This document shows positions 1 to 64,000 of a stretch of 64,000 nt of DNA, one piece after another; positions within the stretch are counted from its first letter, which is position 1; each line of letters opens with the position of its first letter. The stretch comes from Rhizobium bangladeshense (GTDB lineage Bacteria; Pseudomonadota; Alphaproteobacteria; Rhizobiales; Rhizobiaceae), in the NCBI RefSeq assembly GCF_017357245.1, contig NZ_CP071612.1, forward strand, positions 3,475,001-3,539,000. Reading direction: 5' to 3'. The translations under genes were made by a program, and so were the position numbers. The notes under the pieces are model-generated. The model was not told where the DNA came from and ran no database searches. It saw nothing but the letters and a program-made list of their open reading frames with translations.

Positions 1-216
1 AACCGACCACGACTACGTTCGTCATCCAACTCTTCCTATTACCGGCGGAAAACCGCGCACCTGCTCAAACCCGCGCATCTATAAAGCTTTGTTTTTGGGA
101 AAGCGACCCTGTTGTCGCAGCCGATTGGGCTTTTTACGTGACAAATCAGCAGCCGGCAGTCTATTTCCCCTGGGAAATAGCCGATTATCGATTGCAAAAG
201 ACGAGGAAGAACGCTC
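1..216. other. upstream region, no gene seen
   Basis: I find no convincing coding sequence in this left edge; short open frames here lack ribosome sites and protein-like composition. It should carry the promoter of the DMT exporter gene that begins at 217. The only clear element is a purine-rich ribosome site (GAGGA) near 204-208 that serves that gene. Confidence 0.5.
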
Positions 217-1134
217 TTGCAAGCCACAGCCTATTTCTGCCTCGTCATCGCCACCCTCTGCTGGGGAGGCAACTCCGTCGCTGGCAAACTTGCGGTCGGC
301 CATATCAGCCCGATGATGCTGACCTTTCTGCGTTGGTTCCTCGCCGTCGCGCTCATCGCCATAATATCTGTGCCGCAACTGAAGAAGGATTGGCCCGTGG
401 CGAAGAAAAACCTGCCGCTCCTCCTTTGCTACGGCGCCATCGGCTATACACTCTTTAACGCCATGCTCTATTCGGCGGTGCAATATACGACGGCGATCAA
501 CGTCGCCATCGAGCAAGCCGGCATTCCGATGCTGATCTTCCTGTTGAATTTCTTCTTTTTCCGCACTGGCATCTCGCTGGCGCAATGTCTCGGCTTCGGC
601 ACGACGCTGCTGGGCGTGGCGCTGACGGCCGCCCACGGCGACCTCGCCACGCTGCTGCAGTTGCAGCTCAACCGTGGCGACGGGCTGATGCTGATCGCCA
701 TTGCCGCCTACTCGCTCTACACGATATTGCTACGCTGGAAACCGCCGGTCGATTGGCGCACGCTGATGGCATTCCCCGCCCTTGCCGCCATGCTGACCTC
801 GCTCCCGCTGCTTCTTTGGGAGATCGGCCGTGGCGCTGCGCAGTGGCCGGACCAAGCCGGTTGGAGCATCACCTTCTATACGGCGATCTTCCCCTCATTG
901 TTGGCGCAGATCCTTTATATCAAGGGCGTCGAGGCTATCGGCGCCAACCGCGCCGGTCTCTTCATCAACCTCGTGCCGGTGTTCGGAACACTGCTCTCCG
1001 TCGTACTGATCGGAGAAAGGCTTCAGTCCTTCCATATAATAGCGCTGATGCTGACGCTCGGCGGCATCGCTATCGCCGAAAAGGGCCGGCCGAAAGCTTC
1101 CGCTCCGACCGTGCCTGCCTCACCAGTGGATTAG
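217..1134 (+). CDS. DMT-family (EamA) inner-membrane exporter
   Basis: Predicted drug/metabolite transporter of 305 aa with about ten hydrophobic segments arranged as two EamA repeats (roughly residues 5-140 and 150-290). The first repeat starts with the typical CWGGNSVAGK stretch near residues 14-23. Members export small metabolites or amino acids; the substrate here cannot be read from sequence. The start is a TTG at 217, supported by GAGGA 9-13 bases upstream and by the position of the first membrane helix directly after it. The gene ends six bases before the convergent GNAT gene, so the two share a terminator region. It stands alone, not in an operon. Confidence 0.85.
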   Translation: MQATAYFCLVIATLCWGGNSVAGKLAVGHISPMMLTFLRWFLAVALIAIISVPQLKKDWPVAKKNLPLLLCYGAIGYTLFNAMLYSAVQYTTAINVAIEQAGIPMLIFLLNFFFFRTGISLAQCLGFGTTLLGVALTAAHGDLATLLQLQLNRGDGLMLIAIAAYSLYTILLRWKPPVDWRTLMAFPALAAMLTSLPLLLWEIGRGAAQWPDQAGWSITFYTAIFPSLLAQILYIKGVEAIGANRAGLFINLVPVFGTLLSVVLIGERLQSFHIIALMLTLGGIAIAEKGRPKASAPTVPASPVD

Positions 1135-1139
1135 AGCCT

Positions 1140-1988
1140 TTAGCCGAGCTCCAGGGTCGTCACACCGAAGACGTGCTTCAACGGGATGGCCGGCGCCGGC
1201 CCACGATACATACGTAGCGTCTCGAATACGGGCTGAAGCCCCATGCCTTCGGCAAGTGCGATTGCCTCGCGGTTTTCGACGGGGATGTCGACGAAGATCT
1301 GAGCCCCCTTTGCTTCGGGGATCAATTCGGCAAGCAGTGCCGCGGCGCTGTCAGCGTCATTAGCAAAGAGTGGGCCGATCTTGTAGCCTTCGTAGCAGCG
1401 GCGGATCGTGCCGTAGCCACGGATCTTGTGGCTTTTGCGGACCACGGCCGTACGCCGTCCCTTGCGGCTGGTGCACCAGGCGGCGAGGAAGGCTTCCCGC
1501 GGCTGCGGAAAGATCGCCGAATCGTAGCGCTGCAGCCCTTCCAGGCGTGAATCCAGCACCGGATGAGCGACGAGCGTGGAGGCCGGCAAAGCGGAGGCAA
1601 CGCCGCCATAGCGAACGGTGGCATAAGCGGGTTTGAAGCCGGCCCTGCGGTAATTCTCCTGCTGCGCCGTAACGCCGTCGAGGCCGATCGTCCGGCCCTC
1701 CGCCGTTGCGATCCCCGTTTTCCAGATCGCTTTGCCGTAACCCTTGCCGCGGAAATCGGGGTGAACGATGTAAAGGCCGAGAAAGGCGAAGCTGTCTCCA
1801 TATTTCACGACCGAGATCGAACCGACAGGGACTTCACCGATGGAGCCGACGAAGAACCCCGACGGATCAGCTTCGAGGAACGCAAGCGAATCGTCGAGGC
1901 CCGGATTCCATCCCTCCTGACGCGCCCATTCGAGCACGAGCTCCAATTCGCCGGGCCGCATCGAACGAACGGCAAATTCCGAATTCAT
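1140..1988 (-). CDS. GNAT-family N-acetyltransferase
   Basis: A 282-aa GNAT acetyltransferase that should use acetyl-CoA. The N-terminal half has the GNAT fold, with the acetyl-CoA pyrophosphate-binding signature RGKGYG at residues 80-85 after the beta-strand LGLYIVHPDF. The C-terminal half (about 150-280) resembles the second domain found in YitH-type two-domain GNATs. The acceptor is unknown. The ATG at 1988 is preceded on its strand by GGAAGG at a good distance. It is convergent with the DMT exporter and has no co-directional partner close by. Confidence 0.85.
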   Translation of the reverse strand: MNSEFAVRSMRPGELELVLEWARQEGWNPGLDDSLAFLEADPSGFFVGSIGEVPVGSISVVKYGDSFAFLGLYIVHPDFRGKGYGKAIWKTGIATAEGRTIGLDGVTAQQENYRRAGFKPAYATVRYGGVASALPASTLVAHPVLDSRLEGLQRYDSAIFPQPREAFLAAWCTSRKGRRTAVVRKSHKIRGYGTIRRCYEGYKIGPLFANDADSAAALLAELIPEAKGAQIFVDIPVENREAIALAEGMGLQPVFETLRMYRGPAPAIPLKHVFGVTTLELG

Positions 1989-2411
1989 GCGACCTTCCCA
2001 GATTGAATGTCCCGCAAGTCAATCCCGCCAACGGCAAAGCAATTGTCAGGTCACGGCTCTGCGATCGCACCGAACGAATGATGGAGAAGCGGCGTCTATG
2101 GTCTTGACCACGCGCACAATCGTTTTCGATGCAATGCAGTAAGCTTCGTTCCGCATTACCATGAAACAATGCCGTTGCAAGCTCAAGAAAATTACTTGCT
2201 GCCCAATAATCCTCCTGCCGACGCGAATAAATGTCGCATCGAGATTTTCCTGGTTACCCAATCCAGAAGACAGAGAAGCATCTCGGCCGAAAATCAGCCA
2301 TCTATCGCTGCCTTTTGCTTTTCCACTCCGCCCGTGATCGACGGGAACAGCCGGCCTGTCTCGGCTGCCTGCGCGGGATAGCCAAAGCGCAATCTGCGTC
2401 CACACGCCAGG
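1989..2411. other. intergenic region, no confident gene
   Basis: These 423 bases lie between the start of the GNAT gene and the stop of xylD. Short open frames exist in several phases but none has a ribosome site or recognisable domain. The right part should hold the xylD terminator and the left part the GNAT promoter. I see no obvious strong hairpin. Confidence 0.4.
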
Positions 2412-4199
2412 TCAATGATTGTGCCGTGGCGGGTTTTTCGCGATCTGGCGGAACTCCGCAGCTCCTTTCAGAACTGCGCCGTCCGACAGTTGCGTCACTG
2501 AGCGGCGGTAGAGCCGCTGCCACGGCGTCGCATCCGCCGGCACTGGCGGAATGCCGTCGCCCTTGCGCCGTTCGATCTCAGCCTCGTCGACCAGCATGTC
2601 GCAGCGCCCCTCATTGAAGTCGATTCGGATGATATCGCCGGTGCGAAGCCAGGCCAGGCCGCCGCCGGCTGCACTTTCCGGCGAGGCATTGAGGATCGAA
2701 GGGCTGTCCGCGGTGCCCGACTGACGGCCGTCGCCGATCGTCGGCAGGCTGCGGATGCCGCGTTTCAGGAGATGATCCGGCGGCTGCATGTTGACGACCT
2801 CGGCCGACCCCGGCCAGCCGAGCGGACCCGCGCCGCGGATGACGAGGATGGTGTCCTCGTCGATGCCGAGTTCAGGGTCGTTGATGCGTCTGTGATAGTC
2901 CTCGGAACCATCAAAAACCACCGCCCTGCCCTCGAAAACGCCCTCCCGCCCGGGCTCCAGAAGATAGCGCTGGCGGAAATCCTCCGAGACGACGCTCATC
3001 TTCATGATCGCGAAATCGAAGAGATTGCCTTTGAGGACGAGGAAGCCCGCCCGCTCCTTCAGCGGTTCGTCGAAAGGCCGGATGACCTCGCGGTCGCTTG
3101 CCTGGCGGCCTTGCAGGTTCTCGGCCACCGTCCTGCCCGTCACCGTGCGACAGTTGCCGTCGAGCTTTCCGGCCTGCAGCAGCTCCCACATGATCGCCGG
3201 CGTGCCGCCCGCGCGGTGATAGCGCTCACCGAGATAGGCGCCCGCCGGCTGGACATTCGCCAGAAGCGGGATATCGAAGCCGTGCACCTGCCAGTCATCG
3301 GGATAAAGTTCGACGCCGGCGTGCTTGGCCATCGCAGCCAGATGCGGCTGCGCATTGGTCGAGCCGCCGATCGCCGAATTGGTGCGGATCGCATTGAGGA
3401 AAGCCTCGCGTGTCAGGATATCTGACGGCTTCAAGTCCTCGAACACGATCTCGACGGCGCGCCGTCCGGTGCGATAGGCCATCTGGCCGCGCTCTCGGTA
3501 GGCGGCCGGAATGGCGCCGCAGCCGGTCAGCGAAAGGCCGAGGGCTTCCGCCAGGGCATTCATCGTTGAGGCTGTGCCCATCGTATTGCAGTGGCCAACG
3601 GATGGAGCCGAATCGAGCGCTGCCTGCAGAAACTCCTCCCGATCGATCTCGCCTGCCGCATATTTCCGCCGCATGCGCCAGATGACAGTGCCGGAGCCCG
3701 CCAGTTCCCCCTCGTGCCAGCCGTCGAGCATCGGCCCGCCGGAGAGCACGATGGCCGGAATATCGACCGTCGAAGCAGCCATGATCGCCGAAGGCGTGGT
3801 CTTGTCGCAGCCGGTGGTCAGCACCACGCCGTCGAGCGGGTAGCCGTAGAGGATCTCGACGAGGCCAAGATAGGCGAGATTGCGGTCGAGGGCGGCGGTC
3901 GGACGCTTGCAGTTCTCGAAGATTGGATGTGTGGGAAACTCGATCGGAATGCCGCCTGCATCGCGAATACCGTCGCGCACCCGTTCGGCGAGCTCGATAT
4001 GCACCCTGTTGCAGGGCGCGAGATCGCTGCCGCTCTGGGCGATGCCTATGATCGGCCTGCCGGAGCGCAGCTCTTCCGGCGTGATGCCGTAATTCATGAA
4101 ACGCTCGAGATAGAGCGCCGCCATGTCGATATGATCGGGATTGTCGAACCAATCCTGCGAACGCAGGCGGCGTTTCTTAGGTTGGCTGTCCGTCATCAT
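2412..4199 (-). CDS. xylD: D-xylonate dehydratase (IlvD/Edd family)
   Basis: Iron-sulfur dehydratase of 595 aa that should convert D-xylonate to 2-keto-3-deoxy-D-xylonate in oxidative xylose breakdown. Three iron-sulfur cysteines sit in the family motifs PCN (C63), GCDKTTP (C131) and HCNTMGTAS (C204). From memory it is closely collinear with Caulobacter XylD, including the N-terminal stretch [14 protein letters not shown], the phrase [19 protein letters not shown] and the C-terminal PRHNH. This argues for xylonate over the generic dihydroxyacid annotation. Length matches that enzyme (about 590 aa). Start: ATG pair at 4199/4196 behind GGGAGG. No xylose dehydrogenase or KDX dehydratase gene is adjacent, so the rest of the pathway must lie elsewhere. 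Confidence 0.85.
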
Positions 4200-4371
4200 T
4201 ATCCTCCCGATCGGCCATTCTTCTCATCGAAGTCTAGAAGCGGAGCGCCAAACTCCGTTTCACCGTCTTCCGCACGCGCGCGCCGGCTTTGCGGCTTCGC
4301 CTTCCGCATAGCGGGGTTGAGGCCCACGCCGATCCTCCAGTTGCTATCCGTCTTTGATAGTCCCCTCGTCC

Positions 4372-4385
4372 ACGGTTGCAACCGT
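4372..4385. promoter_or_regulatory. 14-bp perfect palindrome upstream of xylD
   Basis: ACGGTTGCAACCGT is a perfect palindrome about 170 bp upstream of the xylD start, in the gap between xylD and the RND permease stop. Shape and size fit a LacI- or GntR-type sugar-responsive operator, but no such regulator gene is in the window. Function is inferred only from position and symmetry. Confidence 0.4.
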
Positions 4386-4487
4386 TTTGATGAACGTAAC
4401 GCATTTTCTTCTGGAGTCAGAAAAACGATACGGGCGAGAACCGAAGTTCCCGCCCGATTTACTCGACAAAGGAAGGTTGAATTCCGC

Positions 4488-7400
4488 TTATTCCGCCGCT
4501 AGCCGTATAACCTCGGCCTCTTCCTCCTTGTGCTCGTCCGGCTTGTGCTGGATGAGCGGACGGTTGCCCGTCAGCCGCCGCAGCAGCACGTAGAAGACCG
4601 GCGTCATGAAGATGCCGAAGAAGGTCACGCCGATCATGCCGGAGAAGACCGCGACACCCATGGCCGCGCGCATTTCCGCGCCCGCACCGGTGGAAACGAC
4701 GAGCGGTACGACGCCCATGATAAAGGCCATGGAAGTCATGAGGATCGGGCGAAGGCGAAGGCGGCTGGCTTCGACCGCGGCCTCGCGCGGCGTCCGGCCC
4801 TCGAACTCCAGTTCGCGGGCAAATTCCACGATGAGGATCGCGTTCTTCGCCGATAGGCCGACAAGGACGACAAGGCCGATCTGTGTGAAGATGTTGTTGT
4901 CTCCACCGGTGAGCCAGACACCCGTCAGCGCTGCCAGCACGCCCATCGGCACGATCATGATGATCGCAAGCGGCAGCGTCAGGCTTTCATACTGGGCGGC
5001 CAGCACCAGGAAGACCAGCAGCAGGGCGAGCGGGAAGACGACGACGCTCGAGTTGCCGGCAAGGATCTGCTGATAGGTCAGATCCGTCCATTCGAAATCG
5101 ATGCCGGACGGCAGCGTCTCCCGAAGGATCTTCTCGATTGCCGCCTGTGCCTGACCGGACGAGAAGCCCGGCGCCGGACCGCCGTTGATATCGGCGGCGA
5201 GGAAGCCGTTATAGCGGTTCGCCCGCTCCGGGCCGGTGCTCGGCTCCACCTTCAGGAGGGCCGACAGCGGGATCATCTGGCCCGACGCCGATCGGACCTT
5301 CAACTGACCGATATCTTCCGGCTGGGCACGGAATTTCGCGTCGGCCTGCACACGGACGCTGTAGGTGCGGCCGAAGGCGTTGAAGTCGTTCACATAGAGC
5401 GAACCAAGATAGATCTGCAGCGTCTGGAAGACGTCGGTGACGGAAACTCCAAGCTGCTCGGCCTTGGCGCGGTCGAGATCGGCATAGAGCTGCGGCACGT
5501 TGATCTGGAAGCTGGAGAACAGGCCGGCAAGCTCCGGCGCCTGATAGGCCTTGGCAAGCACCGCCTTGGTAGCCTCGTCGAGCGCCTGGTTGCCGAGACC
5601 CGCACGATCCTCGATCTGCAGCTTGAAACCGCCCGTCGTGCCGAGGCCGTTGACCGGCGGCGGCGGGAACATGGCGATGAAGGCATCCTGGATGACGCCG
5701 AACTTCTGGTTCAGCGCCATCGCGATGGCGCCGCCGGAGAGATCAGGCGTCTTGCGCTCCTCGAAATCCTTCAGCGTCACGAAGACGATGCCGGCATTCG
5801 AGGAGTTGGTGAAGCCGTTGATCGACAGGCCAGGGAAGGCGATCGCATTTGCGACGCCCGGCTGCGCGAGCGCGATGTCGGTCATCCGCTTGATGACGTC
5901 TTCGGTGCGGTCGAGGCTTGCCGCATCCGGCAGCTGGGCGAAGCCGATCAGATACTGCTTGTCCTGGGACGGTACGAAGCCGCCCGGAACCGTGGTGAAC
6001 ATGCTGTACGTCGCGCCGACCAGCGCCAGGTAGACCACCATGACGATGCTCTTGCGCGACACCAGGCTGCCGACACCCTTGCCATAGGCATTCGAGCCTG
6101 CGCCGAAGACACGGTTGAAGCCGCGGAAGAACCAGCCGAAGATCGCGTCCATGAACCGCGTCAGCCAGTCCTTCGGCGCATGATGATCCTTCAGGAGAAG
6201 AGCTGCCAGCGCAGGCGACAGGGTGAGCGAGTTGAAGGCCGAGATGACGGTCGAGATCGCGATCGTCAGCGCGAACTGGCGATAGAACTGCCCGGAAAGG
6301 CCGGAGATGAAGGCGAGCGGCACGAAGACCGCGACGAGGACCAGCGCGATCGCAATGATCGGGCCTGAGACCTCCTTCATCGCCTTGTAGGTGGCGGCTC
6401 TTGGCGACAGCCCGTGTTCGATGTTGCGCTCGACATTCTCGACCACGACGATCGCGTCGTCGACGACGATACCAATCGCCAGCACCAGTCCGAACAGGCT
6501 GAGCGCGTTGATCGAGAAACCGAAGACATACATGACCGCAAAGGTGCCGATGATCGATACCGGAACGGCGATCAGCGGGATGATCGAGGCGCGCCATGTC
6601 TGCAAGAAGAGAATGACGACGAGGACGACGAGCGCGATGGCCTCGAGCAGCGTGTCGATGACCTTCTCGATCGAGGAGCGCACGAATTTCGTCGTATCGT
6701 AGACGATTTCGTATTTGACGCCCTCAGGCATGGCCAATTGCAGCTGATCCATGGTTGCGCGCACATTGTCGGCGATTTCGATCGCATTCGAACCGGGCGC
6801 CTGAAGGGCGGCCACGGCGACAGCCGGCTTGCCGTCGAGCAGCGACCGCAACGTGTAGTCGGCGGCGCCAAGCTCGATGCGGGCGACGTCGCGAAGGCGG
6901 GTAATCTCGCCATTGGCGCCCGTCTTGACGATGATGTTGCCGAACTCCTCAGGCGTGCGCAGGCGGCCCTGCGCATTCACGTTGAGCTGCAGGTCGACGC
7001 CCGGCTGGCTCGGCGACGCGCCGATGATGCCGGCAGCGGCCTGGACGTTCTGCGAACTGATGGCATTGCTGATATCGCTGGCGGCGAGATCATGCTCGGC
7101 CGCCTTCTGCGGATCGATCCAGACGCGCATCGAATAGTCGCCGGCGCCGAAGACCTGCACCTGACCGACGCCTGGGATGCGGGCGAGCCGGTCCTTGATG
7201 TTGAGGGTGGCGTAGTTGCGAAGATAGGTGATGTCGTGACTTTCGCCGTCGGAGACGAGATTGACGACCATGATGAAGTCGGGTGAGCTTTTCACCGTGG
7301 TGATGCCGAGCGCACGGACTTCCGCCGGCAGGCGCGGCTCGGCCTGCGAAACGCGGTTCTGCACCAGTTGCTGTGCCTTGTCGGGGTCGGTGCCCAGCTT

Positions 7401-7688
7401 GAAGGTGACGGTGACGTTAAGCACGCCGTCCGACGTCGCTTGGCTCGACATGTAAAGCATGTCCTCAACGCCGTTGATCTGCTCTTCGAGCGGTGTCGCC
7501 ACCGTTTCGGCAATGACGCTCGGATTGGCTCCGGGATAGGTGGCGCGCACGACGACCGACGGCGGCACGACGTTGGGATACTCGGAAATTGGCAGCGCCC
7601 GCAGGCCGATCAGGCCGGCAACAACGATGAGGACCGAAAGAACACCGGCAAAAACCGGCCGGTCGACAAAAAATCTGGAGATGTTCAT
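4488..7688 (-). CDS. RND multidrug efflux permease (AcrB/MexB-like, HAE1)
   Basis: Inner-membrane proton-driven pump of 1066 aa, the usual RND length. It begins with MNISRFFVDRPVFAGVLSV, the hallmark N-terminus. Two large periplasmic loops lie between helices 1-2 and 7-8. The proton-relay pair DD is present in GIVVDDAIVVVENVER (about residue 405), and the second-half motif AKNAILIVEFARE is present. It should form a tripartite pump with the adaptor at 7805-8995 and an outer-membrane TolC-like channel, for which no gene is adjacent. The start is supported by GGAGAGGG upstream. It is the last gene of a leftward run hydrolase-adaptor-permease, separated from the adaptor by 116 bp containing a hairpin. 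Confidence 0.93.
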   Translation of the reverse strand: MNISRFFVDRPVFAGVLSVLIVVAGLIGLRALPISEYPNVVPPSVVVRATYPGANPSVIAETVATPLEEQINGVEDMLYMSSQATSDGVLNVTVTFKLGTDPDKAQQLVQNRVSQAEPRLPAEVRALGITTVKSSPDFIMVVNLVSDGESHDITYLRNYATLNIKDRLARIPGVGQVQVFGAGDYSMRVWIDPQKAAEHDLAASDISNAISSQNVQAAAGIIGASPSQPGVDLQLNVNAQGRLRTPEEFGNIIVKTGANGEITRLRDVARIELGAADYTLRSLLDGKPAVAVAALQAPGSNAIEIADNVRATMDQLQLAMPEGVKYEIVYDTTKFVRSSIEKVIDTLLEAIALVVLVVILFLQTWRASIIPLIAVPVSIIGTFAVMYVFGFSINALSLFGLVLAIGIVVDDAIVVVENVERNIEHGLSPRAATYKAMKEVSGPIIAIALVLVAVFVPLAFISGLSGQFYRQFALTIAISTVISAFNSLTLSPALAALLLKDHHAPKDWLTRFMDAIFGWFFRGFNRVFGAGSNAYGKGVGSLVSRKSIVMVVYLALVGATYSMFTTVPGGFVPSQDKQYLIGFAQLPDAASLDRTEDVIKRMTDIALAQPGVANAIAFPGLSINGFTNSSNAGIVFVTLKDFEERKTPDLSGGAIAMALNQKFGVIQDAFIAMFPPPPVNGLGTTGGFKLQIEDRAGLGNQALDEATKAVLAKAYQAPELAGLFSSFQINVPQLYADLDRAKAEQLGVSVTDVFQTLQIYLGSLYVNDFNAFGRTYSVRVQADAKFRAQPEDIGQLKVRSASGQMIPLSALLKVEPSTGPERANRYNGFLAADINGGPAPGFSSGQAQAAIEKILRETLPSGIDFEWTDLTYQQILAGNSSVVVFPLALLLVFLVLAAQYESLTLPLAIIMIVPMGVLAALTGVWLTGGDNNIFTQIGLVVLVGLSAKNAILIVEFARELEFEGRTPREAAVEASRLRLRPILMTSMAFIMGVVPLVVSTGAGAEMRAAMGVAVFSGMIGVTFFGIFMTPVFYVLLRRLTGNRPLIQHKPDEHKEEEAEVIRLAAE

Positions 7689-7730
7689 ATCAAAGCCCTC
7701 TCCGGGGTGAACATGGATGCAAAATCCCTC

Positions 7731-7754
7731 GCCGGCGGGTGAGGCGCCGCCGGC
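7731..7754. other. hairpin between adaptor and permease genes
   Basis: GCCGGCGG and CCGCCGGC form a perfect 8-bp GC-rich stem around an 8-base loop inside the 116-bp gap between the RND adaptor stop and permease start. There is no T-run, so it is more likely an mRNA-processing or attenuation structure that sets the adaptor/permease ratio than a full terminator. This is inference from structure alone. Confidence 0.4.
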
Positions 7755-7804
7755 AGGTCATATCATTTCGAGTATCGGCCTTCCCTGCAGGGGAAGACCG
7801 GATC

Positions 7805-8995
7805 TTACTGAGCGGTGGCGACCTTCTCTTCCATCTGCGGCGCGACCACGGCGCCGGGACGGATGCGCTGCAGACCGTTGACGACGATCTTCTCGCCGGC
7901 CTTCAGGCCGCTTTCGACCACCCGCTGGCCGTCAGCCACAGTTCCGAGCTGCACCTGGCGGTAGGCGACCTTGTTCTCGCCGTCGACGACGAAGACGAAT
8001 TTCTTGTCCTGGTCGGTACCGACGGCGCGATCGCTGATGACGATCTTGTTCTCCGCCTTCGGCTGGCCCATGCGCACCCGCACGAACTGTCCGGGAATGA
8101 GCCGACCGCCCGGATTGTCGAAGACGGCGCGCACGCCGATCGTGCCGCTCGCCGCATCAACCTCGTTGTCGATCAACTGCAGCTTGCCTTTGATCGGCGT
8201 ACCGTCATCGGTCAGCGTGCCGATTTCGACAGGGATCTGCTCGACCGGAGGCAGGGCGCTATCGGTCTGCGGTAGCTGGGCAAGCGCCCGCGTCACCATC
8301 TCTTCGCTGGCGTTGAAGCTCGCATAGATCGGGTCGACCGAAACAAGCGTCGTCAGCGCCGGCGAGGCCGACCCGGCAGCAACGAGGTTGCCGGCTGTGA
8401 CCTCGATCTTGCCGATACGGCCCGACACGGGAGCGCGAACCTGGGTGTAATCGAGATCGAGCTGGGCCGACTGCAATGTGGCCTGCGCCGAACGTAGCCC
8501 GGCCTGCGCCTCGGCCAGCGCGCTCTGGCGCTGATCAAGATCGCTCTGGGAGATGGTGCGGTTGTCGGAAAGCCTGCGGCCGCGATCGAGTTCGGTCTGC
8601 GCCAGGCTGACCCTGGCTTCGGCCGAAGCGACCTGGCCTTGCGCCTGTGCCACGCTCGCCTGGTAGGGCGCCGGGTCGATCGTGAAGAGCAGATCGCCCT
8701 GTTTGACCAGGGCGCCTTCGCGGAATGCTACCGACAGGATGGCGCCGGCGACGCGGGAGCGCACCTGCACGCGATCGACCGCTTCAAGGCGACCGGAGAA
8801 ACTTTCCCAGGCCGTCACGTCGCGCGCTGCGACGACGGCTACCGTCACCGGCACCGCAGGAGCCTCCGCCGGGGCGGAAGCGGCAGTGGCAGCCGTGCTC
8901 ATAGGCAATTCAAAAAACAATGCCGCGCCGGAAACGGACGCAATAAGACCTAGGCCGGCACCCACCAGGGCCCAGCGTTTACTTCTGGACGTCAT
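7805..8995 (-). CDS. RND periplasmic adaptor (AcrA/MexA-like membrane fusion protein)
   Basis: Membrane-fusion protein of 396 aa linking the RND permease to the outer-membrane channel. An N-terminal membrane anchor (about residues 8-28) is followed by an Ala/Pro linker. Next come a barrel-sandwich half containing GALVKQGDLLFTIDPAPY, a coiled-coil hairpin rich in Ala/Gln/Glu (about 110-175) and the second lipoyl half with DYTQVRAPVSGRIGK. No lipobox cysteine is seen, so it is probably anchored by the helix. The start has AGGAG upstream. It lies 46 bp behind the hydrolase-like gene and precedes the permease, so it is probably in one operon with both, under the divergent LysR regulator. Confidence 0.92.
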   Translation of the reverse strand: MTSRSKRWALVGAGLGLIASVSGAALFFELPMSTAATAASAPAEAPAVPVTVAVVAARDVTAWESFSGRLEAVDRVQVRSRVAGAILSVAFREGALVKQGDLLFTIDPAPYQASVAQAQGQVASAEARVSLAQTELDRGRRLSDNRTISQSDLDQRQSALAEAQAGLRSAQATLQSAQLDLDYTQVRAPVSGRIGKIEVTAGNLVAAGSASPALTTLVSVDPIYASFNASEEMVTRALAQLPQTDSALPPVEQIPVEIGTLTDDGTPIKGKLQLIDNEVDAASGTIGVRAVFDNPGGRLIPGQFVRVRMGQPKAENKIVISDRAVGTDQDKKFVFVVDGENKVAYRQVQLGTVADGQRVVESGLKAGEKIVVNGLQRIRPGAVVAPQMEEKVATAQ

Positions 8996-9041
8996 CAGTA
9001 CTCTCCTTGCGGCCTCAAGCCGCCGAAATATCAGATCTTCT

Positions 9042-9896
9042 TCAATGCAATTGCGGTTGGACGCTTACGTCCTGAAGGAAACTCCCGAAATGGCGGCTGA
9101 CGTGTTCCTGCCAACCGGGCGTTTCCCCGGATTTCCCACCATAAATTAAAGGCCAGCCCATCCCGGCGGGAAGGACATGCTGGCGGACACCGACACCGGC
9201 CTTCTTCAGGCGGGCGCCGTAACCGATTGTTTCGTCGTGCAGAGGATCGTCCTCAGCGGTAAATATCAATGCCGGCGCGACGCCTGAAAGACGCGAACAG
9301 AGGCAAGGCGCCGCATAGGGATGGCAGCCGCCGCCGCTCAGGTAATGACTCCAGCCCTCGGTCCAACGCTGGCGCATGCCGATGGCTTCCGCCTTACGAA
9401 TGGAGGACGTGCCCATGAAGGGATCGAGCAGCGGCGAAATCAAAATCTGGCCGTCGAGCGCATCAGGCAACTGGTCCCGCGCCTTCAACGCCACACCGGC
9501 GGCGACGTTGCCGCCAGCCTCCTCACCGGCGACAAAAAGCAGCGACTTGCGGTCGCCAAGACCGGCAGCACGTTTGTTGGCGAGGTAGCTGAAAACCGAG
9601 AAGGAAACTTCCAATGCCTTCGGAAACATATTGCCGGACAGGCTGCTATAGTCGACGGCAGCGACGATCGCGCCGGCCTTGGCCAGGCTCATCGCCACCG
9701 GCCGGTCGACATTCGTCTCGCTGTCGAGAAACGCGCCGCCATGCAGGTAAAGCACGATCGGCTGCCCCTTGCCGTAATCGGCGCCCTGGTAGATACGTGC
9801 GGAAACGGGGCCGATGGCCACCTTGTCCAGCACCATATCTTTCCATTCCACCGACATGCTTCCGGTCTCTTTCCGCATTGGAGCAAACAGGCGCAT
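9042..9896 (-). CDS. alpha/beta-hydrolase (HSL-like) with catalytic residues lost
   Basis: A 284-aa protein of the hormone-sensitive-lipase-type alpha/beta-hydrolase fold. The oxyanion motif HGG (LYLHGGAF, about residue 52) is intact, and the acidic residue motif TAEDDPLHDE is present. However, the nucleophile elbow reads AGEEAGGN where the family has GDSAGG, so serine is replaced by glutamate. The usual histidine region reads LPAGMGWPL with no histidine. It is therefore unlikely to be an active esterase and may bind a ligand instead. It heads the leftward run with the RND adaptor and permease, and is divergent from a LysR regulator. Starts at 9878 or 9857 are also possible; the latter gives MSVEWKDM. 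Confidence 0.8.
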   Translation of the reverse strand: MRLFAPMRKETGSMSVEWKDMVLDKVAIGPVSARIYQGADYGKGQPIVLYLHGGAFLDSETNVDRPVAMSLAKAGAIVAAVDYSSLSGNMFPKALEVSFSVFSYLANKRAAGLGDRKSLLFVAGEEAGGNVAAGVALKARDQLPDALDGQILISPLLDPFMGTSSIRKAEAIGMRQRWTEGWSHYLSGGGCHPYAAPCLCSRLSGVAPALIFTAEDDPLHDETIGYGARLKKAGVGVRQHVLPAGMGWPLIYGGKSGETPGWQEHVSRHFGSFLQDVSVQPQLH

Positions 9897-9922
9897 CCGC
9901 CCCTTGCATTTTCCACAAAAAA

Positions 9923-9960
9923 GATATTGTTATTCAGCGGAAGGAATAAGAAGCAATATC
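9923..9960. promoter_or_regulatory. inverted repeat in LysR/hydrolase divergent promoter region
   Basis: GATATTG-TTATTC (9923-9935) is mirrored by GAATAA-GAAG-CAATATC (9944-9960), an interrupted dyad with a four-base bulge. It lies between the hydrolase start and the LysR start. LysR proteins usually bind imperfect dyads in exactly this position, so it is a candidate site for autoregulation and control of the efflux run. No binding evidence exists. Confidence 0.45.
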
Positions 9961-10020
9961 GCGATTACACTGTTCCAATTTTCGAATAATGGTGCAACGC
10001 AAACTGCGGACTTGAAACCG

Positions 10021-10932
10021 ATGGATCAGCTCTCGGCAATGCGCGTCTTCATCCGTGTGGTGGAGACGGGCAATTTCACCCGCGCCGCCGACATGCTCGC
10101 CATGCCCAAAGCGACGGTGACCAACCTCATTCAGGGCCTCGAAGCGCATCTGCGCACCAAGCTTCTGAACCGTACCACGCGCCGGGTCATGGTAACCACG
10201 GACGGCGCGCTTTATTATGAACGCGCCGCCCAGATCATCTCCGAACTGGAAGAACTCGATGGCAGCCTCTCCAACTCGCAAAGCCTGCCGAGCGGGCGGC
10301 TGCGTATCGAGATGAGCGGCGCCTTTGCTGACGCCATCGTCGTTCCGGCGCTTTGTGACTTCTACCAGCGCTATCCCGACATCCGCCTGGATCTGGGGGT
10401 CGGCGACCGCACGGTGGACTACCTGGTCGAAAACGTCGATTGCGCGCTACGGGCGGGCACGCCCACCGACCAATCGCTGATTGCCCGGCGGGTTTCGGAG
10501 ATGGAACTGATCACCTGCGCTTCGCCGAGCTACATTCAGAAATTCGGCATGCCCGAACGGCCGGAGGATTTGGAGGCCACGCACTACTCCGTCAATTATT
10601 TCCGCGCCCAAAACAACCGGACGCTGCCCTTCGAATTTCGCAGGGGCAACGAAATGGTCGAGACCACCCCGCGCTGCATCGCCTCGGTCAACGACAGCAG
10701 GACTTATCTGACCGCGGCCCTGACCGGGCTCGGCGTCGCGCAGGTGCCGACCTTCATGGCGCGTGAACCCATGCGGCGGGGCGAACTCATCCGCCTGCTG
10801 CCGGATTGGCGCCGCGATCCGGTTCCGCTCTATGTGGTCTATCCGCCGAACCGCCACCTCAGCAACAAGGTGCGCGTCTTCGTAGACTGGCTGGTGAAGC
10901 TTCTGGTCGAGGCCAGGCTGAACGATTTATAG
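10021..10932 (+). CDS. LysR-family transcriptional regulator
   Basis: DNA-binding regulator of 303 aa. The N-terminal winged helix-turn-helix spans about residues 1-60 (FTRAADMLAMPKATVTNLI then LEAHLRTKLLNRTTRRVM). The rest is a periplasmic-binding-like effector domain (about 90-295). It belongs to the CrgA/YafC-like group, given the C-terminus VRVFVDWLVKLL. The ATG at 10021 fits the domain start; a longer upstream frame to 9814 would add a non-homologous extension and is rejected. Its divergent placement next to the hydrolase-adaptor-permease run suggests that it controls that run and itself. The effector is unknown. Confidence 0.9.
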   Translation: MDQLSAMRVFIRVVETGNFTRAADMLAMPKATVTNLIQGLEAHLRTKLLNRTTRRVMVTTDGALYYERAAQIISELEELDGSLSNSQSLPSGRLRIEMSGAFADAIVVPALCDFYQRYPDIRLDLGVGDRTVDYLVENVDCALRAGTPTDQSLIARRVSEMELITCASPSYIQKFGMPERPEDLEATHYSVNYFRAQNNRTLPFEFRRGNEMVETTPRCIASVNDSRTYLTAALTGLGVAQVPTFMAREPMRRGELIRLLPDWRRDPVPLYVVYPPNRHLSNKVRVFVDWLVKLLVEARLNDL

Positions 10933-11011
10933 GGCATGCCGCAGCGGCAAACAGATACGGCCCGGAAGGCAGGGGAGACCTTCGACGGGCCGCAATATTT
11001 TGAACATCGGG

Positions 11012-11089
11012 CCTGTCGCGCCGCTGCATGGGCGCGGCAGGCTCTGGAGGCTCGCGAGAGAGCGTCAGGGAACTCCGCTCTCTCGCGAG
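11012..11089. terminator. two tandem strong hairpins after the LysR gene
   Basis: The first stem is CCTGTCGCGCC (11012-11022) with GGCGCGGCAGG (11031-11041), 11 pairs with one G-U. The second is CTCGCGAGAGAGCG (11051-11064) with CGCTCTCTCGCGAG (11076-11089), a perfect 14-bp stem with an 11-base loop. They lie 80-157 bp after the LysR stop. The second is followed by AAATTA rather than a T-run, so they may end the LysR transcript, stabilise its 3' end, or belong to an unannotated RNA. Confidence 0.45.
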
Positions 11090-11189
11090 AAATTACTTAT
11101 AAGCACTCTCCACAAGATTGTAAGAGGAAAAACCTACAAGCGTCGTTCACATAATCGCGGTGACGGCGCCTTCGTCAGATCGCACCGCC

Positions 11190-11776
<587 letters not shown>

Positions 11777-11826
11777 CGCCCATCCGAAAGCGTGACGCGG
11801 TTTCGGGGTGACGAGGGACGCGCGGG

Positions 11827-12444
11827 ATGTTATCTGCCTCGGCCATGACCGATGGTGGAATGACGAAGGGCGCGATCGGCGCCGGCGCGCTTGCCGGCGA
11901 AGGCCTCAGGACGTTTTTCGAGCGCGACGCGGTCACCGTGGCCCGCGACCTTCTGGGCTGCCATCTCGCAGTCGATGGCGCCGGCGGCCGGATCACCGAG
12001 ACCGAAGCCTATTTCCCCGATGATGAAGCCTCGCACAGTTTTCGTGGCCCGACCAAGCGCAACGGCGCCATGTTCGGCCGACCCGGCAATGTCTACATCT
12101 ACCGCATCTACGGCATGTACTGGTGCCTGAACTTCGTCTGCCATCCGGGCTCGGCGGTGCTGATCCGCGCACTTGAGCCGGAAACCGGAATTCCCGCCAT
12201 GATGGAGCGGCGCGGCACCGATATGCTGACGGCGCTCTGCAGCGGCCCGGGCAAGCTCTGCCAGGCCCTCGGCATTGACATCGAAGTCAATGACCGGCTG
12301 CTCGACCGCCCGCCCTATGCGCTAACGCCGTCTGCGCCGGTGCCCATTGTCTCGGGAAAACGCATCGGCATTACAAAAAATGCCGAGGCACCCTGGCGTT
12401 TCGGCATTCAGGGATCGCGTTATCTCAGCAAACCTTTTCGCTGA
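11827..12444 (+). CDS. mpg: DNA-3-methyladenine glycosylase (AAG/MPG type)
   Basis: Base-excision repair glycosylase of 205 aa that removes alkylated purines such as 3-methyladenine. It has the AAG-family core: RDLLGCHLAV, the catalytic-glutamate motif ITETEAYFPDDEASH (about residues 57-71), RNGAMFGRPGNVYIYRIYG and the C-terminal phrase RFGIQGSRYLSK. Length is typical for the bacterial enzyme. The first ATG at 11827 gives a slightly long N-terminus; ATG 11845 is an alternative. It ends at the base directly before the stop of the convergent MFS gene, with no gap. Confidence 0.9.
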   Translation: MLSASAMTDGGMTKGAIGAGALAGEGLRTFFERDAVTVARDLLGCHLAVDGAGGRITETEAYFPDDEASHSFRGPTKRNGAMFGRPGNVYIYRIYGMYWCLNFVCHPGSAVLIRALEPETGIPAMMERRGTDMLTALCSGPGKLCQALGIDIEVNDRLLDRPPYALTPSAPVPIVSGKRIGITKNAEAPWRFGIQGSRYLSKPFR

Positions 12445-13986
12445 TTATTCCATGACGGCGCTGTGATCGACGGCGGGCGCCGCCTTCGGCTTGCGCAGCA
12501 AAAGCACCAGCGGAATCACCGCAAGCGACATCAGCATCAAAAGCTTGAAATCGTCCATATAGGCGATGATCGTCGATTGAAGCGTGATGATCTCGTTAAG
12601 CGAGGCGCGTCCGGCAGCCGTCACAGGACTAAGCCCCTGCGCCGCCGCGGCGTTGAAGGCATGGTTGAACGGCGTCACATAGGCCGCGATCGATTCGTGA
12701 TTGCGCTGAGTATTCTCGACGATCAACGCCGAGACGATCGAAATGCCGACCGATGAGCCGATGTTTCGCGAAAGATTGTAGAGGCCGGTGCCATCGCCAC
12801 GCATCTGGGAGGGCAGCGTGGCGAAAGCGATCGTCGTCAGCGGCACGAAGAGGAAGCCCAGGCCGGCACCCTGGATGAAGCCGATCGAGACGATCGTCCA
12901 TTGCGAGACGTCGGGCGTCCAGCCCGTCATGTCGTACATCGCCCAGGCGGTGAGCCCGAGCCCCAGCACCAGCAGCCAACGCGTATCCACCTTGCCGATC
13001 AGCCGCCCGACGATGAACATGCAGAGCATGGTGCCGAGCCCGCGCGGCCCCATGACGATACCGGCGGTGATGACGGGATAGCCCATCAGGGTCTGCAGAT
13101 AAGGCGTCATCAGTGCCAGCGAGGCGAGATAGGTGATGCCGATCACGAAGATGAAGATCATGCTGATCGTGAAGTTCTGATCGAGAAACAGCTTCGGGTT
13201 GACGAAGGATTTCTCTGCGGTCAGCGTGTGCACGAGGAGCAGATAGAACGCCGCGGCGCAGACGATCGCTTCGAGCATGATCTCGCCTGATGAGAACCAG
13301 TCGAGCTGCTCGCCGCGGTCCAGGAAGAGCTGGAGCGAGGCGATGAACAGGCTCATCATACCGAAACCGAACCAGTCCAGCTTGGCGAGCAGATCCCTCT
13401 TCGTTTCCGAGACGAAGATGATGATGCCGGCAAAAGCGAGCGCCCCGATCGGCACGTTGATGTAGAACACCCAGCGCCAGCTGATATTGTCGGTCAGCCA
13501 ACCGCCGATGACGGGTCCGAGTACCGGCCCGACCATGACCGAGACGCCGAAGAGAGCCATCGCCGAGCCGCGCTCCTCGACGCTATAGATGTCGAGGAGG
13601 ATGCCCTGGGAAAGTGGCACCAGCGATGCGCCAAAAAGGCCCTGCATCAGGCGAAAGACGACGATCTGGTTCAGCGATTGCGCAAGACCGCAGAGGATGG
13701 AGGCGCCGACGAAGCCGGCAACGGCGACGAGCAGCACGCGCTTGCGACCGAACCTGGCGGCGAGGAAACCCGAGGGCGGCGTCATGATCGCCGCCGCGAC
13801 AATATAGGAGGTCAGGACCCAGTTGATCTGGTCGGCGGAAGCCGACACGCTGCCCTGGATATAGGGCAGCGCCACGTTGGCGATCGTCGTATCCAGCGCC
13901 TGCATGATGACGGCAAGAATGACGCAGGCCGTGATCGCGCCACGATTGGCGACCGGGTTCACCGGAGAGGGGGCAGCGTTAGTCAT
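12445..13986 (-). CDS. emrB: DHA2-family MFS drug exporter (EmrB-like)
   Basis: Proton-driven exporter of 513 aa with about 14 membrane helices. It carries the DHA2/antiporter motifs DTTIANVALPYIQGS (helix 1), GPVLGPVIGGWL (motif C) and WRWVFYINVPIG. It should work with the EmrA-like adaptor encoded just upstream and a TolC-like channel to expel hydrophobic compounds. The start is ATG at 13986, which overlaps the adaptor stop by 8 bases (translational coupling). A longer frame to 14061 would run inside the adaptor gene and is rejected. Its stop abuts the stop of the glycosylase gene. Confidence 0.9.
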   Translation of the reverse strand: MTNAAPSPVNPVANRGAITACVILAVIMQALDTTIANVALPYIQGSVSASADQINWVLTSYIVAAAIMTPPSGFLAARFGRKRVLLVAVAGFVGASILCGLAQSLNQIVVFRLMQGLFGASLVPLSQGILLDIYSVEERGSAMALFGVSVMVGPVLGPVIGGWLTDNISWRWVFYINVPIGALAFAGIIIFVSETKRDLLAKLDWFGFGMMSLFIASLQLFLDRGEQLDWFSSGEIMLEAIVCAAAFYLLLVHTLTAEKSFVNPKLFLDQNFTISMIFIFVIGITYLASLALMTPYLQTLMGYPVITAGIVMGPRGLGTMLCMFIVGRLIGKVDTRWLLVLGLGLTAWAMYDMTGWTPDVSQWTIVSIGFIQGAGLGFLFVPLTTIAFATLPSQMRGDGTGLYNLSRNIGSSVGISIVSALIVENTQRNHESIAAYVTPFNHAFNAAAAQGLSPVTAAGRASLNEIITLQSTIIAYMDDFKLLMLMSLAVIPLVLLLRKPKAAPAVDHSAVME

Positions 13987-15199
13987 GGTCCTTGCCCTGA
14001 GGCCGGCCCAGAAGCTTGTTGACGAAATCCGGCAGGCCGCGGGCGTGGCCGGTATCGACATCGACGACCGTGCTCATGCCGACACGAAGCGGCGGCTTGC
14101 CTTGAGTATCCTCGATGCTGACGCGCATCGGGATGCGCTGGACGACCTTTACCCAGTTGCCGGTGGTGTTCTGCGCCGGCAGCAGCGAGAAGCTGGAGCC
14201 GGAGGCCGGGCTGATGCTCTCGATCTTGCCCTTCCATGTCACGCCAGGATAGGTGTCGACATGGATCTCGGCCGTCTGGCCCGGCTTGACGTAGGTCAGC
14301 TCGGTTTCCTTCGGGCTGGCGGCGATCCACAGGTGGTCTGTGGCGACAAGCGAGAATGCCTGCTGCGAAGCCTGCAAATAAGAGCCGACCTGCAGCGCGT
14401 TGACATTGGTGACGATACCGTCGAAGGGGGCCCTGACGACGCTGTGGTCGAACTCGCGCTGTGCATTATCGACCTGTGACTTGGCCTGCAGATAGAGCGG
14501 GTTTTCCTCGACCGGCTGGTCGGCGCTGCCGCCGAGCTGAGCGAGTGTCGTTGCCGCTTCCGCCTTGGCGACGGCGACCTTCTGTTGAGCAGCTTCGAGA
14601 TTGTGCCTGGCCTCGTCATAGGCGGATTGCGTTGCACTGCCGTTGTTGACGAGGGCCTGCTGACGGTCGAACTGATCCTGGTAATAGGGCAGATCGGCCT
14701 CAGCTTGGGTGATCTCGGCGAGTGACTGCTGATAGCTCGCCTTGAGGTTCATGATCTGGTTGCGCTGCGCGCCGAGCTGCGCCCTGGCGCCATCGAGCGC
14801 AATCCTGAAGGAATCCGATTTGAGGCTGAAGAGCACCTGGCCCGCCTTGACCGCCTCGTTCTCGTGCACGTTGATCTCGTCGACGATGCCCGAGACATCA
14901 GTGGTGACCCCGACCATGTCGGCCTGAATATAGGCGTTATCGGTTGACATCACCTGGCCGCCATTGACGTAGTAATAACCGCCGATGACCAGCGCTGCCG
15001 GCAGAAGGGCGAAAAGGACGGGCCGTGTGAGACTGCGCCGGCGGCGGACCTTGTTGCCGCCAGGCGCAGCCACGGCGGCAGCCGGCGCTGAACTGGATGA
15101 AGGCGCTTCGGCTACCGTTTCCTGCTGTTTGATTTGGTTTGCTTCAGATGTCTTGGCATCGGCGTCTGCAACGACGCGGAGGTTGGGTTGATCAGCCAT
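13979..15199 (-). CDS. emrA: EmrA/HlyD-family membrane fusion protein
   Basis: Periplasmic adaptor of 406 aa for the EmrB-like exporter. A charged, Ala-rich cytoplasmic N-terminus (about 1-55) is followed by one membrane helix (about 58-78). Next come the first lipoyl half with DNAYIQADMVGVTTDVSG, a long coiled-coil (about 135-225) and the second half with VRAPFDGIVTNVNALQVG. This is the EmrA arrangement. The start overlaps the stop of the upstream MarR gene by 8 bases and its stop overlaps the EmrB start by 8 bases. The three genes therefore form one coupled operon marR-emrA-emrB. Confidence 0.92.
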   Translation of the reverse strand: MADQPNLRVVADADAKTSEANQIKQQETVAEAPSSSSAPAAAVAAPGGNKVRRRRSLTRPVLFALLPAALVIGGYYYVNGGQVMSTDNAYIQADMVGVTTDVSGIVDEINVHENEAVKAGQVLFSLKSDSFRIALDGARAQLGAQRNQIMNLKASYQQSLAEITQAEADLPYYQDQFDRQQALVNNGSATQSAYDEARHNLEAAQQKVAVAKAEAATTLAQLGGSADQPVEENPLYLQAKSQVDNAQREFDHSVVRAPFDGIVTNVNALQVGSYLQASQQAFSLVATDHLWIAASPKETELTYVKPGQTAEIHVDTYPGVTWKGKIESISPASGSSFSLLPAQNTTGNWVKVVQRIPMRVSIEDTQGKPPLRVGMSTVVDVDTGHARGLPDFVNKLLGRPQGKDHD

Positions 15200-15656
15200 C
15201 GTTCATCTCATTCTCTTCCACCGGTGTTCGGCAAGCCTGCACCAGGTTCGTCTTCATTGCAGATAGGATCCGGTAAAGCTGCTCGCGCTGCTCGGCCGAA
15301 ACGCCCTCCAGCGCCTCGGCTCGGGTGACATCGCCGAGTTCGCGCATTTCGGCGAGCAGCGGATGCGCCTCCTCGCGCATGTAGAGCAGCCAGACACGCC
15401 GGTCGGTGGGATGCTGGCGGCGCTCGATTAGCCCGCGCTCGGCGAGCTTGTCGAGGATGCGCACCAGCGTGATCGGCTCGATTTCGAGGATTTCGGCAAG
15501 GCCGCTTTGGTGGATGCCTTCGTTGTTTGAGAGATAGGCAAGTGTCTGCCATTGTGAACGCGTCAACCCAAGGCACTTCGCGCGCTGCTCGAACCGCTTG
15601 CGCAGCAGCCGCGCGACGTCGTGCAAAAGAAAACCGAGTGTCGGCGTGGCGCTCAT
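15192..15656 (-). CDS. MarR-family transcriptional regulator (EmrR-like)
   Basis: Winged-helix repressor of 154 aa. The core is SQWQTLAYLSNNEGIHQSGL, the recognition helix region is ITLVRILDKLAERGLI and the wing is RRQHPTDRRVWLLYM (about residues 88-102), all MarR hallmarks. It is first in the operon with the EmrAB-type exporter. The family habit is to repress its own operon until an exported drug binds. An inverted repeat 22-35 bp upstream of its start is a candidate operator. Confidence 0.92.
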   Translation of the reverse strand: MSATPTLGFLLHDVARLLRKRFEQRAKCLGLTRSQWQTLAYLSNNEGIHQSGLAEILEIEPITLVRILDKLAERGLIERRQHPTDRRVWLLYMREEAHPLLAEMRELGDVTRAEALEGVSAEQREQLYRILSAMKTNLVQACRTPVEENEMNDG

Positions 15657-15677
15657 GGGGACATTTGCCGGCTATTT

Positions 15678-15691
15678 ATAAGCATACTTAT
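15678..15691. promoter_or_regulatory. candidate MarR operator
   Basis: ATAAG and CTTAT form an inverted repeat around a 4-base spacer, in an AT-rich patch 22-35 bp upstream of the MarR start. Position and symmetry suit an autoregulatory MarR site overlapping the operon promoter. The arms are short, so chance is possible. Confidence 0.4.
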
Positions 15692-15873
15692 GATATGGGT
15701 GATATATTCCTGCCGCGTGCACTGCACAAGGGTGCTTCAGGTAAATTCCGAAGCCGCGGCTAAAATGCCGCAGCCGCAGCGAGAAAAGCTGGCTTCGTAC
15801 AGTGGCCGCAGACCGGCTTCGGCCCTAATTTTCGACAGAGATAGCCTCCGCCGGAGGCGTGCAGGAGGGCTGG

Positions 15874-17415
15874 ATGGCGTTCTTCGAAAGCATGCTGACA
15901 TTGCTTCTGGTAGCGATCGTCTTCCTGCAATTCTCTCGAAAATTCCGCATCCCTTATCCCACAATGCTGGCGATCGCCGGCATCATCGTTGCCGCTGTGC
16001 CCTGGGCGCCCGACGTCGCCATTGATCCGCAATTGGCGCTGGCGCTGTTGATCGCGCCCGTCCTCTTCGACGCTGCCTATGACCTGCCGCCACGGACGTT
16101 GAGGCGCAACTGGCTGCCGCTCTTCTCGCTCGCCGCCATTGCCGTCATCCTGACGGCCGTCGCAGTCGCCGCCGTCGCCATGACGACGGCCGGCCTGCCG
16201 CTTGCTGCAGCCTTGGCCCTCGGAGCCATCGTCGCACCACCCGATGCGGCAGCGGCAACCGCTATGCTCGACCGTTTCGAGCTGCCGCGGCAGACCTATG
16301 TGGTCCTTAAAGGCGAGAGCCTTTTGAACGATGCCGTCGCGCTCCTGATCTTCAGCGCGGCGGTGGCCGCCGCCTCAAGCCCGACCTTCTTCAGCGGCGC
16401 CCTTGCGCAACTGGCGCTGGCGGCGCCGGGAGGTATCATCCTCGGTTATCTCCTCGGCCGTCTCTACATGGTCATCGGAGTAAGACTCGCCGGCACGCTC
16501 GGCGGCACCTTGCTCGAATTCGTCGCCACGTTTGGCGCATGGATCATCGCCGAGCGGCTGCACCTTTCAGCGATTTTGACCATCGTCGTTTATGCGATGG
16601 TGATCGCCCGCTACATGCCCGAAAGGCAGACCGCCCGCCATCGCATCCACTCCTATTCGGTTTGGGAAGCCGCGGTCTTCCTGGTCAACGTGCTCGCCTT
16701 CCTGCTGATGGGGCTGCAAGTCCGCCAAATCTTCGTTGATATCGACCCCGGTCGACTCGACTTCGCGATCACCCTGGCCGCCTCGGTCTTCATCACCGTC
16801 ATCGTGGTCCGCCTGGCTTGGGTGCTTCTCTATAACCGTGTGATTACCTTTCTGGCGGTGCGTAGGCTGACGAAACAGGCCGTTCCTACTTTCGCGACGA
16901 GCCTTATCGCCGGATGGTGCGGAATGCGCGGCCTCGTGACGCTGGCGACCGCGCTCGCCTTGCCGATCGACTTCCACGACCGCGACATCATCCTACTCAG
17001 CGCCCTTGCCGTAGTCCTCGGCACACTCATCGTTCAGGGGCTGACGCTCGGGCCGCTGATCCGCTTCCTGAAATTTGATCCGGACACCTCCTTGGACCGT
17101 GATCTCACAAAAGCCCGCATCGCGCTCATTGATGCAGCGCTTGCCGAGCTTGACGGCGATGAAAAATCCACCCGCATCTTGCGCGATGTCTACACCTCCG
17201 AGCGTGAGATCGCCGCTGACGGAAAACACCCGCGCGAGGTCAGCCGGCTTGACAAACAGCGCCGCAACGTCATCACCGCCAAACGCCGCAAACTGGCGGC
17301 GATGCGCCGCGCCGGCGAGATCGACGACGATGTCTTTCACATGCTGGAACAGGAACTTGACTGGGCCGAACTCGCAGCCTTACCGCCAGGCCGCGATGAG
17401 ATTGTCGAAAGCTGA
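15874..17415 (+). CDS. CPA1-family cation/proton antiporter (NhaP-like)
   Basis: Inner-membrane antiporter of 513 aa with about 12 helices (residues 5-400) followed by a roughly 110-aa charged cytoplasmic tail. It should exchange Na+ or K+ for H+. Diagnostic segments are GAIVAPPDAAAATAML (the ion-site ND/PD region), LKGESLLNDAVALLIF and MRGLVTLATALALPI. The ATG at 15874 is chosen because AGGAGG lies at 15863-15868; a GTG at 15859 would overlap that site. It is divergent from the MarR-EmrAB operon, with about 215 bp between starts. Confidence 0.9.
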   Translation: MAFFESMLTLLLVAIVFLQFSRKFRIPYPTMLAIAGIIVAAVPWAPDVAIDPQLALALLIAPVLFDAAYDLPPRTLRRNWLPLFSLAAIAVILTAVAVAAVAMTTAGLPLAAALALGAIVAPPDAAAATAMLDRFELPRQTYVVLKGESLLNDAVALLIFSAAVAAASSPTFFSGALAQLALAAPGGIILGYLLGRLYMVIGVRLAGTLGGTLLEFVATFGAWIIAERLHLSAILTIVVYAMVIARYMPERQTARHRIHSYSVWEAAVFLVNVLAFLLMGLQVRQIFVDIDPGRLDFAITLAASVFITVIVVRLAWVLLYNRVITFLAVRRLTKQAVPTFATSLIAGWCGMRGLVTLATALALPIDFHDRDIILLSALAVVLGTLIVQGLTLGPLIRFLKFDPDTSLDRDLTKARIALIDAALAELDGDEKSTRILRDVYTSEREIAADGKHPREVSRLDKQRRNVITAKRRKLAAMRRAGEIDDDVFHMLEQELDWAELAALPPGRDEIVES

Positions 17416-17665
17416 CGCCGCTCGTAAAGAATTGATAACCGCCGGCAATTGGCATTTGCTATTTTTCGCGGCAGCCGTTTATATCCCGTTCCATAGCGTT
17501 AAGACTTTCCATTGTGCGTCGCATGCCGGCCTTCCCTTCCATCGATCGGATGCCGGGGGTATCACGGGAGCCTAGGCTTCCGTTCACAGCAGCAAGACAT
17601 GAATAGCATAACTTCATCTTAGCTTCGGCGGCAGTCGATCGGCCGTCGAGATTGGAGGGACCGGT

Positions 17666-18844
17666 ATGACTTACGTGCTTCGACGGATATTGATGCTCGG
17701 CTGTATCACCACATTCATGCCCTTGGCCGCAATGGCCCAAGGCGCTCCCTCCGCGCCTCCTCCCGTTACTGTCGCAAAGCCTGTCGTGCGTGATGTCGTC
17801 GATAATGACGAATTCATCGGCCGTTTCCAGCCGGTCGATGAGGTTTCCGTGCGCTCGCGCGTCGGCGGCTATCTGCAGGAAGTTCATTTCGAGGACGGCG
17901 CCCTGGTCAAGCAGGGCGACCTGCTCTTCGTCATCGACCAACGTCCGTTCATAACCGCGCTCAACCAAGCAAAGGCCGCGCTTGAAGCGGCGCAATCCAC
18001 CCTTGTCTTCGCCGATGCGCAGTATAAGCGCGCCCAGTCGCTTGCTTCGAGCGGCAGCCAATCCGCACAGACGCTTGATGATCGCCGCCGCGAATTCGAT
18101 TCCGCCCAGGCCAATGTCCGCGGCGCGCAGGCTGCCGCTGATCGCGCAGCTCTCGACCTTGAATATACCGAGATCAAGGCGCCGCTCAGCGGCCGCATCG
18201 ACCGTCGTCTGATCTCGACGGGCAACCTGGTGCAAGCAGACCAGACGGTGCTCACAACGATCGTTTCCCTCGATCCGATCGATTTCTATTTCGATGTCGA
18301 CGAGCGCCGACTGCTCAATTTCGCCGACACCGCACGCAAGATGGGCACGGACCTCCAACAAGGCGGCGGCGGCGTGGACGTCTCCGTCACGATCTCGGAC
18401 CCCACCGCCAAGCCCTTCAAGGGAAAACTCGATTTCGCCGAGAACCGGGTCGACAATGAGAGCGGCACCATCCGCATCCGCGCTCGCCTAGCAAATCCCG
18501 ATCTCGTCCTGCAGCCGGGCCTGTTTGGCCGTGTGCAGGTCGCAGCCTCCAACACCTATAAGGCTATTCTCGTGCCGGATGAGGCGATTGGTTCGGATCA
18601 GAATGAACGCGTCGTCTATGTCGTTGACGCGCAAGGCAAGGTTTCGACCAAGCCGGTGCGGCCTGGACCACGGCTCTACGGCTATCGCGTTATTCGCGAG
18701 GGCCTCGACGGCACCGAGACGATCATCGTCAACGGCCTGATGCGCGCAAGGCCGGGTTCGACAATCACGCCTCAGATGAGCGAACTGCCGCAGGAGCGGC
18801 AGGATACTCCGCCGGAAGCCGCAAATGCGGAGACCGGACAATGA
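17666..18844 (+). CDS. RND periplasmic adaptor (MexE/AcrA-like)
   Basis: Second RND membrane-fusion protein, 392 aa. It has a cleavable signal-like N-terminus ending near AMAQ (about residue 29). Next come a first lipoyl half with DGALVKQGDLLFVIDQRPF, a coiled-coil (about 100-160), the second half with DLEYTEIKAPLSGRIDRR and a beta-barrel domain with FAENRVDNESGTIRIRARL. No lipobox cysteine is present. The ATG at 17666 follows GGAGGG. It overlaps the permease start by four bases (ATGA), so the pair is coupled. There is no regulator immediately upstream. Confidence 0.92.
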   Translation: MTYVLRRILMLGCITTFMPLAAMAQGAPSAPPPVTVAKPVVRDVVDNDEFIGRFQPVDEVSVRSRVGGYLQEVHFEDGALVKQGDLLFVIDQRPFITALNQAKAALEAAQSTLVFADAQYKRAQSLASSGSQSAQTLDDRRREFDSAQANVRGAQAAADRAALDLEYTEIKAPLSGRIDRRLISTGNLVQADQTVLTTIVSLDPIDFYFDVDERRLLNFADTARKMGTDLQQGGGGVDVSVTISDPTAKPFKGKLDFAENRVDNESGTIRIRARLANPDLVLQPGLFGRVQVAASNTYKAILVPDEAIGSDQNERVVYVVDAQGKVSTKPVRPGPRLYGYRVIREGLDGTETIIVNGLMRARPGSTITPQMSELPQERQDTPPEAANAETGQ

Positions 18845-21800
18845 GATTTGCGCACTTCTTCGTGGATCGGCCGATTTTCGCGGCCGTCATTTCGATCCTC
18901 TTCCTCGTCGTCGGCGGCATCGCCTATACGCAGTTGCCGGTCTCCCAATATCCGGAGATCGCGCCGCCCACGATCGTCGTGCGCACCTCCTATCCCGGCG
19001 CGGACCCGCAGACCATCGCCGACACCGTTTCGACGCCGCTGGAACAGCAGATCAACGGCGTCGAGGACATGCTCTACATGTCCTCCTATTCAAGCGCCGA
19101 CGGCGCCATGTCGCTGACGATCACCTTCAAGCTCGGCACTGATCTCGACAAGGTCCAGGTGCTGGTCCAGAACCGCGTGTCCATCGCGCTGCCCCGTCTT
19201 CCCGAGGAAGTCCAGCGGCTCGGCGTCACCACGGACAAGAGCTCGCCCGACCTGATGATGGTGGTGCACCTCCTGTCGCCGTCGCATCGTTACGACCAGC
19301 TTTACGTCTCGAACTATGCCCGCAACCGCATCCGCGACGTGCTCGTGCGTCTCGACGGCGTGGGCGACGTGCAGATCTTCGGCGAGCGCCAGTATTCGAT
19401 GCGAATCTGGCTGGATCCGGAAAAACTCTCTGCCTACGGCATGACGTCGGACGACGTGGTCTCCGCCTTGAGGGACCAGAACGTCCAGGTCTCCGGAGGC
19501 AAGATCGGCGCACCGCCGGTGACCGGCAGGAACGCTTTCGAATATACAGTGCGAACGGACGGGCGCTTCTCCGACGTGCGCGAATTCCGCTACGTCATCG
19601 TCAAATCGACGGGAGCCGGCCGGCTCGTGCAGTTGCAGGATGTCGCCCGCATCGAACTCGGCGCACAGGACTACGTCACCAACAGTTACCTCAACAACGA
19701 TCCCGCGGTTGCGCTTGGTATTTTCGCTCGGCCAGGCACCAACGCCCTCGACACAGCCCATCAAGTTCAGACGATCATGAAGGAGATCTCACAGAATTTC
19801 CCGCAGGGGCTGGAATATCGCATCGTCTACGACACAACCGAATTCATCTCGGCTTCGATCAACGAGGTGTATAAAACCATCGCCGAAGCGGCCATCCTGG
19901 TGGCGATCGTCGTTCTGGTCTTCCTGCAATCCTGGCGAACTGCGATCATACCGATCGTCGCCATCCCCGTCTCGCTGATCGGCACCTTCGCCGTCCTCCT
20001 GGCCTTCGGCTTTTCGCTCAACATGCTGACGCTCTTCGGCCTCGTGCTGGCGATCGGTATCGTCGTCGACGACGCGATCGTGGTGGTGGAAAACGTCGAG
20101 CGTAATCTGGCGCGCGGCATGACGCCGAAAGAGGCCTCCCACGTCACCATGGACGAAGTGGGAACCGCGGTCATCGCCATCTCCCTGGTGCTGATCGCGG
20201 TCTTCGTGCCGACGGCCTTTATTCCCGGCATTTCAGGCCAGTTCTATAGGCAGTTTGCTGTCACCATCGCCGTCACCACCGCGATTTCGGCGTTGAACTC
20301 ACTGACGCTTTCGCCCGCTCTCGCAGGCATATTGCTGAAACCCCACGACCACGAGAGAAAGCGCAGAAGCATCGCATCGCGCTTGGGAACCGGCCTTGCG
20401 AACGGTTTCAATCGCGGCTTCGACCGGATGAGCTCCGGCTATTCCTGGACGGTCCGGCACCTGGTCAGCAGCTGGGTGGGATTGACCTGCTCAATGGTCG
20501 CCTTCGCCGGACTTCTCGGCGCGACCTGGTATATGACCACGAAGGTCCCTTCTGGCTTCATTCCGACCATGGACCAGGGCTACGCGATCATCGTGGTGCA
20601 GCTTCCGGATGGCGCCTCACTTGCCCGTACGGATGCCGTCGTTAAACAGGTGGGCGATATCGCCCGAACCGTGCCCGGTGTCGGCAATGCCGTGCAATTT
20701 GCCGGTTTCAGCGGAGCAACATTTACCAACGCCTCGAATTCCGGCGTCGTTTTCGTTCCGTTCAAATCCTTCGCCGAGCGCGAGGAAGGCGGAGACAACG
20801 CCAACAAGATCATCGGCGAGCTCTTCGGCAAGCTGCAAAGCATCCAGGAAGCCTTCATCATCGCCATCCCGCCGCCGTCCGTGCGCGGCGTCGGCAACTC
20901 CGGCGGCTTCAAGATGCAGATTTCCGATCTTGAAAACCCGGATATGACGCGCGTGCTCGGCCTTGCCCGTCAGATGATGGGGGCGGCGGCAACGACCGAG
21001 GGACTGACCGGCGTCTTTACGACCTTCTCCGATGCCAGCCCCCAATATTTCCTGTCGATCGACCGTGACAAGGCGCGCTTCCTGAACGTGCCGATTCCCA
21101 ATATCTTCAACGCGCTGTCGATCAATCTCGGCGTCGCTTACGTCAACGACTTCAATGCCTTCGGCCGTGTCTACCAGGTTCGCGCCCAGGCCGACCGGCA
21201 ATATCGCATGGACAGGGAAGACATCCTCGCCCTGAAAGTGCGCTCGGCGACCGGCGCGCTGGTGCCGCTCGGAACCCTGATGGATATTCAGGATTCCAGC
21301 GGGCCGGCGCTCGTTCAGCGCTACAACATGTATGTCTCGGTGCCGCTGCAGGGCAATCCGACGCCCGGCACCTCGACGGGCGATGCCCTGAAGAAGATGG
21401 AGGAGCTGGCGGCCAAGATCCTGCCGCCGGGGACAACCTTCGAATGGACGGAGCTTGCCTATCAGGAAACCCATACTGGCAATACCGCCGTCTACATCTT
21501 CGCCCTGTCCGTCATTTTCGTCTTCCTGGCGCTGGCCGCCCAATATGAAAGCTGGGTTCTGCCGCTTGCCATCATTCTCATCGTTCCGCTTGCCGTGCTC
21601 GCAGCACTGATCGGGGTGTCGCTGAGAGGAATGGACAACAACGTCCTGACGCAGATCGGCCTGATCGTGCTGATCGGGCTGGCGGCCAAGAACGCCATTC
21701 TGATCGTCGAATTTGCAAGACAGGCGGAAGAGGAAGGCAAGTCGCCGGTGGAGGCGGCTATCGAGGCGAGTCATCTTCGACTGCGCCCGATCCTGATGAC

Positions 21801-22026
21801 GGCATTCGCCTTCATCTTCGGCGTCCTGCCGCTTGCAATCGCCACCGGTCCCGGCGCCGAAATGCGCCAGTCGCTCGGCACCGCCGTCTTCTCGGGCATG
21901 CTCGGCGTAACGCTCTTCGGCCTGTTCCTGACGCCAGTCTTCTACGTCGTGCTGCGCGGCCGGCGCCGCAGCCGCTCGGTTGAAAGGCCGGTCGAAGCCG
22001 TTCCGACCGAAAGGGAGACGGTCTGA
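18841..22026 (+). CDS. RND multidrug efflux permease (AcrB/MexF-like, HAE1)
   Basis: Second RND pump, 1061 aa. The N-terminus MRFAHFFVDRPIFAAVISI, the proton-relay motif GIVVDDAIVVVENVER (about residue 405) and AKNAILIVEFARQ in the second half are all intact. It should be driven by the proton gradient and assemble with the adaptor encoded directly upstream (4-bp overlap). It is a paralogue, not a copy, of the permease at 4488-7688; the two differ throughout. No outer-membrane factor follows. The gene is convergent with the phosphatase gene, 35 bp away. Confidence 0.93.
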   Translation: MRFAHFFVDRPIFAAVISILFLVVGGIAYTQLPVSQYPEIAPPTIVVRTSYPGADPQTIADTVSTPLEQQINGVEDMLYMSSYSSADGAMSLTITFKLGTDLDKVQVLVQNRVSIALPRLPEEVQRLGVTTDKSSPDLMMVVHLLSPSHRYDQLYVSNYARNRIRDVLVRLDGVGDVQIFGERQYSMRIWLDPEKLSAYGMTSDDVVSALRDQNVQVSGGKIGAPPVTGRNAFEYTVRTDGRFSDVREFRYVIVKSTGAGRLVQLQDVARIELGAQDYVTNSYLNNDPAVALGIFARPGTNALDTAHQVQTIMKEISQNFPQGLEYRIVYDTTEFISASINEVYKTIAEAAILVAIVVLVFLQSWRTAIIPIVAIPVSLIGTFAVLLAFGFSLNMLTLFGLVLAIGIVVDDAIVVVENVERNLARGMTPKEASHVTMDEVGTAVIAISLVLIAVFVPTAFIPGISGQFYRQFAVTIAVTTAISALNSLTLSPALAGILLKPHDHERKRRSIASRLGTGLANGFNRGFDRMSSGYSWTVRHLVSSWVGLTCSMVAFAGLLGATWYMTTKVPSGFIPTMDQGYAIIVVQLPDGASLARTDAVVKQVGDIARTVPGVGNAVQFAGFSGATFTNASNSGVVFVPFKSFAEREEGGDNANKIIGELFGKLQSIQEAFIIAIPPPSVRGVGNSGGFKMQISDLENPDMTRVLGLARQMMGAAATTEGLTGVFTTFSDASPQYFLSIDRDKARFLNVPIPNIFNALSINLGVAYVNDFNAFGRVYQVRAQADRQYRMDREDILALKVRSATGALVPLGTLMDIQDSSGPALVQRYNMYVSVPLQGNPTPGTSTGDALKKMEELAAKILPPGTTFEWTELAYQETHTGNTAVYIFALSVIFVFLALAAQYESWVLPLAIILIVPLAVLAALIGVSLRGMDNNVLTQIGLIVLIGLAAKNAILIVEFARQAEEEGKSPVEAAIEASHLRLRPILMTAFAFIFGVLPLAIATGPGAEMRQSLGTAVFSGMLGVTLFGLFLTPVFYVVLRGRRRSRSVERPVEAVPTERETV

Positions 22027-22061
22027 TCGCCGTGGTGGCACAGCCTCCCGGCGGGATGATG

Positions 22062-22799
22062 TCAGGTGGAAAACAGATGCACCCGGCCCTGCCAAAACCG
22101 GGCGACAGTCAGTCTGCCGCTGCGAAAGGCGCGCGTATCGAGGTTGAGTCGCCTCGGGCGAATGTCGGGCTCGTCGCTGGGCGTATGGCCATGTACGACG
22201 AGTTTTGGCAAAGGGACTCTGCTTTCGAGAAAGCGATGCCGGATGAGGACCAGGTCCTCCTCCGTCTGCGCGGAGAGCGGCAGCATCGGATCGATGCCCG
22301 CATGCACGAACACCACGCTCGGCGTGTCCAGCATGATGGGCAGCGTTCGCATGAAATCGATATGCGTATGCGGCAGCGACTGCCGCAGGAAGGCGTCGAG
22401 CTGCACGCCGGAGGGGAAGACCAGCGGCAGATGCTCCGGATCAAGCCCGTAGGATTTAAGCAATTCCGCCGACCCCATCCGCATCCAGTCGTCATAAGAA
22501 AGCCAGCCGTCGATATAATCGAGCATGGCGATCTCGTGATTTCCGGCAAGGCAGATACGATCGAAACCATCAGGCGGCGGCTCCATGAGATGATCGATGA
22601 CCTGCGCCGATTCCGGGCCGCGGTCGACATAGTCACCGAGTGTCACGATCAGCTTTTGTCCGGGCAGCCGCGCGCCATCGCGCAGGATCGCCTCCTCCGC
22701 TTTCAAGAGCAGGTCGTAGCGGCCGTGAATGTCGCCGATTGCATAGGTTGGAATATCGGCAATATCCAGCGTCAGACGCGGTCTCGGCTGGCGCCCCAT
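22062..22799 (-). CDS. PPP-type metallophosphoesterase (serine/threonine phosphatase-like)
   Basis: A 245-aa calcineurin-like phosphoesterase with every PPP metal/catalytic motif: GDIHG, GDYVDRG, GNHE, then FVHAGI and VHGHT. Members hydrolyse phosphoproteins or, in the related ApaH group, diadenosine tetraphosphate; the target here is unknown. Start 22799 is chosen because GAGG lies 8 bases upstream and the domain begins 18 residues later. ATG 22841 or TTG 22853 would add a short tail. It has no co-directional neighbour and is divergent from the SfnB-like gene. Confidence 0.85.
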   Translation of the reverse strand: MGRQPRPRLTLDIADIPTYAIGDIHGRYDLLLKAEEAILRDGARLPGQKLIVTLGDYVDRGPESAQVIDHLMEPPPDGFDRICLAGNHEIAMLDYIDGWLSYDDWMRMGSAELLKSYGLDPEHLPLVFPSGVQLDAFLRQSLPHTHIDFMRTLPIMLDTPSVVFVHAGIDPMLPLSAQTEEDLVLIRHRFLESRVPLPKLVVHGHTPSDEPDIRPRRLNLDTRAFRSGRLTVARFWQGRVHLFST

Positions 22800-23001
22800 T
22801 TTCCAAACCTCGCTATGGCGCGCTTGGTGCGTCGCCATCATTTTCTCAATCAAGAAAGCCCCGGTTAACCATAAGTAGCGTGGAGGGCGAGGCGATCAAG
22901 TTGGTGAGAAAATTCGAAGCATCGGGTTTTTCTGGAAAAACGGTTCTTATCATTAGCAGCAAAATCCTTCACTCCTGTCACGGTCGAGGAAAGAGTGAGC
23001 G

Positions 23002-24153
23002 ATGGGAACGGTATCGCAGTTTCAAGACCGCCTGAGGCCGCCAGCACGCCGCATCGAAACCGAGGAGGAGGCGGTATCCACAGCTCGCAACCTCGCGGAC
23101 ACGTTCCGTCACCATGCAAGTGAGCGTGACATCAACCGCATCCTGCCTTTTGCCGAGCTCGACGCGCTGTCGGTGTCGGGACTGACGGCAATCTCTGTCC
23201 CGCCCGAGCATGAGGGGCTCGACGTACCGAATGCCCTGCTCGCCGAAATCGTTGCGATCGTTGCCGAGGCCGACGCCTCGATCGGCGAGGCCCTGGAAAA
23301 TCACTTTTCCGTACTGGAGACGCTCCGTACCCAGGCGGCCGAGGATCTGAAGGCATCGCTGTTTGCGCATGTTCTGCTCGGCGACCGCTTCGCCGGTGCA
23401 ACGGTCGCCGACGGCACCGAGCTGTCGGCCGAAGGACCGGGCTACCGCCTGAGCGGACGGATGCGGCAGGCGCCCGGTATTCTCTATGCCGATTGGATTG
23501 CCGCTGCCGTCACACTTCCGCCCAGCCGCCCGGTGACGCTCTACCTCAGCCGGAATGGCGAAGACGTTCAAGTGATCGATGATTGGGATGGTTTCGGCCA
23601 GCGCACCAATGGATCGGCAACGACGATCGCCGGCGCAATTCATGTCAATGTTGACGCGATTGCGCCGGCCCCTTCGTCCGGATATCCGACCGGCATTTCG
23701 CTCGGCCTGTTGCTCAAGGCGGGCGTAAGCCTCGGCATCGCGCGCGCGGCATGGGCCGACCTGAAGACAACGATTGACGAGCGCACCGTCAACGCCTCCC
23801 GGCTCGGCGAACACGCCGTCGGCATCGAAATTGCGGCGGCAGCTCTGGAGCGGGCGGGCCGCAAACTCGACATTGCCCAGGTCAATCCTGTCGAGGCTGC
23901 GATGGCGGATGCCTATTTTTCCGCCTCGGCCGCCGCGATCACTGCCGGAGAAACGGCACTCAGCGCCGCAAACGCGCTGTTCGAGCTCGCGGGCGAAGCG
24001 TCAACCGGCATCGGCCTCAATCTCGACCGACATTGGCGCAACGCCCGCATCCACGCGCTGTCGCTGCCGCGGGATGGATTGCTGCACCGCGCCGGCGACT
24101 ATATGTCGAAACAAAGCCTGCATGATCTCGGCACGGCGCCCTATAGCCCGTGA
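23002..24153 (+). CDS. acyl-CoA dehydrogenase-like flavoprotein (SfnB/DszC group)
   Basis: A 383-aa flavoprotein of the acyl-CoA dehydrogenase fold, closest in pattern to the SfnB/DszC group of sulfur-compound monooxygenase-like enzymes. The helical N-terminal domain is about 20-125, the beta domain about 130-230 and the C-terminal helical domain about 240-370. The group signature GLNLDRHWRNARIH lies near residue 343. The usual following phrase that begins LHDP is replaced by LSLPRDG. Substrate is unknown; a role in organosulfur or related oxidation is inference. The ATG follows GAGGAAAG. Convergent neighbour: the Rrf2 gene, 13 bp away. Confidence 0.78.
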   Translation: MGTVSQFQDRLRPPARRIETEEEAVSTARNLADTFRHHASERDINRILPFAELDALSVSGLTAISVPPEHEGLDVPNALLAEIVAIVAEADASIGEALENHFSVLETLRTQAAEDLKASLFAHVLLGDRFAGATVADGTELSAEGPGYRLSGRMRQAPGILYADWIAAAVTLPPSRPVTLYLSRNGEDVQVIDDWDGFGQRTNGSATTIAGAIHVNVDAIAPAPSSGYPTGISLGLLLKAGVSLGIARAAWADLKTTIDERTVNASRLGEHAVGIEIAAAALERAGRKLDIAQVNPVEAAMADAYFSASAAAITAGETALSAANALFELAGEASTGIGLNLDRHWRNARIHALSLPRDGLLHRAGDYMSKQSLHDLGTAPYSP

Positions 24154-24166
24154 AAACGAATCGGTC

Positions 24167-24631
24167 TCAGCTGGCGGCGGAGATCGGCAATTCGTCCCCG
24201 GCATCTTCAATGCGGCCGCCGGCTGCGACGAACTGGTCGAGGGTCATATTATCCAGAATGGCGGCGATCGCGTCCCGGACATCGGTCATCGAACGCCGCA
24301 CCTGACAGGTTTCCGGATCGGCGCAGTCGTCGCAGGCCTCGTAAGCCGTGCGGCTGGCGCAGCGAATCGGTGCCAGCGGACCGTCGAGCGTGCGGATGAC
24401 ATGGCCGATGCGGATCTCGGAAGCCGGCCGCGAGAGAGAATATCCGCCGCCGGGCCCCTTCTTTGAACGCAGGATACCGACATTGCGCAGTTCGAGCAGG
24501 ATCGTGTCGAGAAACTTCTTCGGAATATTGTTGCGCGCCGCGACGTCATTGATGAAGGCGGTCTCGCCCGGCGCCAGTCGCGCCAGATCGACCAGTGCCT
24601 TCAGGCCGTATTTTCCCTTCTTCGTCAGCAT
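24167..24631 (-). CDS. Rrf2-family regulator with four C-terminal cysteines
   Basis: Rrf2-type transcription factor of 154 aa. The winged helix (about 1-80) contains KKFLDTILLELRNVGILRSKKG and GGYSLSRPA. A cysteine group follows: C91, C100, C103 and C109. C91 and C109 bracket the region that binds an iron-sulfur cluster in IscR, NsrR and RirA, but the spacing here (C-x8-C-x2-C-x5-C) has one more cysteine than those families. Start 24631 gives the canonical MLTKKGKYGLKAL opening; the longer frame to 24709 adds an unrelated AT-rich stretch. It may sense iron, sulfur or redox and control the neighbouring oxidoreductases. Confidence 0.88.
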   Translation of the reverse strand: MLTKKGKYGLKALVDLARLAPGETAFINDVAARNNIPKKFLDTILLELRNVGILRSKKGPGGGYSLSRPASEIRIGHVIRTLDGPLAPIRCASRTAYEACDDCADPETCQVRRSMTDVRDAIAAILDNMTLDQFVAAGGRIEDAGDELPISAAS

Positions 24632-24712
24632 CGTCGTCGCCTTTTGGAACCCGTAATATTTGCCCCTCAATAGCAGGCAAATAACGTCGAAAGCGTGAAG
24701 ATACAACAAAAT

Positions 24713-24729
24713 AGCTAATATTTATAGCT
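24713..24729. promoter_or_regulatory. candidate Rrf2 operator
   Basis: AGCTA (24713-24717) and TAGCT (24725-24729) are inverted around an AT-only 7-base spacer, about 85-100 bp upstream of the Rrf2 start and just after the stop of the SDR gene. AT-rich dyads of this kind are typical for Rrf2 proteins. Arms are only 5 bp, so support is modest. Confidence 0.35.
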
Positions 24730-24794
24730 TGTATCGGCAACGTCCACAGCAGCGGCGGACCAGCTTGCTGCACTGCTCTTTGCGACAGCTTCGA

Positions 24795-25583
24795 TCAAAT
24801 CGTCTTCAGCATGCCGCCATCGACGAAATAAGTCGATCCGATGCAGTAGCTCGCCCGCTCCGAACTCAGAAAGACGAAGACATTGGCCAGTTCCTCCGGC
24901 GTGCCGAAGCGTTTGGAGGCCGCATGCTCATTGGCAACGCTCTGCAGGTATCCTTCCCAGTTTCCGCCGCTTTCGGCCGTCAGCTGCTTGGCGGTCTTGA
25001 TCCAGTCGGGCGTCAGGATCAGGCCGGCATTGATGCAGTTGACGCGGATATTGTCCTGGATGAGTTCGGTCGAGAGCGTCTTTGAAAACATCATCAGCGC
25101 CGATTTGCTCACATTATAGATCGGCTCGTACCAGAGTGGCTGGACGGCGCAGATCGAGGCATTGTGCAAGATCACACCGCCGCCACGTTTCTTCATCTGC
25201 GGTGCGATGCCGCGCGCAAGCCTGACGGCGGCCATTACATGCAGGTCCCAATAGGCTTGCCATTTCTCGTCCGGCGCCTCCATGACGGTCTCGTTCGATC
25301 CGGTTCCGGCATTGTTGATGAGGATATCGGCGCCACCCTTTTCGGCAGCCGCCGCTATGATCGCCTCCGTTCCCGCAGCCGTAGCAACGTCGGCGGCGAC
25401 GGCGGTGGCGCTGACGCCGAATTTCTCCGCAATGCGACCGGCCTCGGCCTCGAGCCGATCGCCGCCGCGCGCCGCCAGCACGAGGTCCACGCCCTCAGCC
25501 GCCAGCCCTTCGGCGATCGCCAGTCCGATGCCGACCGACGCACCCGTTATGACGGCGATCTTACCCCTCAATCCCAGATCCAT
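24795..25583 (-). CDS. SDR-family NAD(P)-dependent oxidoreductase
   Basis: Classical short-chain dehydrogenase of 262 aa. The cofactor motif is TGASVGIG (residues 14-21), followed by NNAG near 91. The catalytic Ser lies in LHNASICAV and the catalytic Tyr/Lys pair in YNVSK (about residues 156-160). An extended LTPDWIKTAKQL lid region precedes the C-terminus. The substrate is a sugar, alcohol or keto-ester that cannot be fixed from sequence. The start has GGAGGAAG upstream. It lies upstream of the Rrf2 gene on the same strand (about 160 bp gap) and is divergent from the TIM-barrel gene. Confidence 0.88.
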   Translation of the reverse strand: MDLGLRGKIAVITGASVGIGLAIAEGLAAEGVDLVLAARGGDRLEAEAGRIAEKFGVSATAVAADVATAAGTEAIIAAAAEKGGADILINNAGTGSNETVMEAPDEKWQAYWDLHVMAAVRLARGIAPQMKKRGGGVILHNASICAVQPLWYEPIYNVSKSALMMFSKTLSTELIQDNIRVNCINAGLILTPDWIKTAKQLTAESGGNWEGYLQSVANEHAASKRFGTPEELANVFVFLSSERASYCIGSTYFVDGGMLKTI

Positions 25584-25722
25584 GTCTTCCTCCAGAAGCG
25601 CCGGCCACCCCGGCAGAAGGTGACGAGTGTTCCGTCAATGAATCCCGTCGTCAAGCACCCAAACGCCTCTTGCCGCAGACTCCGTTCTGTCGCAGCCTGA
25701 GCCCGTACCGGAGGAGTTTTTC

Positions 25723-26493
25723 ATGCGACTTTATTCAGCCTGCATAGAGTGGCTGTTTGCCGAAGAGGTCGACAGCTTTGCCGACCGGATCCGCCGCGCC
25801 CATGCTGGCGGCCTGACGGCAGTCGAATTCTGGCGCTGGACCGACAAGGATCTGGATGCCATCGCGGCGGCGCTGAAGGAAACCGGCCTCGCCGTCACCA
25901 GCCTCGTCGCCGAACCGATGATCGCGCTGACCGACGCTGCCAACCGGCAGGCCTGGCTGGTGGGCCTTACCGAGTCCGTCACTGTTGCCAAGCGCCTCGG
26001 CGCGCCCGTGTTGATCGCCCAGGCCGGCGACGATCTTCCCGGCCGCAGCCGTGAAGAACAGCGCCGGGCGCTCACCGAAACGCTGAAATCAGGCGCCGAT
26101 ATCCTCAAAGGCAGTGGCGTGCGCCTCGGCGTCGAACCGCTCAACATCCGCATCGACCATGTCGGCTATTTCCTCGACTCGACCCGCGAAGTCCTCGACA
26201 TCGTCGATGACGTCGCCCGCCCCGAGATCGGCATCGTCTACGACCTCTACCATTCCGCCGTGATGGATGAACGCACCGAAGAGGTGCTGGACGGCCGTCT
26301 GGATCGGGTTTTCCATGTTCATGTCGCCGATCATCCCGGTCGCAACGAACCGGGCTCCGGCAGCATCGACCTTGCCCGCCGCCTCGACTGGATCTTCGCC
26401 AACGGCTATGCCGGCGCCGTCGGCCTGGAATACCGGCCGACCAGATCCGGCGCAGACGCGGTCAGGGCCGCCATTGCTTCACTTGGCGCCTAG
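25723..26493 (+). CDS. hydroxypyruvate isomerase-like TIM-barrel protein
   Basis: A 256-aa AP-endonuclease-2/xylose-isomerase-like TIM barrel of the Hyi group. Metal-binding positions are visible in VEPLN (Glu), YDLYH (Asp/His), FHVHVADHPGR (His/Asp) and GLEYRP (Glu). Such enzymes isomerise or epimerise small hydroxy-keto acids or sugars. The start follows GGAGTTTTTC. It overlaps the stop of the convergent AhpD-like gene by 4 bases. Together with the SDR, AhpD-like and cupin genes it may be part of a small catabolic set, but the pathway is not evident. Confidence 0.8.
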   Translation: MRLYSACIEWLFAEEVDSFADRIRRAHAGGLTAVEFWRWTDKDLDAIAAALKETGLAVTSLVAEPMIALTDAANRQAWLVGLTESVTVAKRLGAPVLIAQAGDDLPGRSREEQRRALTETLKSGADILKGSGVRLGVEPLNIRIDHVGYFLDSTREVLDIVDDVARPEIGIVYDLYHSAVMDERTEEVLDGRLDRVFHVHVADHPGRNEPGSGSIDLARRLDWIFANGYAGAVGLEYRPTRSGADAVRAAIASLGA

Positions 26494-27023
26494 GCTGAGC
26501 CGGCTTCCGCGAAGGCTTCGAGCTCAGGGTCGAGCTCGACCTCGACCACATTGTTGAACACGGCCGTCGCCAGCATGATGCCGGCAAAGGCGATGAGGTC
26601 GACGAGTACCTTGGTCTCGTAGCGGTCCTTCAGCCTTGCCCAGAGCTCGACCGGAACGGCGTTGGAATCGGTGACAACAGCCCTGCCGAAGGCGTCGAGC
26701 AGTGCCTCCGCTTCGGAAAGCTGCAATGCGTCGGGATCGAAGCCCTTGTTGATCAAGGCTCGGCGAAAGAAGGTGATGGCGATCTTCGATTTCGCGGCCT
26801 TCGAGATCGCATGCGAGAAGATCCAGATCTCGCGGTCGCCGATGACAGGATCGAGCTCGGACCGCAGCGTGAACCATTCGGCATAGATGCGATGAGCGAC
26901 CGGCGAATGTAACAGCGTCCGCTTCATGTTGGTCATGCGCCCGCGCAGCCTGACCTCCTCGTCATGCGCCGCACGAACCTCTGGTGAAGCACTGTCGTAA
27001 TCGATCTGTGGCAGGTGGCTCAT
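26490..27023 (-). CDS. AhpD/carboxymuconolactone-decarboxylase-like protein
   Basis: A 177-aa all-helical protein of the AhpD/CMD-like fold. The opening (MSHLPQIDYDSASPEVRAAHDE) and the core (TLLHSPVAHRIYAEWFTLRSELD followed by REIWIFSHAISKAAKS) fit the superfamily. However, the CxxC redox pair of AhpD is absent, and no cysteine is present at the usual position. It is therefore not expected to be a peroxidase reductant and may be a decarboxylase-like or binding protein. It is divergent from the cupin gene, with 89 bp between starts. Confidence 0.72.
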   Translation of the reverse strand: MSHLPQIDYDSASPEVRAAHDEEVRLRGRMTNMKRTLLHSPVAHRIYAEWFTLRSELDPVIGDREIWIFSHAISKAAKSKIAITFFRRALINKGFDPDALQLSEAEALLDAFGRAVVTDSNAVPVELWARLKDRYETKVLVDLIAFAGIMLATAVFNNVVEVELDPELEAFAEAGSA

Positions 27024-27112
27024 CAGGCGCGCCCTTTCTGATGCACGAAGTAAATCTGCTTGGCCGTCGCCGAACTCCCGCCTAGATTGGTCCGATCGAG
27101 CGGAGGCTGGGC

Positions 27113-27586
27113 ATGAGCGACGACCACGAGCATTCTCACATCGACTGGCGCGAACATGGCGTCAAGGTCATTCCCGGCAATTCGCTCGACCCGAACACGG
27201 CGCAGACGCCGGGCATGAGCCGCGCGACTGCGATCAACAATGCGCGGGCCGGGGCCGAGAAGATCTGGGCCGGGACGGTGACGATCCATGCCAATGCCAA
27301 GACCGGCGCCCATCACCACGGCGATCTCGAAAGCATTATCTACGTGGTCAAGGGCAAGGCCCGCATGCGCTGGGGCGATCATCTGGAATATACCGCCGAG
27401 GCCGGCCCGGGCGACTTCATCTACATCCCGCCCTATGTGCCGCATCAGGAGATCAACGCCAGCCGTGACGAGACGCTGGAATGCGTGCTCGTCCGCTCGG
27501 GTCAGGAGCCCGTCGTTGTCAATCTCAACATTGAGCCGGTCGAGAAGCCGGAAGACGTTCCCTGGATCGATCCAATCCACCGCTGA
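27113..27586 (+). CDS. cupin-domain protein
   Basis: A single-domain cupin of 157 aa. Metal ligands of motif 1 are in HHHGDLESIIYVVKGKARMRWG (first four histidines/Glu, about residues 61-67). Motif 2 is in PGDFIYIPPYVPHQEIN (His near 111). Such proteins are dioxygenases, isomerases or sugar/ligand sensors; nothing here selects among them. The ATG follows GGAGG. It ends 71 bp before the stop of the convergent ABC ATPase gene. Confidence 0.82.
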   Translation: MSDDHEHSHIDWREHGVKVIPGNSLDPNTAQTPGMSRATAINNARAGAEKIWAGTVTIHANAKTGAHHHGDLESIIYVVKGKARMRWGDHLEYTAEAGPGDFIYIPPYVPHQEINASRDETLECVLVRSGQEPVVVNLNIEPVEKPEDVPWIDPIHR

Positions 27587-27657
27587 GGGCTGTCTCCCGC
27601 CGCCAGCAACGCCTTGGTGAGAGGCGCGCCGCAAGGGGCGCAGCCCGCGACGGGCCT

Positions 27658-28767
27658 TCAGGCGTGAACGGCGTCGGCTCCACTCATTGCAGTATGTTCG
27701 ATCATCCGCCCGCTATCGGCAGCATAGAGGTGGACCGCGTTGTGATCGATCGCGATGCCGATTGGATCGCCCGACTTCACCGTCACCGCCTCGGTCAGCG
27801 CCACTGCGAAGGGCAGCCCGTCGAAGTCGGCATGAACGATGCGGCTCGCGCCGAGCTCTTCGATGAAATCGGCCGTTGCGATTAGTGCCCCCGGTGCATC
27901 CGGAGCCACCAGCCTGGCGGCTTCGGCGCGCATGCCGAGCACGACGCGTTTGCCTCTCAGAGCGCTGGCGCGCTCGCGCGGCAACGCAATCTTGCGGCTT
28001 TGGTCGTAGACGAAAATTCCCTCATCATTGATCGTGCCTTCGAGCAGGTTCATCGCCGGCGTGCCGACGAAACCAGCGACGAAACGGGAGACCGGATGGT
28101 GATAGACCTCTTCCGGCGTGCCGACCTGTTCGACATTGCCGGCGTTCATCACGATGATGCGGTCGGCGAGCGTCATGGCCTCGTTCTGGTCGTGGGTGAC
28201 GAAGATGGACGTGGCACCGAGGCGGCGGTGCAGGCGGCGGATTTCGGCGCGCATGGCGATGCGCAACTTTGCATCGAGGTTCGAAAGCGGCTCGTCGAAG
28301 AGGAACACCTTCGGTTCGCGGATCATCGCGCGCCCCATTGCCACGCGCTGGCGCTGGCCGCCGGAAAGGGCGGCCGGCCGGCGGTCGAGGAAAGGCTCGA
28401 GGCTGAGGGCCCTGGCGACGTCGGCGATGCGTCGGTTGCGCTCGGCCTTCGAAACACCCGCCACCTTCAAAGCATAGCCGATATTCTCGGCGACGCTCAT
28501 ATGCGGATAAAGCGCATAGTTCTGAAACACCATGGCGCAGCCGCGTTCGCGCGGCTCCAGCTGGTTGACGACGCGGCCGTCGATGGCGATTTCGCCGCCG
28601 CTGATTTCCTCAAGACCGGCGATCATGCGCAAAAGCGTGGACTTGCCGCAGCCGGACGGGCCGAGGATGACGATGAACTCGCCGGACTGGATCTCCAGGT
28701 CGACGCCGTGGACGACGGGATGCTTGCCGTAGCTCTTTTTCACATCACGGATTGAGATCGGTGCCAC
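27658..28767 (-). CDS. ugpC: ABC transporter ATPase (UgpC/MalK type)
   Basis: Energising subunit of 369 aa for the sugar-phosphate importer encoded upstream. Walker A is GPSGCGKST (residues 36-44), the signature [14 protein letters not shown], Walker [13 protein letters not shown] and the H-loop VTHDQ. A C-terminal TOBE/OB regulatory domain spans about 240-350, as in MalK. The start is a GTG at 28767 with AAGGA 7 bases upstream, lying over the end of ugpE. It is the last gene of the ugpBAEC operon. Confidence 0.9.
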
Positions 28768-28779
28768 TGGACTGTTCCT

Positions 28780-29694
28780 TCACTTCTCGGTGGAGATAAG
28801 GCCGCGCACGAACCAGCGCTGCATCAGGATGACGAGCACCAGCGGCGGCGACATGATGATAAGCGTACCGGCCATGGCGACATTCCAGTCGGGCAGGCCG
28901 AATTCGGACGGGATCAGCGTCTTGAGCTGCGTCACCGCAATGCCGAAACTCGGATCGGTGGTGATCAGAAGCGGCCAGAGATATTGGTTCCAGGCCCAAA
29001 CGAACATGATCGTGAACAACGCGATCATGTTTGGCCGCGAAAGCGGCAGCAGAACGTCCCAGAAAAACCGCACCGGGCCTGACCCATCCATCTTCGAGGC
29101 CTCCGCAAGCTCATCGGGAACCGTCAGATAGAACTGCCGGTAGAGGAAGGTGCCAGTCGCAGTGGCGACGAGCGGCGCCACGAGGCCGGTATAGGAGTTC
29201 AACAGCCCCCAATCGAGCTTGATCTGAATGCCGGTGGTCTGTGCGACAAGCCAGCTGATGCCGAGGGCGTCGAGGATTGCCTGGAACGGCTGTAGGGCGT
29301 TCGCCGCAATCGAATAAGTCGGGACAATGCGCACTTCCAGCGGCAGCATCAGCGTGATGAAGATGATCCAGAAAATCAGATGCCGGCCGCGGAAGCGGAA
29401 GTAGACGATCGAGAAGGCAGCCATGGCGGAAAGGATGACCTTGCCGGCAGCGACCGCCGTGGCGAAGATGATGCTGTGGAGCAGCTTGTTGCCGAGATCA
29501 GCGCGCACCCAGGCTTCCCTGGCGTTTTCCCAGAAATGCGAGCCCGGCATCAGCGGCAGTGGTACTCGATTGACCGTCTCCAGATCGAGTGTCGACGCGA
29601 TGACGACGATGACGAAAGGCAGAAGCGCGATCACCATGCCGAGCGCCAGAAGCGTATAGCAGATGAAGTTGAATATCGGCGTGCGTTCGATCAT
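28780..29694 (-). CDS. ugpE: ABC transporter permease (UgpE type)
   Basis: Inner-membrane permease of 304 aa with six predicted helices. The EAA loop that contacts the ATPase is ELAEASKMDGSGPVRFFW, then LLPLSRP. With UgpA it forms the channel of a glycerol-3-phosphate/glycerophosphodiester importer. The ATG follows GAGG. It lies between ugpA (10 bp upstream) and ugpC (12 bp downstream), so co-transcription is nearly certain. Confidence 0.9.
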   Translation of the reverse strand: MIERTPIFNFICYTLLALGMVIALLPFVIVVIASTLDLETVNRVPLPLMPGSHFWENAREAWVRADLGNKLLHSIIFATAVAAGKVILSAMAAFSIVYFRFRGRHLIFWIIFITLMLPLEVRIVPTYSIAANALQPFQAILDALGISWLVAQTTGIQIKLDWGLLNSYTGLVAPLVATATGTFLYRQFYLTVPDELAEASKMDGSGPVRFFWDVLLPLSRPNMIALFTIMFVWAWNQYLWPLLITTDPSFGIAVTQLKTLIPSEFGLPDWNVAMAGTLIIMSPPLVLVILMQRWFVRGLISTEK

Positions 29695-29704
29695 ATCAGC
29701 GACC

Positions 29705-30589
29705 TCACTTGTAGTGCACGCGCCGCTCGATGAAGCGGAACTGGAAGATGGTGAGCAGCACGACGAGCAGCATCAGGATGATGGACTGCGCAGCCGCACC
29801 CGAATAATCGAGGCCCCGGAAGCCGTCGAAATAGATCTTGTAGACCATGAGTTCCGTCGCGCGCGCCGGCCCACCCTGCGTCATGACGTCGACGATACCG
29901 AAAGAATCCTGGAAACTTTCGGTGATGTTGATCACCAGCAGGAAAAACAAAGTCGGCGTGAGCAGCGGCAGCTGGAGATCCCACATGCGGCGCAACGGTC
30001 CGGAGCCGTCCATGGCCGCAGCCTCGATCAAGGAGCGGGGGATGCCCTGGAGAGCCGAGAGGAAGAAGATGAAATTATAGCCGATATATTTCCAGGAAAA
30101 GGCGATAATCACGGCGATCATCGCATCCTTGCCGTCAAGCGCCGGGTTCCAGAGGTCGGGCCAGACGTGATTGATGACCGAGAGAAGCCCGGCTTCGGGC
30201 GCCAGGATGAAGCGAAAGGCGAGACCGAGAGCAGGCGCGGCGATCGCGTAAGGCCAGATGAAGACCGACCGGTAGATTTTATGGCCGCGCAGTTCACGAT
30301 CCGTCAAAAGCGCCAGGATGAGTGCCAGCCCCATGGCGATGATCGTCGAGCTGAGGCCGAAGACCATGCTGCGGCTGATCGATTCCCAATAGATCGGATC
30401 GCTGAGCAGGAGTTTGAAATTGTCGAAGCCGACCCAGGCGTTGCCGCCTCCCCATGGCTGCTCGAGCGTGAAAGCCCAATAAAGCGCCTGCGCGCTCGGC
30501 CAATAGAAGAAGACGAAGATCAGCAGCAACATCGGGAATGCGAAGAGGAGGCCGATCGTGGTCGAGGAGAAAGTGACGCGCTTTTCCAT
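29705..30589 (-). CDS. ugpA: ABC transporter permease (UgpA type)
   Basis: Inner-membrane permease of 294 aa with six helices. The EAA motif is SLIEAAAMDGSGPLRRMW followed by LQLPLLTP. It pairs with UgpE. ATG 30589 is preferred because it sits directly before the first helix; the frame extends to 30646 with an Arg-rich stretch that looks non-coding. Gap to the binding-protein gene is about 130 bp, where a ratio-setting structure is common in such operons, though I did not find a clear one. Confidence 0.9.
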   Translation of the reverse strand: MEKRVTFSSTTIGLLFAFPMLLLIFVFFYWPSAQALYWAFTLEQPWGGGNAWVGFDNFKLLLSDPIYWESISRSMVFGLSSTIIAMGLALILALLTDRELRGHKIYRSVFIWPYAIAAPALGLAFRFILAPEAGLLSVINHVWPDLWNPALDGKDAMIAVIIAFSWKYIGYNFIFFLSALQGIPRSLIEAAAMDGSGPLRRMWDLQLPLLTPTLFFLLVINITESFQDSFGIVDVMTQGGPARATELMVYKIYFDGFRGLDYSGAAAQSIILMLLVVLLTIFQFRFIERRVHYK

Positions 30590-30718
30590 GGGTGGTCGTT
30601 TTCGCCTGGTTTCGTTTAGGCGCGGGCGGCGAGTTCGCATCCGCAACTAACTGGGAAGAGCTTACAAAGACGCACCCGGCGCGCACAAGGCAGGCCGGGT
30701 GCGGCTCATGTTGGACGA

Positions 30719-32074
30719 TCAGGGAAGCTGAACGTTCTTGTAGGTCTGCTGGAAGCGGCGCAGGAGCTGGTTGCCGCGATCAGCAGCAGAGTCGAGCGAA
30801 GCCTGGACGTCGGCATTGTTGACGAAGATCGCCTGCAGGCCGTTGGCGATTTCGGTGCGGACCTGCAGCAGGCCGCCGAGACGGATACCCTTCGCAGCGG
30901 CGTCGCCGGCCGGGGAAGCGGTCAGGCTCTGAATCGCCAGTTCGCGGCCGGCGTAAGGAGCCTTGTCGTAGAAGCCCTGCTTCTTGAGATATTCGAAGCC
31001 GGAGTTACGGACCGGGATATAGCCGGTAACGGTCGACCAGGTGAGAGCTTCTTCCGGCTTTGCGATGAAGTTGAAGAAGGCAGCCGCAGCCTTGTATTCG
31101 GCGTCGGAATGACCTTTCAGAACCCAGAGCGAAGCGCCGCCAACATAGGAGCTGTGACGGGTTGCGTCCCCATAGGTCGGGAGCATTGCAACGCCCCAGT
31201 TCATGCCCTGCTTGGCGGTGCGGCCGATATTGCCGTGATCGCCGACGGAGGTCAGGATGACCTGGCAATCGCCAGCGGCGAAGGCTTCGACGAAGGTCTG
31301 GCCAACGGCCTTGTTCTTGATGATGGCCAGCTTGCTGTCGTACCAGGACTTGAGGTCCTTGATGTAGCTGACGAGAAGCGGGTTCTTGTTGAAGACCAGC
31401 TCGGCGTCGAGGCCCTCAAAGCCGTTCTTCTTGGTCGCGATCGGTTCGCCGTTGACGGCTTCGAACTGCTCGATGTACTGCCAGACTTCGTTGTTGGAGA
31501 TATCGAACGCGAGCGGGCATGCATAGCCGGCGTCCTTCAGGGCCTTCAAGTCTTCGCCCGCTTCCTTCCAGGTCGCCGGAGCGTGATCCTTGCCGATCTT
31601 GGCGAAGGCGTCCTTGTTCCAGTAGAGCAGAGCGGTCGAGGAGTTGAAGGGGAAGGAATACATCTCGCCCTTCGACGTGGCATAGTAGCCTGATATACCC
31701 GAGAAGTAGTCGTTCCAGTCGACGGTATAGCCCATGTCGGCCATCAGCTTGTTGGCCGGATAGTAGGCGCCGGAGAGCATGATGTCGAGCGTGCCGGCGT
31801 CGGAAACCTGGGCGATGGTCGGCTGCTTGCCGGCACGGAAGGCGGCAATAGTGTTCTGCAGGGAAGCGTCGTAGCTGCCCTGGCTGGTGCAGACGACTTC
31901 GTAATCGGCCTGCGACTGGTTGAAGCGATCGCATTGTTCCTGGACACGCTTTGCGATGTCACCGGAATTGCCGAACCAGAAGTCAATCTTGGTCTTTTCG
32001 GCGGCGGCAGCGGGACCAGCAAGAAACGCTGTAGCGAGAAGGGCGCCAACGGCGCCGAGAAGCTTGGCTTGCAT
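30719..32074 (-). CDS. ugpB: periplasmic glycerol-3-phosphate-binding protein (UgpB type)
   Basis: Extracellular solute-binding protein of 451 aa. The signal peptide MQAKLLGAVGALLATAFL ends at AAAAEK. Mature sequence lines up from memory with E. coli UgpB: AAFRAGKQPTIAQVSDAGT, SGYYATSKGEMYSFPFNSST, LYWNKDAFAKIG and KKNGFEGLDAELVFNK. This supports sn-glycerol-3-phosphate or related diesters as ligand. Start 32074 (ATG with GAGG upstream) is preferred over a longer frame to 32134, as it begins the signal peptide. It is first in the ugpBAEC operon; upstream Pho-box-like repeats suggest phosphate-starvation control. Confidence 0.88.
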   Translation of the reverse strand: MQAKLLGAVGALLATAFLAGPAAAAEKTKIDFWFGNSGDIAKRVQEQCDRFNQSQADYEVVCTSQGSYDASLQNTIAAFRAGKQPTIAQVSDAGTLDIMLSGAYYPANKLMADMGYTVDWNDYFSGISGYYATSKGEMYSFPFNSSTALLYWNKDAFAKIGKDHAPATWKEAGEDLKALKDAGYACPLAFDISNNEVWQYIEQFEAVNGEPIATKKNGFEGLDAELVFNKNPLLVSYIKDLKSWYDSKLAIIKNKAVGQTFVEAFAAGDCQVILTSVGDHGNIGRTAKQGMNWGVAMLPTYGDATRHSSYVGGASLWVLKGHSDAEYKAAAAFFNFIAKPEEALTWSTVTGYIPVRNSGFEYLKKQGFYDKAPYAGRELAIQSLTASPAGDAAAKGIRLGGLLQVRTEIANGLQAIFVNNADVQASLDSAADRGNQLLRRFQQTYKNVQLP

Positions 32075-32437
32075 GAGAACCTCGAACGAAAAAAGGACGC
32101 GCACTTTCAGCGCCCGCCCATTTAGCTGGTTCAAATTGCCGCTGCCAATGAATATTACATGACATGAATGGTTCCAATTCTAGTTGTCACGAAATTGACA
32201 TACAATCGTTATTCGCGACGCTAGGAGAAGTGTTTCGAGAAAATTCGCAAAAAGTTCAAATATGTTGTCGGATATTTGCGTTTATATTCGAATTACCGTT
32301 ATTTTCTAGGGTTAGTAATATTTACTTATATTACAGGAAGTCGTCTCTATTCGCACGCCCGGTGACGACGAAACTTGCAAAAGCATTCGAATTTTTTATC
32401 ACTGCACTGCTGTGCAACGCCTGGTTTCAGCCCCAAA
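32075..32437. other. AT-rich ugpB upstream region
   Basis: These 363 bases separate the ugpB start from the stop of the ROK gene and are clearly AT-richer than the surrounding genes. The left third holds Pho-box-like repeats described separately. The rest shows no ribosome site, hairpin or protein-like frame that I trust. It should carry the ugp promoter and the ROK terminator. Confidence 0.45.
32148..32201 (-). promoter_or_regulatory. Pho-box-like repeats upstream of ugpB
   Basis: On the minus strand, ATGTCAT and TATTCAT are direct repeats separated by four bases (32148-32165). On the plus strand, TTGTCAC and TTGACAT form another pair with the same 4-base spacing (32184-32201). The PhoB pattern is two CTGTCAT-like 7-mers with a 4-base gap. 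The ugp genes are PhoB-regulated in E. coli and in Sinorhizobium. Orientation of the second pair is away from ugpB and match to consensus is partial. Confidence 0.42.
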
Positions 32438-33643
32438 TCACAGGAAATCCTTCAAAATTGCAGCAAAGCGCGGATCGAATGCACGGCTGATTGGTCCGGC
32501 GGCCGCTCCGAGCGCCACAGACCATGGATCGGCCATGCCGGGCTGCAAGCGTGGCAGCGTCCGGCCGCGCCTTTCGGCGATCGAGGGCAGCAGCGGGCCG
32601 ATCGCCGCAATCAAGCTGTTCACCAGCGCTTCGGGCGCGCTGCCGCAGAGGATCACCGTCTGCGGATCGAAGATCGTTTCGATGAGATGAATGCTCCAGC
32701 GCAAGTCTGCCGCCGCCGCCTCGATCCAGGACTGGATACCTGGATCGCCGCTGGAGGCGAGCGCATTGATGCGCGCATGGAGATCTGGATCAGCCGGATC
32801 GACTGATAGGTGCTGGTAGAGCGAGGCGAGCGAGGCGCGATGTTCGAGCGGCGTCGTTTTACCATCGGCAAAGAGCAGCGCCATGCCGATCTCGCCTGCA
32901 TTGCCGCTTGCGCCGCGATAGAGCTCTCCGTTCAGGATGAGGCCGGCGCCGATGCCGTAGCCGACGAAGAGGCAGACGGCGTGATCGACACCATGAGCGG
33001 CTCCCACCATTCGCTCGGCGGTCGCAGCCGCCGCCGCATCATTCTGAAGGCCGACATCGAGACCGGTGCCGGCGCTCAGCGTTTCCAACAGCGGAAACTT
33101 CTGCCAGGCCTCCATCATCCAGGGATCATCGCCGCTGCCTTCCATCCCGAACGGGCCAGGCATCGCGGCGCCGAGGCCGACCAGACGTTTCTCCGACTGC
33201 TGAACGATCCCGGCAAGCCTGGAACGCACGCCGGCGACGAGATCGAGAATGACCTTCGCTCCGGTCGACGGACCTCCGGGCGGCAGGCCGGCTTCCGCGC
33301 GAACGAGAACGCTGCCGACGAGATCGACGGCGACCGCCCGCGTCACATGTCGGTCGATCTGCAGGCCGATCGCGAAAGCGCCTTCGGGCACCAAGCCATA
33401 GGGGGTCGAGGGCTGACCTCTGCCTTTCCGCACCGCCTCCTGCGAGCTGACGAGACCATCGCGCTCGAGCTCCTCGATGATATTCGACACCGTCTGCTTG
33501 GTCAGCCGCGTCGCCCGCGCCAGATCGGCGCGCGAGAGTGCTCCGTTGATCCTCAAGGCATCGATCATCACGCGCCGGTTATGCGCACTGGTACCCTCGT
33601 GATTGGTGCCGCTCTTGGCCCGGATCGGCCTGACGTCATTCAT
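32438..33643 (-). CDS. ROK-family transcriptional repressor
   Basis: Sugar-responsive regulator of 401 aa. The N-terminal helix-turn-helix (about 20-75) includes LSRADLARATRLTKQTVSNI. The ROK sugar-kinase-like domain follows, with GLGAAMPGPFG, FVGYGIGAGLILNG and GNAGEIG. The zinc-binding CxCGxxGC motif that normally follows GEIGH is missing (GKTTPLEHRAS instead), and kinase activity is not expected. Start ATG 33643 has AGAGG upstream. It is divergent from the SIS/PfkB sugar operon, and a perfect inverted repeat lies between, so it most likely represses that operon and itself. Confidence 0.88.
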   Translation of the reverse strand: MNDVRPIRAKSGTNHEGTSAHNRRVMIDALRINGALSRADLARATRLTKQTVSNIIEELERDGLVSSQEAVRKGRGQPSTPYGLVPEGAFAIGLQIDRHVTRAVAVDLVGSVLVRAEAGLPPGGPSTGAKVILDLVAGVRSRLAGIVQQSEKRLVGLGAAMPGPFGMEGSGDDPWMMEAWQKFPLLETLSAGTGLDVGLQNDAAAAATAERMVGAAHGVDHAVCLFVGYGIGAGLILNGELYRGASGNAGEIGMALLFADGKTTPLEHRASLASLYQHLSVDPADPDLHARINALASSGDPGIQSWIEAAAADLRWSIHLIETIFDPQTVILCGSAPEALVNSLIAAIGPLLPSIAERRGRTLPRLQPGMADPWSVALGAAAGPISRAFDPRFAAILKDFL

Positions 33644-33664
33644 GTGCAATTGCCTCTTGACTCA

Positions 33665-33693
33665 AGTAGAATGTTGGCGAAGTAATAAGTCAA
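33665..33693 (-). promoter_or_regulatory. candidate promoter of the ROK gene
   Basis: On the minus strand TTGACT (33688-33693) and TCTACT (33665-33670) stand 17 bp apart, a good sigma-70-type spacing, 22 bp before the ROK start. The -35 hexamer lies inside the left arm of the inverted repeat at 33683-33709, so binding there would block this promoter. Confidence 0.5.
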
Positions 33694-33709
33694 GACATTT
33701 GACTTATTA
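33683..33709. promoter_or_regulatory. perfect inverted repeat, likely ROK operator
   Basis: TAATAAGTCAA (33683-33693) and TTGACTTATTA (33699-33709) are exact inverted 11-mers with a 5-bp spacer, in the divergent region between the ROK gene and the sugar ABC operon. A shorter related palindrome, CTTGACTCAAG, lies at 33656-33666 next to the ROK start. Both fit binding by a dimeric ROK repressor. Assignment is by position and symmetry. Confidence 0.7.
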
Positions 33710-33867
33710 AGGGACCGGAGAGTTCCAGGGAACGCCGGAAGCCGCACAGGCCTCCAACGACGCTCCGAGATATGAACCGGCACGTTGTATTCGCGCGTGC
33801 CTTCTCGAAAACCGATGGCGGAAAAGCCGCCCTCGGCATGCGTAAATGTAAAAAACTGGAGGCTGCA

Positions 33868-35106
33868 ATGCTGAAATCTCTTAACAAGACGCTTCTGGGT
33901 GCGGCCTTGGTCGGTGCATCCTTTGCCCCGCATGCTTTCGCGGAAACGACGCTGAACGCGCTTTTCATGGCGCAGGCCGCCTATAGCGAGGCCGATGTGC
34001 GCGCCATGACCGACGCTTTCGCCAAGGCGAACCCCGATATCAAGGTCAACCTCGAATTTGTGCCTTACGAAGGCCTGCACGACAAGACGGTGCTGGCGCA
34101 GGGGTCGGGCGGCGGCTACGACGTCGTCCTCTTCGACGTGATCTGGCCGGCTGAATACGCCACCAACAAGGTGCTGGTCGACGTCTCCTCGCGCATCACC
34201 GACGAGATGAAGAAGGGCGTGCTGCCGGGCGCCTGGACCACCGTTCAGTATGACGGCAAATATTACGGCATGCCATGGATCCTCGACACCAAATACCTGT
34301 TCTACAACAAGGAGATCCTCGAAAAGGCCGGCATCAAGGCACCGCCGAAGACCTGGGACGAGTTAGCCGAGCAGGCAAAGACGATCAAGGACAAGGGCCT
34401 GCTCGCCACACCGATCGCCTGGAGCTGGTCGCAGGCCGAAGCCGTCATCTGCGACTACACCACGCTCGTCAGCGCCTATGGCGGCGATTTCCTGAAGGAC
34501 GGCAAGCCGGCCTTCCAGACCGGCGGCGGTCTCGATGCGCTGAAATACATGGTCGCGAGCTATACATCGGGCCTGACCAATCCGAACTCCAAGGAATTTT
34601 TGGAAGAAGACGTCCGCAAGGTGTTCCAGAACGGCGACGCTGCCTTCGCGCTGAACTGGACCTACATGTACAACATGGCCAACGATCCAAAGGACAGCAA
34701 GGTTGCGGGCAAGATCGGCGTCGTGCCTGCACCGGGCGTTTCTGGCAAGAGCGAGGCTTCTGCCGTTAATGGCTCGATGGGCCTCGGCATCACCTCCGCC
34801 AGCCAGCATCCCGATGAGGCCTGGAAGTACATTACCTTCATGACCTCGCGGGCTACGCAGAACGCTTACGCCAAGCTCAGCCTGCCGATCTGGGCATCCT
34901 CCTATGAGGACCCCGCCGTCACCAAGGGGCAGGAAGAGCTGATCGCCGCCGCCAAGGTCGGCCTCGCCGCCATGTATCCACGCCCGACGACGCCGAAGTA
35001 TCAGGAGCTTTCGACAGCCCTGCAGCAGGCGATCCAGGAATCGCTGCTCGGCCAGTCCACTCCCGAGGACGCACTGAAGTCGGCGGCCGACAATAGCGGT
35101 CTCTGA
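33868..35106 (+). CDS. sugar ABC transporter substrate-binding protein
   Basis: Extracellular solute-binding protein (family 1) of 412 aa. The signal peptide MLKSLNKTLLGAALVGAS ends near AFAET. The mature part has FAKANPDIKVNLEFVPYEGL, YDVVLFDVIWPAEYA and YYGMPWILDTKYLFYNKEIL, typical of sugar binders. The ATG at 33868 has GGAGG upstream; a longer frame to 33772 lacks signal features. It is first of six genes (binding protein, two permeases, SIS, PfkB, ATPase) in a tightly packed operon. Ligand inferred from neighbours: a sugar amine or fructosyl amino acid, unproven. Confidence 0.9.
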   Translation: MLKSLNKTLLGAALVGASFAPHAFAETTLNALFMAQAAYSEADVRAMTDAFAKANPDIKVNLEFVPYEGLHDKTVLAQGSGGGYDVVLFDVIWPAEYATNKVLVDVSSRITDEMKKGVLPGAWTTVQYDGKYYGMPWILDTKYLFYNKEILEKAGIKAPPKTWDELAEQAKTIKDKGLLATPIAWSWSQAEAVICDYTTLVSAYGGDFLKDGKPAFQTGGGLDALKYMVASYTSGLTNPNSKEFLEEDVRKVFQNGDAAFALNWTYMYNMANDPKDSKVAGKIGVVPAPGVSGKSEASAVNGSMGLGITSASQHPDEAWKYITFMTSRATQNAYAKLSLPIWASSYEDPAVTKGQEELIAAAKVGLAAMYPRPTTPKYQELSTALQQAIQESLLGQSTPEDALKSAADNSGL

Positions 35107-35181
35107 GCCCCGCATGAAAGCCCGGGCGGCGCCCGTCGTCGCCCGTCCTCCAGAACCTATGAATGAAAAGGGGTCGCCTCG

Positions 35182-36066
35182 ATGTCGGGCACTTGGCTGA
35201 CAACCCGCGCGTGGCTTCTAATGCTGCCGCTTCTCGTGGTGATGATCTCGGTGATCGGCTGGCCTCTGGTCGATACCGTCCACCTCTCCTTCACCGATGC
35301 CAGGCTCGTCGGCACGCAGGGCAATTTCGTCGGCATCGATAATTACGTGAAGATGCTCTCCGGCTCGAATTTCCAGCGCACACTCATTACCACCGCATGG
35401 TTCGCCATCGTCTCGGTCGCCGCCGAAATGGTGATCGGCGTCCTTGCCGCCCTCCTGCTGAACCAGCAATTCCGCGGCCGCATCGCTCTTCGCGCCCTGA
35501 TGATCCTGCCCTGGGCACTGCCGACCGTCGTCAACGCCACCCTCTGGCGGCTGATCTACAATCCGGAATATGGCGCGCTGAACGCCGCACTGACGCAGCT
35601 CGGCCTGCTCGACGCCTACCGCTCCTGGCTGGGTGAACCAGGCACGGCGCTCGCCGCCCTCATCGTCGCCGACTGCTGGAAGAATTTCCCGCTAGTGGCG
35701 CTGATCGCGCTCGCAGCGCTCCAAGCCGTGCCGCGCGATATCACCGCCGCATCGCTGGTAGACGGCGCCGGTCCCTTCGCCCGCTTCCGCTTCGTCATCC
35801 TGCCTTATCTCGCGGGCCCGCTGATGGTGGCGCTCGTGCTCCGCACGATCGAAGCATTCAAGGTGTTCGACATCATCTGGGTCATGACCCGCGGCGGGCC
35901 GGCCAATAGCACGCGCACGCTCTCGATCCTCGTCTACCAGGAAGCCTTTTCCTTCCAGCGCGCGGGCTCGGGCGCATCGCTGGCCTTGATTGTCACGCTA
36001 CTGGTGACGCTGTTGGCCGTTGGATACGCGGCCCTTGTGCGCAAGACCGCCGGGAGTGCCGCTTGA
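35182..36066 (+). CDS. sugar ABC transporter permease (MalF type)
   Basis: Inner-membrane permease of 294 aa with six helices. The EAA loop is DITAASLVDGAGPFARFRF followed by ILPYLAGP. It is the partner of the next permease, whose ATG overlaps this stop by one base (TGATG), a sign of coupled translation. Second gene of the sugar operon, 75 bp after the binding protein. Confidence 0.92.
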   Translation: MSGTWLTTRAWLLMLPLLVVMISVIGWPLVDTVHLSFTDARLVGTQGNFVGIDNYVKMLSGSNFQRTLITTAWFAIVSVAAEMVIGVLAALLLNQQFRGRIALRALMILPWALPTVVNATLWRLIYNPEYGALNAALTQLGLLDAYRSWLGEPGTALAALIVADCWKNFPLVALIALAALQAVPRDITAASLVDGAGPFARFRFVILPYLAGPLMVALVLRTIEAFKVFDIIWVMTRGGPANSTRTLSILVYQEAFSFQRAGSGASLALIVTLLVTLLAVGYAALVRKTAGSAA

Positions 36067-36911
36067 TGGAACGCCGGAGCCCGCTCTTCTCAGCCTTCAT
36101 TCACCTCTGCGCCCTGCTGCTCGCCGCCGTCATCCTGGCGCCGATCCTCTGGCTTTTCATCATGAGCATCGCGCCGGCTGCTGATCTCGCCGCAAAGCCG
36201 CTGCGCTGGTGGCCGCAGGCCGTTGATTTCTCGCGATACCAGCTTCTGCTGTCGACAATTGAAAACAGCGCCGGCGCTGCCTTCACTTCGTCGCTGCGCA
36301 ACAGCATCGAGGTGGCGGGCATGGCGACGATCGCCGCCATCGCGCTCGCCATTCCGGCCGGTTGGGCCGTGTCGCGCACGCCCTCCGTCGGCTGGTCGCT
36401 GTCGATGGTGATTGCCACCTACATGCTGCCGCCCGTGGCACTCGCCGTACCGCTCTATATGGGCCTCTCCCATCTCGGCATGCTGAACAACGTCTTCGGC
36501 CTCGCCCTCGTCTATTTGACGATCCTGGCCCCCTTCACCACCTGGCTGTTGAAATCCGGCTTCGATTCCATCCCGCGCGAGATCGAATCCGCCGCGATGA
36601 TTGACGGCGCCGGCCTGTTCCAGACGCTCCGGATCATCACGCTGCCGCTCGCCGCCCCCGTGGTCGCGACCTCGAGCCTCTTCGCATTCCTTCTTGCGTG
36701 GGATGAATTCTTCTACGCGCTGCTCTTCACCTCGGACCAGCGCGCCAAGACGCTGACCGTCGCCATCGCCGATCTCGCCGGCGGCCGCGTCTCCGATTAC
36801 GGACTGATCGCCACGGCAGGTGTGCTCGCCGCCCTGCCCCCGGTGCTGATCGGTCTGATCATGCAACGCGCCCTGATTTCGGGCCTCACCAGCGGCGGCG
36901 TCAAGGGATGA
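36066..36911 (+). CDS. sugar ABC transporter permease (MalG type)
   Basis: Inner-membrane permease of 281 aa, six helices. The EAA motif is EIESAAMIDGAGLFQTLRI followed by TLPLAAP. ATG 36066 overlaps the previous stop by one base; an upstream TTG at 36063 is less likely. The stop overlaps the SIS gene start by four bases. Its role is the second half of the transport channel. Confidence 0.92.
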   Translation: MERRSPLFSAFIHLCALLLAAVILAPILWLFIMSIAPAADLAAKPLRWWPQAVDFSRYQLLLSTIENSAGAAFTSSLRNSIEVAGMATIAAIALAIPAGWAVSRTPSVGWSLSMVIATYMLPPVALAVPLYMGLSHLGMLNNVFGLALVYLTILAPFTTWLLKSGFDSIPREIESAAMIDGAGLFQTLRIITLPLAAPVVATSSLFAFLLAWDEFFYALLFTSDQRAKTLTVAIADLAGGRVSDYGLIATAGVLAALPPVLIGLIMQRALISGLTSGGVKG

Positions 36912-37930
36912 ACATGACAACGAAAACAAACCGGCCTGCCGGACTTGTGGCAATCGACCGCGAAATGGCCCGTCAGCACGCTGATGCGATCGCCTCCTAC
37001 GAAGCGGCAGGGCCGATGGCGGCAAGAGCAGCCGCTTCGCTGAAGAAGACCGGCCGGCTGCTCCTGATCGGTATGGGCGGCTCACATGCCGTCAACCGCG
37101 CCGTCGAACCGCTCTACCGTGGTCTCGGCATCGACGCGATAGCAATACCGCTGTCCGAGCAACTCGGACAGCCACTGCCGATCGCCGGCAGGACGATCTT
37201 CGTCACCTCGCAATCGGGCGAAAGCGCCGAGGTCGTGCGCTGGTTCAACGAGACCGGCGGCACGCCGGAGACTTTCGGCCTGACGCTTGAAGCCGGCTCC
37301 TTCCTTGCAAGAACCACCCCATCGCTTGTTGGCAGCGGCGGCACCGAGCTCGCCTTCGCAGCCACTCGCAGTCTGACGGTGACTCTTGCTTTGCATCTGG
37401 CAATCCTTACCGCCCTCGGCGAGGATCCCGCCGCAGCACTTGCAGTCCTTGACGGGCCCGAAGACCATGACATCGCCGCCGCGCTGGCCGCGCTCGAAAA
37501 CGTCGCGACGGTCGTGACTTCGGGCCGCCGTCTGCAGGGCATTGCCGAGGCCCTGGCCCTGGGATTGACCGAATTGTCGCGCCGCCCCTGCTTCTCGCTC
37601 GAAGGCGGTCAGCTGCGTCATGGGCCGATGGAGATGCTCGGACCGGAAATCGGCGTCGTTCTGTTCCGCGGTCTGGACGAAACTGCCGCCCTCGTAACGG
37701 CCATGGCGATCTCCGCCGTGGAGAGCGGCGCGCCCGTCATTCTGTTCGACGCATCTGGACTGTCGCCGGTCGCCGGCGCCGTGACGATCCGCTTTGCCCC
37801 GGCCACCGGTCTTGCCGTGATCTTCGCCATGCTGCCGGTCGCCCAGCAGCTGATGGTCGGCTTTGCCGAAGCCCGGGTGGACAATGCCGGAACGCCCGTT
37901 CGATCCACCAAGATCACACGGAGCGAATGA
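36908..37930 (+). CDS. SIS-domain sugar isomerase/deglycase (FrlB/AgaS-like)
   Basis: A 340-aa protein with two SIS (sugar isomerase) domains, about residues 35-170 and 195-330. Sugar-phosphate-binding motifs are GMGGSHAVNR, TSQSGESAEV and the second-domain phrase GGQLRHGPMEML. Members act on phosphosugars: glucosamine-6-P deaminase/isomerase types or FrlB-type fructosamine-6-P deglycase. It overlaps the permease by 4 bp and abuts the PfkB kinase gene. Kinase plus SIS plus ABC importer is the composition of fructosamine (frl) operons, so a deglycase is a reasonable guess. An AgaS-like amino-sugar isomerase is the main alternative. Confidence 0.85.
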   Translation: MNMTTKTNRPAGLVAIDREMARQHADAIASYEAAGPMAARAAASLKKTGRLLLIGMGGSHAVNRAVEPLYRGLGIDAIAIPLSEQLGQPLPIAGRTIFVTSQSGESAEVVRWFNETGGTPETFGLTLEAGSFLARTTPSLVGSGGTELAFAATRSLTVTLALHLAILTALGEDPAAALAVLDGPEDHDIAAALAALENVATVVTSGRRLQGIAEALALGLTELSRRPCFSLEGGQLRHGPMEMLGPEIGVVLFRGLDETAALVTAMAISAVESGAPVILFDASGLSPVAGAVTIRFAPATGLAVIFAMLPVAQQLMVGFAEARVDNAGTPVRSTKITRSE

Positions 37931-38860
37931 ATGCGGCCGCTTGCAGTCATCGGCAACGTCAATGTCGACCTGATCCTCGGACCGGCCGCCCCCTGGCCCA
38001 AGGCCGGGACGGAAATCATTGTCGATCATGACGAACTGAGGGTCGGCGGGTCGGCCGGCAACAGCGCGCTCACATGGCAGGCGCTCGGCATCGAATTCGA
38101 GATAGCCGCCAATATCGGCAGCGACCAGTTTGGCCGCTGGCTGGCCGAGGCCTTCGGCCGCCGTTCCGAGAAATGGCCGGTGCGTCCTGAACAAACGACC
38201 CTCTCCGTCGGCATCACCCACCCCGACGGTGAACGCACGTTCTTCACCACTCGAGGCCACCTGCCACGCTTCAGCCTCGCCGACGTCTTCGCCATCGTCG
38301 ACGGCGCACGGCTCCGAGGCGGCTATGCACTTCTCTGCGGCGGCTTCCTGACCGACGATCTGACCCGCCAGTACGATGCCTTCTTCGACTGGGCCGAGAG
38401 CCATGACATCACCGTCGCACTTGACACCGGCTGGCCGCTCGACGGCTGGACCGAGCAGAATTGCGCTGCGACACGCGCCTGGCTTTCCCGCAGCGGCATC
38501 GCGCTGCTCAACGAAGTCGAGTCGACGACGCTTGCCGGCGTCGCCGATCCGACCGAAGCCGCCCGGCACATCAGCTCGCATATGCCGGACGGTGCGATCG
38601 TCGTTGTCAAACGCGGCCCCGATGGCGCAATCGCAATCGGACCAGACGGGCAGCTGGTCTCGGTGGCAGCGCCCGTTGTCGCGGTCGTCGATACCATCGG
38701 CGCCGGCGATGTCTTCAATGCCGCCTTCCTCGCAGCGCTGGCAAAGGATGAGCCTTTGTTGTCTTGCCTGAGAGCGGGAACCGAAGTCGCCTCGCGCGCC
38801 ATCTCCACCATTCCCCGCAGCTATGGCGACCCGACCTCGCCTCAGGAACCACGGTCATGA
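37931..38860 (+). CDS. PfkB-family carbohydrate kinase
   Basis: Sugar kinase of 309 aa. N-terminal GNVNVDLILG and GGSAGNSA (about residues 5-14 and 39-46) bind the sugar. The C-terminal PfkB signature DTIGAGDVFNAAFL (about residues 255-268) holds the catalytic Asp and the anion hole. It should phosphorylate the imported sugar with ATP before the SIS enzyme acts. The start directly follows the SIS stop, and the stop overlaps the ATPase start (ATGA). The nearest functional models are FrlD-like, ribokinase-like or ketosugar kinases; sequence alone does not decide. Confidence 0.88.
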   Translation: MRPLAVIGNVNVDLILGPAAPWPKAGTEIIVDHDELRVGGSAGNSALTWQALGIEFEIAANIGSDQFGRWLAEAFGRRSEKWPVRPEQTTLSVGITHPDGERTFFTTRGHLPRFSLADVFAIVDGARLRGGYALLCGGFLTDDLTRQYDAFFDWAESHDITVALDTGWPLDGWTEQNCAATRAWLSRSGIALLNEVESTTLAGVADPTEAARHISSHMPDGAIVVVKRGPDGAIAIGPDGQLVSVAAPVVAVVDTIGAGDVFNAAFLAALAKDEPLLSCLRAGTEVASRAISTIPRSYGDPTSPQEPRS

Positions 38861-39936
38861 GCGCGCTCGATATCGAAAATATCCGCAAGACCTATGGCGA
38901 CGTCGAGACGCTGAAAGGCATCGATGTTTCCCTGGAAAGCGGCGAATTCCTCGTGCTGCTCGGTTCCTCCGGCTGCGGCAAGTCCACTCTCCTGAACATC
39001 ATCGCCGGCCTTGCCGAGGCAACGAGCGGTGACGTCAGAATCGGCGGCCGCTCGGTGCTTCGCGTGCATCCGAAGGACCGCGACATCGCAATGGTCTTTC
39101 AATCCTACGCGCTCTATCCCAACCTGACGGTGCATAGGAACATCGGCTTCGGCCTGGAAATGCGCAAAGTTCCGGCGCCGGAGCGCGACAAGGCCGTGCG
39201 CGATGCGGCAAAGCTCCTGCAGATCGAAAATCTGCTTGATCGCAAGCCGAGCCAGCTTTCCGGCGGCCAGCGGCAACGCGTCGCGATCGGCCGTGCGCTG
39301 GTGCGCAAGCCGGAGGTGTTCCTCTTCGACGAGCCGCTTTCCAATTTGGACGCCAAGCTGCGCATGGAAATGCGCACCGAAATCAAGCGGCTGCACCAGA
39401 TGCTGAAGACCACTGTGGTCTATGTCACCCATGACCAGATCGAGGCTATGACGCTGGCGAGCCGCATCGCCGTCATGCGCGACGGCCGTATCGAGCAGTT
39501 GGGCACGCCGGAAGAGATCTACAACAGTCCGGCGACGCTCTATGTCGCGACCTTCGTCGGCGCGCCGCCGATGAACCTGCTGAAAGCATCGGTCCAAGAC
39601 AATCGACTGGTGCTCCCGGATTCCGACGTCAGCCTGCCTCTTCCCGTCCGTTTCGGTAAGGCGGCAGCCAATGGTCGCGACCTCATCCTCGGCATCCGCC
39701 CCGAGGCCCTTCGCACGGCTGGATCCGGGCCGTCGCTCGAGGCAGGCGTGGAGGTTGCGGAGTTGACCGGCCCCGAGCTCGTCGTCACCGCCCTGGCGGG
39801 AAACCAACGGCTGACGGCCTGCCTGCCGCCGCGCACGCCGTTCCGAGACAGCGAAAAACTCACCCTCTTCTTCGACGAGGAGGCAATTCATCTCTTCGAT
39901 GCGCAAACCGGTATCAGTTGCCTCCGCGAGCAATAG
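38857..39936 (+). CDS. sugar ABC transporter ATPase (UgpC/MalK type)
   Basis: Energising subunit of 359 aa. Walker A is GSSGCGKST (about residues 36-44), the signature [16 protein letters not shown], Walker [14 protein letters not shown] and the switch VTHDQ. A C-terminal TOBE-like domain spans about 235-350. ATG 38857 (ATGA overlap with the kinase stop) is chosen; a frame from 38764 overlaps the kinase out of phase. It is the last gene of the operon and convergent with the GH16 gene, 21 bp away with no clear terminator hairpin. Confidence 0.92.
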   Translation: MSALDIENIRKTYGDVETLKGIDVSLESGEFLVLLGSSGCGKSTLLNIIAGLAEATSGDVRIGGRSVLRVHPKDRDIAMVFQSYALYPNLTVHRNIGFGLEMRKVPAPERDKAVRDAAKLLQIENLLDRKPSQLSGGQRQRVAIGRALVRKPEVFLFDEPLSNLDAKLRMEMRTEIKRLHQMLKTTVVYVTHDQIEAMTLASRIAVMRDGRIEQLGTPEEIYNSPATLYVATFVGAPPMNLLKASVQDNRLVLPDSDVSLPLPVRFGKAAANGRDLILGIRPEALRTAGSGPSLEAGVEVAELTGPELVVTALAGNQRLTACLPPRTPFRDSEKLTLFFDEEAIHLFDAQTGISCLREQ

Positions 39937-39957
39937 GTCGCTCAAACGGCCGCTCGT

Positions 39958-40785
39958 TCAATTCGCCGCGTCGGCCGGCTTCCGCTGGTAGACGTGAATA
40001 TAGTCGACGAGCAGGATGGAAGGGTTCGGCGTTTCATCGATTGGCCAGCCCGAGCCGAGCGCCAAGTTCACCAGCGGATAGAACGGCATATGGAACTCCT
40101 TCGGTGTGTCGAAACTCCACAGGTAGTGGCGATCCAGATAGAAGGTCGTCTTGTCGGCCTGGATATCGACGCCGTAGGTATGATACTCGCTGTTCAGAAT
40201 TCCATCCTGAACAGTCTTCCAGTAGCCGCCAGTAGAGTTTTGGCCTCCATGGGCCTGGCGCCAGATGTGAAAGCCCATGCTGAACTCGTAGGGCGCCCGG
40301 CCATAATATTCCAGCACGTCGATCTCGGCGGTGTATTTCGACCGGTCGAGTCCGATGAGCCAGAAGGCCGGCCACACACCCTTGCCCGGCGGCAGCTTCA
40401 TCCGCGCTTCGAAATAGCCGAATTGCTGAGAGAAACCTTCGCCTTTCGGATTGACCGCCGAGAGCAGGCCTGAACGCCATGTTCCATCCTCGCCCTTCCG
40501 CGCTTCGATCTTCAGGATTCCCTGATCTGTCGTAAACGGAAATCCGGGCGCCGGATCCGTGAAACGGGCGTCGCCGAAATCGCCGTTCCAGGGCGTGTGA
40601 GCGATCCAGCGGGAACGTCTCTCTCCCCACGCCGAGACATCGAGGCTGTCGAAATTCTCCTCGAACGTCAGCTGATAGGCGTTCATGTTGATCGGTTCCT
40701 GGGCGACGCTAGGCTGGCTCGGCAACGCCCCCAGTCCGAGAACAACGAGCAAACCCAGACTCTTAGAAGATATGCCGTAACGCAT
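39958..40785 (-). CDS. secreted GH16 endo-beta-glycanase (ExoK-like)
   Basis: Glycoside hydrolase family 16 enzyme of 275 aa with a signal peptide (about 1-28, ending SVAQ). The catalytic signature EIDVLE is at residues 154-159 with both glutamates intact; substrate-cleft residues follow in FHIWRQAHGG and YHTYGVDI. Rhizobial homologues (ExoK, ExsH) cleave nascent exopolysaccharide and set its length. Start 40785 is fixed by GGAGGAG directly upstream; a frame to 40971 overlaps the flippase gene. It is last in the leftward branch of the polysaccharide locus, so its likely target is the polymer made here. Confidence 0.9.
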   Translation of the reverse strand: MRYGISSKSLGLLVVLGLGALPSQPSVAQEPINMNAYQLTFEENFDSLDVSAWGERRSRWIAHTPWNGDFGDARFTDPAPGFPFTTDQGILKIEARKGEDGTWRSGLLSAVNPKGEGFSQQFGYFEARMKLPPGKGVWPAFWLIGLDRSKYTAEIDVLEYYGRAPYEFSMGFHIWRQAHGGQNSTGGYWKTVQDGILNSEYHTYGVDIQADKTTFYLDRHYLWSFDTPKEFHMPFYPLVNLALGSGWPIDETPNPSILLVDYIHVYQRKPADAAN

Positions 40786-40835
40786 TGCGCTCCTCCAAAA
40801 CCGCCAAAACAATCGCTGGACTACACGGGTCTTTC

Positions 40836-42317
40836 TCATGAAATGACAACTCTGTTGCGTCGCGGCATGAGCCTGTGAACAACGATGGTCTCGATGCCGT
40901 CGGGCCTTCCCAGAATCTGCCATAACAACAGCGCGAAGACCCAGAAGATTGTCGCTGCCGCCGCGCCGCAAAGCGCTAGGCTGACGATCAGGCTAAAGCC
41001 GGCAGGCATGGTGGCGAGATTCGGCTCCATCCAGAGCAGGAAAGCGATCATCGGCAGGCTCGCGGCCAGAGGCCTGCCAAATGAATTCAGCTGCGCGGCA
41101 AAACTCGCCCCGATCAACCGCTTGGTGATGACGAGCGAGGCGGCATAAGCGACGAGAACCGCCACCACACGCGCGCCGAGCGCACCCGCCACCTGAAAAT
41201 AGACGATGCCGAGGATGGTGACCGGGACTCTGACCGCGAACTCGGCAAACATCCGCAAGGCGAGGGAACGAGTATTGTCCATGACCATAGCCAATGCTGG
41301 CACTATGTTCGTCGGCAGACCGAGCAGGCTCACCATGCACAGCCATTGCAAAATTGGCGCGGCGGATGCCCATTTCTCGCCGACGAGGATACGCACCGTC
41401 GGCTCAGCCAGAAAGGCAAGCGCAATGAGAATGGGCGCCGCGACGAAGGTGATTGCACTCGTTGCCTTCAAATAGGCGGCAACCAGGTTGCGACGATCTT
41501 CGACAGTGGAGAACGCCGCCATCAGCGGGCGCAGCAACGGCCCCACAAAGGTCTGATAGGGAATGCCGGCGATATTGTCGGCGACGCTGAAGGCGCCAAA
41601 CGTCGACAGCCCGGCAAAACGCGGCAAAAGCAGCCGGTCCAGCTGCCAATTAATTGCGCTCAGCACCTGAGACACCGTATTCCAGCTGATCATATCCTGA
41701 AAACGCTTCCATTCTGACAGGCAGAATTTCGGCTGCATCGGCGCAAGGACATAGGAGGTGATCATCGCCGCAGTCGGGCCGGCGACGGCCCCCACCGCAA
41801 GCCCCCAATAGCTCCCCGTCGCCACGGCAACACCTGCCCCGAACAGCAGGGTCGATCCCTTGGTGATGAGGTCGAGCGCGAACTCGCGTCTGAAATCGAA
41901 ACGCTGCATGAAAATCACCATGCGCGGACTGATCATGCCGCGCATGGCCGGCGCGATTGAAAGTACGGCGACAAGCGCAAAAAGCCGGGAATCGTCGTAA
42001 ATCACGGCCATCGGCCAGGAAATGATCATCATCAGCAGGCTGATGGCCAACCCTCTCAGCAGGCTGAGCGTGAAAGCCGTCGCAAACATCTCCTCCGAAG
42101 GCGATGGTTGGCGCATAAGCGCCTGTGTCAACGGCAGATCCAGGATCGACTCGATGATGACCAGAACCGACGTCGCAATGGCGACCAATCCGAAATCCGC
42201 AGGACTCAACAATCTTGCCAGGACGAGCAGACTGACGAAATCAAGCAGCCGCGCGAGGAATTTTCCGCTGATCGTCCAGATGCTCGCCATTGCCGTCCTC
42301 TGAGATAGGCTTGACAT
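40836..42317 (-). CDS. Wzx-type polysaccharide flippase
   Basis: A 493-aa membrane protein of the polysaccharide transporter family with about 12-14 helices. N-terminal WTISGKFLARLLDFVSLLVL and LLSPADFGLVAIA are typical of WzxC/ExoT-like flippases. It should move undecaprenyl-linked repeat units across the inner membrane for polymerisation by the Wzy-like protein. Two starts are plausible: ATG 42317 (GAGGAAT upstream) or ATG 42290 (AGAGGA upstream, MASIWTIS). It lies 50 bp before the GH16 gene and 75 bp after the GT4 gene. Confidence 0.9.
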   Translation of the reverse strand: MSSLSQRTAMASIWTISGKFLARLLDFVSLLVLARLLSPADFGLVAIATSVLVIIESILDLPLTQALMRQPSPSEEMFATAFTLSLLRGLAISLLMMIISWPMAVIYDDSRLFALVAVLSIAPAMRGMISPRMVIFMQRFDFRREFALDLITKGSTLLFGAGVAVATGSYWGLAVGAVAGPTAAMITSYVLAPMQPKFCLSEWKRFQDMISWNTVSQVLSAINWQLDRLLLPRFAGLSTFGAFSVADNIAGIPYQTFVGPLLRPLMAAFSTVEDRRNLVAAYLKATSAITFVAAPILIALAFLAEPTVRILVGEKWASAAPILQWLCMVSLLGLPTNIVPALAMVMDNTRSLALRMFAEFAVRVPVTILGIVYFQVAGALGARVVAVLVAYAASLVITKRLIGASFAAQLNSFGRPLAASLPMIAFLLWMEPNLATMPAGFSLIVSLALCGAAAATIFWVFALLLWQILGRPDGIETIVVHRLMPRRNRVVIS

Positions 42318-42392
42318 GATCTGTCTATTCCTCGTCGGCAGCTTGAGACGGTTTCGATCGCGGCAGCAAGACAGGCAGCTCCAGTTTTTGTT

Positions 42393-43637
42393 TTAGACCG
42401 GTCGTCTATTGAAGCCATCGACTGATCGATCGGCATGGGTGGAGAGCTGTTGCTCGACGAGTCCGGCCATCCGGTCGCGAAAGACGGCGGAGGAAAACTT
42501 CAGCGAATGCGCGCGGATCGCATGCGGATCGATATCGTCCTCCACCTCTTCGAAAGCCGCCATGGTTTCCAGCAGGGCTTCGGTGGTTTGCTCAGCGAAG
42601 CGAAAACCGACCTGCGGCGAAGAAACGGTTTCCCTGGCGCCGCCGGCGTCGAAAGCGAGGACCGGCCGCCCTGATGCCATGGCTTCTACCGGCAGGATGC
42701 CGAAATCTTCCGTGCCTGGAAACAGCAGGGCGCGGCATCGCGAGAGGTGGTCCCGCAGAACATTGAACGGCTGGTGGCCGAGGAATTGCACGGTCGGTCC
42801 AGCGATCGATTTCAGATAGGGCAATTGTTCTCCCTCTCCGATTACGACAAGCTTACGCCCGGCCTCGGTGCAGGCGCGAACGGCGATATCCGGCCGCTTG
42901 TAGGCCGTCAGCTGGCCGGCATAGAGATAGAATTCGCCTTTCCCCTTCCCAACCGAAAAATCGTCGGTGGCAACCGGCGGGTGGATGACGATGGAGTCCC
43001 GATCGTAGAAGCGGCGAATGCGGTTTGCCACATAATCGGAATTGGCGACGAATACGTCGACACGGGAAGACGTCGTCACATCCCAGGCACGCAGCATCGG
43101 CGCGGTGATCGACATTAGAGCACGCCCCACCCATGGCAGGCCATGGCGATAGACGTGAAACTGATCCCAGATGTAGCGCATCGGCGAATGGCAGTAACAG
43201 ACATGGAGAGCGTCGGCGCGGGTAATGATGCCCTTTGCAGGCCCGGATTCGCTCGACAAAACGAGATCGTAGTCCTGTAGATCGAATTGCTCGAGCGCGA
43301 AGGGCATCAGCGGCAGCATTTTGGTGTAATGCCGCTGCGCGCCGGGTATCTTCTGCAGAAAGGACGTACGGATGTTCCGCGTTTTTAGAAAATCGCTGAT
43401 GCGATCCCGATTGCAGACGAGGGTGAAGATGTCGGCCTGCGGAAACATGCGGCACAATTCTTCAACGACCTTTTCGCCGCCGCGCATTGAGACGAGCCAG
43501 TAATGCACGATCGCGACGCGCAGTTGCCTGGTTTCCTTGACGCTTCCCGCCTCGGCCGCGCGTCTTTTCGCCATCACGGGCGCATCGCCGAGAAATGCCC
43601 TTGCGTCGGAAAGAGAGGTTGTTGCTTTAAAGGTCAA
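42393..43637 (-). CDS. GT4-family glycosyltransferase
   Basis: Cytoplasmic glycosyltransferase of 414 aa with a GT-B fold. The N-terminal domain opens VAIVHYWLVSMRGGEKVVEEL. The C-terminal nucleotide-sugar domain holds YAGQLTAYKRPDIAVRAC and the EX7E-like region FPGTEDFGILPVEAMASGRPVLA. It should add one sugar to the lipid-linked repeat unit. The start is a TTG at 43637 with AAGGAG 7 bases upstream; an ATG at 43574 is internal, and frames farther upstream overlap the previous gene. It lies 31 bp after the neighbouring GT4 gene. Confidence 0.88.
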   Translation of the reverse strand: MTFKATTSLSDARAFLGDAPVMAKRRAAEAGSVKETRQLRVAIVHYWLVSMRGGEKVVEELCRMFPQADIFTLVCNRDRISDFLKTRNIRTSFLQKIPGAQRHYTKMLPLMPFALEQFDLQDYDLVLSSESGPAKGIITRADALHVCYCHSPMRYIWDQFHVYRHGLPWVGRALMSITAPMLRAWDVTTSSRVDVFVANSDYVANRIRRFYDRDSIVIHPPVATDDFSVGKGKGEFYLYAGQLTAYKRPDIAVRACTEAGRKLVVIGEGEQLPYLKSIAGPTVQFLGHQPFNVLRDHLSRCRALLFPGTEDFGILPVEAMASGRPVLAFDAGGARETVSSPQVGFRFAEQTTEALLETMAAFEEVEDDIDPHAIRAHSLKFSSAVFRDRMAGLVEQQLSTHADRSVDGFNRRPV

Positions 43638-43668
43638 CGGAATACTCCTTGTGTCGCCACACCGTCTG

Positions 43669-44979
43669 TCAGCTCGGAACCGCATTCGTCGAAAGCAGGC
43701 TGCAATATTCGGCAAGGAGCGCGTCGCGCCATTCCTCATGCGTCGAGGCGAGATCAGGCGACATCAGGAAGGCCCGCTCGCTCATGGCGCGGATCTCGTG
43801 CCTCGGCATTTGGCTCAATCGCGTCAATGTGTCGGCAAAGGCGGTTTCATCAGCCGTGTCGCACGCAAACGCCATGCCGGCCTGCTCCATTTCTTCGGCA
43901 AGAAAGGCGCTGCGCGACATGATGACGGGCAGGCCGCTCATGGCTGCTTCGATCGCCACGAGGCCGAATGGCTCGGGATAACGCGAGGGCATCAATAGGG
44001 CGCGCGCATTGCGGATGGTGGTGCCGATCTCCGCATGCGACTGCCAGCCGACGGCCCTGACGTGATCGCCGGACGCCGCGACCAAGGGCATCAGCGGGCC
44101 GTCCCCGATCACGCAGAGCCTGGCGCCGGCTCTGCGTGTGGCGGCCACGGCGTCCTCCACGCCCTTTTCCTCGTCGAGCCGTCCGATGAAGACGAACTCA
44201 TCATTCGCCTCCGCCTCAATGCGTTGTGTCGACAAAGGGGCAACGGGATTGCGGATCGTCGTCAGTCGATCGGGCCGATAGCCGGCGCCTACGAGAAAGC
44301 CGGCCATCTTCTCATGCAGCAGGATTATCCGGCCGAAATCCGCTTCAGCCCTGAGTAGCCGGAGGACATTCGAGCCGCGGGCGACTCGCCACAATTTGTG
44401 CGAATAACTTCTCTTGTCGCAGGCCGTCGCAATGCAGCCCGCACCGAGGGGACGCCGAAGGCAGATCTCTTGCGCCTGGTAATCGAAAAAGGCGCCGTTG
44501 GGACAGGCGGAGAAAAAGTCATGCGCGTGGACCACGCATCGTCCCGCGACCGGAGCCAGTGCCCTGAAAAGCGCGGGAGAAAGGATCTGATGCCAACCAT
44601 GCACGTGATAGACGGTATTCGCTGTATCCTTTGCGGCAATCCAGTTCGCGACCATACGGGCGGCCGCACCATTGTGAATCCCGGTCACGAAGGCCTTCGC
44701 ACGCTCGGCGCTAAGCAGGTCGCGGCTGTTCAATCCGATCATGGTGACCCCGAGAGCAGCAAGCTCCGCATTGGCGGCATCATCCCCACAAATGTAGGTC
44801 ACGGGAAGATTCAGGCCGCGGAAAAGCTTGGCCGACAGCACCGCGAGCCCCGTCGCCCCGCCCCTCGCTACAGAATAGTCGTCGATGACGACTACGCGAT
44901 CGATCCTCTTCGAACCGTGGCCGGGAAAGCGGCTGACGATGGAGGCGGGTCGCAGGGCGTGGGGAAGCGGCAAGTGCAT
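43669..44979 (-). CDS. GT4-family glycosyltransferase
   Basis: Glycosyltransferase of 436 aa, GT-B fold. The N-terminal domain contains VVVIDDYSVARGGATGLAVL and VVHAHDFFSACPNG. The C-terminal domain carries FVFIGRLDEEKGVEDAV and SRYPEPFGLVAIEAAMSGLP (donor-site glutamates). It should act in repeat-unit assembly. Start: ATG 44979, overlapping the stop of the Crp/Fnr gene by one base, so the regulator and this transferase are translated from one message. Confidence 0.88.
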   Translation of the reverse strand: MHLPLPHALRPASIVSRFPGHGSKRIDRVVVIDDYSVARGGATGLAVLSAKLFRGLNLPVTYICGDDAANAELAALGVTMIGLNSRDLLSAERAKAFVTGIHNGAAARMVANWIAAKDTANTVYHVHGWHQILSPALFRALAPVAGRCVVHAHDFFSACPNGAFFDYQAQEICLRRPLGAGCIATACDKRSYSHKLWRVARGSNVLRLLRAEADFGRIILLHEKMAGFLVGAGYRPDRLTTIRNPVAPLSTQRIEAEANDEFVFIGRLDEEKGVEDAVAATRRAGARLCVIGDGPLMPLVAASGDHVRAVGWQSHAEIGTTIRNARALLMPSRYPEPFGLVAIEAAMSGLPVIMSRSAFLAEEMEQAGMAFACDTADETAFADTLTRLSQMPRHEIRAMSERAFLMSPDLASTHEEWRDALLAEYCSLLSTNAVPS

Positions 44980-45716
44980 CACTTCACCGAAAAGGCGCCA
45001 TTCGCACAGGCCTCGAGCGCCTTGCGGTTAAGAATTCGGATCTTACCCTGCCCTCCGTCGATAATCTTGAATTCCCGCAGACGCCGCAGGCACTGATTGA
45101 CCTTCTCGCGGGACGCCGGCAGCGTTGCGGCCAGATCATTTTGCGAGATAATCAGCTCGTTGCCGCTGTTTGCGGCATCCTTTCCGTAAACCGCCGCGAG
45201 TCGCAGCAGCGTGCTCGCCAGTCTTGCCTGCAGGCTCGACGCCGCATTGGCGATAATCCTGTGTTCAAGCTCCGAAATACGCGCCAGGGCCCTCGAGAAC
45301 ACTTTTTCGCGGAAACACGGATCGCTGGCATACATGTCGCGCAGCAGCCGGCCCTCGAAAAAATGCAGCTCGCAATTGGAAGCGGCACGGTACTCGAGGT
45401 TCATTGTCTGCCGGCGCAAGACTTCAAGCTCGCCGATCAGGCCTGATTTCGGGATAATTTCAACGATGAATTCCCTGCCGTCGGGCAGCATCGTACTTGC
45501 ACTGACCAACCCCGAATGCACGCGAGCGAACATATCGACGAGGACGCCGGCCCCGGCAATGATCTCACCACGACGGAAACGCCGTACGCTCGAGCGGCAG
45601 GAAAGAAATTCATCATCGATGACGATACGACTGTTGAGGTGAATGCCGCCGTTAGCCGAGATCGCGGCCTTGCTGATGCCGACCCTGCGATCTGAGGCGT
45701 GCGTGATCCCGTCCAT
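44979..45716 (-). CDS. Crp/Fnr-family transcriptional regulator
   Basis: A 245-aa regulator with a cyclic-nucleotide-binding-like beta roll (about 35-150) and a Crp-type winged helix (about 165-235, recognition helix near TLPASREKVNQCLRRLREF). It has no Fnr-type cysteine set near the N-terminus, so an iron-sulfur cluster is unlikely; the ligand is unknown. The start has AGGAG upstream. It is first in the leftward branch of the polysaccharide locus and faces the rightward branch across an AT-rich promoter region, so it probably controls one or both branches. Confidence 0.9.
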   Translation of the reverse strand: MDGITHASDRRVGISKAAISANGGIHLNSRIVIDDEFLSCRSSVRRFRRGEIIAGAGVLVDMFARVHSGLVSASTMLPDGREFIVEIIPKSGLIGELEVLRRQTMNLEYRAASNCELHFFEGRLLRDMYASDPCFREKVFSRALARISELEHRIIANAASSLQARLASTLLRLAAVYGKDAANSGNELIISQNDLAATLPASREKVNQCLRRLREFKIIDGGQGKIRILNRKALEACANGAFSVK

Positions 45717-45755
45717 GCAATTTCACTCCTAGTACTAGAATGCTGCACCGCGTCA

Positions 45756-45782
45756 TTTATATTGGATTAATACGTTAGTCAA
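45756..45782 (-). promoter_or_regulatory. candidate promoter of the Crp/Fnr gene
   Basis: On the minus strand TTGACT (45777-45782) and TATAAA (45756-45761) are near-consensus hexamers 15 bp apart, about 40 bp before the start codon. The spacer is shorter than the usual 16-18 bp, which lowers certainty. A small palindrome CTAGTACTAG lies at 45729-45738 between promoter and start. Confidence 0.45.
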
Positions 45783-45971
45783 ATAACATCAGCGCATGAT
45801 AACAGAAAATTCAAGTTTACTTCGGTGTCGCATTAAAAACTAACTCGTCTAGTAAAATCAAACTCTCTAATATATCTTGGAATTCCTCGCAGTAGCTCCG
45901 ATATGTGCTTATATAAAAGACTTAATGAATGAGAAATCATCATAATTAGAGATGAAAACATCAAAATTACG

Positions 45972-46085
45972 ATGGATTCTGCTCAAGATGATCATTCGAA
46001 GCAGCTTATATATCCGCTTAAAAGAATTGATGACGCATTGCTATATCTGGAAATCTCTAGCCATCTTCGTAGCATAAAGAATTAA
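45972..46085 (+). CDS. possible 37-aa small protein
   Basis: From ATG 45972 a 37-codon frame encodes a peptide beginning MDSAQDDHSKQLIYPLKRID and ending SIKN. It looks mildly protein-like (amphipathic C-terminal half) but has no ribosome site. An overlapping 41-codon frame from ATG 45952 (MKTSKLRWILLKMII) is basic and hydrophobic, with only a weak TAGAG upstream. At most one is real; both may be chance frames in a promoter region. Positioned upstream of the initiating transferase, a translated leader is conceivable. Confidence 0.2.
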   Translation: MDSAQDDHSKQLIYPLKRIDDALLYLEISSHLRSIKN

Positions 46086-46174
46086 TTAACGATTATGACC
46101 TTGGTAACAGACAATCTGGGTGCGGCGCAGCAAGCTTTGAACGGTTCTTGACGTCCAATGTTTTGGAGACCGCG

Positions 46175-46885
46175 ATGACATGGGAAGCACATAGTTTTGA
46201 GGCTTGGTCTCGCATCGGACGGGCCGCTAAGGGCGGCTTGCGCGACTCCTTGCGCGACTCCAGGCCTCGTGCAGCCGGCCGGTCGTCAAAGCGTGCGATA
46301 GATTTTCTTGTTGCGTTCATCGCGCTGATCCTGCTCTCTCCGCTTCTTCTGATCGTCGCGATGATCGTCAAACTCTCCGACGGCGGCCCTGTCTTCTATT
46401 CCCATACGCGCATTGGCTTCGGCGGAGCGCCGTTCGGATGCCTCAAATTTCGGACGATGAAGACCGATGCGAGTGCTCAGCTCGCGGAATTGCTGCAAAA
46501 CAACCCGGCGGCCCGCAGCGAATGGGAAATGACCCGTAAGTTGAAGAACGATCCGAGGATCACCGCCGTCGGCGATATCCTCAGGCGCTCGAGCATCGAC
46601 GAGCTTCCCCAGCTGATCAACATCTTGCGTGGCGAAATGAGCCTCGTCGGACCCCGCCCGGTCACAGCCGAAGAACTGCCACGCTACGGCGAACACGTAT
46701 GGGCCTATATGGCGGTTCGCCCGGGGCTGACCGGCCAATGGCAGACGAGTGGGCGCAACGATGTCAGTTACGAGTACCGGGTTTCTCTCGACGTCCATTA
46801 CCTCAACAACTGGTCGCTCGTCCGAGACTTCGTCATCATCGCCAAGACCATTCCTGCGCTGTTTTCGCAGCGCGGGTCGTACTGA
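46175..46885 (+). CDS. ExoY-like initiating sugar transferase
   Basis: Polyisoprenyl-phosphate hexose-1-phosphate transferase of 236 aa. One N-terminal membrane segment (about 42-65) precedes the bacterial sugar transferase domain with FGCLKFRTMKTDA, RRSSIDELPQLINIL, GEMSLVGPRPV and RPGLTGQWQTSGRND. It starts repeat-unit assembly by moving a hexose phosphate from UDP-sugar to undecaprenyl phosphate. The short size matches ExoY rather than the long WbaP form. Start ATG 46175 has GGAG upstream. First gene of the rightward branch. Confidence 0.9.
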   Translation: MTWEAHSFEAWSRIGRAAKGGLRDSLRDSRPRAAGRSSKRAIDFLVAFIALILLSPLLLIVAMIVKLSDGGPVFYSHTRIGFGGAPFGCLKFRTMKTDASAQLAELLQNNPAARSEWEMTRKLKNDPRITAVGDILRRSSIDELPQLINILRGEMSLVGPRPVTAEELPRYGEHVWAYMAVRPGLTGQWQTSGRNDVSYEYRVSLDVHYLNNWSLVRDFVIIAKTIPALFSQRGSY

Positions 46886-47003
46886 GCGTTCAATGGGGAG
46901 ACCGCCGACCGTGTTCGAGATCGGAAGATGCGCTTCTCCACCGTCCCCTCCAAGCTGCCATTAACTGGCTATTCATTGATTTCCCATTCCGGATTAGGAC
47001 GAC

Positions 47004-48752
47004 ATGACCTCCAGCACGATCTTCAGTGGTGTCTCTCCCATATCCCTGGCTCCAGAAGCTACAGGCGGCGGCAATTCGCCGCTGACCCTGCGGGATATGC
47101 TCTTCTTTTTGAGAATGCGCTGGCATTGGATCGTCGCGACGACCATCGCTTTCCTGGCGATCGCCGGAACCTATTTGCTGACCGCCGAACCGACTTACGT
47201 TGCCAGCACGCAGCTTGTGATCTTTCCCCAGGTGAGCGGCTCTGAAGCGCAGAGGGCTTTCGCGGAAGATGCATTCATCGAAGGACAGTTGGAGATCGCC
47301 AGATCGAGCGATGTCGTCGGTGGAACGGTAGCGGCGCTCGATCTCGTTCATGATCCCGAGTTCGTCGACCAGACGCCTTCGCTGCAGGACAGAGCGAAGA
47401 ATTGGCTGATGGGGCTTTCACCCCAAGTGGATACTCCATCGCAGGACGCGGCAGGCAAGGGAGCGAGCGAAGCGCAACCACAGACGGAGGATGAACGGCT
47501 CCACGACTGGGCAACCGCCAAACTGCTGAACATGATGGACATCCGCCGGATCGGAAGCTCGACGATCATCGAGATATCGGCTGCGGCATCGACCCCTCAG
47601 AAGGCCGTCGACATTGCTGACACGCTCGCCGGGCAGTATATCCAGAAGAATATCGCGATGAAGGCCAACGCCGCCCGCCAATACAGCGACTGGCTGGCGA
47701 AATTCATAGCCGAGCAACAGCGAGGGCTCGCGGAAGCCGCTAGCGCCCTGGCCAGCTTCACGAGCAATCCGCGGGACCAGTTCAAGCTTGCGGAGCTGCA
47801 GAGCGCAACGGATGCCCGCCGCACTCTTTATGAAAACACCTTGAACCAGCTGACCGAAGCAAAGCAGCGCATCACGTACCCGATGTCCGATGCCACGATC
47901 GTCTCGCGAGCTACGCTGCCTCTTTCGAAGGCGAGACCGCGCAGCACTCTCATCGCCGCCTTTGCGGCCGCGGTCGGCCTTGGGGCCGGTTTCGCACTCG
48001 CAATGATAAGACATGCCAGCGACCGCCGGCTCGTCCGCCCGCATCAGATCGCTGAAAGCTGTGGCCTGTCCTTCGTCACCGTGCTGGCGACGTCAAAAAG
48101 GACACGCGACGGCCAGCCGGCGCCTTTCTTCGCCGCCGGTACGGACGGCAGTATAGCCATCCCAGGCATGACAGAGCTGAGCGCAACGGTCGTCGCGCTT
48201 CGGCGCAAACGCCGGGTCGTCATCGGAGTGGTCGCCGTCAATCGCGGCAACGGAGCATCGACCATCGCAAGCGAACTTGCTGTGCTGTCGTCGGTATCTG
48301 GAGCGAAGACGCTCCTGATTGATGCGGCCGCGCAGAATCCATCGCTCAGCAAGACGATCGCACCCCATAGTCTCAGCGGCCTCGTCGACGTTCTCGACAA
48401 TGGCGAACTGATTGAGACCGCGGCCTTGCCCCTCAGCCCCACGCTGAAATTCCTTCCGCTCGGCCAGGTCGACACCGTGACGCCGGCAATTCGTCTAAGT
48501 TCGCGCCGCACGCAATTGAGCTTCGCCGAGCTGAAAAAGGAGTTCGACACCATATTTGTCGACATTTCCGCATTCTCCGCTTCGCCGGATGCCAATGCGA
48601 TCGCGCCGGAGCTGGACGGCGTTCTCATGGTCGCCTCGCACGGAAGCACTTCGATCGACGACGCCGTCCGTGTCATCCAGACGATGCGCAATGTCGGCGC
48701 GGAAATCCTCGGCGCGGTCATCAACCACGCTCCGAAGAGCATGCAGTCATGA
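47004..48752 (+). CDS. Wzc/ExoP-like polysaccharide co-polymerase with degenerate ATPase
   Basis: Chain-length/export co-polymerase of 582 aa. The Wzz domain has a first membrane helix (about 42-62), a long periplasmic coiled-coil part (about 65-310) and a second helix near 315-335. A BY-kinase-like domain follows (about 370-575), but its key motifs are changed. Walker A reads NRGNGAST (no lysine), Walker A-prime LLIDAAAQ instead of DAD, and Walker B VDISAFSA lacks the usual acid pair. No C-terminal tyrosine cluster exists. It probably sets chain length without kinase cycling. The gene lies 118 bp after the transferase and overlaps the GT2 gene by 4 bp. Confidence 0.87.
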   Translation: MTSSTIFSGVSPISLAPEATGGGNSPLTLRDMLFFLRMRWHWIVATTIAFLAIAGTYLLTAEPTYVASTQLVIFPQVSGSEAQRAFAEDAFIEGQLEIARSSDVVGGTVAALDLVHDPEFVDQTPSLQDRAKNWLMGLSPQVDTPSQDAAGKGASEAQPQTEDERLHDWATAKLLNMMDIRRIGSSTIIEISAAASTPQKAVDIADTLAGQYIQKNIAMKANAARQYSDWLAKFIAEQQRGLAEAASALASFTSNPRDQFKLAELQSATDARRTLYENTLNQLTEAKQRITYPMSDATIVSRATLPLSKARPRSTLIAAFAAAVGLGAGFALAMIRHASDRRLVRPHQIAESCGLSFVTVLATSKRTRDGQPAPFFAAGTDGSIAIPGMTELSATVVALRRKRRVVIGVVAVNRGNGASTIASELAVLSSVSGAKTLLIDAAAQNPSLSKTIAPHSLSGLVDVLDNGELIETAALPLSPTLKFLPLGQVDTVTPAIRLSSRRTQLSFAELKKEFDTIFVDISAFSASPDANAIAPELDGVLMVASHGSTSIDDAVRVIQTMRNVGAEILGAVINHAPKSMQS

Positions 48753-49771
48753 TCGCGCATTCGGCAAAGACGGACAGGCGGGAAGTCTTGGGCGGACCGT
48801 TGCTTGTATCTTGCGACGCGAAAGCAGTGGCGCGGCCTGCGAGCCAGCCATTGCGGATCGCCGTCGGAATTGCTTCGGCGGGCCGCCCTTCGATCCTGCT
48901 GGAAACGGTCGACTATCTCGCCGGCCTGCCGGACCAGCCGCAGCGGTTGATCGTCTGCGTACCGGCGATCGACGATGCCGCCGGGCTTGCCGATCGTCTC
49001 GACGTGGAAGTTATTGTCGGCAGCCATGGCCTCACCTCGCAGCGCAACAGCATCATCCGGGCGGCCGCGGCCGATACGGATGTTCTGATCTTCCTGGACG
49101 ACGATTTCATCCCTGCCGCAACCTTCCTGTCGCGAATGACAGCCGTCTTTGCAGCAAAGCCCGACGTCGCGATCGCCACCGGTGAAGTCTTGGCCGACGG
49201 CGTCCTTGTTGGAGGGCTCGACATGTCGAAGGCCCTGCAGGTTCTTCACACTGCCGGCGAAAAGTCCGAGCGGGTGACGGATGTCTATAATGCATACGGG
49301 TGCAATATGGCGGTTCGCCTCGCCCCCGTTCTCGAACATGCACTGGCGTTTGACGAGCAACTGCCGCTCTATGGCTGGCTTGAGGATGTCGATTTCAGCA
49401 GATCCATCGCCCACTACGGCAGATCCGTGCGCGTTGAAGGCGCCTGCGGAGTGCATCTCGGCGTAAGATCCGGGCGACAGCCCGGTCGGAAACTCGGCTA
49501 TTCGCAGATTGCCAATCCTGTCTACCTGATCCGGAAGGGTACGATGTCGAAAGGTCGTGCGCTGGCGCAGATCGGCCGCAACATTCTGGCGAACGCATCG
49601 GGGATATTGTTCAACGACCGCTTGATCGACCGTTGGGGACGTTTGAACGGCAATTTGCTGGCGCTCACCGATCTTCTTGCCGGCCGCGCCGCACCGTCCC
49701 GCATTCTCGAATTCGCCAATCCACCGCCCCGCGCAATGGCGTCGCCGCCGACGGCGACGAAACGGAGATAG
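48749..49771 (+). CDS. GT2-family glycosyltransferase
   Basis: Glycosyltransferase of 340 aa with a GT-A fold. VGIASAGRPSILLETVDYL begins the nucleotide-binding part. SQRNSIIRAAAADTDVLIFLDDDFIP holds the DxD-type metal motif (about residues 115-117), and GWLEDVDFS supplies the later acidic residues. It should transfer one sugar of the repeat unit. It overlaps the co-polymerase stop by four bases and is followed 4 bp later by the export-protein gene. Confidence 0.88.
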   Translation: MIAHSAKTDRREVLGGPLLVSCDAKAVARPASQPLRIAVGIASAGRPSILLETVDYLAGLPDQPQRLIVCVPAIDDAAGLADRLDVEVIVGSHGLTSQRNSIIRAAAADTDVLIFLDDDFIPAATFLSRMTAVFAAKPDVAIATGEVLADGVLVGGLDMSKALQVLHTAGEKSERVTDVYNAYGCNMAVRLAPVLEHALAFDEQLPLYGWLEDVDFSRSIAHYGRSVRVEGACGVHLGVRSGRQPGRKLGYSQIANPVYLIRKGTMSKGRALAQIGRNILANASGILFNDRLIDRWGRLNGNLLALTDLLAGRAAPSRILEFANPPPRAMASPPTATKRR

Positions 49772-49775
49772 ATCA

Positions 49776-51152
49776 ATGCAGTCAACATTCTTCCCCGATC
49801 GCGTCATCTCCGCGGCCCTCGCCCTGGTTTTCTGCTGCCTGACCGGCTGGAGCGTCGCCCACGCGCAAACATTCACCCTCGTGCCGGAAGACAAGGTAAG
49901 ACTGCGCGTCGTCGAATGGCGATCCGCGGATTCCCGATATGCCAGCTGGGAAGCGCTCGATGGCGTCTACACCATCGACGACACTGGCGACTTGTCGATC
50001 CCGATCGCCGGCCATGTACAGGCCGCCGGAAAAACAACCGAAGAACTCGCCGACGCCATCGCCAGCGCTCTCGCTGAAAAGGCGGCACTGCCTGGCAAGC
50101 CGTACATCGCCCTGGAGGTTGCGGAGCATGCGCCGATTTTTGTGACCGGGACGGTCCAAACCCCGGGGCGCTATCCTTTTGAATCGAGGATGACTGTCAT
50201 GAAGGCCGTCAGCATTGCTGGCGGCTTCCTGCGGGAACGCGAGGACAACACTTACTTCGAGCGCGACCGGATCCAGGCAGCCGGCGCCTTTCGAACGGCC
50301 GTCCTCAACCGGCGCGATCTTTTGATGCGGCAGGCGCGGCTGCGGGCGGAAATCGCCGGGGAGCAGAGTTTTGAGATTCCTGCCGAACTCGTCGGAACGC
50401 CCGAAGTGGACAAGCTGAAGGCACAGGAATTGAACCTGATGCGGCTGCGTCGTGTCGATATCGACAGCCAGATCGAAGCGGCGAACGACCTCACCCGCCT
50501 CTATGGTCAGCAGGTCGAGTCGCTCGAGGCGAAGATCAGCTCGCAGAAGCGGCAGATTGACCTCGCCCAAAAGGAACTGGACAACGTCAACAGCCTGGTG
50601 AGCAAGGGGTTAGTCAGCAATTCCCGTCAGGTGTCTGTCGACCGCTGGGTTGCGGATGCACAAGGTACCCTGATCGATCTCGAAGTTGCTTTGACCACGG
50701 CTCGCCAGGGCCTCAGCGAGGCCAACCGTTCCAAGATCAATATCGTCAACAGGCAGAACAGCGAAAACCAGGACCTGCTGAATCAGGTCAATCTTGCGAT
50801 CGGCAGGGCCGCGATCGATATCCAGGTGGCTCAACTTCTAGGTGAACAGGCGGGGTACGACGCTCAACTCGCTCAGGTGAACATGGACGCGCCGGGTATT
50901 GGCAGAGCGCAGAAGAATTACAGGATTGTGCGGCGTAATAGCGACGGAACCTACAGCAACATCGTGGCCGACGAGCAAACCGCATTGCTGCCGCATGATC
51001 TCGTTGAGGTCGGTTTGGACACGAACCTTCGGGCGCCGACTTCGCCGCTGCAGCCCGCACCCCAGACACAGAGCTCGACGCTCCCGTCTTCTGATGTGGC
51101 CGGGGATAATCGAGCGGGCCGCGGCTGGATATCCCAGACGGGATCGAATTAG
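49776..51152 (+). CDS. outer-membrane polysaccharide export protein (OPX, ExoF-like)
   Basis: Polysaccharide export protein of 458 aa. A signal peptide (about 1-31, ending AHAQ) is followed by the Poly_export domain (VPEDKVRLRVVEW to about 120) and an SLBB domain (FVTGTVQTPGRYPFE). A long coiled-coil region then runs over about residues 180-390. The coiled-coil extension and lack of a clear lipobox resemble ExoF rather than Wza. It should form the periplasmic/outer-membrane route with the Wzc-like protein. Start 49776 (ATG after CGGAGATAG) gives the signal peptide; the longer frame overlaps the GT2 gene. Confidence 0.88.
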   Translation: MQSTFFPDRVISAALALVFCCLTGWSVAHAQTFTLVPEDKVRLRVVEWRSADSRYASWEALDGVYTIDDTGDLSIPIAGHVQAAGKTTEELADAIASALAEKAALPGKPYIALEVAEHAPIFVTGTVQTPGRYPFESRMTVMKAVSIAGGFLREREDNTYFERDRIQAAGAFRTAVLNRRDLLMRQARLRAEIAGEQSFEIPAELVGTPEVDKLKAQELNLMRLRRVDIDSQIEAANDLTRLYGQQVESLEAKISSQKRQIDLAQKELDNVNSLVSKGLVSNSRQVSVDRWVADAQGTLIDLEVALTTARQGLSEANRSKINIVNRQNSENQDLLNQVNLAIGRAAIDIQVAQLLGEQAGYDAQLAQVNMDAPGIGRAQKNYRIVRRNSDGTYSNIVADEQTALLPHDLVEVGLDTNLRAPTSPLQPAPQTQSSTLPSSDVAGDNRAGRGWISQTGSN

Positions 51153-51158
51153 GAGGCG

Positions 51159-51284
51159 ATGATGATCAGCGACGACAGCTGGCGGCTTTCGCCTCGCCTA
51201 TCATATCGGCTTCTGGATGCCCGCGTTCTGCCAAATCGCTATTCCAGCTGTTTGCCCATGTCAGGATTGGACGCATGTCGATAG
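51159..51284 (+). CDS. possible 41-aa small ORF coupled to the wzy-like gene
   Basis: ATG pair 51159/51162 directly follows AGGAGG (51151-51156), the best ribosome site in this stretch. The frame runs 41 codons (MMISDDSWRLSPRLSYRLLD, then an Arg-rich part ending DACR) and stops at 51284, overlapping the ATG of the wzy-like gene (51275) by ten bases in another frame. It could be a real small protein or a leader whose translation couples export-protein and polymerase synthesis. No family recognised; basic, soluble. Confidence 0.4.
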   Translation: MMISDDSWRLSPRLSYRLLDARVLPNRYSSCLPMSGLDACR

Positions 51285-52741
51285 AGCCGCTCGGTTTCAT
51301 CGTTCTCCTGCTTGGCCTGCTCGCCATGGTCAACGGCGCGCGTTTTGCAGTTGCGACCCTATGCCTGTTGACGCTGCTGGGAGCAGCGGCCGCTCTCCAA
51401 TTGCCTGCACTCGGCGGCAGCAGCATCCAGCCAAGCCATCTTCTGCTCCTGTTTGTCGTCGCCGCCACCCTGGTGCGTCCAGTCCAGACGCAAGCGGCGC
51501 TGGCGAGCATTTCTTATCCCGGTCCCGGCTTCTGGTTTGCCGCCTATATCCTGTTTTCGGTAGTATCCTCCTTTTTCCTGCCGCGGATTTTTGCAGGTGC
51601 GACCCTCGTCTACTCCTCTGCGAGAGATGCGACCGGCATGATGTCGACTGTCGCCGCTCCCCTGTCACCAGGCTCGTCCAACCTTAGCCAATCTGTCTAT
51701 CTGCTTGGCGACCTCGCCTGCTTTGCCGTGGTTTCGGGGCTCGCGAGGCTCGGATATCAGCGTTTCATCGCACAGCAGCTGATCGTCGCTTCAATCGCTT
51801 GTTTTGCCTTGGCGTTGCTTGATATCGGAACGTTCGTGACCGGCCAGTCGTACCTGCTCGATGTCATCAGAAACGCGAATTACACCATGCATACGGCCGA
51901 GACGATCAGCGGTTTCAAACGCATTGTCGGCGCCTTTCCCGAAGCAAGCATATATGGGACGGTCGCACTGGCCTATTTCTCGTTCACTCTTCTGCTCTGG
52001 CTAGAGCGTGTTCAAAGCCGCATGGCCGGCATAGCAACGCTTTTCATCGGCCCGACGATCCTGCTCTGCACGTCGACAACCGCCTATATTGCCGGGCTTT
52101 TCGTTGTCTGTATGTTCGTGCTCTTCTGCTGCAAACGTATGATCGCAGGATCGGCTAAGACCTCGCACGTTACGTTCCTGGCGATAACCCTCTTCTTGGT
52201 CCCCTGCGCCATCGTCGCTCTCAGCCTTGTTCCTGATACGTGGGATTCCATCACCAGCCTCCTTAACACCACCGTATCGGACAAGCTCCAATCGCAATCC
52301 GGCGAAGAGCGCACCGCGTGGAACACGCTGGCATTGATTGCATTCGTCGATACCGCGACCTTCGGCGCCGGACTTGGAACGGTTCGAGCATCGAGTTTCG
52401 TCGCCGCTTTGCTGTCCAACGTCGGATTGACCGGCACGCTTCTCTTCGTCGCCTTCCTGTACAGCCTTGTCAGAGCCTCCAGCCGGCAGGCCTCGGGAGA
52501 TCGGGAGACGCACGCGATAGGAAATGCCGCCATCATGGCATCGATCTCACAGATCGCCTCTGCGGCGATTTCAGGAAGCGGCACCGATCTCGGCCTGCTG
52601 TTCAGCACCACGGCGGGTTTGGCCGCCGGTTGCCTCGCCACTCCCTATGTGTCGCAGCATCGGGTGGCCCGGCCCGGTGCAAATCGGCTTCCCCCGGAGA
52701 CATCGGCATCTCTCAGGAGAGCGCCGGTGTTTGCAGCGTAA
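51275..52741 (+). CDS. O-antigen ligase/Wzy-like polymerase
   Basis: Integral membrane protein of 488 aa with about 11-12 helices and a central periplasmic loop (about residues 185-225, containing SGFKRIVGAFPEASIYG). The large-loop arrangement and late motif TFGAGLGTVRASSF are typical of Wzy polymerases and WaaL ligases. In this locus a Wzy polymerase joining flipped repeat units is the best reading. The ATG has AGGATT upstream. It follows the export-protein gene and a short ORF. Confidence 0.82.
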   Translation: MSIEPLGFIVLLLGLLAMVNGARFAVATLCLLTLLGAAAALQLPALGGSSIQPSHLLLLFVVAATLVRPVQTQAALASISYPGPGFWFAAYILFSVVSSFFLPRIFAGATLVYSSARDATGMMSTVAAPLSPGSSNLSQSVYLLGDLACFAVVSGLARLGYQRFIAQQLIVASIACFALALLDIGTFVTGQSYLLDVIRNANYTMHTAETISGFKRIVGAFPEASIYGTVALAYFSFTLLLWLERVQSRMAGIATLFIGPTILLCTSTTAYIAGLFVVCMFVLFCCKRMIAGSAKTSHVTFLAITLFLVPCAIVALSLVPDTWDSITSLLNTTVSDKLQSQSGEERTAWNTLALIAFVDTATFGAGLGTVRASSFVAALLSNVGLTGTLLFVAFLYSLVRASSRQASGDRETHAIGNAAIMASISQIASAAISGSGTDLGLLFSTTAGLAAGCLATPYVSQHRVARPGANRLPPETSASLRRAPVFAA

Positions 52742-52929
52742 TGAGCTCAGTCGCGAACTTCATTCGAAGCCAAGGGCGGCACGCCGTTGCGGTCATGCAG
52801 CTGCCCAGTTGGGTTGGCCGGCAATCGCCAGCGTCGCAAAAGTTTGGAAATGCTGGTGCGAAAAAGTCGGCGGAACGCGGTTCCGCAAGCGCCTCCCGGG
52901 AAGGACGGGCGGCCGATCCTGTTTCGGCG

Positions 52930-53229
52930 TCAGCCCTGCCGGCGCTCGCTGGTGGCTGCGACACTATCGGCGGCGGAACTGTTTTGTCGCAGTCTGGCGC
53001 TACGCCGCGCAAAACCCGACAGGAACACGCCTGCCAGATAGCCTATCTCCATGAGCACGAGGAAAGCGATACCCGAAGCGAACGCGCCGATCAGCGAAGA
53101 CCCGTCGGCGAAAGCCACGCTGCCGAAGCCGATTGCTACAAGGATTGCGAAAATCGCAAAGGCCCAGGCGCGGATCGCAGCGCCGGCGGCTGTCGATACC
53201 ACTGCAGCCACCAAGGTCATGATCAGCAT
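52930..53229 (-). CDS. small membrane protein, possible exopolysaccharide repressor-like
   Basis: A 99-aa protein with two or three hydrophobic segments (about 2-22, 24-40 and 45-66) and a basic, Ser/Ala-rich tail. Start ATG 53229 is strongly supported by AAGGAGG just upstream. It lies antisense to the rest of the rightward branch. Size, topology and the LMEIGYLAGVFL segment recall the SyrA/ExoX/PsiA-type membrane proteins that dampen exopolysaccharide synthesis in rhizobia, but similarity is weak and from memory. It could equally be an unrelated small membrane protein. Confidence 0.65.
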   Translation of the reverse strand: MLIMTLVAAVVSTAAGAAIRAWAFAIFAILVAIGFGSVAFADGSSLIGAFASGIAFLVLMEIGYLAGVFLSGFARRSARLRQNSSAADSVAATSERRQG

Positions 53230-53537
53230 GACGATCCTCCTTCCCTCTGCACCTCGACAAGGTCCCCGGCGCCAATCGTCCTGCCGCGGTTCAATATGTC
53301 GAAACACAGCCCTGTCACAGGCACGGCATTCTTCATGATGAGCATCTCAACAATGGAACACACAAAAACCGCCGACGGCCGGATGCTGTTTCAACAAACA
53401 AGCGGCCGGGCGTTCCACAATATATACAGCACAGGACCGTCCTACGACAGGTCTGCCGGGCCAATCAAAAACTATTCGCTCAGGCCTGAAAACAGCAGCA
53501 ATTCACTCGGATTGAAGACAACCCGAAGGGTGATGAC
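53230..53537. other. divergent promoter region, no gene
   Basis: These 308 bases separate the small membrane protein gene (left) from the GT8 gene (right). They contain two short dyads: CCTG/CAGG near 53311-53321, and TGTTT with AAACA around a 4-base spacer at 53387-53400. A continuous open frame in the plus direction crosses the whole stretch but lacks a ribosome site and protein-like content. Promoters for both genes should lie here. Confidence 0.45.
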
Positions 53538-54449
53538 ATGAACAATCAGTGCATTGCCTATGTCACGGATGTCGAATATTCATTTCCAACTATCCTTTCC
53601 GCGCTTCAGGCTCGCAAATTCGCAAGCCCCGCAACCGATGTTTGCGTGCTCATGTCTGAACGTCTCGATAATTTCGATGAGTTGAGAGCCCTGCTCGCCG
53701 CGAGTGGAGTCGAATTGGCCGATGCGACCGACGCGCTGCAAGACTCGCTCGGCAAGCTCGACAGTTCGCATTTTCAGGGGCGCATCAGCGTCAGCACCAT
53801 GGCCAAGCTGGTCCTGTGCGAGATCCTGCCCGCCCATTACAGCCAGATCATCTATCTCGATGGCGATACCCAGATCGTCAGCGATCTCGGCAAGCTCGAA
53901 AACGCCACCGTGCCTGAGGGGCGGTTTTTCGCGGCTCGCGATTACACGGCAATTCAGGACTTCCTCAACACTGGAAAGGACAACCACTATTTCAATGCAG
54001 GTGTGCTGAAATTCCATCGCAACGGCTGGATCGGTCAGGAGGCGCTTGCGCTTTTTGCCAAAAATCCCGAGGCTTGCGAGGGCAAACACGACCAGGGTGC
54101 ATTGAACTATGTCTGCGGGTCGTCGCTCATCCTCGTGTCCAACCGTTGGAACTTTCCCAAGCAGTTTCTGCATCTGGTGAACATGTCGTCACTGGCGATC
54201 GTCCACTATATGGCGCATCCTAAGCCATGGCATGGAACCTTTTTTCCATGGACTGATCGGGAAAGCCAAGTCTACGTCGATCTGCGCAACGCGCATCCGA
54301 TTTACAGCGCCCTCTATCGCGGAATAAGCCTCGATCGGAAGATGCTCTATAAATATCGGTCGATGCGGGCACGCCTCGAACACGCAATCGAGAGGAATGG
54401 GCCTCACCCACGGGTCCAGAGCCTGCTGGTTGGGGATTATGCCGTATGA
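53538..54449 (+). CDS. GT8-family glycosyltransferase
   Basis: Glycosyltransferase family 8 protein of 303 aa. The retaining GT-A fold is shown by the DxD motif in IIYLDGDTQIV (about residues 108-115), by YFNAGVLKFH and by the late HYMAHPKPWHG with the metal-binding histidine. GT8 enzymes of lipopolysaccharide and exopolysaccharide loci add galactose or glucose. The start has GAAGGG upstream. It opens a second rightward segment after the antisense small gene. Confidence 0.87.
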   Translation: MNNQCIAYVTDVEYSFPTILSALQARKFASPATDVCVLMSERLDNFDELRALLAASGVELADATDALQDSLGKLDSSHFQGRISVSTMAKLVLCEILPAHYSQIIYLDGDTQIVSDLGKLENATVPEGRFFAARDYTAIQDFLNTGKDNHYFNAGVLKFHRNGWIGQEALALFAKNPEACEGKHDQGALNYVCGSSLILVSNRWNFPKQFLHLVNMSSLAIVHYMAHPKPWHGTFFPWTDRESQVYVDLRNAHPIYSALYRGISLDRKMLYKYRSMRARLEHAIERNGPHPRVQSLLVGDYAV

Positions 54450-54637
54450 TGACCCGTATTGGTCCGCCCCGAAAATGAAGATTCGCGTTATGGAGTTCAG
54501 CCTGATCAGCCGGAAGAACTGCATCGTCGCTTCCCGCACCGCCGTGACCGCCACCCGGAATTTCGTCCGGCTCCGCGCGTCGCATTTCTCACCGCAAGCC
54601 TATTCATCCCAGAGATGAACAATGTTCAGGATAGAAA

Positions 54638-55828
54638 ATGAGCTATCGGCCTTCCGTCGCTAGTATCTCGCATTACGCAAAAGCGCGCCTGCGCCGGTCG
54701 CTAAAGGCTCGGCAGGTCCACTACGACCTGTTGCGTAGTGCGCTCAGGCAGGCGCGCCACGTCGTCATTTGCGTCATCCGTGACGAGGGCCATCGGCTGG
54801 CATTTTTTCTGCAATATTATCGCGAACTAGGATTCGAGCACTTCATCTGCATCGACAACGGCTCGACGGACGGAACGGTTGAAATGCTGTCCAGCTTCGA
54901 CGATGTCTCGCTTGTCTCGGCTCACGGCTCCTACAAGGCGGCAAGGTTCGGAAATGACTGGATCAATGAAGTCATCAACCGGCACTGTCGGGAGAAATGG
55001 GTCCTTTATGTCGATGCAGACGAGTTTCTGGTCTATCCGCATTGTGACTCCCGTCCGATCAATCAGTTGACAGCCTATATTGAATCCACCGGCGGCCATT
55101 CCCTCCGCTCGGTCATGATCGACATGTACAGCACGCGTCCGGTCTTGGAAAACATATGCGAGCCTGGCCGCAATCCGCTAGAGGTCTGCAATCTGTTCGA
55201 TCGATCCGGCTATGTCGCACATTTCGACGAACGCAACTGGACGATATGGATCAAAGGCGGCGTTCGCGGACGCATCTATTTTCGCGACCGGCTTTGGGAC
55301 GGGCCGGCGCTCAACAAGATCCCTCTCGTATATGTGACGGGTGAACGGCTGTTTCTCAAATCATCGCACCAAGTCTGGCCGCTCTGCCTGAATCTGGGCG
55401 ACATGCGCGGCGCGCTTTGCGTATCCGGCGCCCTTCTCCACTTCAAATTCCTATCGACCTTCGTGCACAAAGTTGCTGATGCCGAGCACCTTTCTCAGCA
55501 TACGGAAGAATACACCGTTTACTCCGCCGACAAGGGGATGGGTGACTTCGTCTGCGACGATACAGGCACCTACACAAGCTGGAAGGACTTGTCCGATCAC
55601 GGGCTCATTCAAGGCGAAGGCTGGAAATATTGGAAGAATATCTCGGGGGACGAAATCGAGACTGTCCAGCAAAACATGCCTGGTTCAGCGCAGCGACGTC
55701 CGCAGAGAAGGCATGAAAATGGCTACGATCCTGCCTCCCTTGGATCGCCATCATCACCGAACCTAGAAGCCGCCGATATGGCTCTAACGGATTTTCCGCC
55801 GTTCCCCTCGAATTTAGGGGCAACCTAA
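54638..55828 (+). CDS. GT2-like glycosyltransferase (Glyco_tranf_2_4 type)
   Basis: A 396-aa protein with a basic N-terminus, then a GT-A domain of the Glyco_tranf_2_4/GT92-like kind: VICVIRDEGHRLAFFLQYY, FICIDNGSTDGTVEML and the DxD motif in VLYVDADEFLVYPH (about residues 125-130). The C-terminal part (about 330-396) is low in conservation and Pro/Ser-rich. It may add a side-chain sugar or another decoration. The ATG has AGGATAG upstream. It is last in the rightward branch; the 188-bp gap to GT8 holds a weak 60-codon frame. Confidence 0.82.
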   Translation: MSYRPSVASISHYAKARLRRSLKARQVHYDLLRSALRQARHVVICVIRDEGHRLAFFLQYYRELGFEHFICIDNGSTDGTVEMLSSFDDVSLVSAHGSYKAARFGNDWINEVINRHCREKWVLYVDADEFLVYPHCDSRPINQLTAYIESTGGHSLRSVMIDMYSTRPVLENICEPGRNPLEVCNLFDRSGYVAHFDERNWTIWIKGGVRGRIYFRDRLWDGPALNKIPLVYVTGERLFLKSSHQVWPLCLNLGDMRGALCVSGALLHFKFLSTFVHKVADAEHLSQHTEEYTVYSADKGMGDFVCDDTGTYTSWKDLSDHGLIQGEGWKYWKNISGDEIETVQQNMPGSAQRRPQRRHENGYDPASLGSPSSPNLEAADMALTDFPPFPSNLGAT

Positions 55829-55992
55829 ATCGAGAGGCTCTGCTGCGCGTCGCACGGTATTGACTGCGTGAGGCAACATGCGATGGCGTAAGCATAGCAT
55901 CAGTATCAAAGCTTAGGCGTTGTCAAGCGCACGGCGACGGTTCTTCGCCGGCCGGCTTCGAATTGCCGAGCTCTCGGATGGCGACCGGAAGC

Positions 55993-57102
55993 CTATTTCA
56001 GAACGGCGCCAGCCAACTCCCGTCTTGAACCGCGCTGCAGGTACAGATTCTCAAGCCAGGTCACCTGTTTCCTCAACCCCAACGCAGGCTTTTCGATAAA
56101 TCGCCACGAGAAGGCGGCAAAACAAGTGACAATGATGCTGCAGACGATCCCATTCAGCCACCAGTTATGCGCCCAGGGTCCGAGCGCGACGAAGGCCTGC
56201 TGGATGGGATAGCCGTAGAGGAATACGCCGTAGGAATAGTCCGCCCCCTGAAGCAGTGCGAGCTTGCGGGGCGAGGTGAGGCCGAGAAAGACCGTTACAT
56301 ATCCAATAGCCGGAATGGCAATGAAATCTCCAAACGGGGTGAACCAGTAAGCCCACAATACGACGGCAACAGAAGCGATGAAGATGCGCACGTCCCACAG
56401 AATCTTGTCCTTGTAGAGATAGATGGTCACACCCACGAGGAAGGAGCCGATCAGTAGATTCCCCGACGCGGTCGTAGGCATGGATGCCCAGTTGCTTTCA
56501 TGCTTCCAGTATCTTGCAAGCCCAAAACCCACGATCAACGCCGTCGTCGCGACAAGCGCAATCACGCGCCGCCTGACCACGCCGAGCAGGAAAAGCACGG
56601 CGATCGCGACGTAACATTCAAGCTCGAAAGGCACGGTCCAGAGCTGCCCATTCACCATCGCGGCGTCAGGATTGCTCAGGAACACCCCCGGAAGATTGAA
56701 GTGAATGTGCCCGGTGACGTTCAGCAGATATGTAAAAAACTTGGGGTCGGTGAAGTAGTTACTGAGGTCATACTCGGTATAGATCGCTCCCAGTATAAAA
56801 GCAGCCAGCAACACTTCCACTGCGAGAGCGGGGTAAATACGGATAAATCGATTGCCAAGAAAGGAGATCAATGTCTTCGACCGCACGAGACTGCCAGCAA
56901 CCAGGAACCCGCTCAGCGCAAAGAACATCGGCAGCACAGACTTGATAAACGGACGCAGGGGCGTTTCCCACAAAAACAGATCATCTCCATAGGTGACGCG
57001 AGCCGTGTGTATCCAAAGCACCGAAAAGGCCAACAGCAATCGCATGTAATCGAATCCTGTCGGCCGCCCCTTCGCCAAATCAAGTTTTTCGCCGAGTACC
57101 AT
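55993..57102 (-). CDS. acyltransferase-3 family protein (ExoZ/OafA-like)
   Basis: Membrane O-acyltransferase of 369 aa with about ten helices. It opens FDYMRLLLAFSVLWIHTARV, which carries the conserved histidine of the family, and has FFALSGFLVAGSLVR and NRFIRIYPAL (RxxR-like arginine). It should acetylate or otherwise acylate sugars of the polymer, as ExoZ does. Start 57102 is preferred as AAAGGGG lies upstream; ATG 57174 would add 24 residues without a good ribosome site. It points against the rightward branch, 164 bp from the GT2-like stop. Confidence 0.85.
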   Translation of the reverse strand: MVLGEKLDLAKGRPTGFDYMRLLLAFSVLWIHTARVTYGDDLFLWETPLRPFIKSVLPMFFALSGFLVAGSLVRSKTLISFLGNRFIRIYPALAVEVLLAAFILGAIYTEYDLSNYFTDPKFFTYLLNVTGHIHFNLPGVFLSNPDAAMVNGQLWTVPFELECYVAIAVLFLLGVVRRRVIALVATTALIVGFGLARYWKHESNWASMPTTASGNLLIGSFLVGVTIYLYKDKILWDVRIFIASVAVVLWAYWFTPFGDFIAIPAIGYVTVFLGLTSPRKLALLQGADYSYGVFLYGYPIQQAFVALGPWAHNWWLNGIVCSIIVTCFAAFSWRFIEKPALGLRKQVTWLENLYLQRGSRRELAGAVLK

Positions 57103-57351
57103 CTGTGCCCCTTTCGGAAGTTTTGACGCAATCGCAAATCGCAAGCTTTTGCCGCCGACCATCTCAAGCATCATTGCCGGCTCAGGGACACGTGTCAGTG
57201 ACCACAGCTACATCAGGAATAATTTGAGGAGACTGCCCCTCTTCAGGACGAATACCTGACCATCGCTCCAATCGCCCCGTGCTGCCCGAGGCGACGCTCG
57301 ATGGTCGGAGACGAATGCAGGCGCTCGGGTAGCGAATTGGATGAGGAGACG

Positions 57352-59670
57352 ATGAAACATCTGGCCGCTCTATACTGTATCGTTCTCGCCTTTATCGGAT
57401 TGGGCTTGACGGGAGGCGGCGCTTTGCTGCTCAGCCTCGGCGGCTCGCCCTATTACGCAATCACAGGAATTGCCTACTTTGTAGCCGCAGTTCTGCTATG
57501 GCGCCGGAAGCCACTGGGCGCACTCCTTATCCTGCTTGTCGCCGTTTTCACTCTCCCCTGGGCAATATGGGAGTCTGGCACCAATTTCTGGGCGCTCTTC
57601 GCACGCCTGATGTCCCCCACCGCGGTGGCGGGATTTGCGCTTCTCTTTGCACCAGCGCGGTTGCCGACCGCCAACCGAAAGCTCTTCCATGGCGGCGCCC
57701 TGCTTGCGGCCATTCTGTTTGCGGCGGGCTTCAGCCTTGCTTTCACGCCGCATGAGGTGATCCGCCCCTCCGTCGACATTCCTGCCTACAAGACTGCCAA
57801 AGGCGACAATTCGCCCTCCGACTGGACATCGTATGGCCGCAGCACTGCGGGAGATCGCTATTCCCCATTCGATCAGATCAATCGCGGCAATGTTGCCAGG
57901 CTCGATCTTGCCTGGACATATCGCACCGGGAGAGGCGACGGCGTCGATCAGAACACGCCTTTGCAGATCGGCGATACGATCTACACTTGCACACCGACGG
58001 ATGTGATCGCAGCCCTTGATGCCGACACGGGAAAACCCCGCTGGACCTTCGATCCCAAGGCGTCGGCGCCCTATTGGCAGCGCTGCCGCGGCCTCGGCTA
58101 TTATAAGATGCCGGAGGAAAACCGGTCGCCCGACGGCCTATGCAATGAGCGCCTGATACAGACGACGATCGATGCGCGCCTCATCGCAATCGACAGCAAG
58201 ACCGGTGCACCGTGCACGGGCTTCGGTGACAACGGCACCGTTCAGCTCTCTCAGGGTATGGGTGAAATCAAGACGGGCTACTATTTCCAGACATCCGCTC
58301 CGCTGATTGCCCGTAACCTGATCGTCATCGGAGGCTGGGTGACCGACAACCAGGAGGTCGGCGAGCCTTCAGGCGTCATCCGCGCATTCAATGTGGTCAC
58401 TGGAGAGCTCGAATGGGCATGGGATCTCGGCAATCCTGCGATCACCAAGCTTCCGCCGGATGGTGAGACCTATACGCGCGCTACGCCCAATATGTGGACG
58501 ACAGCCGCCTTCGACGACAAGCTCGGCCTCATCTATGCTCCGCTCGGCAATACCACGCCGGATTATTACGGCGCCAATCGCCCGGCTTTCGCCGATCAGT
58601 ATAACGCGACATTGGTGGCGCTCGATGTGACGACTGGCCGGGAGAAGTGGAAATTCCAGACCGTGCATCACGATATCTGGGACTATGATCTGCCGGCCCA
58701 ACCGGTGCTGATCGACCTGCCGGACGACAATGGAGCCACAGTACCCGCTATCTTGCAGACCACCAAGCGTGGACAGCTTTTCCTGCTCAATCGCCAGACC
58801 GGCGTTCCCCTCGCCGAAGTTCAGGAGAAGCCGGTCCCGCAGACGGGAGGCGCGCCGGAAGAGAAACTGTCGCCGACGCAGCCTTATTCGGTCGGCATGC
58901 CAACGATCGGCGCGGAACGCGTGACGGAGCAGAGAGCCTGGGGGTTGACCATGTTCGATCAACTGGCCTGCCGCATCGCCTTTCGCAAGATGCGCTACGA
59001 TGGCGATTTCACCCCCATTGGCACGCATCCTGCAATTCAGCAGCCGGGAAATCTGGGCGGCCTCAATTGGGGTAGCGTCTCGGTCGACCTGCCCAACAAC
59101 CGCGTCTTCATGAACGATATCCGCGTACCCAGCATTTTCGCGCTCGTGCCGCGGGCCGATTACGTCGATTTCGCCCTCGTCACGACCGCGCACGGCCCCT
59201 CCGCCCCGCAGCGCGGCACGCCTTATGGCATGACGACCGAGAAATGGACGTCGAGACTGCGCATTCCCTGCACGCAACCGCCATGGGGCACGGTAACGGC
59301 ATTGGATCTGAACACACGCAAAATCGCATGGCAGGTGCCGGCCGGGACTGCCGAACAGCTCGGACCATTCAAGATCAAGATGAAATTACCCATGTCGATG
59401 GGCTTGCCGACCTATGCTGGCACATCGGCGACTGCGGGCGGTATCGTCTTCTTTGCCGGTTTCCAGGACTATTACATCCGCGCCTATGACGCCGAGAACG
59501 GCAACGAGCTTTGGAAATATCCTCTGCCGGTCGGCTCGAGCGCGACGCCAATGACCTACGTCTCACCAAAGACAGGCAAACAATATGTTCTGGTCTCGGT
59601 TGGCGGAGCAGCAAATTCGACTGAAGTCGGCGACTATGTGCTCGCCTTTTCCCTGAAAGACGGGGATTAG
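57352..59670 (+). CDS. gcd: membrane-bound PQQ-dependent glucose dehydrogenase
   Basis: Quinoprotein dehydrogenase of 772 aa. Five N-terminal helices (about 1-130) anchor it; the rest is a periplasmic eight-bladed propeller starting near DWTSYGRSTAGDRYSPFDQI. Other family marks are FQTVHHDIWDYDLPAQPVL, NLGGLNWGSVSVD and the C-terminal YVLVSVGGAANS. It oxidises glucose (possibly quinate or shikimate) to the lactone and feeds electrons to ubiquinone. Length fits Gcd (about 800 aa). Start 57352 follows GAGGAG. PQQ synthesis genes are not in the window. Divergent from the acyltransferase gene. Confidence 0.87.
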   Translation: MKHLAALYCIVLAFIGLGLTGGGALLLSLGGSPYYAITGIAYFVAAVLLWRRKPLGALLILLVAVFTLPWAIWESGTNFWALFARLMSPTAVAGFALLFAPARLPTANRKLFHGGALLAAILFAAGFSLAFTPHEVIRPSVDIPAYKTAKGDNSPSDWTSYGRSTAGDRYSPFDQINRGNVARLDLAWTYRTGRGDGVDQNTPLQIGDTIYTCTPTDVIAALDADTGKPRWTFDPKASAPYWQRCRGLGYYKMPEENRSPDGLCNERLIQTTIDARLIAIDSKTGAPCTGFGDNGTVQLSQGMGEIKTGYYFQTSAPLIARNLIVIGGWVTDNQEVGEPSGVIRAFNVVTGELEWAWDLGNPAITKLPPDGETYTRATPNMWTTAAFDDKLGLIYAPLGNTTPDYYGANRPAFADQYNATLVALDVTTGREKWKFQTVHHDIWDYDLPAQPVLIDLPDDNGATVPAILQTTKRGQLFLLNRQTGVPLAEVQEKPVPQTGGAPEEKLSPTQPYSVGMPTIGAERVTEQRAWGLTMFDQLACRIAFRKMRYDGDFTPIGTHPAIQQPGNLGGLNWGSVSVDLPNNRVFMNDIRVPSIFALVPRADYVDFALVTTAHGPSAPQRGTPYGMTTEKWTSRLRIPCTQPPWGTVTALDLNTRKIAWQVPAGTAEQLGPFKIKMKLPMSMGLPTYAGTSATAGGIVFFAGFQDYYIRAYDAENGNELWKYPLPVGSSATPMTYVSPKTGKQYVLVSVGGAANSTEVGDYVLAFSLKDGD

Positions 59671-60193
59671 TCGGCCGATCACACGAAGCCACATGACGCG
59701 ACTTGGTCGTGCCAGGAGCGATCCCGGGCATCTCAAGCATGTGGCTGATCCGCTTGCGAAGACTGTCCCTTAAGATCCCCTGCGACGAGCTATTGCCAGC
59801 GCGGCTTAACGCCAAGCCCCTGGCGGGCTTTGGAGGGAGTTTTTGAGAATCGGTTGCGGGGCCTGATAGCAGAGAGACTTGCAACTTCGGCCGGAACAGC
59901 CGGTGTTATTTGGAAGAAATTTCCCGCTACGCCGTAACAAAACGTCAGTACCGAAACCGGCTAAGCCCCATTTGCCTATGGAACAGTAAAATCGGTACGA
60001 CCCTGTCGAAAGCGCGCTTGGCAAGCGACCTTCGCCACATCCGGACCTACTCGATCTTACTCCGCCGATGACAATAATCTTGTGAAAAATCCGATATTAG
60101 GGCACGATTTATGAACGCAACGGAAGTTGCGGCGCAATCTTAAACCCGGCCGTCTCGGACCGAGTAACAGTTCGCGTCGGAGGGTCGGCGTCG
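59671..60193. other. intergenic region between gcd and the nuoJ-like gene
   Basis: No gene is supported in these 523 bases. The left part holds a terminator-like hairpin (59812-59833). The right part ends with GGAGGG at 60179-60184 that serves the nuoJ-like gene. A stretch near 60060-60110 is AT-richer and may be the promoter of the following operon, but I cannot define hexamers with confidence. Confidence 0.5.
59812..59833 (+). terminator. terminator-like hairpin downstream of gcd
   Basis: CCAAGCCC pairs with GGGCTT-TGG (one-base bulge) around a 5-base loop, followed a few bases later by a run of five T at 59840-59844. It lies about 140 bp after the gcd stop. The gap between stem and T-run makes it an imperfect intrinsic terminator. 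Confidence 0.35.
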
Positions 60194-60694
60194 ATGGATG
60201 AGGGGTTCTTTCTTCTGTTCGCTACAGTGTCCGTGGCCACCGCTCTGACGATGGTCCTGGCGCGGAACCCGGTTCACAGCGCATTGGCGCTGATGGCGTG
60301 TTTTCTAAATATCTCGGCAATCTTCGTCTTGCTTGAGGCGCCATTGCTCGCAGTGATCCAGATCTTCGTCTACGTAGGCGCGATCATGGTCCTGTTCGTG
60401 TTCGTGATCATGATGATCGATGTGCGCGAAGCGGTGTTGCAGCGGTTCTTGCCAGGCGGCAACCTCCCGGCTCTGGTACTGCTCGTCCTGCTCGGGGTCG
60501 AGATGCTCGTACTGGTGCTCTGGAGCGACCGCTTTTCGGTCATGGAGCCCGTCGCGATGAGCGGCGGCGATGACGTCAGGCAGCTTGGCACAGCACTTTT
60601 CGCCGAATATCTCCTGCCGTTTGAAACTGCCTCCGTAATCCTGCTGGCGGCCTTGGTCGGCGCCATCATGCTCGCGCGGAAGGAGCAGGGGTGA
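60194..60694 (+). CDS. NuoJ-like membrane subunit
   Basis: A 166-aa membrane protein with five predicted helices and the NuoJ hallmark [20 protein letters not shown] (about residues 56-75), whose tyrosine-glycine bend is the pi-bulge region of complex I. It should be part of an ion-translocating membrane module. The start has GGAGGG upstream. The stop overlaps the NuoK-like start by one base. No hydrophilic NADH-arm genes precede it, so it is not from the main nuo operon. Confidence 0.9.
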
Positions 60695-60996
60695 TGGTTC
60701 CGATCTGGTGGTATATAGTGCTCGGAGTGGTCCTGTTCGTGATCGGAGCGGCGGGCGTTCTGCTCAGGCGCAATATTCTCGTCGTACTGATGTCGCTGGA
60801 GCTGCTGCTCAACTCGGTCAACATCAATTTCATCGCTTTCGGGCGTTACCACGCCGATTTCCGCGGGCAGATCTTCGCGATCTTCGTCATTGCAATCACC
60901 GCGGCGGAAGTTGCCGTCGCCCTTGGTATTCTGGTTGCCCTCGTTCGGAACAAATCCACCCTCAAGATCGACGACGTGACGGTGATGAAAGGATAA
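60694..60996 (+). CDS. NuoK-like membrane subunit
   Basis: A 100-aa protein with three helices, NuoK/MrpC type. Both conserved membrane glutamates are present: E36 in [15 protein letters not shown] and E72 in [11 protein letters not shown], the same numbers as in E. coli NuoK. ATG 60694 overlaps the NuoJ-like stop (TGATG); a GTG one codon earlier is less likely. AGGAG lies upstream. With intact glutamates it should take part in proton movement. Confidence 0.92.
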
Positions 60997-61001
60997 CGGC
61001 C

Positions 61002-62465
61002 TTGGACCCGGTTGTATCGATCCGGCCGTTGCTTGCCATCGCCGTCGCCGGTCTGGCGGCCCTTGCAGTTCTCCTTTTGAATAAGCGCAAGAGACTTCGC
61101 GATCTGGTCTCGCCATTGGCCGCGATCGCCATGTTCGCGATTGTCTTGTCGATGGCGCCCACGGTGCTGGCGGGCGGGACGGTCGAATTGCGCCTGTTCG
61201 AGTTTCTGCCGGGGATCGACTTTGCTCTCCGTGTCGATGCGCTCGGCATGGTGTTTGCCACCGTCTCGTCGCTGCTGTGGATCGTGGCGGCGATCTATTC
61301 CATCGGCTATATGCGGCATTTGAACGAGCATGCGCAGACCCGGTTCTTCGCCTGCTTCGCCAGCAGTCTTGCGGCCGCCGCCGGGGGCGCGTTCGCCGCC
61401 AATCTGTTTACGCTGGTGATCTTCTACGAAGTGCTCAGTCTAGTTACCTATCCGCTCGTCTACCACCACGAGGACGAGAAGGGATGGGGGGGCGGCCGCA
61501 AGTACCTCGTCTATCTGATGGGCGCCTCGAAAAGCGCGCTACTCGCCGCACTGGCGCTGACCTACCATATTGCGGGGTCGCTCGACTTTGTCGCGGGGGG
61601 GCTGCTGGCGGGGAGTGATGCCTCGGCGGCGCTGCTGACGGTCGTCTATTTCTGCTATCTTTTCGGCTTCGCCAAGGCCGCTGTAATGCCGATGCACGCC
61701 TGGCTGCCCGCCGCGATGGTCGCGCCGACACCGGTCAGCGCGCTTTTGCATGCAGTGGCAGTGGTCAAGATGGGCGTGTTCTGCGTGCTGCGAGTGGTGT
61801 TCCATGTCTTCGGCACAGGGCTGCTGGGTGGGCTGAGCCTGGGCATCGCCACGGCCTATCTGGCTTCGTTCACGATCCTGATGGCGTCGATTTACGCCCT
61901 GACGCGGGACGACCTGAAGGCCAGGCTCGCCTATTCGACGGTCAGCCAGCTCTCCTACATCGTGCTGGGCGCGGTTCTATTGTCGCCGGTCGCGATGGTC
62001 GGCGGGATCATCCACATCGCAGCGCACGCATTCTCAAAGATCACGCTCTTTTTTTGCGCCGGCTCGATCTATTGCGCGTCGGGCAAGCGAAACATCAGCG
62101 ACATGGCCGGTATCGGCCGCAGGCTGCCCTGGACGATGGGGGCATTTTTCATCGCTTCGCTCAGCATGATCGGGATACCGCCGACCGCGGGCTTCGTCAG
62201 CAAGTGGTATCTGGCGGAGGGCGCCGTGGCGGCGGGAGAGACCACGTTCCTGGTCGTAATCCTTGTGAGCTCGGTCCTGAACGCCGCATATTTCCTGCCA
62301 GTCAGCTATGCCGCCTTCTTCCAGGCGGAGAGGCAGGAGAGCCGGACGACGGTCCGTGAAATTCCGCTGGTCACGATTCCGCTGGTCGCGACGGCGATCC
62401 TGTCGGTGCTGATGGGCATTTTCCCCGGCTATTTTCTCACCCTGGCAGACGGAGTGATCCGATGA
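61002..62465 (+). CDS. antiporter-like proton-conducting subunit (NuoL/MrpD type)
   Basis: A 487-aa membrane protein with about 14 helices of the complex-I/Mrp antiporter family. Functional residues are present: the TM5 glutamate E143 in VIFYEVLSL and the TM7 lysine K225 in FGFAKAAVMPMHAWLP, with LLHAVAVVKMGVF following. Start is a TTG at 61002 with AAAGGA 8 bases upstream; the open frame continues upstream through the NuoK-like gene but out of its phase and without homology. It lacks the long lateral helix of true NuoL. Its stop overlaps the next gene by 4 bases. Confidence 0.9.
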   Translation: MDPVVSIRPLLAIAVAGLAALAVLLLNKRKRLRDLVSPLAAIAMFAIVLSMAPTVLAGGTVELRLFEFLPGIDFALRVDALGMVFATVSSLLWIVAAIYSIGYMRHLNEHAQTRFFACFASSLAAAAGGAFAANLFTLVIFYEVLSLVTYPLVYHHEDEKGWGGGRKYLVYLMGASKSALLAALALTYHIAGSLDFVAGGLLAGSDASAALLTVVYFCYLFGFAKAAVMPMHAWLPAAMVAPTPVSALLHAVAVVKMGVFCVLRVVFHVFGTGLLGGLSLGIATAYLASFTILMASIYALTRDDLKARLAYSTVSQLSYIVLGAVLLSPVAMVGGIIHIAAHAFSKITLFFCAGSIYCASGKRNISDMAGIGRRLPWTMGAFFIASLSMIGIPPTAGFVSKWYLAEGAVAAGETTFLVVILVSSVLNAAYFLPVSYAAFFQAERQESRTTVREIPLVTIPLVATAILSVLMGIFPGYFLTLADGVIR

Positions 62466-62716
62466 TCAAGCGTGTCGTCGACTTCTTTGGTGACGAGCAA
62501 TATGCGAGGCCGCGCCGCCGACTGTTCTACCTCGTGCTCGTCCTGATCGTCGTCGCCGACTTTCTGGTCATCCGCGAACACGCCGAATATCTGTGGGACA
62601 GCCTGCCGGGCTGGTCGGCGGTCTACGGCTTCGTCTCCTGCGTCCTGCTTATCTTCGTTTCCAAGTTTCTCGGCCACCGGGTCGGGCTGATGCGGCGCGA
62701 GGACTATTATGACTGA
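62462..62716 (+). CDS. small two-helix membrane protein of the Nuo/Mrp-like operon
   Basis: An 84-aa protein with a basic N-terminus, a first helix (about 20-37), a second helix (about 53-68) and a charged tail (MRREDYYD). I do not recognise a named family. It overlaps the preceding antiporter-like gene by 4 bp and the following one by 8 bp, so it is almost certainly translated as part of the complex. A small accessory or assembly subunit is the likely role. Confidence 0.8.
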   Translation: MIKRVVDFFGDEQYARPRRRLFYLVLVLIVVADFLVIREHAEYLWDSLPGWSAVYGFVSCVLLIFVSKFLGHRVGLMRREDYYD

Positions 62717-64000
62717 CTTCATCCATCCGGCTCTGCTCTTTATTCTTGGCGCCCTGCCGATCCCGTTCCTCAGCGGGTCGGTCCGCAAGGCCTATCTGCT
62801 TCTGATCCCTACACTGGCGATCCTGGCCGTGCTTGCGATGGAACCGGGCAGCTATGGCGAAGCGCGGTTCATTGGACAGGAGATCTTGATCGCGAAGGTG
62901 GACAAGCTCAGCATAGTCTTCGCCAGCGTTTTCACCATCATGGCGCTGATCGGAATGGTCTATGCGCTGCACCTGGCGGATGCCGGCCAGCACGTGGCGG
63001 CATTCGTCTATGTCGGCAGCGCGCTTGGTGTGGTGTTTGCCGGTGACTACCTGACCCTCTACCTGTTCTGGGAGGGCATGGCATTCGCTTCCGCCTATCT
63101 GGTCTTCGCGCAGCGTGGTGGGCCGGCGATCCGGGCCGGATTCCGCTACCTCATGGTCCATATCACGGGTGGCGTCATTCTGCTCGGCGGCATCATTTCC
63201 CACGGGCTCGCCACCGGTTCACTGCTTTTCGGCCCGATCGCGGGGGCCCTCACCAACGGAGGGATGGGGGTCGGCGACTACCTGATCCTCGCCGGCTTCA
63301 TCCTCAACGCGGCCGTGCCGCCGCTCAATGCCTGGCTGACCGATGCCTACCCGGAGGCGACCGTCACCGGGGCGGTCTTCATGAGCGCGTTTACCACCAA
63401 GACCGCCGTCTATGTGCTGGCGCGTGCGTTTCCGGGGACCGAGCTCCTTGTCTGGCTTGGCACCATCATGGCGCTCTACGGCGTCATCTACGCAGTGCTG
63501 GAGAACGATTGCCGACGGCTTCTCGCCTATCACATCGTCAGCCAAGTGGGCTATATGATCGCGGGTATCGGCATCGGGACCGAGATGGCGGTGAACGGAG
63601 CCGCCAGCCACGCCTTCGCGCATATCCTCTACAAGGCGCTGCTGTTCATGGGTGCCGGTGCAGTCATCTACGTCACCGGGCGACGCAGGCTCACCGAGCT
63701 CGGCGGGCTTTACAAGACCATGCCGCTGACCGTGGCGCTTTACATGGTAGGCGCTTTCGCGATCTCGGCCTTCCCGTTCTTCTCGGGGTTCGTCACCAAA
63801 TCGATGGTGATAGCGGCTGCAGGAGCGGATCACCGCGCACTGGTGGTGCTGGCGCTGACCATGGCATCGTCCGGGACGTTCCTGCACACTGGCCTCAAGC
63901 TTCCCTATTACATGTTCTTCGGAACGGACCGGAAACTGGAGGCGCGGGAGCCGCCGCGCAACATGCTGATTGCCATGGGCATGGCGGCGGTGCTCTGCAT
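62709..64000 (+). CDS. antiporter-like subunit (MrpD/NuoN type), truncated by window end
   Basis: The frame is open from ATG 62709 to the window end (430 codons), so the C-terminus is missing. It has about 12 helices so far. The TM5 glutamate E122 in LYLFWEGMAFASAY is present. At the TM7 lysine position it reads GFILNAAVPPLNAWL (N200), and a lysine occurs later in SAFTTKTAVYVLARAF. I recall this PEATVTGAVFMSAFTTKTAVY pattern from proteins annotated as Na+/H+ antiporter subunit D in alphaproteobacteria. It overlaps the 84-aa gene by 8 bp. More subunits probably follow beyond the window. Confidence 0.88.
   Translation, partial: MTDFIHPALLFILGALPIPFLSGSVRKAYLLLIPTLAILAVLAMEPGSYGEARFIGQEILIAKVDKLSIVFASVFTIMALIGMVYALHLADAGQHVAAFVYVGSALGVVFAGDYLTLYLFWEGMAFASAYLVFAQRGGPAIRAGFRYLMVHITGGVILLGGIISHGLATGSLLFGPIAGALTNGGMGVGDYLILAGFILNAAVPPLNAWLTDAYPEATVTGAVFMSAFTTKTAVYVLARAFPGTELLVWLGTIMALYGVIYAVLENDCRRLLAYHIVSQVGYMIAGIGIGTEMAVNGAASHAFAHILYKALLFMGAGAVIYVTGRRRLTELGGLYKTMPLTVALYMVGAFAISAFPFFSGFVTKSMVIAAAGADHRALVVLALTMASSGTFLHTGLKLPYYMFFGTDRKLEAREPPRNMLIAMGMAAVLC

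Follow-up and report, generated by a model that had tools for sequence, protein, structure and literature searches.

The right-hand end of the 64,000-nucleotide stretch of Rhizobium bangladeshense DNA analysed here (the window; contig NZ_CP071612.1, forward-strand positions 3,475,001 to 3,539,000) carries a row of membrane genes resembling both complex I and Mrp antiporters, and the question arises as to which enzyme they belong to. The initial annotation saw in them a module without a NADH arm, which might be an Ehr-type or a novel ion pump and whose partner enzyme was unknown. Our analysis of the genes, of the sequence past the window edge and of related loci indicates, with a probability of roughly 93%, that these genes begin the operon of a second, complete complex I in this root-nodule Rhizobium, namely the published rhizobial ‘green complex I’. 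The system itself is already known. This identification removes the false lead of an arm-less pump and ties the locus to a described enzyme, one that reviews have linked to efficient nitrogen fixation.

Locus Layout and Gene Calls

The five membrane genes between 60194 and 64000 are real, and all of them are located on the forward strand. The nuoJ gene (60194..60694, 166 aa, ATG start and TGA stop) matches Pfam Oxidored_q3 (1.2e-38), and nuoK (60691..60996, 101 aa, GTG start) matches Pfam Oxidored_q2 (1.3e-29) as well as the NCBIfam NuoK family NF004320 (110 bits, cut-off 57). Both conserved NuoK glutamates are intact, as the initial annotation had it, and they are kept in 77/78 and 78/78 rhizobial rows. 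The first MrpD-like antiporter subunit, D1 (61002..62465, coordinates that presume a TTG 5 bp past nuoK, the start codon being uncertain), matches Pfam Proton_antipo_M (8.1e-51) and NF006236 (827 bits, cut-off 663). It is followed by an 84-aa two-TM protein (62462..62716), which has no Pfam or NCBIfam family, and by the second MrpD-like subunit, D2 (591 aa; Pfam Proton_antipo_M 1.8e-43; NCBIfam NF009310 783 bits, cut-off 564). The window edge cuts D2 (62709..64000) while its reading frame is still open, and the stop is reached at window-equivalent position 64484.

Past the edge, nuoM, N, A, B, C, D, E, F and G follow on the same strand, with nuoH, nuoI and a CBS-domain gene convergent to them. 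The reported absence of a NADH arm holds inside the window only, as nuoE, nuoF and nuoG follow nuoJ, on its strand, at a distance of ∼10–14 kb. The order J-K-D1-84aa-D2-M-N-A-B-C-D-E-F-G was found in 70 of 80 rhizobial loci, these being the best 80 of 178 loci encoding a D2 relative, which shows that the arrangement is not due to chance. The annotation of an Ensifer canadensis plasmid matches the whole arrangement, including the reversed CBS-nuoI-nuoH genes. As a marker, the CBS gene carries little weight because the family is common (70/385 genomes at E 1e-25).

A Second Complex I of the Green Type

Of the fourteen Nuo subunits, every family but that of NuoL was found, together with the two MrpD-like ones; neither family profiles nor the tree revealed a NuoL-family gene in the green cluster. 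A canonical nuoA-N set with its own NuoL is located elsewhere in the genome (at C1 ∼1.65 Mb), and nifH and nodA are also present. The available portions of earlier publications describe the green complex I as having its NuoL replaced by a pair of MrpD-like subunits (PMC9040806) and a second operon with rearranged order beside NUO14 in rhizobia (PMC7415380), while a figure legend assigns an additional 4Fe4S to the green-type NuoG (PMC4967309). The present locus shares these features, that is, the replacement of NuoL, the rearranged operon beside the standard nuo and the additional NuoG motif, and the published type occurs in Rhizobium and Sinorhizobium according to the same excerpts. The two-cluster Cys motif of NuoG was detected in the query and in 71/71 rhizobial NuoG rows, and is absent from the organism's own canonical NuoG. 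Compared with what those excerpts say of the green complex I, no distinguishing feature of this copy was found.

The organism's own canonical Nuo14 is alike in all other subunits, with blastp identities from 30% (NuoG) to 55% (NuoB). It has a single NuoL and the standard order, whereas the green copy has D1, D2 and the 84-aa protein instead, the order J-K-D1-x-D2-M-N-A-G with H-I convergent, and the extra cluster motif in NuoG. Complex_I_3 of Candidatus Manganitrophaceae differs in having two NuoM, as described in the accessible text of PMC9040806. The 2M complex I of Nitrospira has a second NuoM adjoining NuoL, whereas the green cluster has one NuoM and no NuoL.

Ehr, or group 4 hydrogenase-related, complexes are not known to have the NADH-reacting module (NuoE/F/G). 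Such a complex, or another one without NADH input, was suggested by the Mrp-like antiporter subunits and by a window in which no hydrophilic-arm genes lie upstream. However, the present locus has NuoE, F and G downstream, and the CxxC nickel ligands of hydrogenases are missing from NuoD in the query and in 76/76 rhizobial rows, which together identify the enzyme as a NADH:quinone oxidoreductase and leave the Ehr-type reading with practically no probability. What remains of the initial description is the complex-I/Mrp hybrid membrane module, its odd gene order and the intact charges of NuoK and D1; the Ehr-type or novel pump gave way once the sequence past 64000 yielded NuoM, N, A–G and the convergent NuoI and NuoH.

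Upstream Region

An alignment of 12 upstream regions highlighted a conserved block, CTTGTGAAAAA ... GGGCACGATTT (60079..60110, forward strand), which stands ∼94–115 nt ahead of the nuoJ ATG. The block is promoter-like and may function accordingly. The available part of PMC7415380 reports that the green complex I operon is up-regulated in symbiosis. Control of nuoJ by FixK, NifA or sigma54 was rejected on a largely negative scan: no FixK site occurred in the whole window at ≤1 mismatch, and the 79 upstream regions gave no exact FixK box (9/79 with ≤2 mismatches), one TTGA-N6-TCAA site, six NifA-type sites and no sigma54 site. Given the FixK result, no simple site upstream of nuoJ accounts for the symbiotic induction that has been reported.

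Stand-Alone Mrp Relatives of D1 and D2

The D1-2TM-D2 arrangement also occurs within stand-alone Mrp operons of Alphaproteobacteria, which have the order MnhE-MrpF-MrpG-MbhD/E-MnhB-MrpC-D0-D1-2TM-D2. In these operons D1 (∼50% identity), the two-TM protein and D2 (41–60%) are adjacent and in the same order; unlike in the green cluster, no Nuo genes adjoin D2, and D2 is without a 19-residue insertion. The antiporter tree, which was built by a quick method and whose long deep branches were flagged by the program, places D1 and D2 with their counterparts from stand-alone Mrp operons, the green D2 grouping inside the stand-alone D2, and places M and N with NuoM and NuoN, a placement that also runs against the Ehr-type assignment. 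For the 84-aa protein, 292 homologues were listed (the best 120 displayed) and no solved relative was found. A role as a complex-I-specific helix extension is unsupported, as the protein also lies between D1 and D2 in the stand-alone Mrp loci.

The joint occurrence of D1, the two-TM protein and D2 in Mrp operons of other Alphaproteobacteria would also fit an Mrp-type cation/proton antiporter separate from complex I and merely co-transcribed with it. However, searches of the genome for MnhE, MnhG and MnhB (PF01899, PF03334 and PF04039) were negative at E 1e-3, so that D1 and D2 are without these stand-alone Mrp partners, and on this ground the separate antiporter was rejected. The operon, moreover, has no other NuoL candidate, and the 19-residue D2 insertion was confined, among the rows compared, to complex-I contexts, where it was present in 84/84. 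A separate antiporter is therefore highly improbable.

The insertion is located in the lateral-helix region of D2, and none of the 86 rows outside a complex-I context had a D2 of such lateral-helix length. Among the stand-alone rows, some of the short helix lengths (0, 15, 39 and 41) probably reflect fragments or poor alignments. The span between TM15 and TM16 of D2 is 91 residues, versus 84 in canonical NuoL (29/32 rows); at only 7 residues more than NuoL, length alone does not establish a full reach over a third subunit. In the AlphaFold model of D2, the pLDDT stays below 50 over the whole C-terminal part that begins at residue 479, which is too weak to measure the helix, and the model of a stand-alone D2 presents one helix (486–530) at low confidence. 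MrpD2 of the Manganitrophaceae Complex_I_3 carries a further 26-residue insert relative to the rhizobia, according to the accessible text of PMC9040806.

Charged Residues of D1 and D2

D1 has E, K, K and K at the positions of E. coli NuoL E144, K229, K342 and K399, each in 78/78 rhizobial rows. The residues reported initially as E143/K225 (E140/K222 in the shorter D1 used here) are indeed intact in all 78. In D2, the TM5 Glu (codon at 63072), a TM8 Lys and lysines at the NuoL K342 and K399 positions were found in 80/80 rows. The position of NuoL K229, by contrast with D1, aligns with D2 N200 (codon at 63306), and the TM7 ion-pair lysine was replaced by Asn in 84/84 complex-I contexts. This lysine of the Glu-Lys ion pair is described as a switch between subunits in the available part of PMC11496545.

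Across 385 genomes of the class, 90 D2 places were counted (30 loci including the organism's own genome, and 60 more); three further places, all with Lys and without NuoM, were left out of the D2 counts, as were some weaker places. The 86 non-complex-I D2 rows had Lys at TM7 in 63 and Asn in 23, with NuoM possible in the eight rows that end <700 bases from D2. The tree requires a single K/N change, lying outside the complex-I clade. The change from Lys to Asn apparently predates the capture by complex I; a change following capture was rejected on both of these observations.

Proposed Working and Ion Stoichiometry

Judging from the families, NADH electrons would enter via NuoE/F/G and reach quinone via NuoB/D, and quinone reduction would power a membrane arm with the presumed order H/A/J/K - N - M - D1 - D2. 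NuoL's place would be taken by D1 and D2, whose genes flank that of the two-TM protein and which look like a unit captured from a stand-alone Mrp antiporter. D2 would form the distal end of the arm and bear the lateral helix, which took up its 19 additional residues on the entry of D2 into complex I, a lengthening that is seen in the sequences and whose purpose we infer. The TM5 Glu-TM7 Lys pair is intact in D1, M and N, whereas in D2 the Glu is accompanied by Asn; the prediction is therefore that three half-channels (D1, M and N) are normally gated and that the gate of a fourth (D2) is altered.

Five protons per NADH have been suggested for such enzymes in the accessible text of PMC9040806. 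Within the green complex I reading, D2 as a full fourth pump, with five protons (or ions) per NADH, comes slightly short of an even chance. The TM5 Glu, the TM8 Lys and the two further lysines, invariant as noted above, are consistent with pumping, and the Asn form is probably functional, since it is conserved in stand-alone Mrp operons. The missing switch lysine, however, casts doubt on equating a fourth antiporter-like subunit with a fifth pumped proton. Should the Asn form turn out not to pump, the stoichiometries proposed for such complexes need revising.

We tentatively consider a different working of D2, to which we give clearly less than even odds. D2 may be a captured Mrp subunit whose TM5 Glu is permanently unpaired, whose lengthened helix passes over D1 and M (possibly N), and which is gated unlike the other pumps. 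The enzyme could then have four antiporter-like subunits yet move ∼4 ions per NADH, or D2 could provide a regulated leak or a path for Na+. Helices of 52, 71 and 71+26 residues, the last length taken from the accessible text of PMC9040806, might work like a ruler that matches the span to two, three and four subunits, respectively. The D1-2TM-D2 arrangement in Mrp operons, the D2 insertion and the D2 Asn are absent from the descriptions in the available parts of PMC9040806, PMC7415380 and PMC4967309. Two features of D2, its longer lateral helix and its lack of the TM7 lysine, provide residue-level handles for testing whether additional antiporter-like subunits in complex I add to the ions pumped.

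Gene content and identity of the cluster

Genes for NuoJ, NuoK, a first MrpD-like antiporter subunit (D1), a two-TM protein of 84 aa and a second MrpD-like subunit (D2, 591 aa) lie at 60194-64000 on the forward strand, where the operon is cut by the window edge. These five genes of the initial annotation proved to be real, with Pfam matches to Oxidored_q3, Oxidored_q2 and Proton_antipo_M (twice); neither Pfam nor NCBIfam gave a family for the 84-aa protein. The same annotation had described a module without a NADH arm, which the DNA past the window (stretches L008 and L010) contradicts, as nuoM, nuoN, nuoA, nuoB and nuoC, then nuoD, nuoE, nuoF and nuoG continue on the same strand. A gene with two CBS domains, nuoI and nuoH are located on the minus strand, convergent to nuoG, at L008 17651-19715, equivalent to window positions 74650-76714 (L008 position + 56999). 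The cluster encodes all complex I subunits but NuoL, with two MrpD-like proteins in its place.

This cluster is the rhizobial 'green complex I'. It shares with the published complex the replacement of NuoL by two MrpD-like subunits, described in part of PMC9040806, the second, rearranged nuo operon, noted in about 70 Alphaproteobacteria in a passage of PMC7415380, and the additional 4Fe4S in NuoG mentioned in PMC4967309. The two-cluster cysteine motif was found in all 71 rhizobial NuoG rows and was absent from the genome's own canonical NuoG. The points made below on D1/D2 origin, the lateral helix and the TM7 Asn may already have been published.

Immediately upstream of the operon, a 789-aa PQQ-dependent dehydrogenase (PF01011, 8.8e-217) was observed at 57301-59670; such a match also lies upstream in four of the 80 rhizobial loci (best 80 of 178). 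L010 6988-12660 holds a 1890-aa frame with a pseudouridine synthase domain at its end, and open frames of 1685 and 1802 aa on the opposite strand.

Genomic setting and regulation

The window corresponds to 3475001-3539000 of contig 1 in a 6.35 Mb genome. At ~1.65 Mb on this contig, which also holds the green operon, there is a canonical nuoA-N operon whose NuoL is of the ordinary type. Green and canonical proteins share 30% (G) to 55% (B) blastp identity over the A-K, M and N pairs, and the seven Proton_antipo_M matches in the genome comprise three canonical and four green proteins. A profile search for MnhE, MnhG and MnhB found none of these three in the genome. Because NifH and NodA are encoded on contig 4, the organism looks, from its gene content, like a nodulating nitrogen fixer. 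Up-regulation of the second operon in symbiosis is stated in a section of PMC7415380; no FixK, NifA or sigma54 site accounting for it was detected in 79 upstream regions, nor a FixK site in the window. A promoter-like block, CTTGTGAAAAA...GGGCACGATTT, is located upstream of nuoJ at 60079-60110; an alignment of 12 rhizobial regions shows it to be conserved.

Distribution among relatives

Scanning genome contigs yielded 178 loci encoding a D2 relative, and the analysis used the best 80 of them. All 80 titles named Rhizobiales, R. aethiopicum being the nearest among them (98-99%), and 70 of these best 80 showed the order J-K-D1-84aa-D2-M-N-A-B-C-D-E-F-G; among the other ten, one lacked only the K match and nine were shorter. 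The 84-aa gene occurred in 99 plasmid records, of which 67 were from Sinorhizobium. On a plasmid of Ensifer canadensis, the genes are annotated in an identical layout in which CBS, nuoI and nuoH follow nuoG in reverse orientation; genome G355 also has the CBS-nuoI end. In two more distant Alphaproteobacteria, G181 (where the stretch examined starts near K) and G354, D1-84aa-D2 is again flanked by K and M; G354 has H-I-J-K side by side on a single strand.

Origin of D1 and D2

Of 385 genomes of the class, 87 scored above the cut-off of the D2 family, NF009310, as did 10 of 81 genomes of the taxonomic family. Twenty such regions were examined: three were green-type, and 17, without NuoM after D2, showed an MrpD-like gene, D1, mostly the two-TM gene, and D2. 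Pfam typing of one stand-alone Mrp operon, L125, identified MnhE, MrpF, MrpG, MbhD/E, MnhB and MrpC; L128 and L137, typed in part, gave MrpC and MbhD/E. In both of the latter, which carry an Asn-type D2, an open frame of 442-446 aa, with no family in either Pfam or NCBIfam, comes after the D2 end or overlaps it (L128 9062-10387, L137 1256-2593).

In a 46-row antiporter tree, built by a quick method and with long-branch warnings, green D1 grouped with Mrp D1 (support 99) and green D2 with Mrp D2 (100), while green M and N grouped with NuoM and NuoN. In a 103-row D2 tree, from which TM7 and the C-terminal part were excluded and whose root was chosen, not proven, the 17 complex-I rows formed one group (99) next to the stand-alone Mrp D2 of genome G205, and a single change sufficed for the TM7 Lys/Asn residue.

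Lateral helix of D2

The distance between a conserved Trp that follows TM15 and the Arg that precedes TM16 was 71 residues in all 84 complex-I D2 rows. In stand-alone Mrp D2 it was 52 in 51 of 63 rows with Lys at the TM7 position and in 19 of 23 with Asn, and never above 60; in canonical NuoL it was 51 in 29 of 32 rows (own copy counted twice) and 46 in E. coli. Since counting from TM15 itself gives 91 for green D2 vs 84 for NuoL (29/32), with mostly 72-75 for stand-alone D2, the gain over NuoL is just 7 residues, which argues against a ruler whose length scales with the number of subunits spanned. A passage of PMC9040806 states that rhizobial D2 lacks the 26-residue insert of Manganitrophaceae; that statement rests on another comparison, with which these lengths do not conflict. 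Lengthening the E. coli helix by six to seven residues between L and M is reported to lower pumping (part of PMC3274701). AlphaFold predicted one helix (486-530) in stand-alone D2 and two (489-532 and 539-555) in green D2; as pLDDT was below 50 in this part of green D2, we make no structural claim.

The TM7 ion pair

Alignment, including HMMER alignments, placed E. coli NuoL E144, K229, K342 and K399 at green D2 Glu122, Asn200, Lys309 and Lys364. The TM7 Asn was present in all 80 rhizobial rows (best 80 of 178) and all 84 complex-I contexts; D1 kept all four NuoL residues in 78 of 78 rows. The Glu-Lys pair modulates the proton barrier, which Glu-to-Gln mimics of its opening lower, as described in part of PMC11496545. 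Asn200 may open the path through D2 further, close it off or make it a route for Na+. D2 residue 207 corresponds to E. coli NuoL Q236, NuoM H241 and NuoN H224; here too the four aligned green D2 rows carry Asn, and the stand-alone relative L099 carries His.
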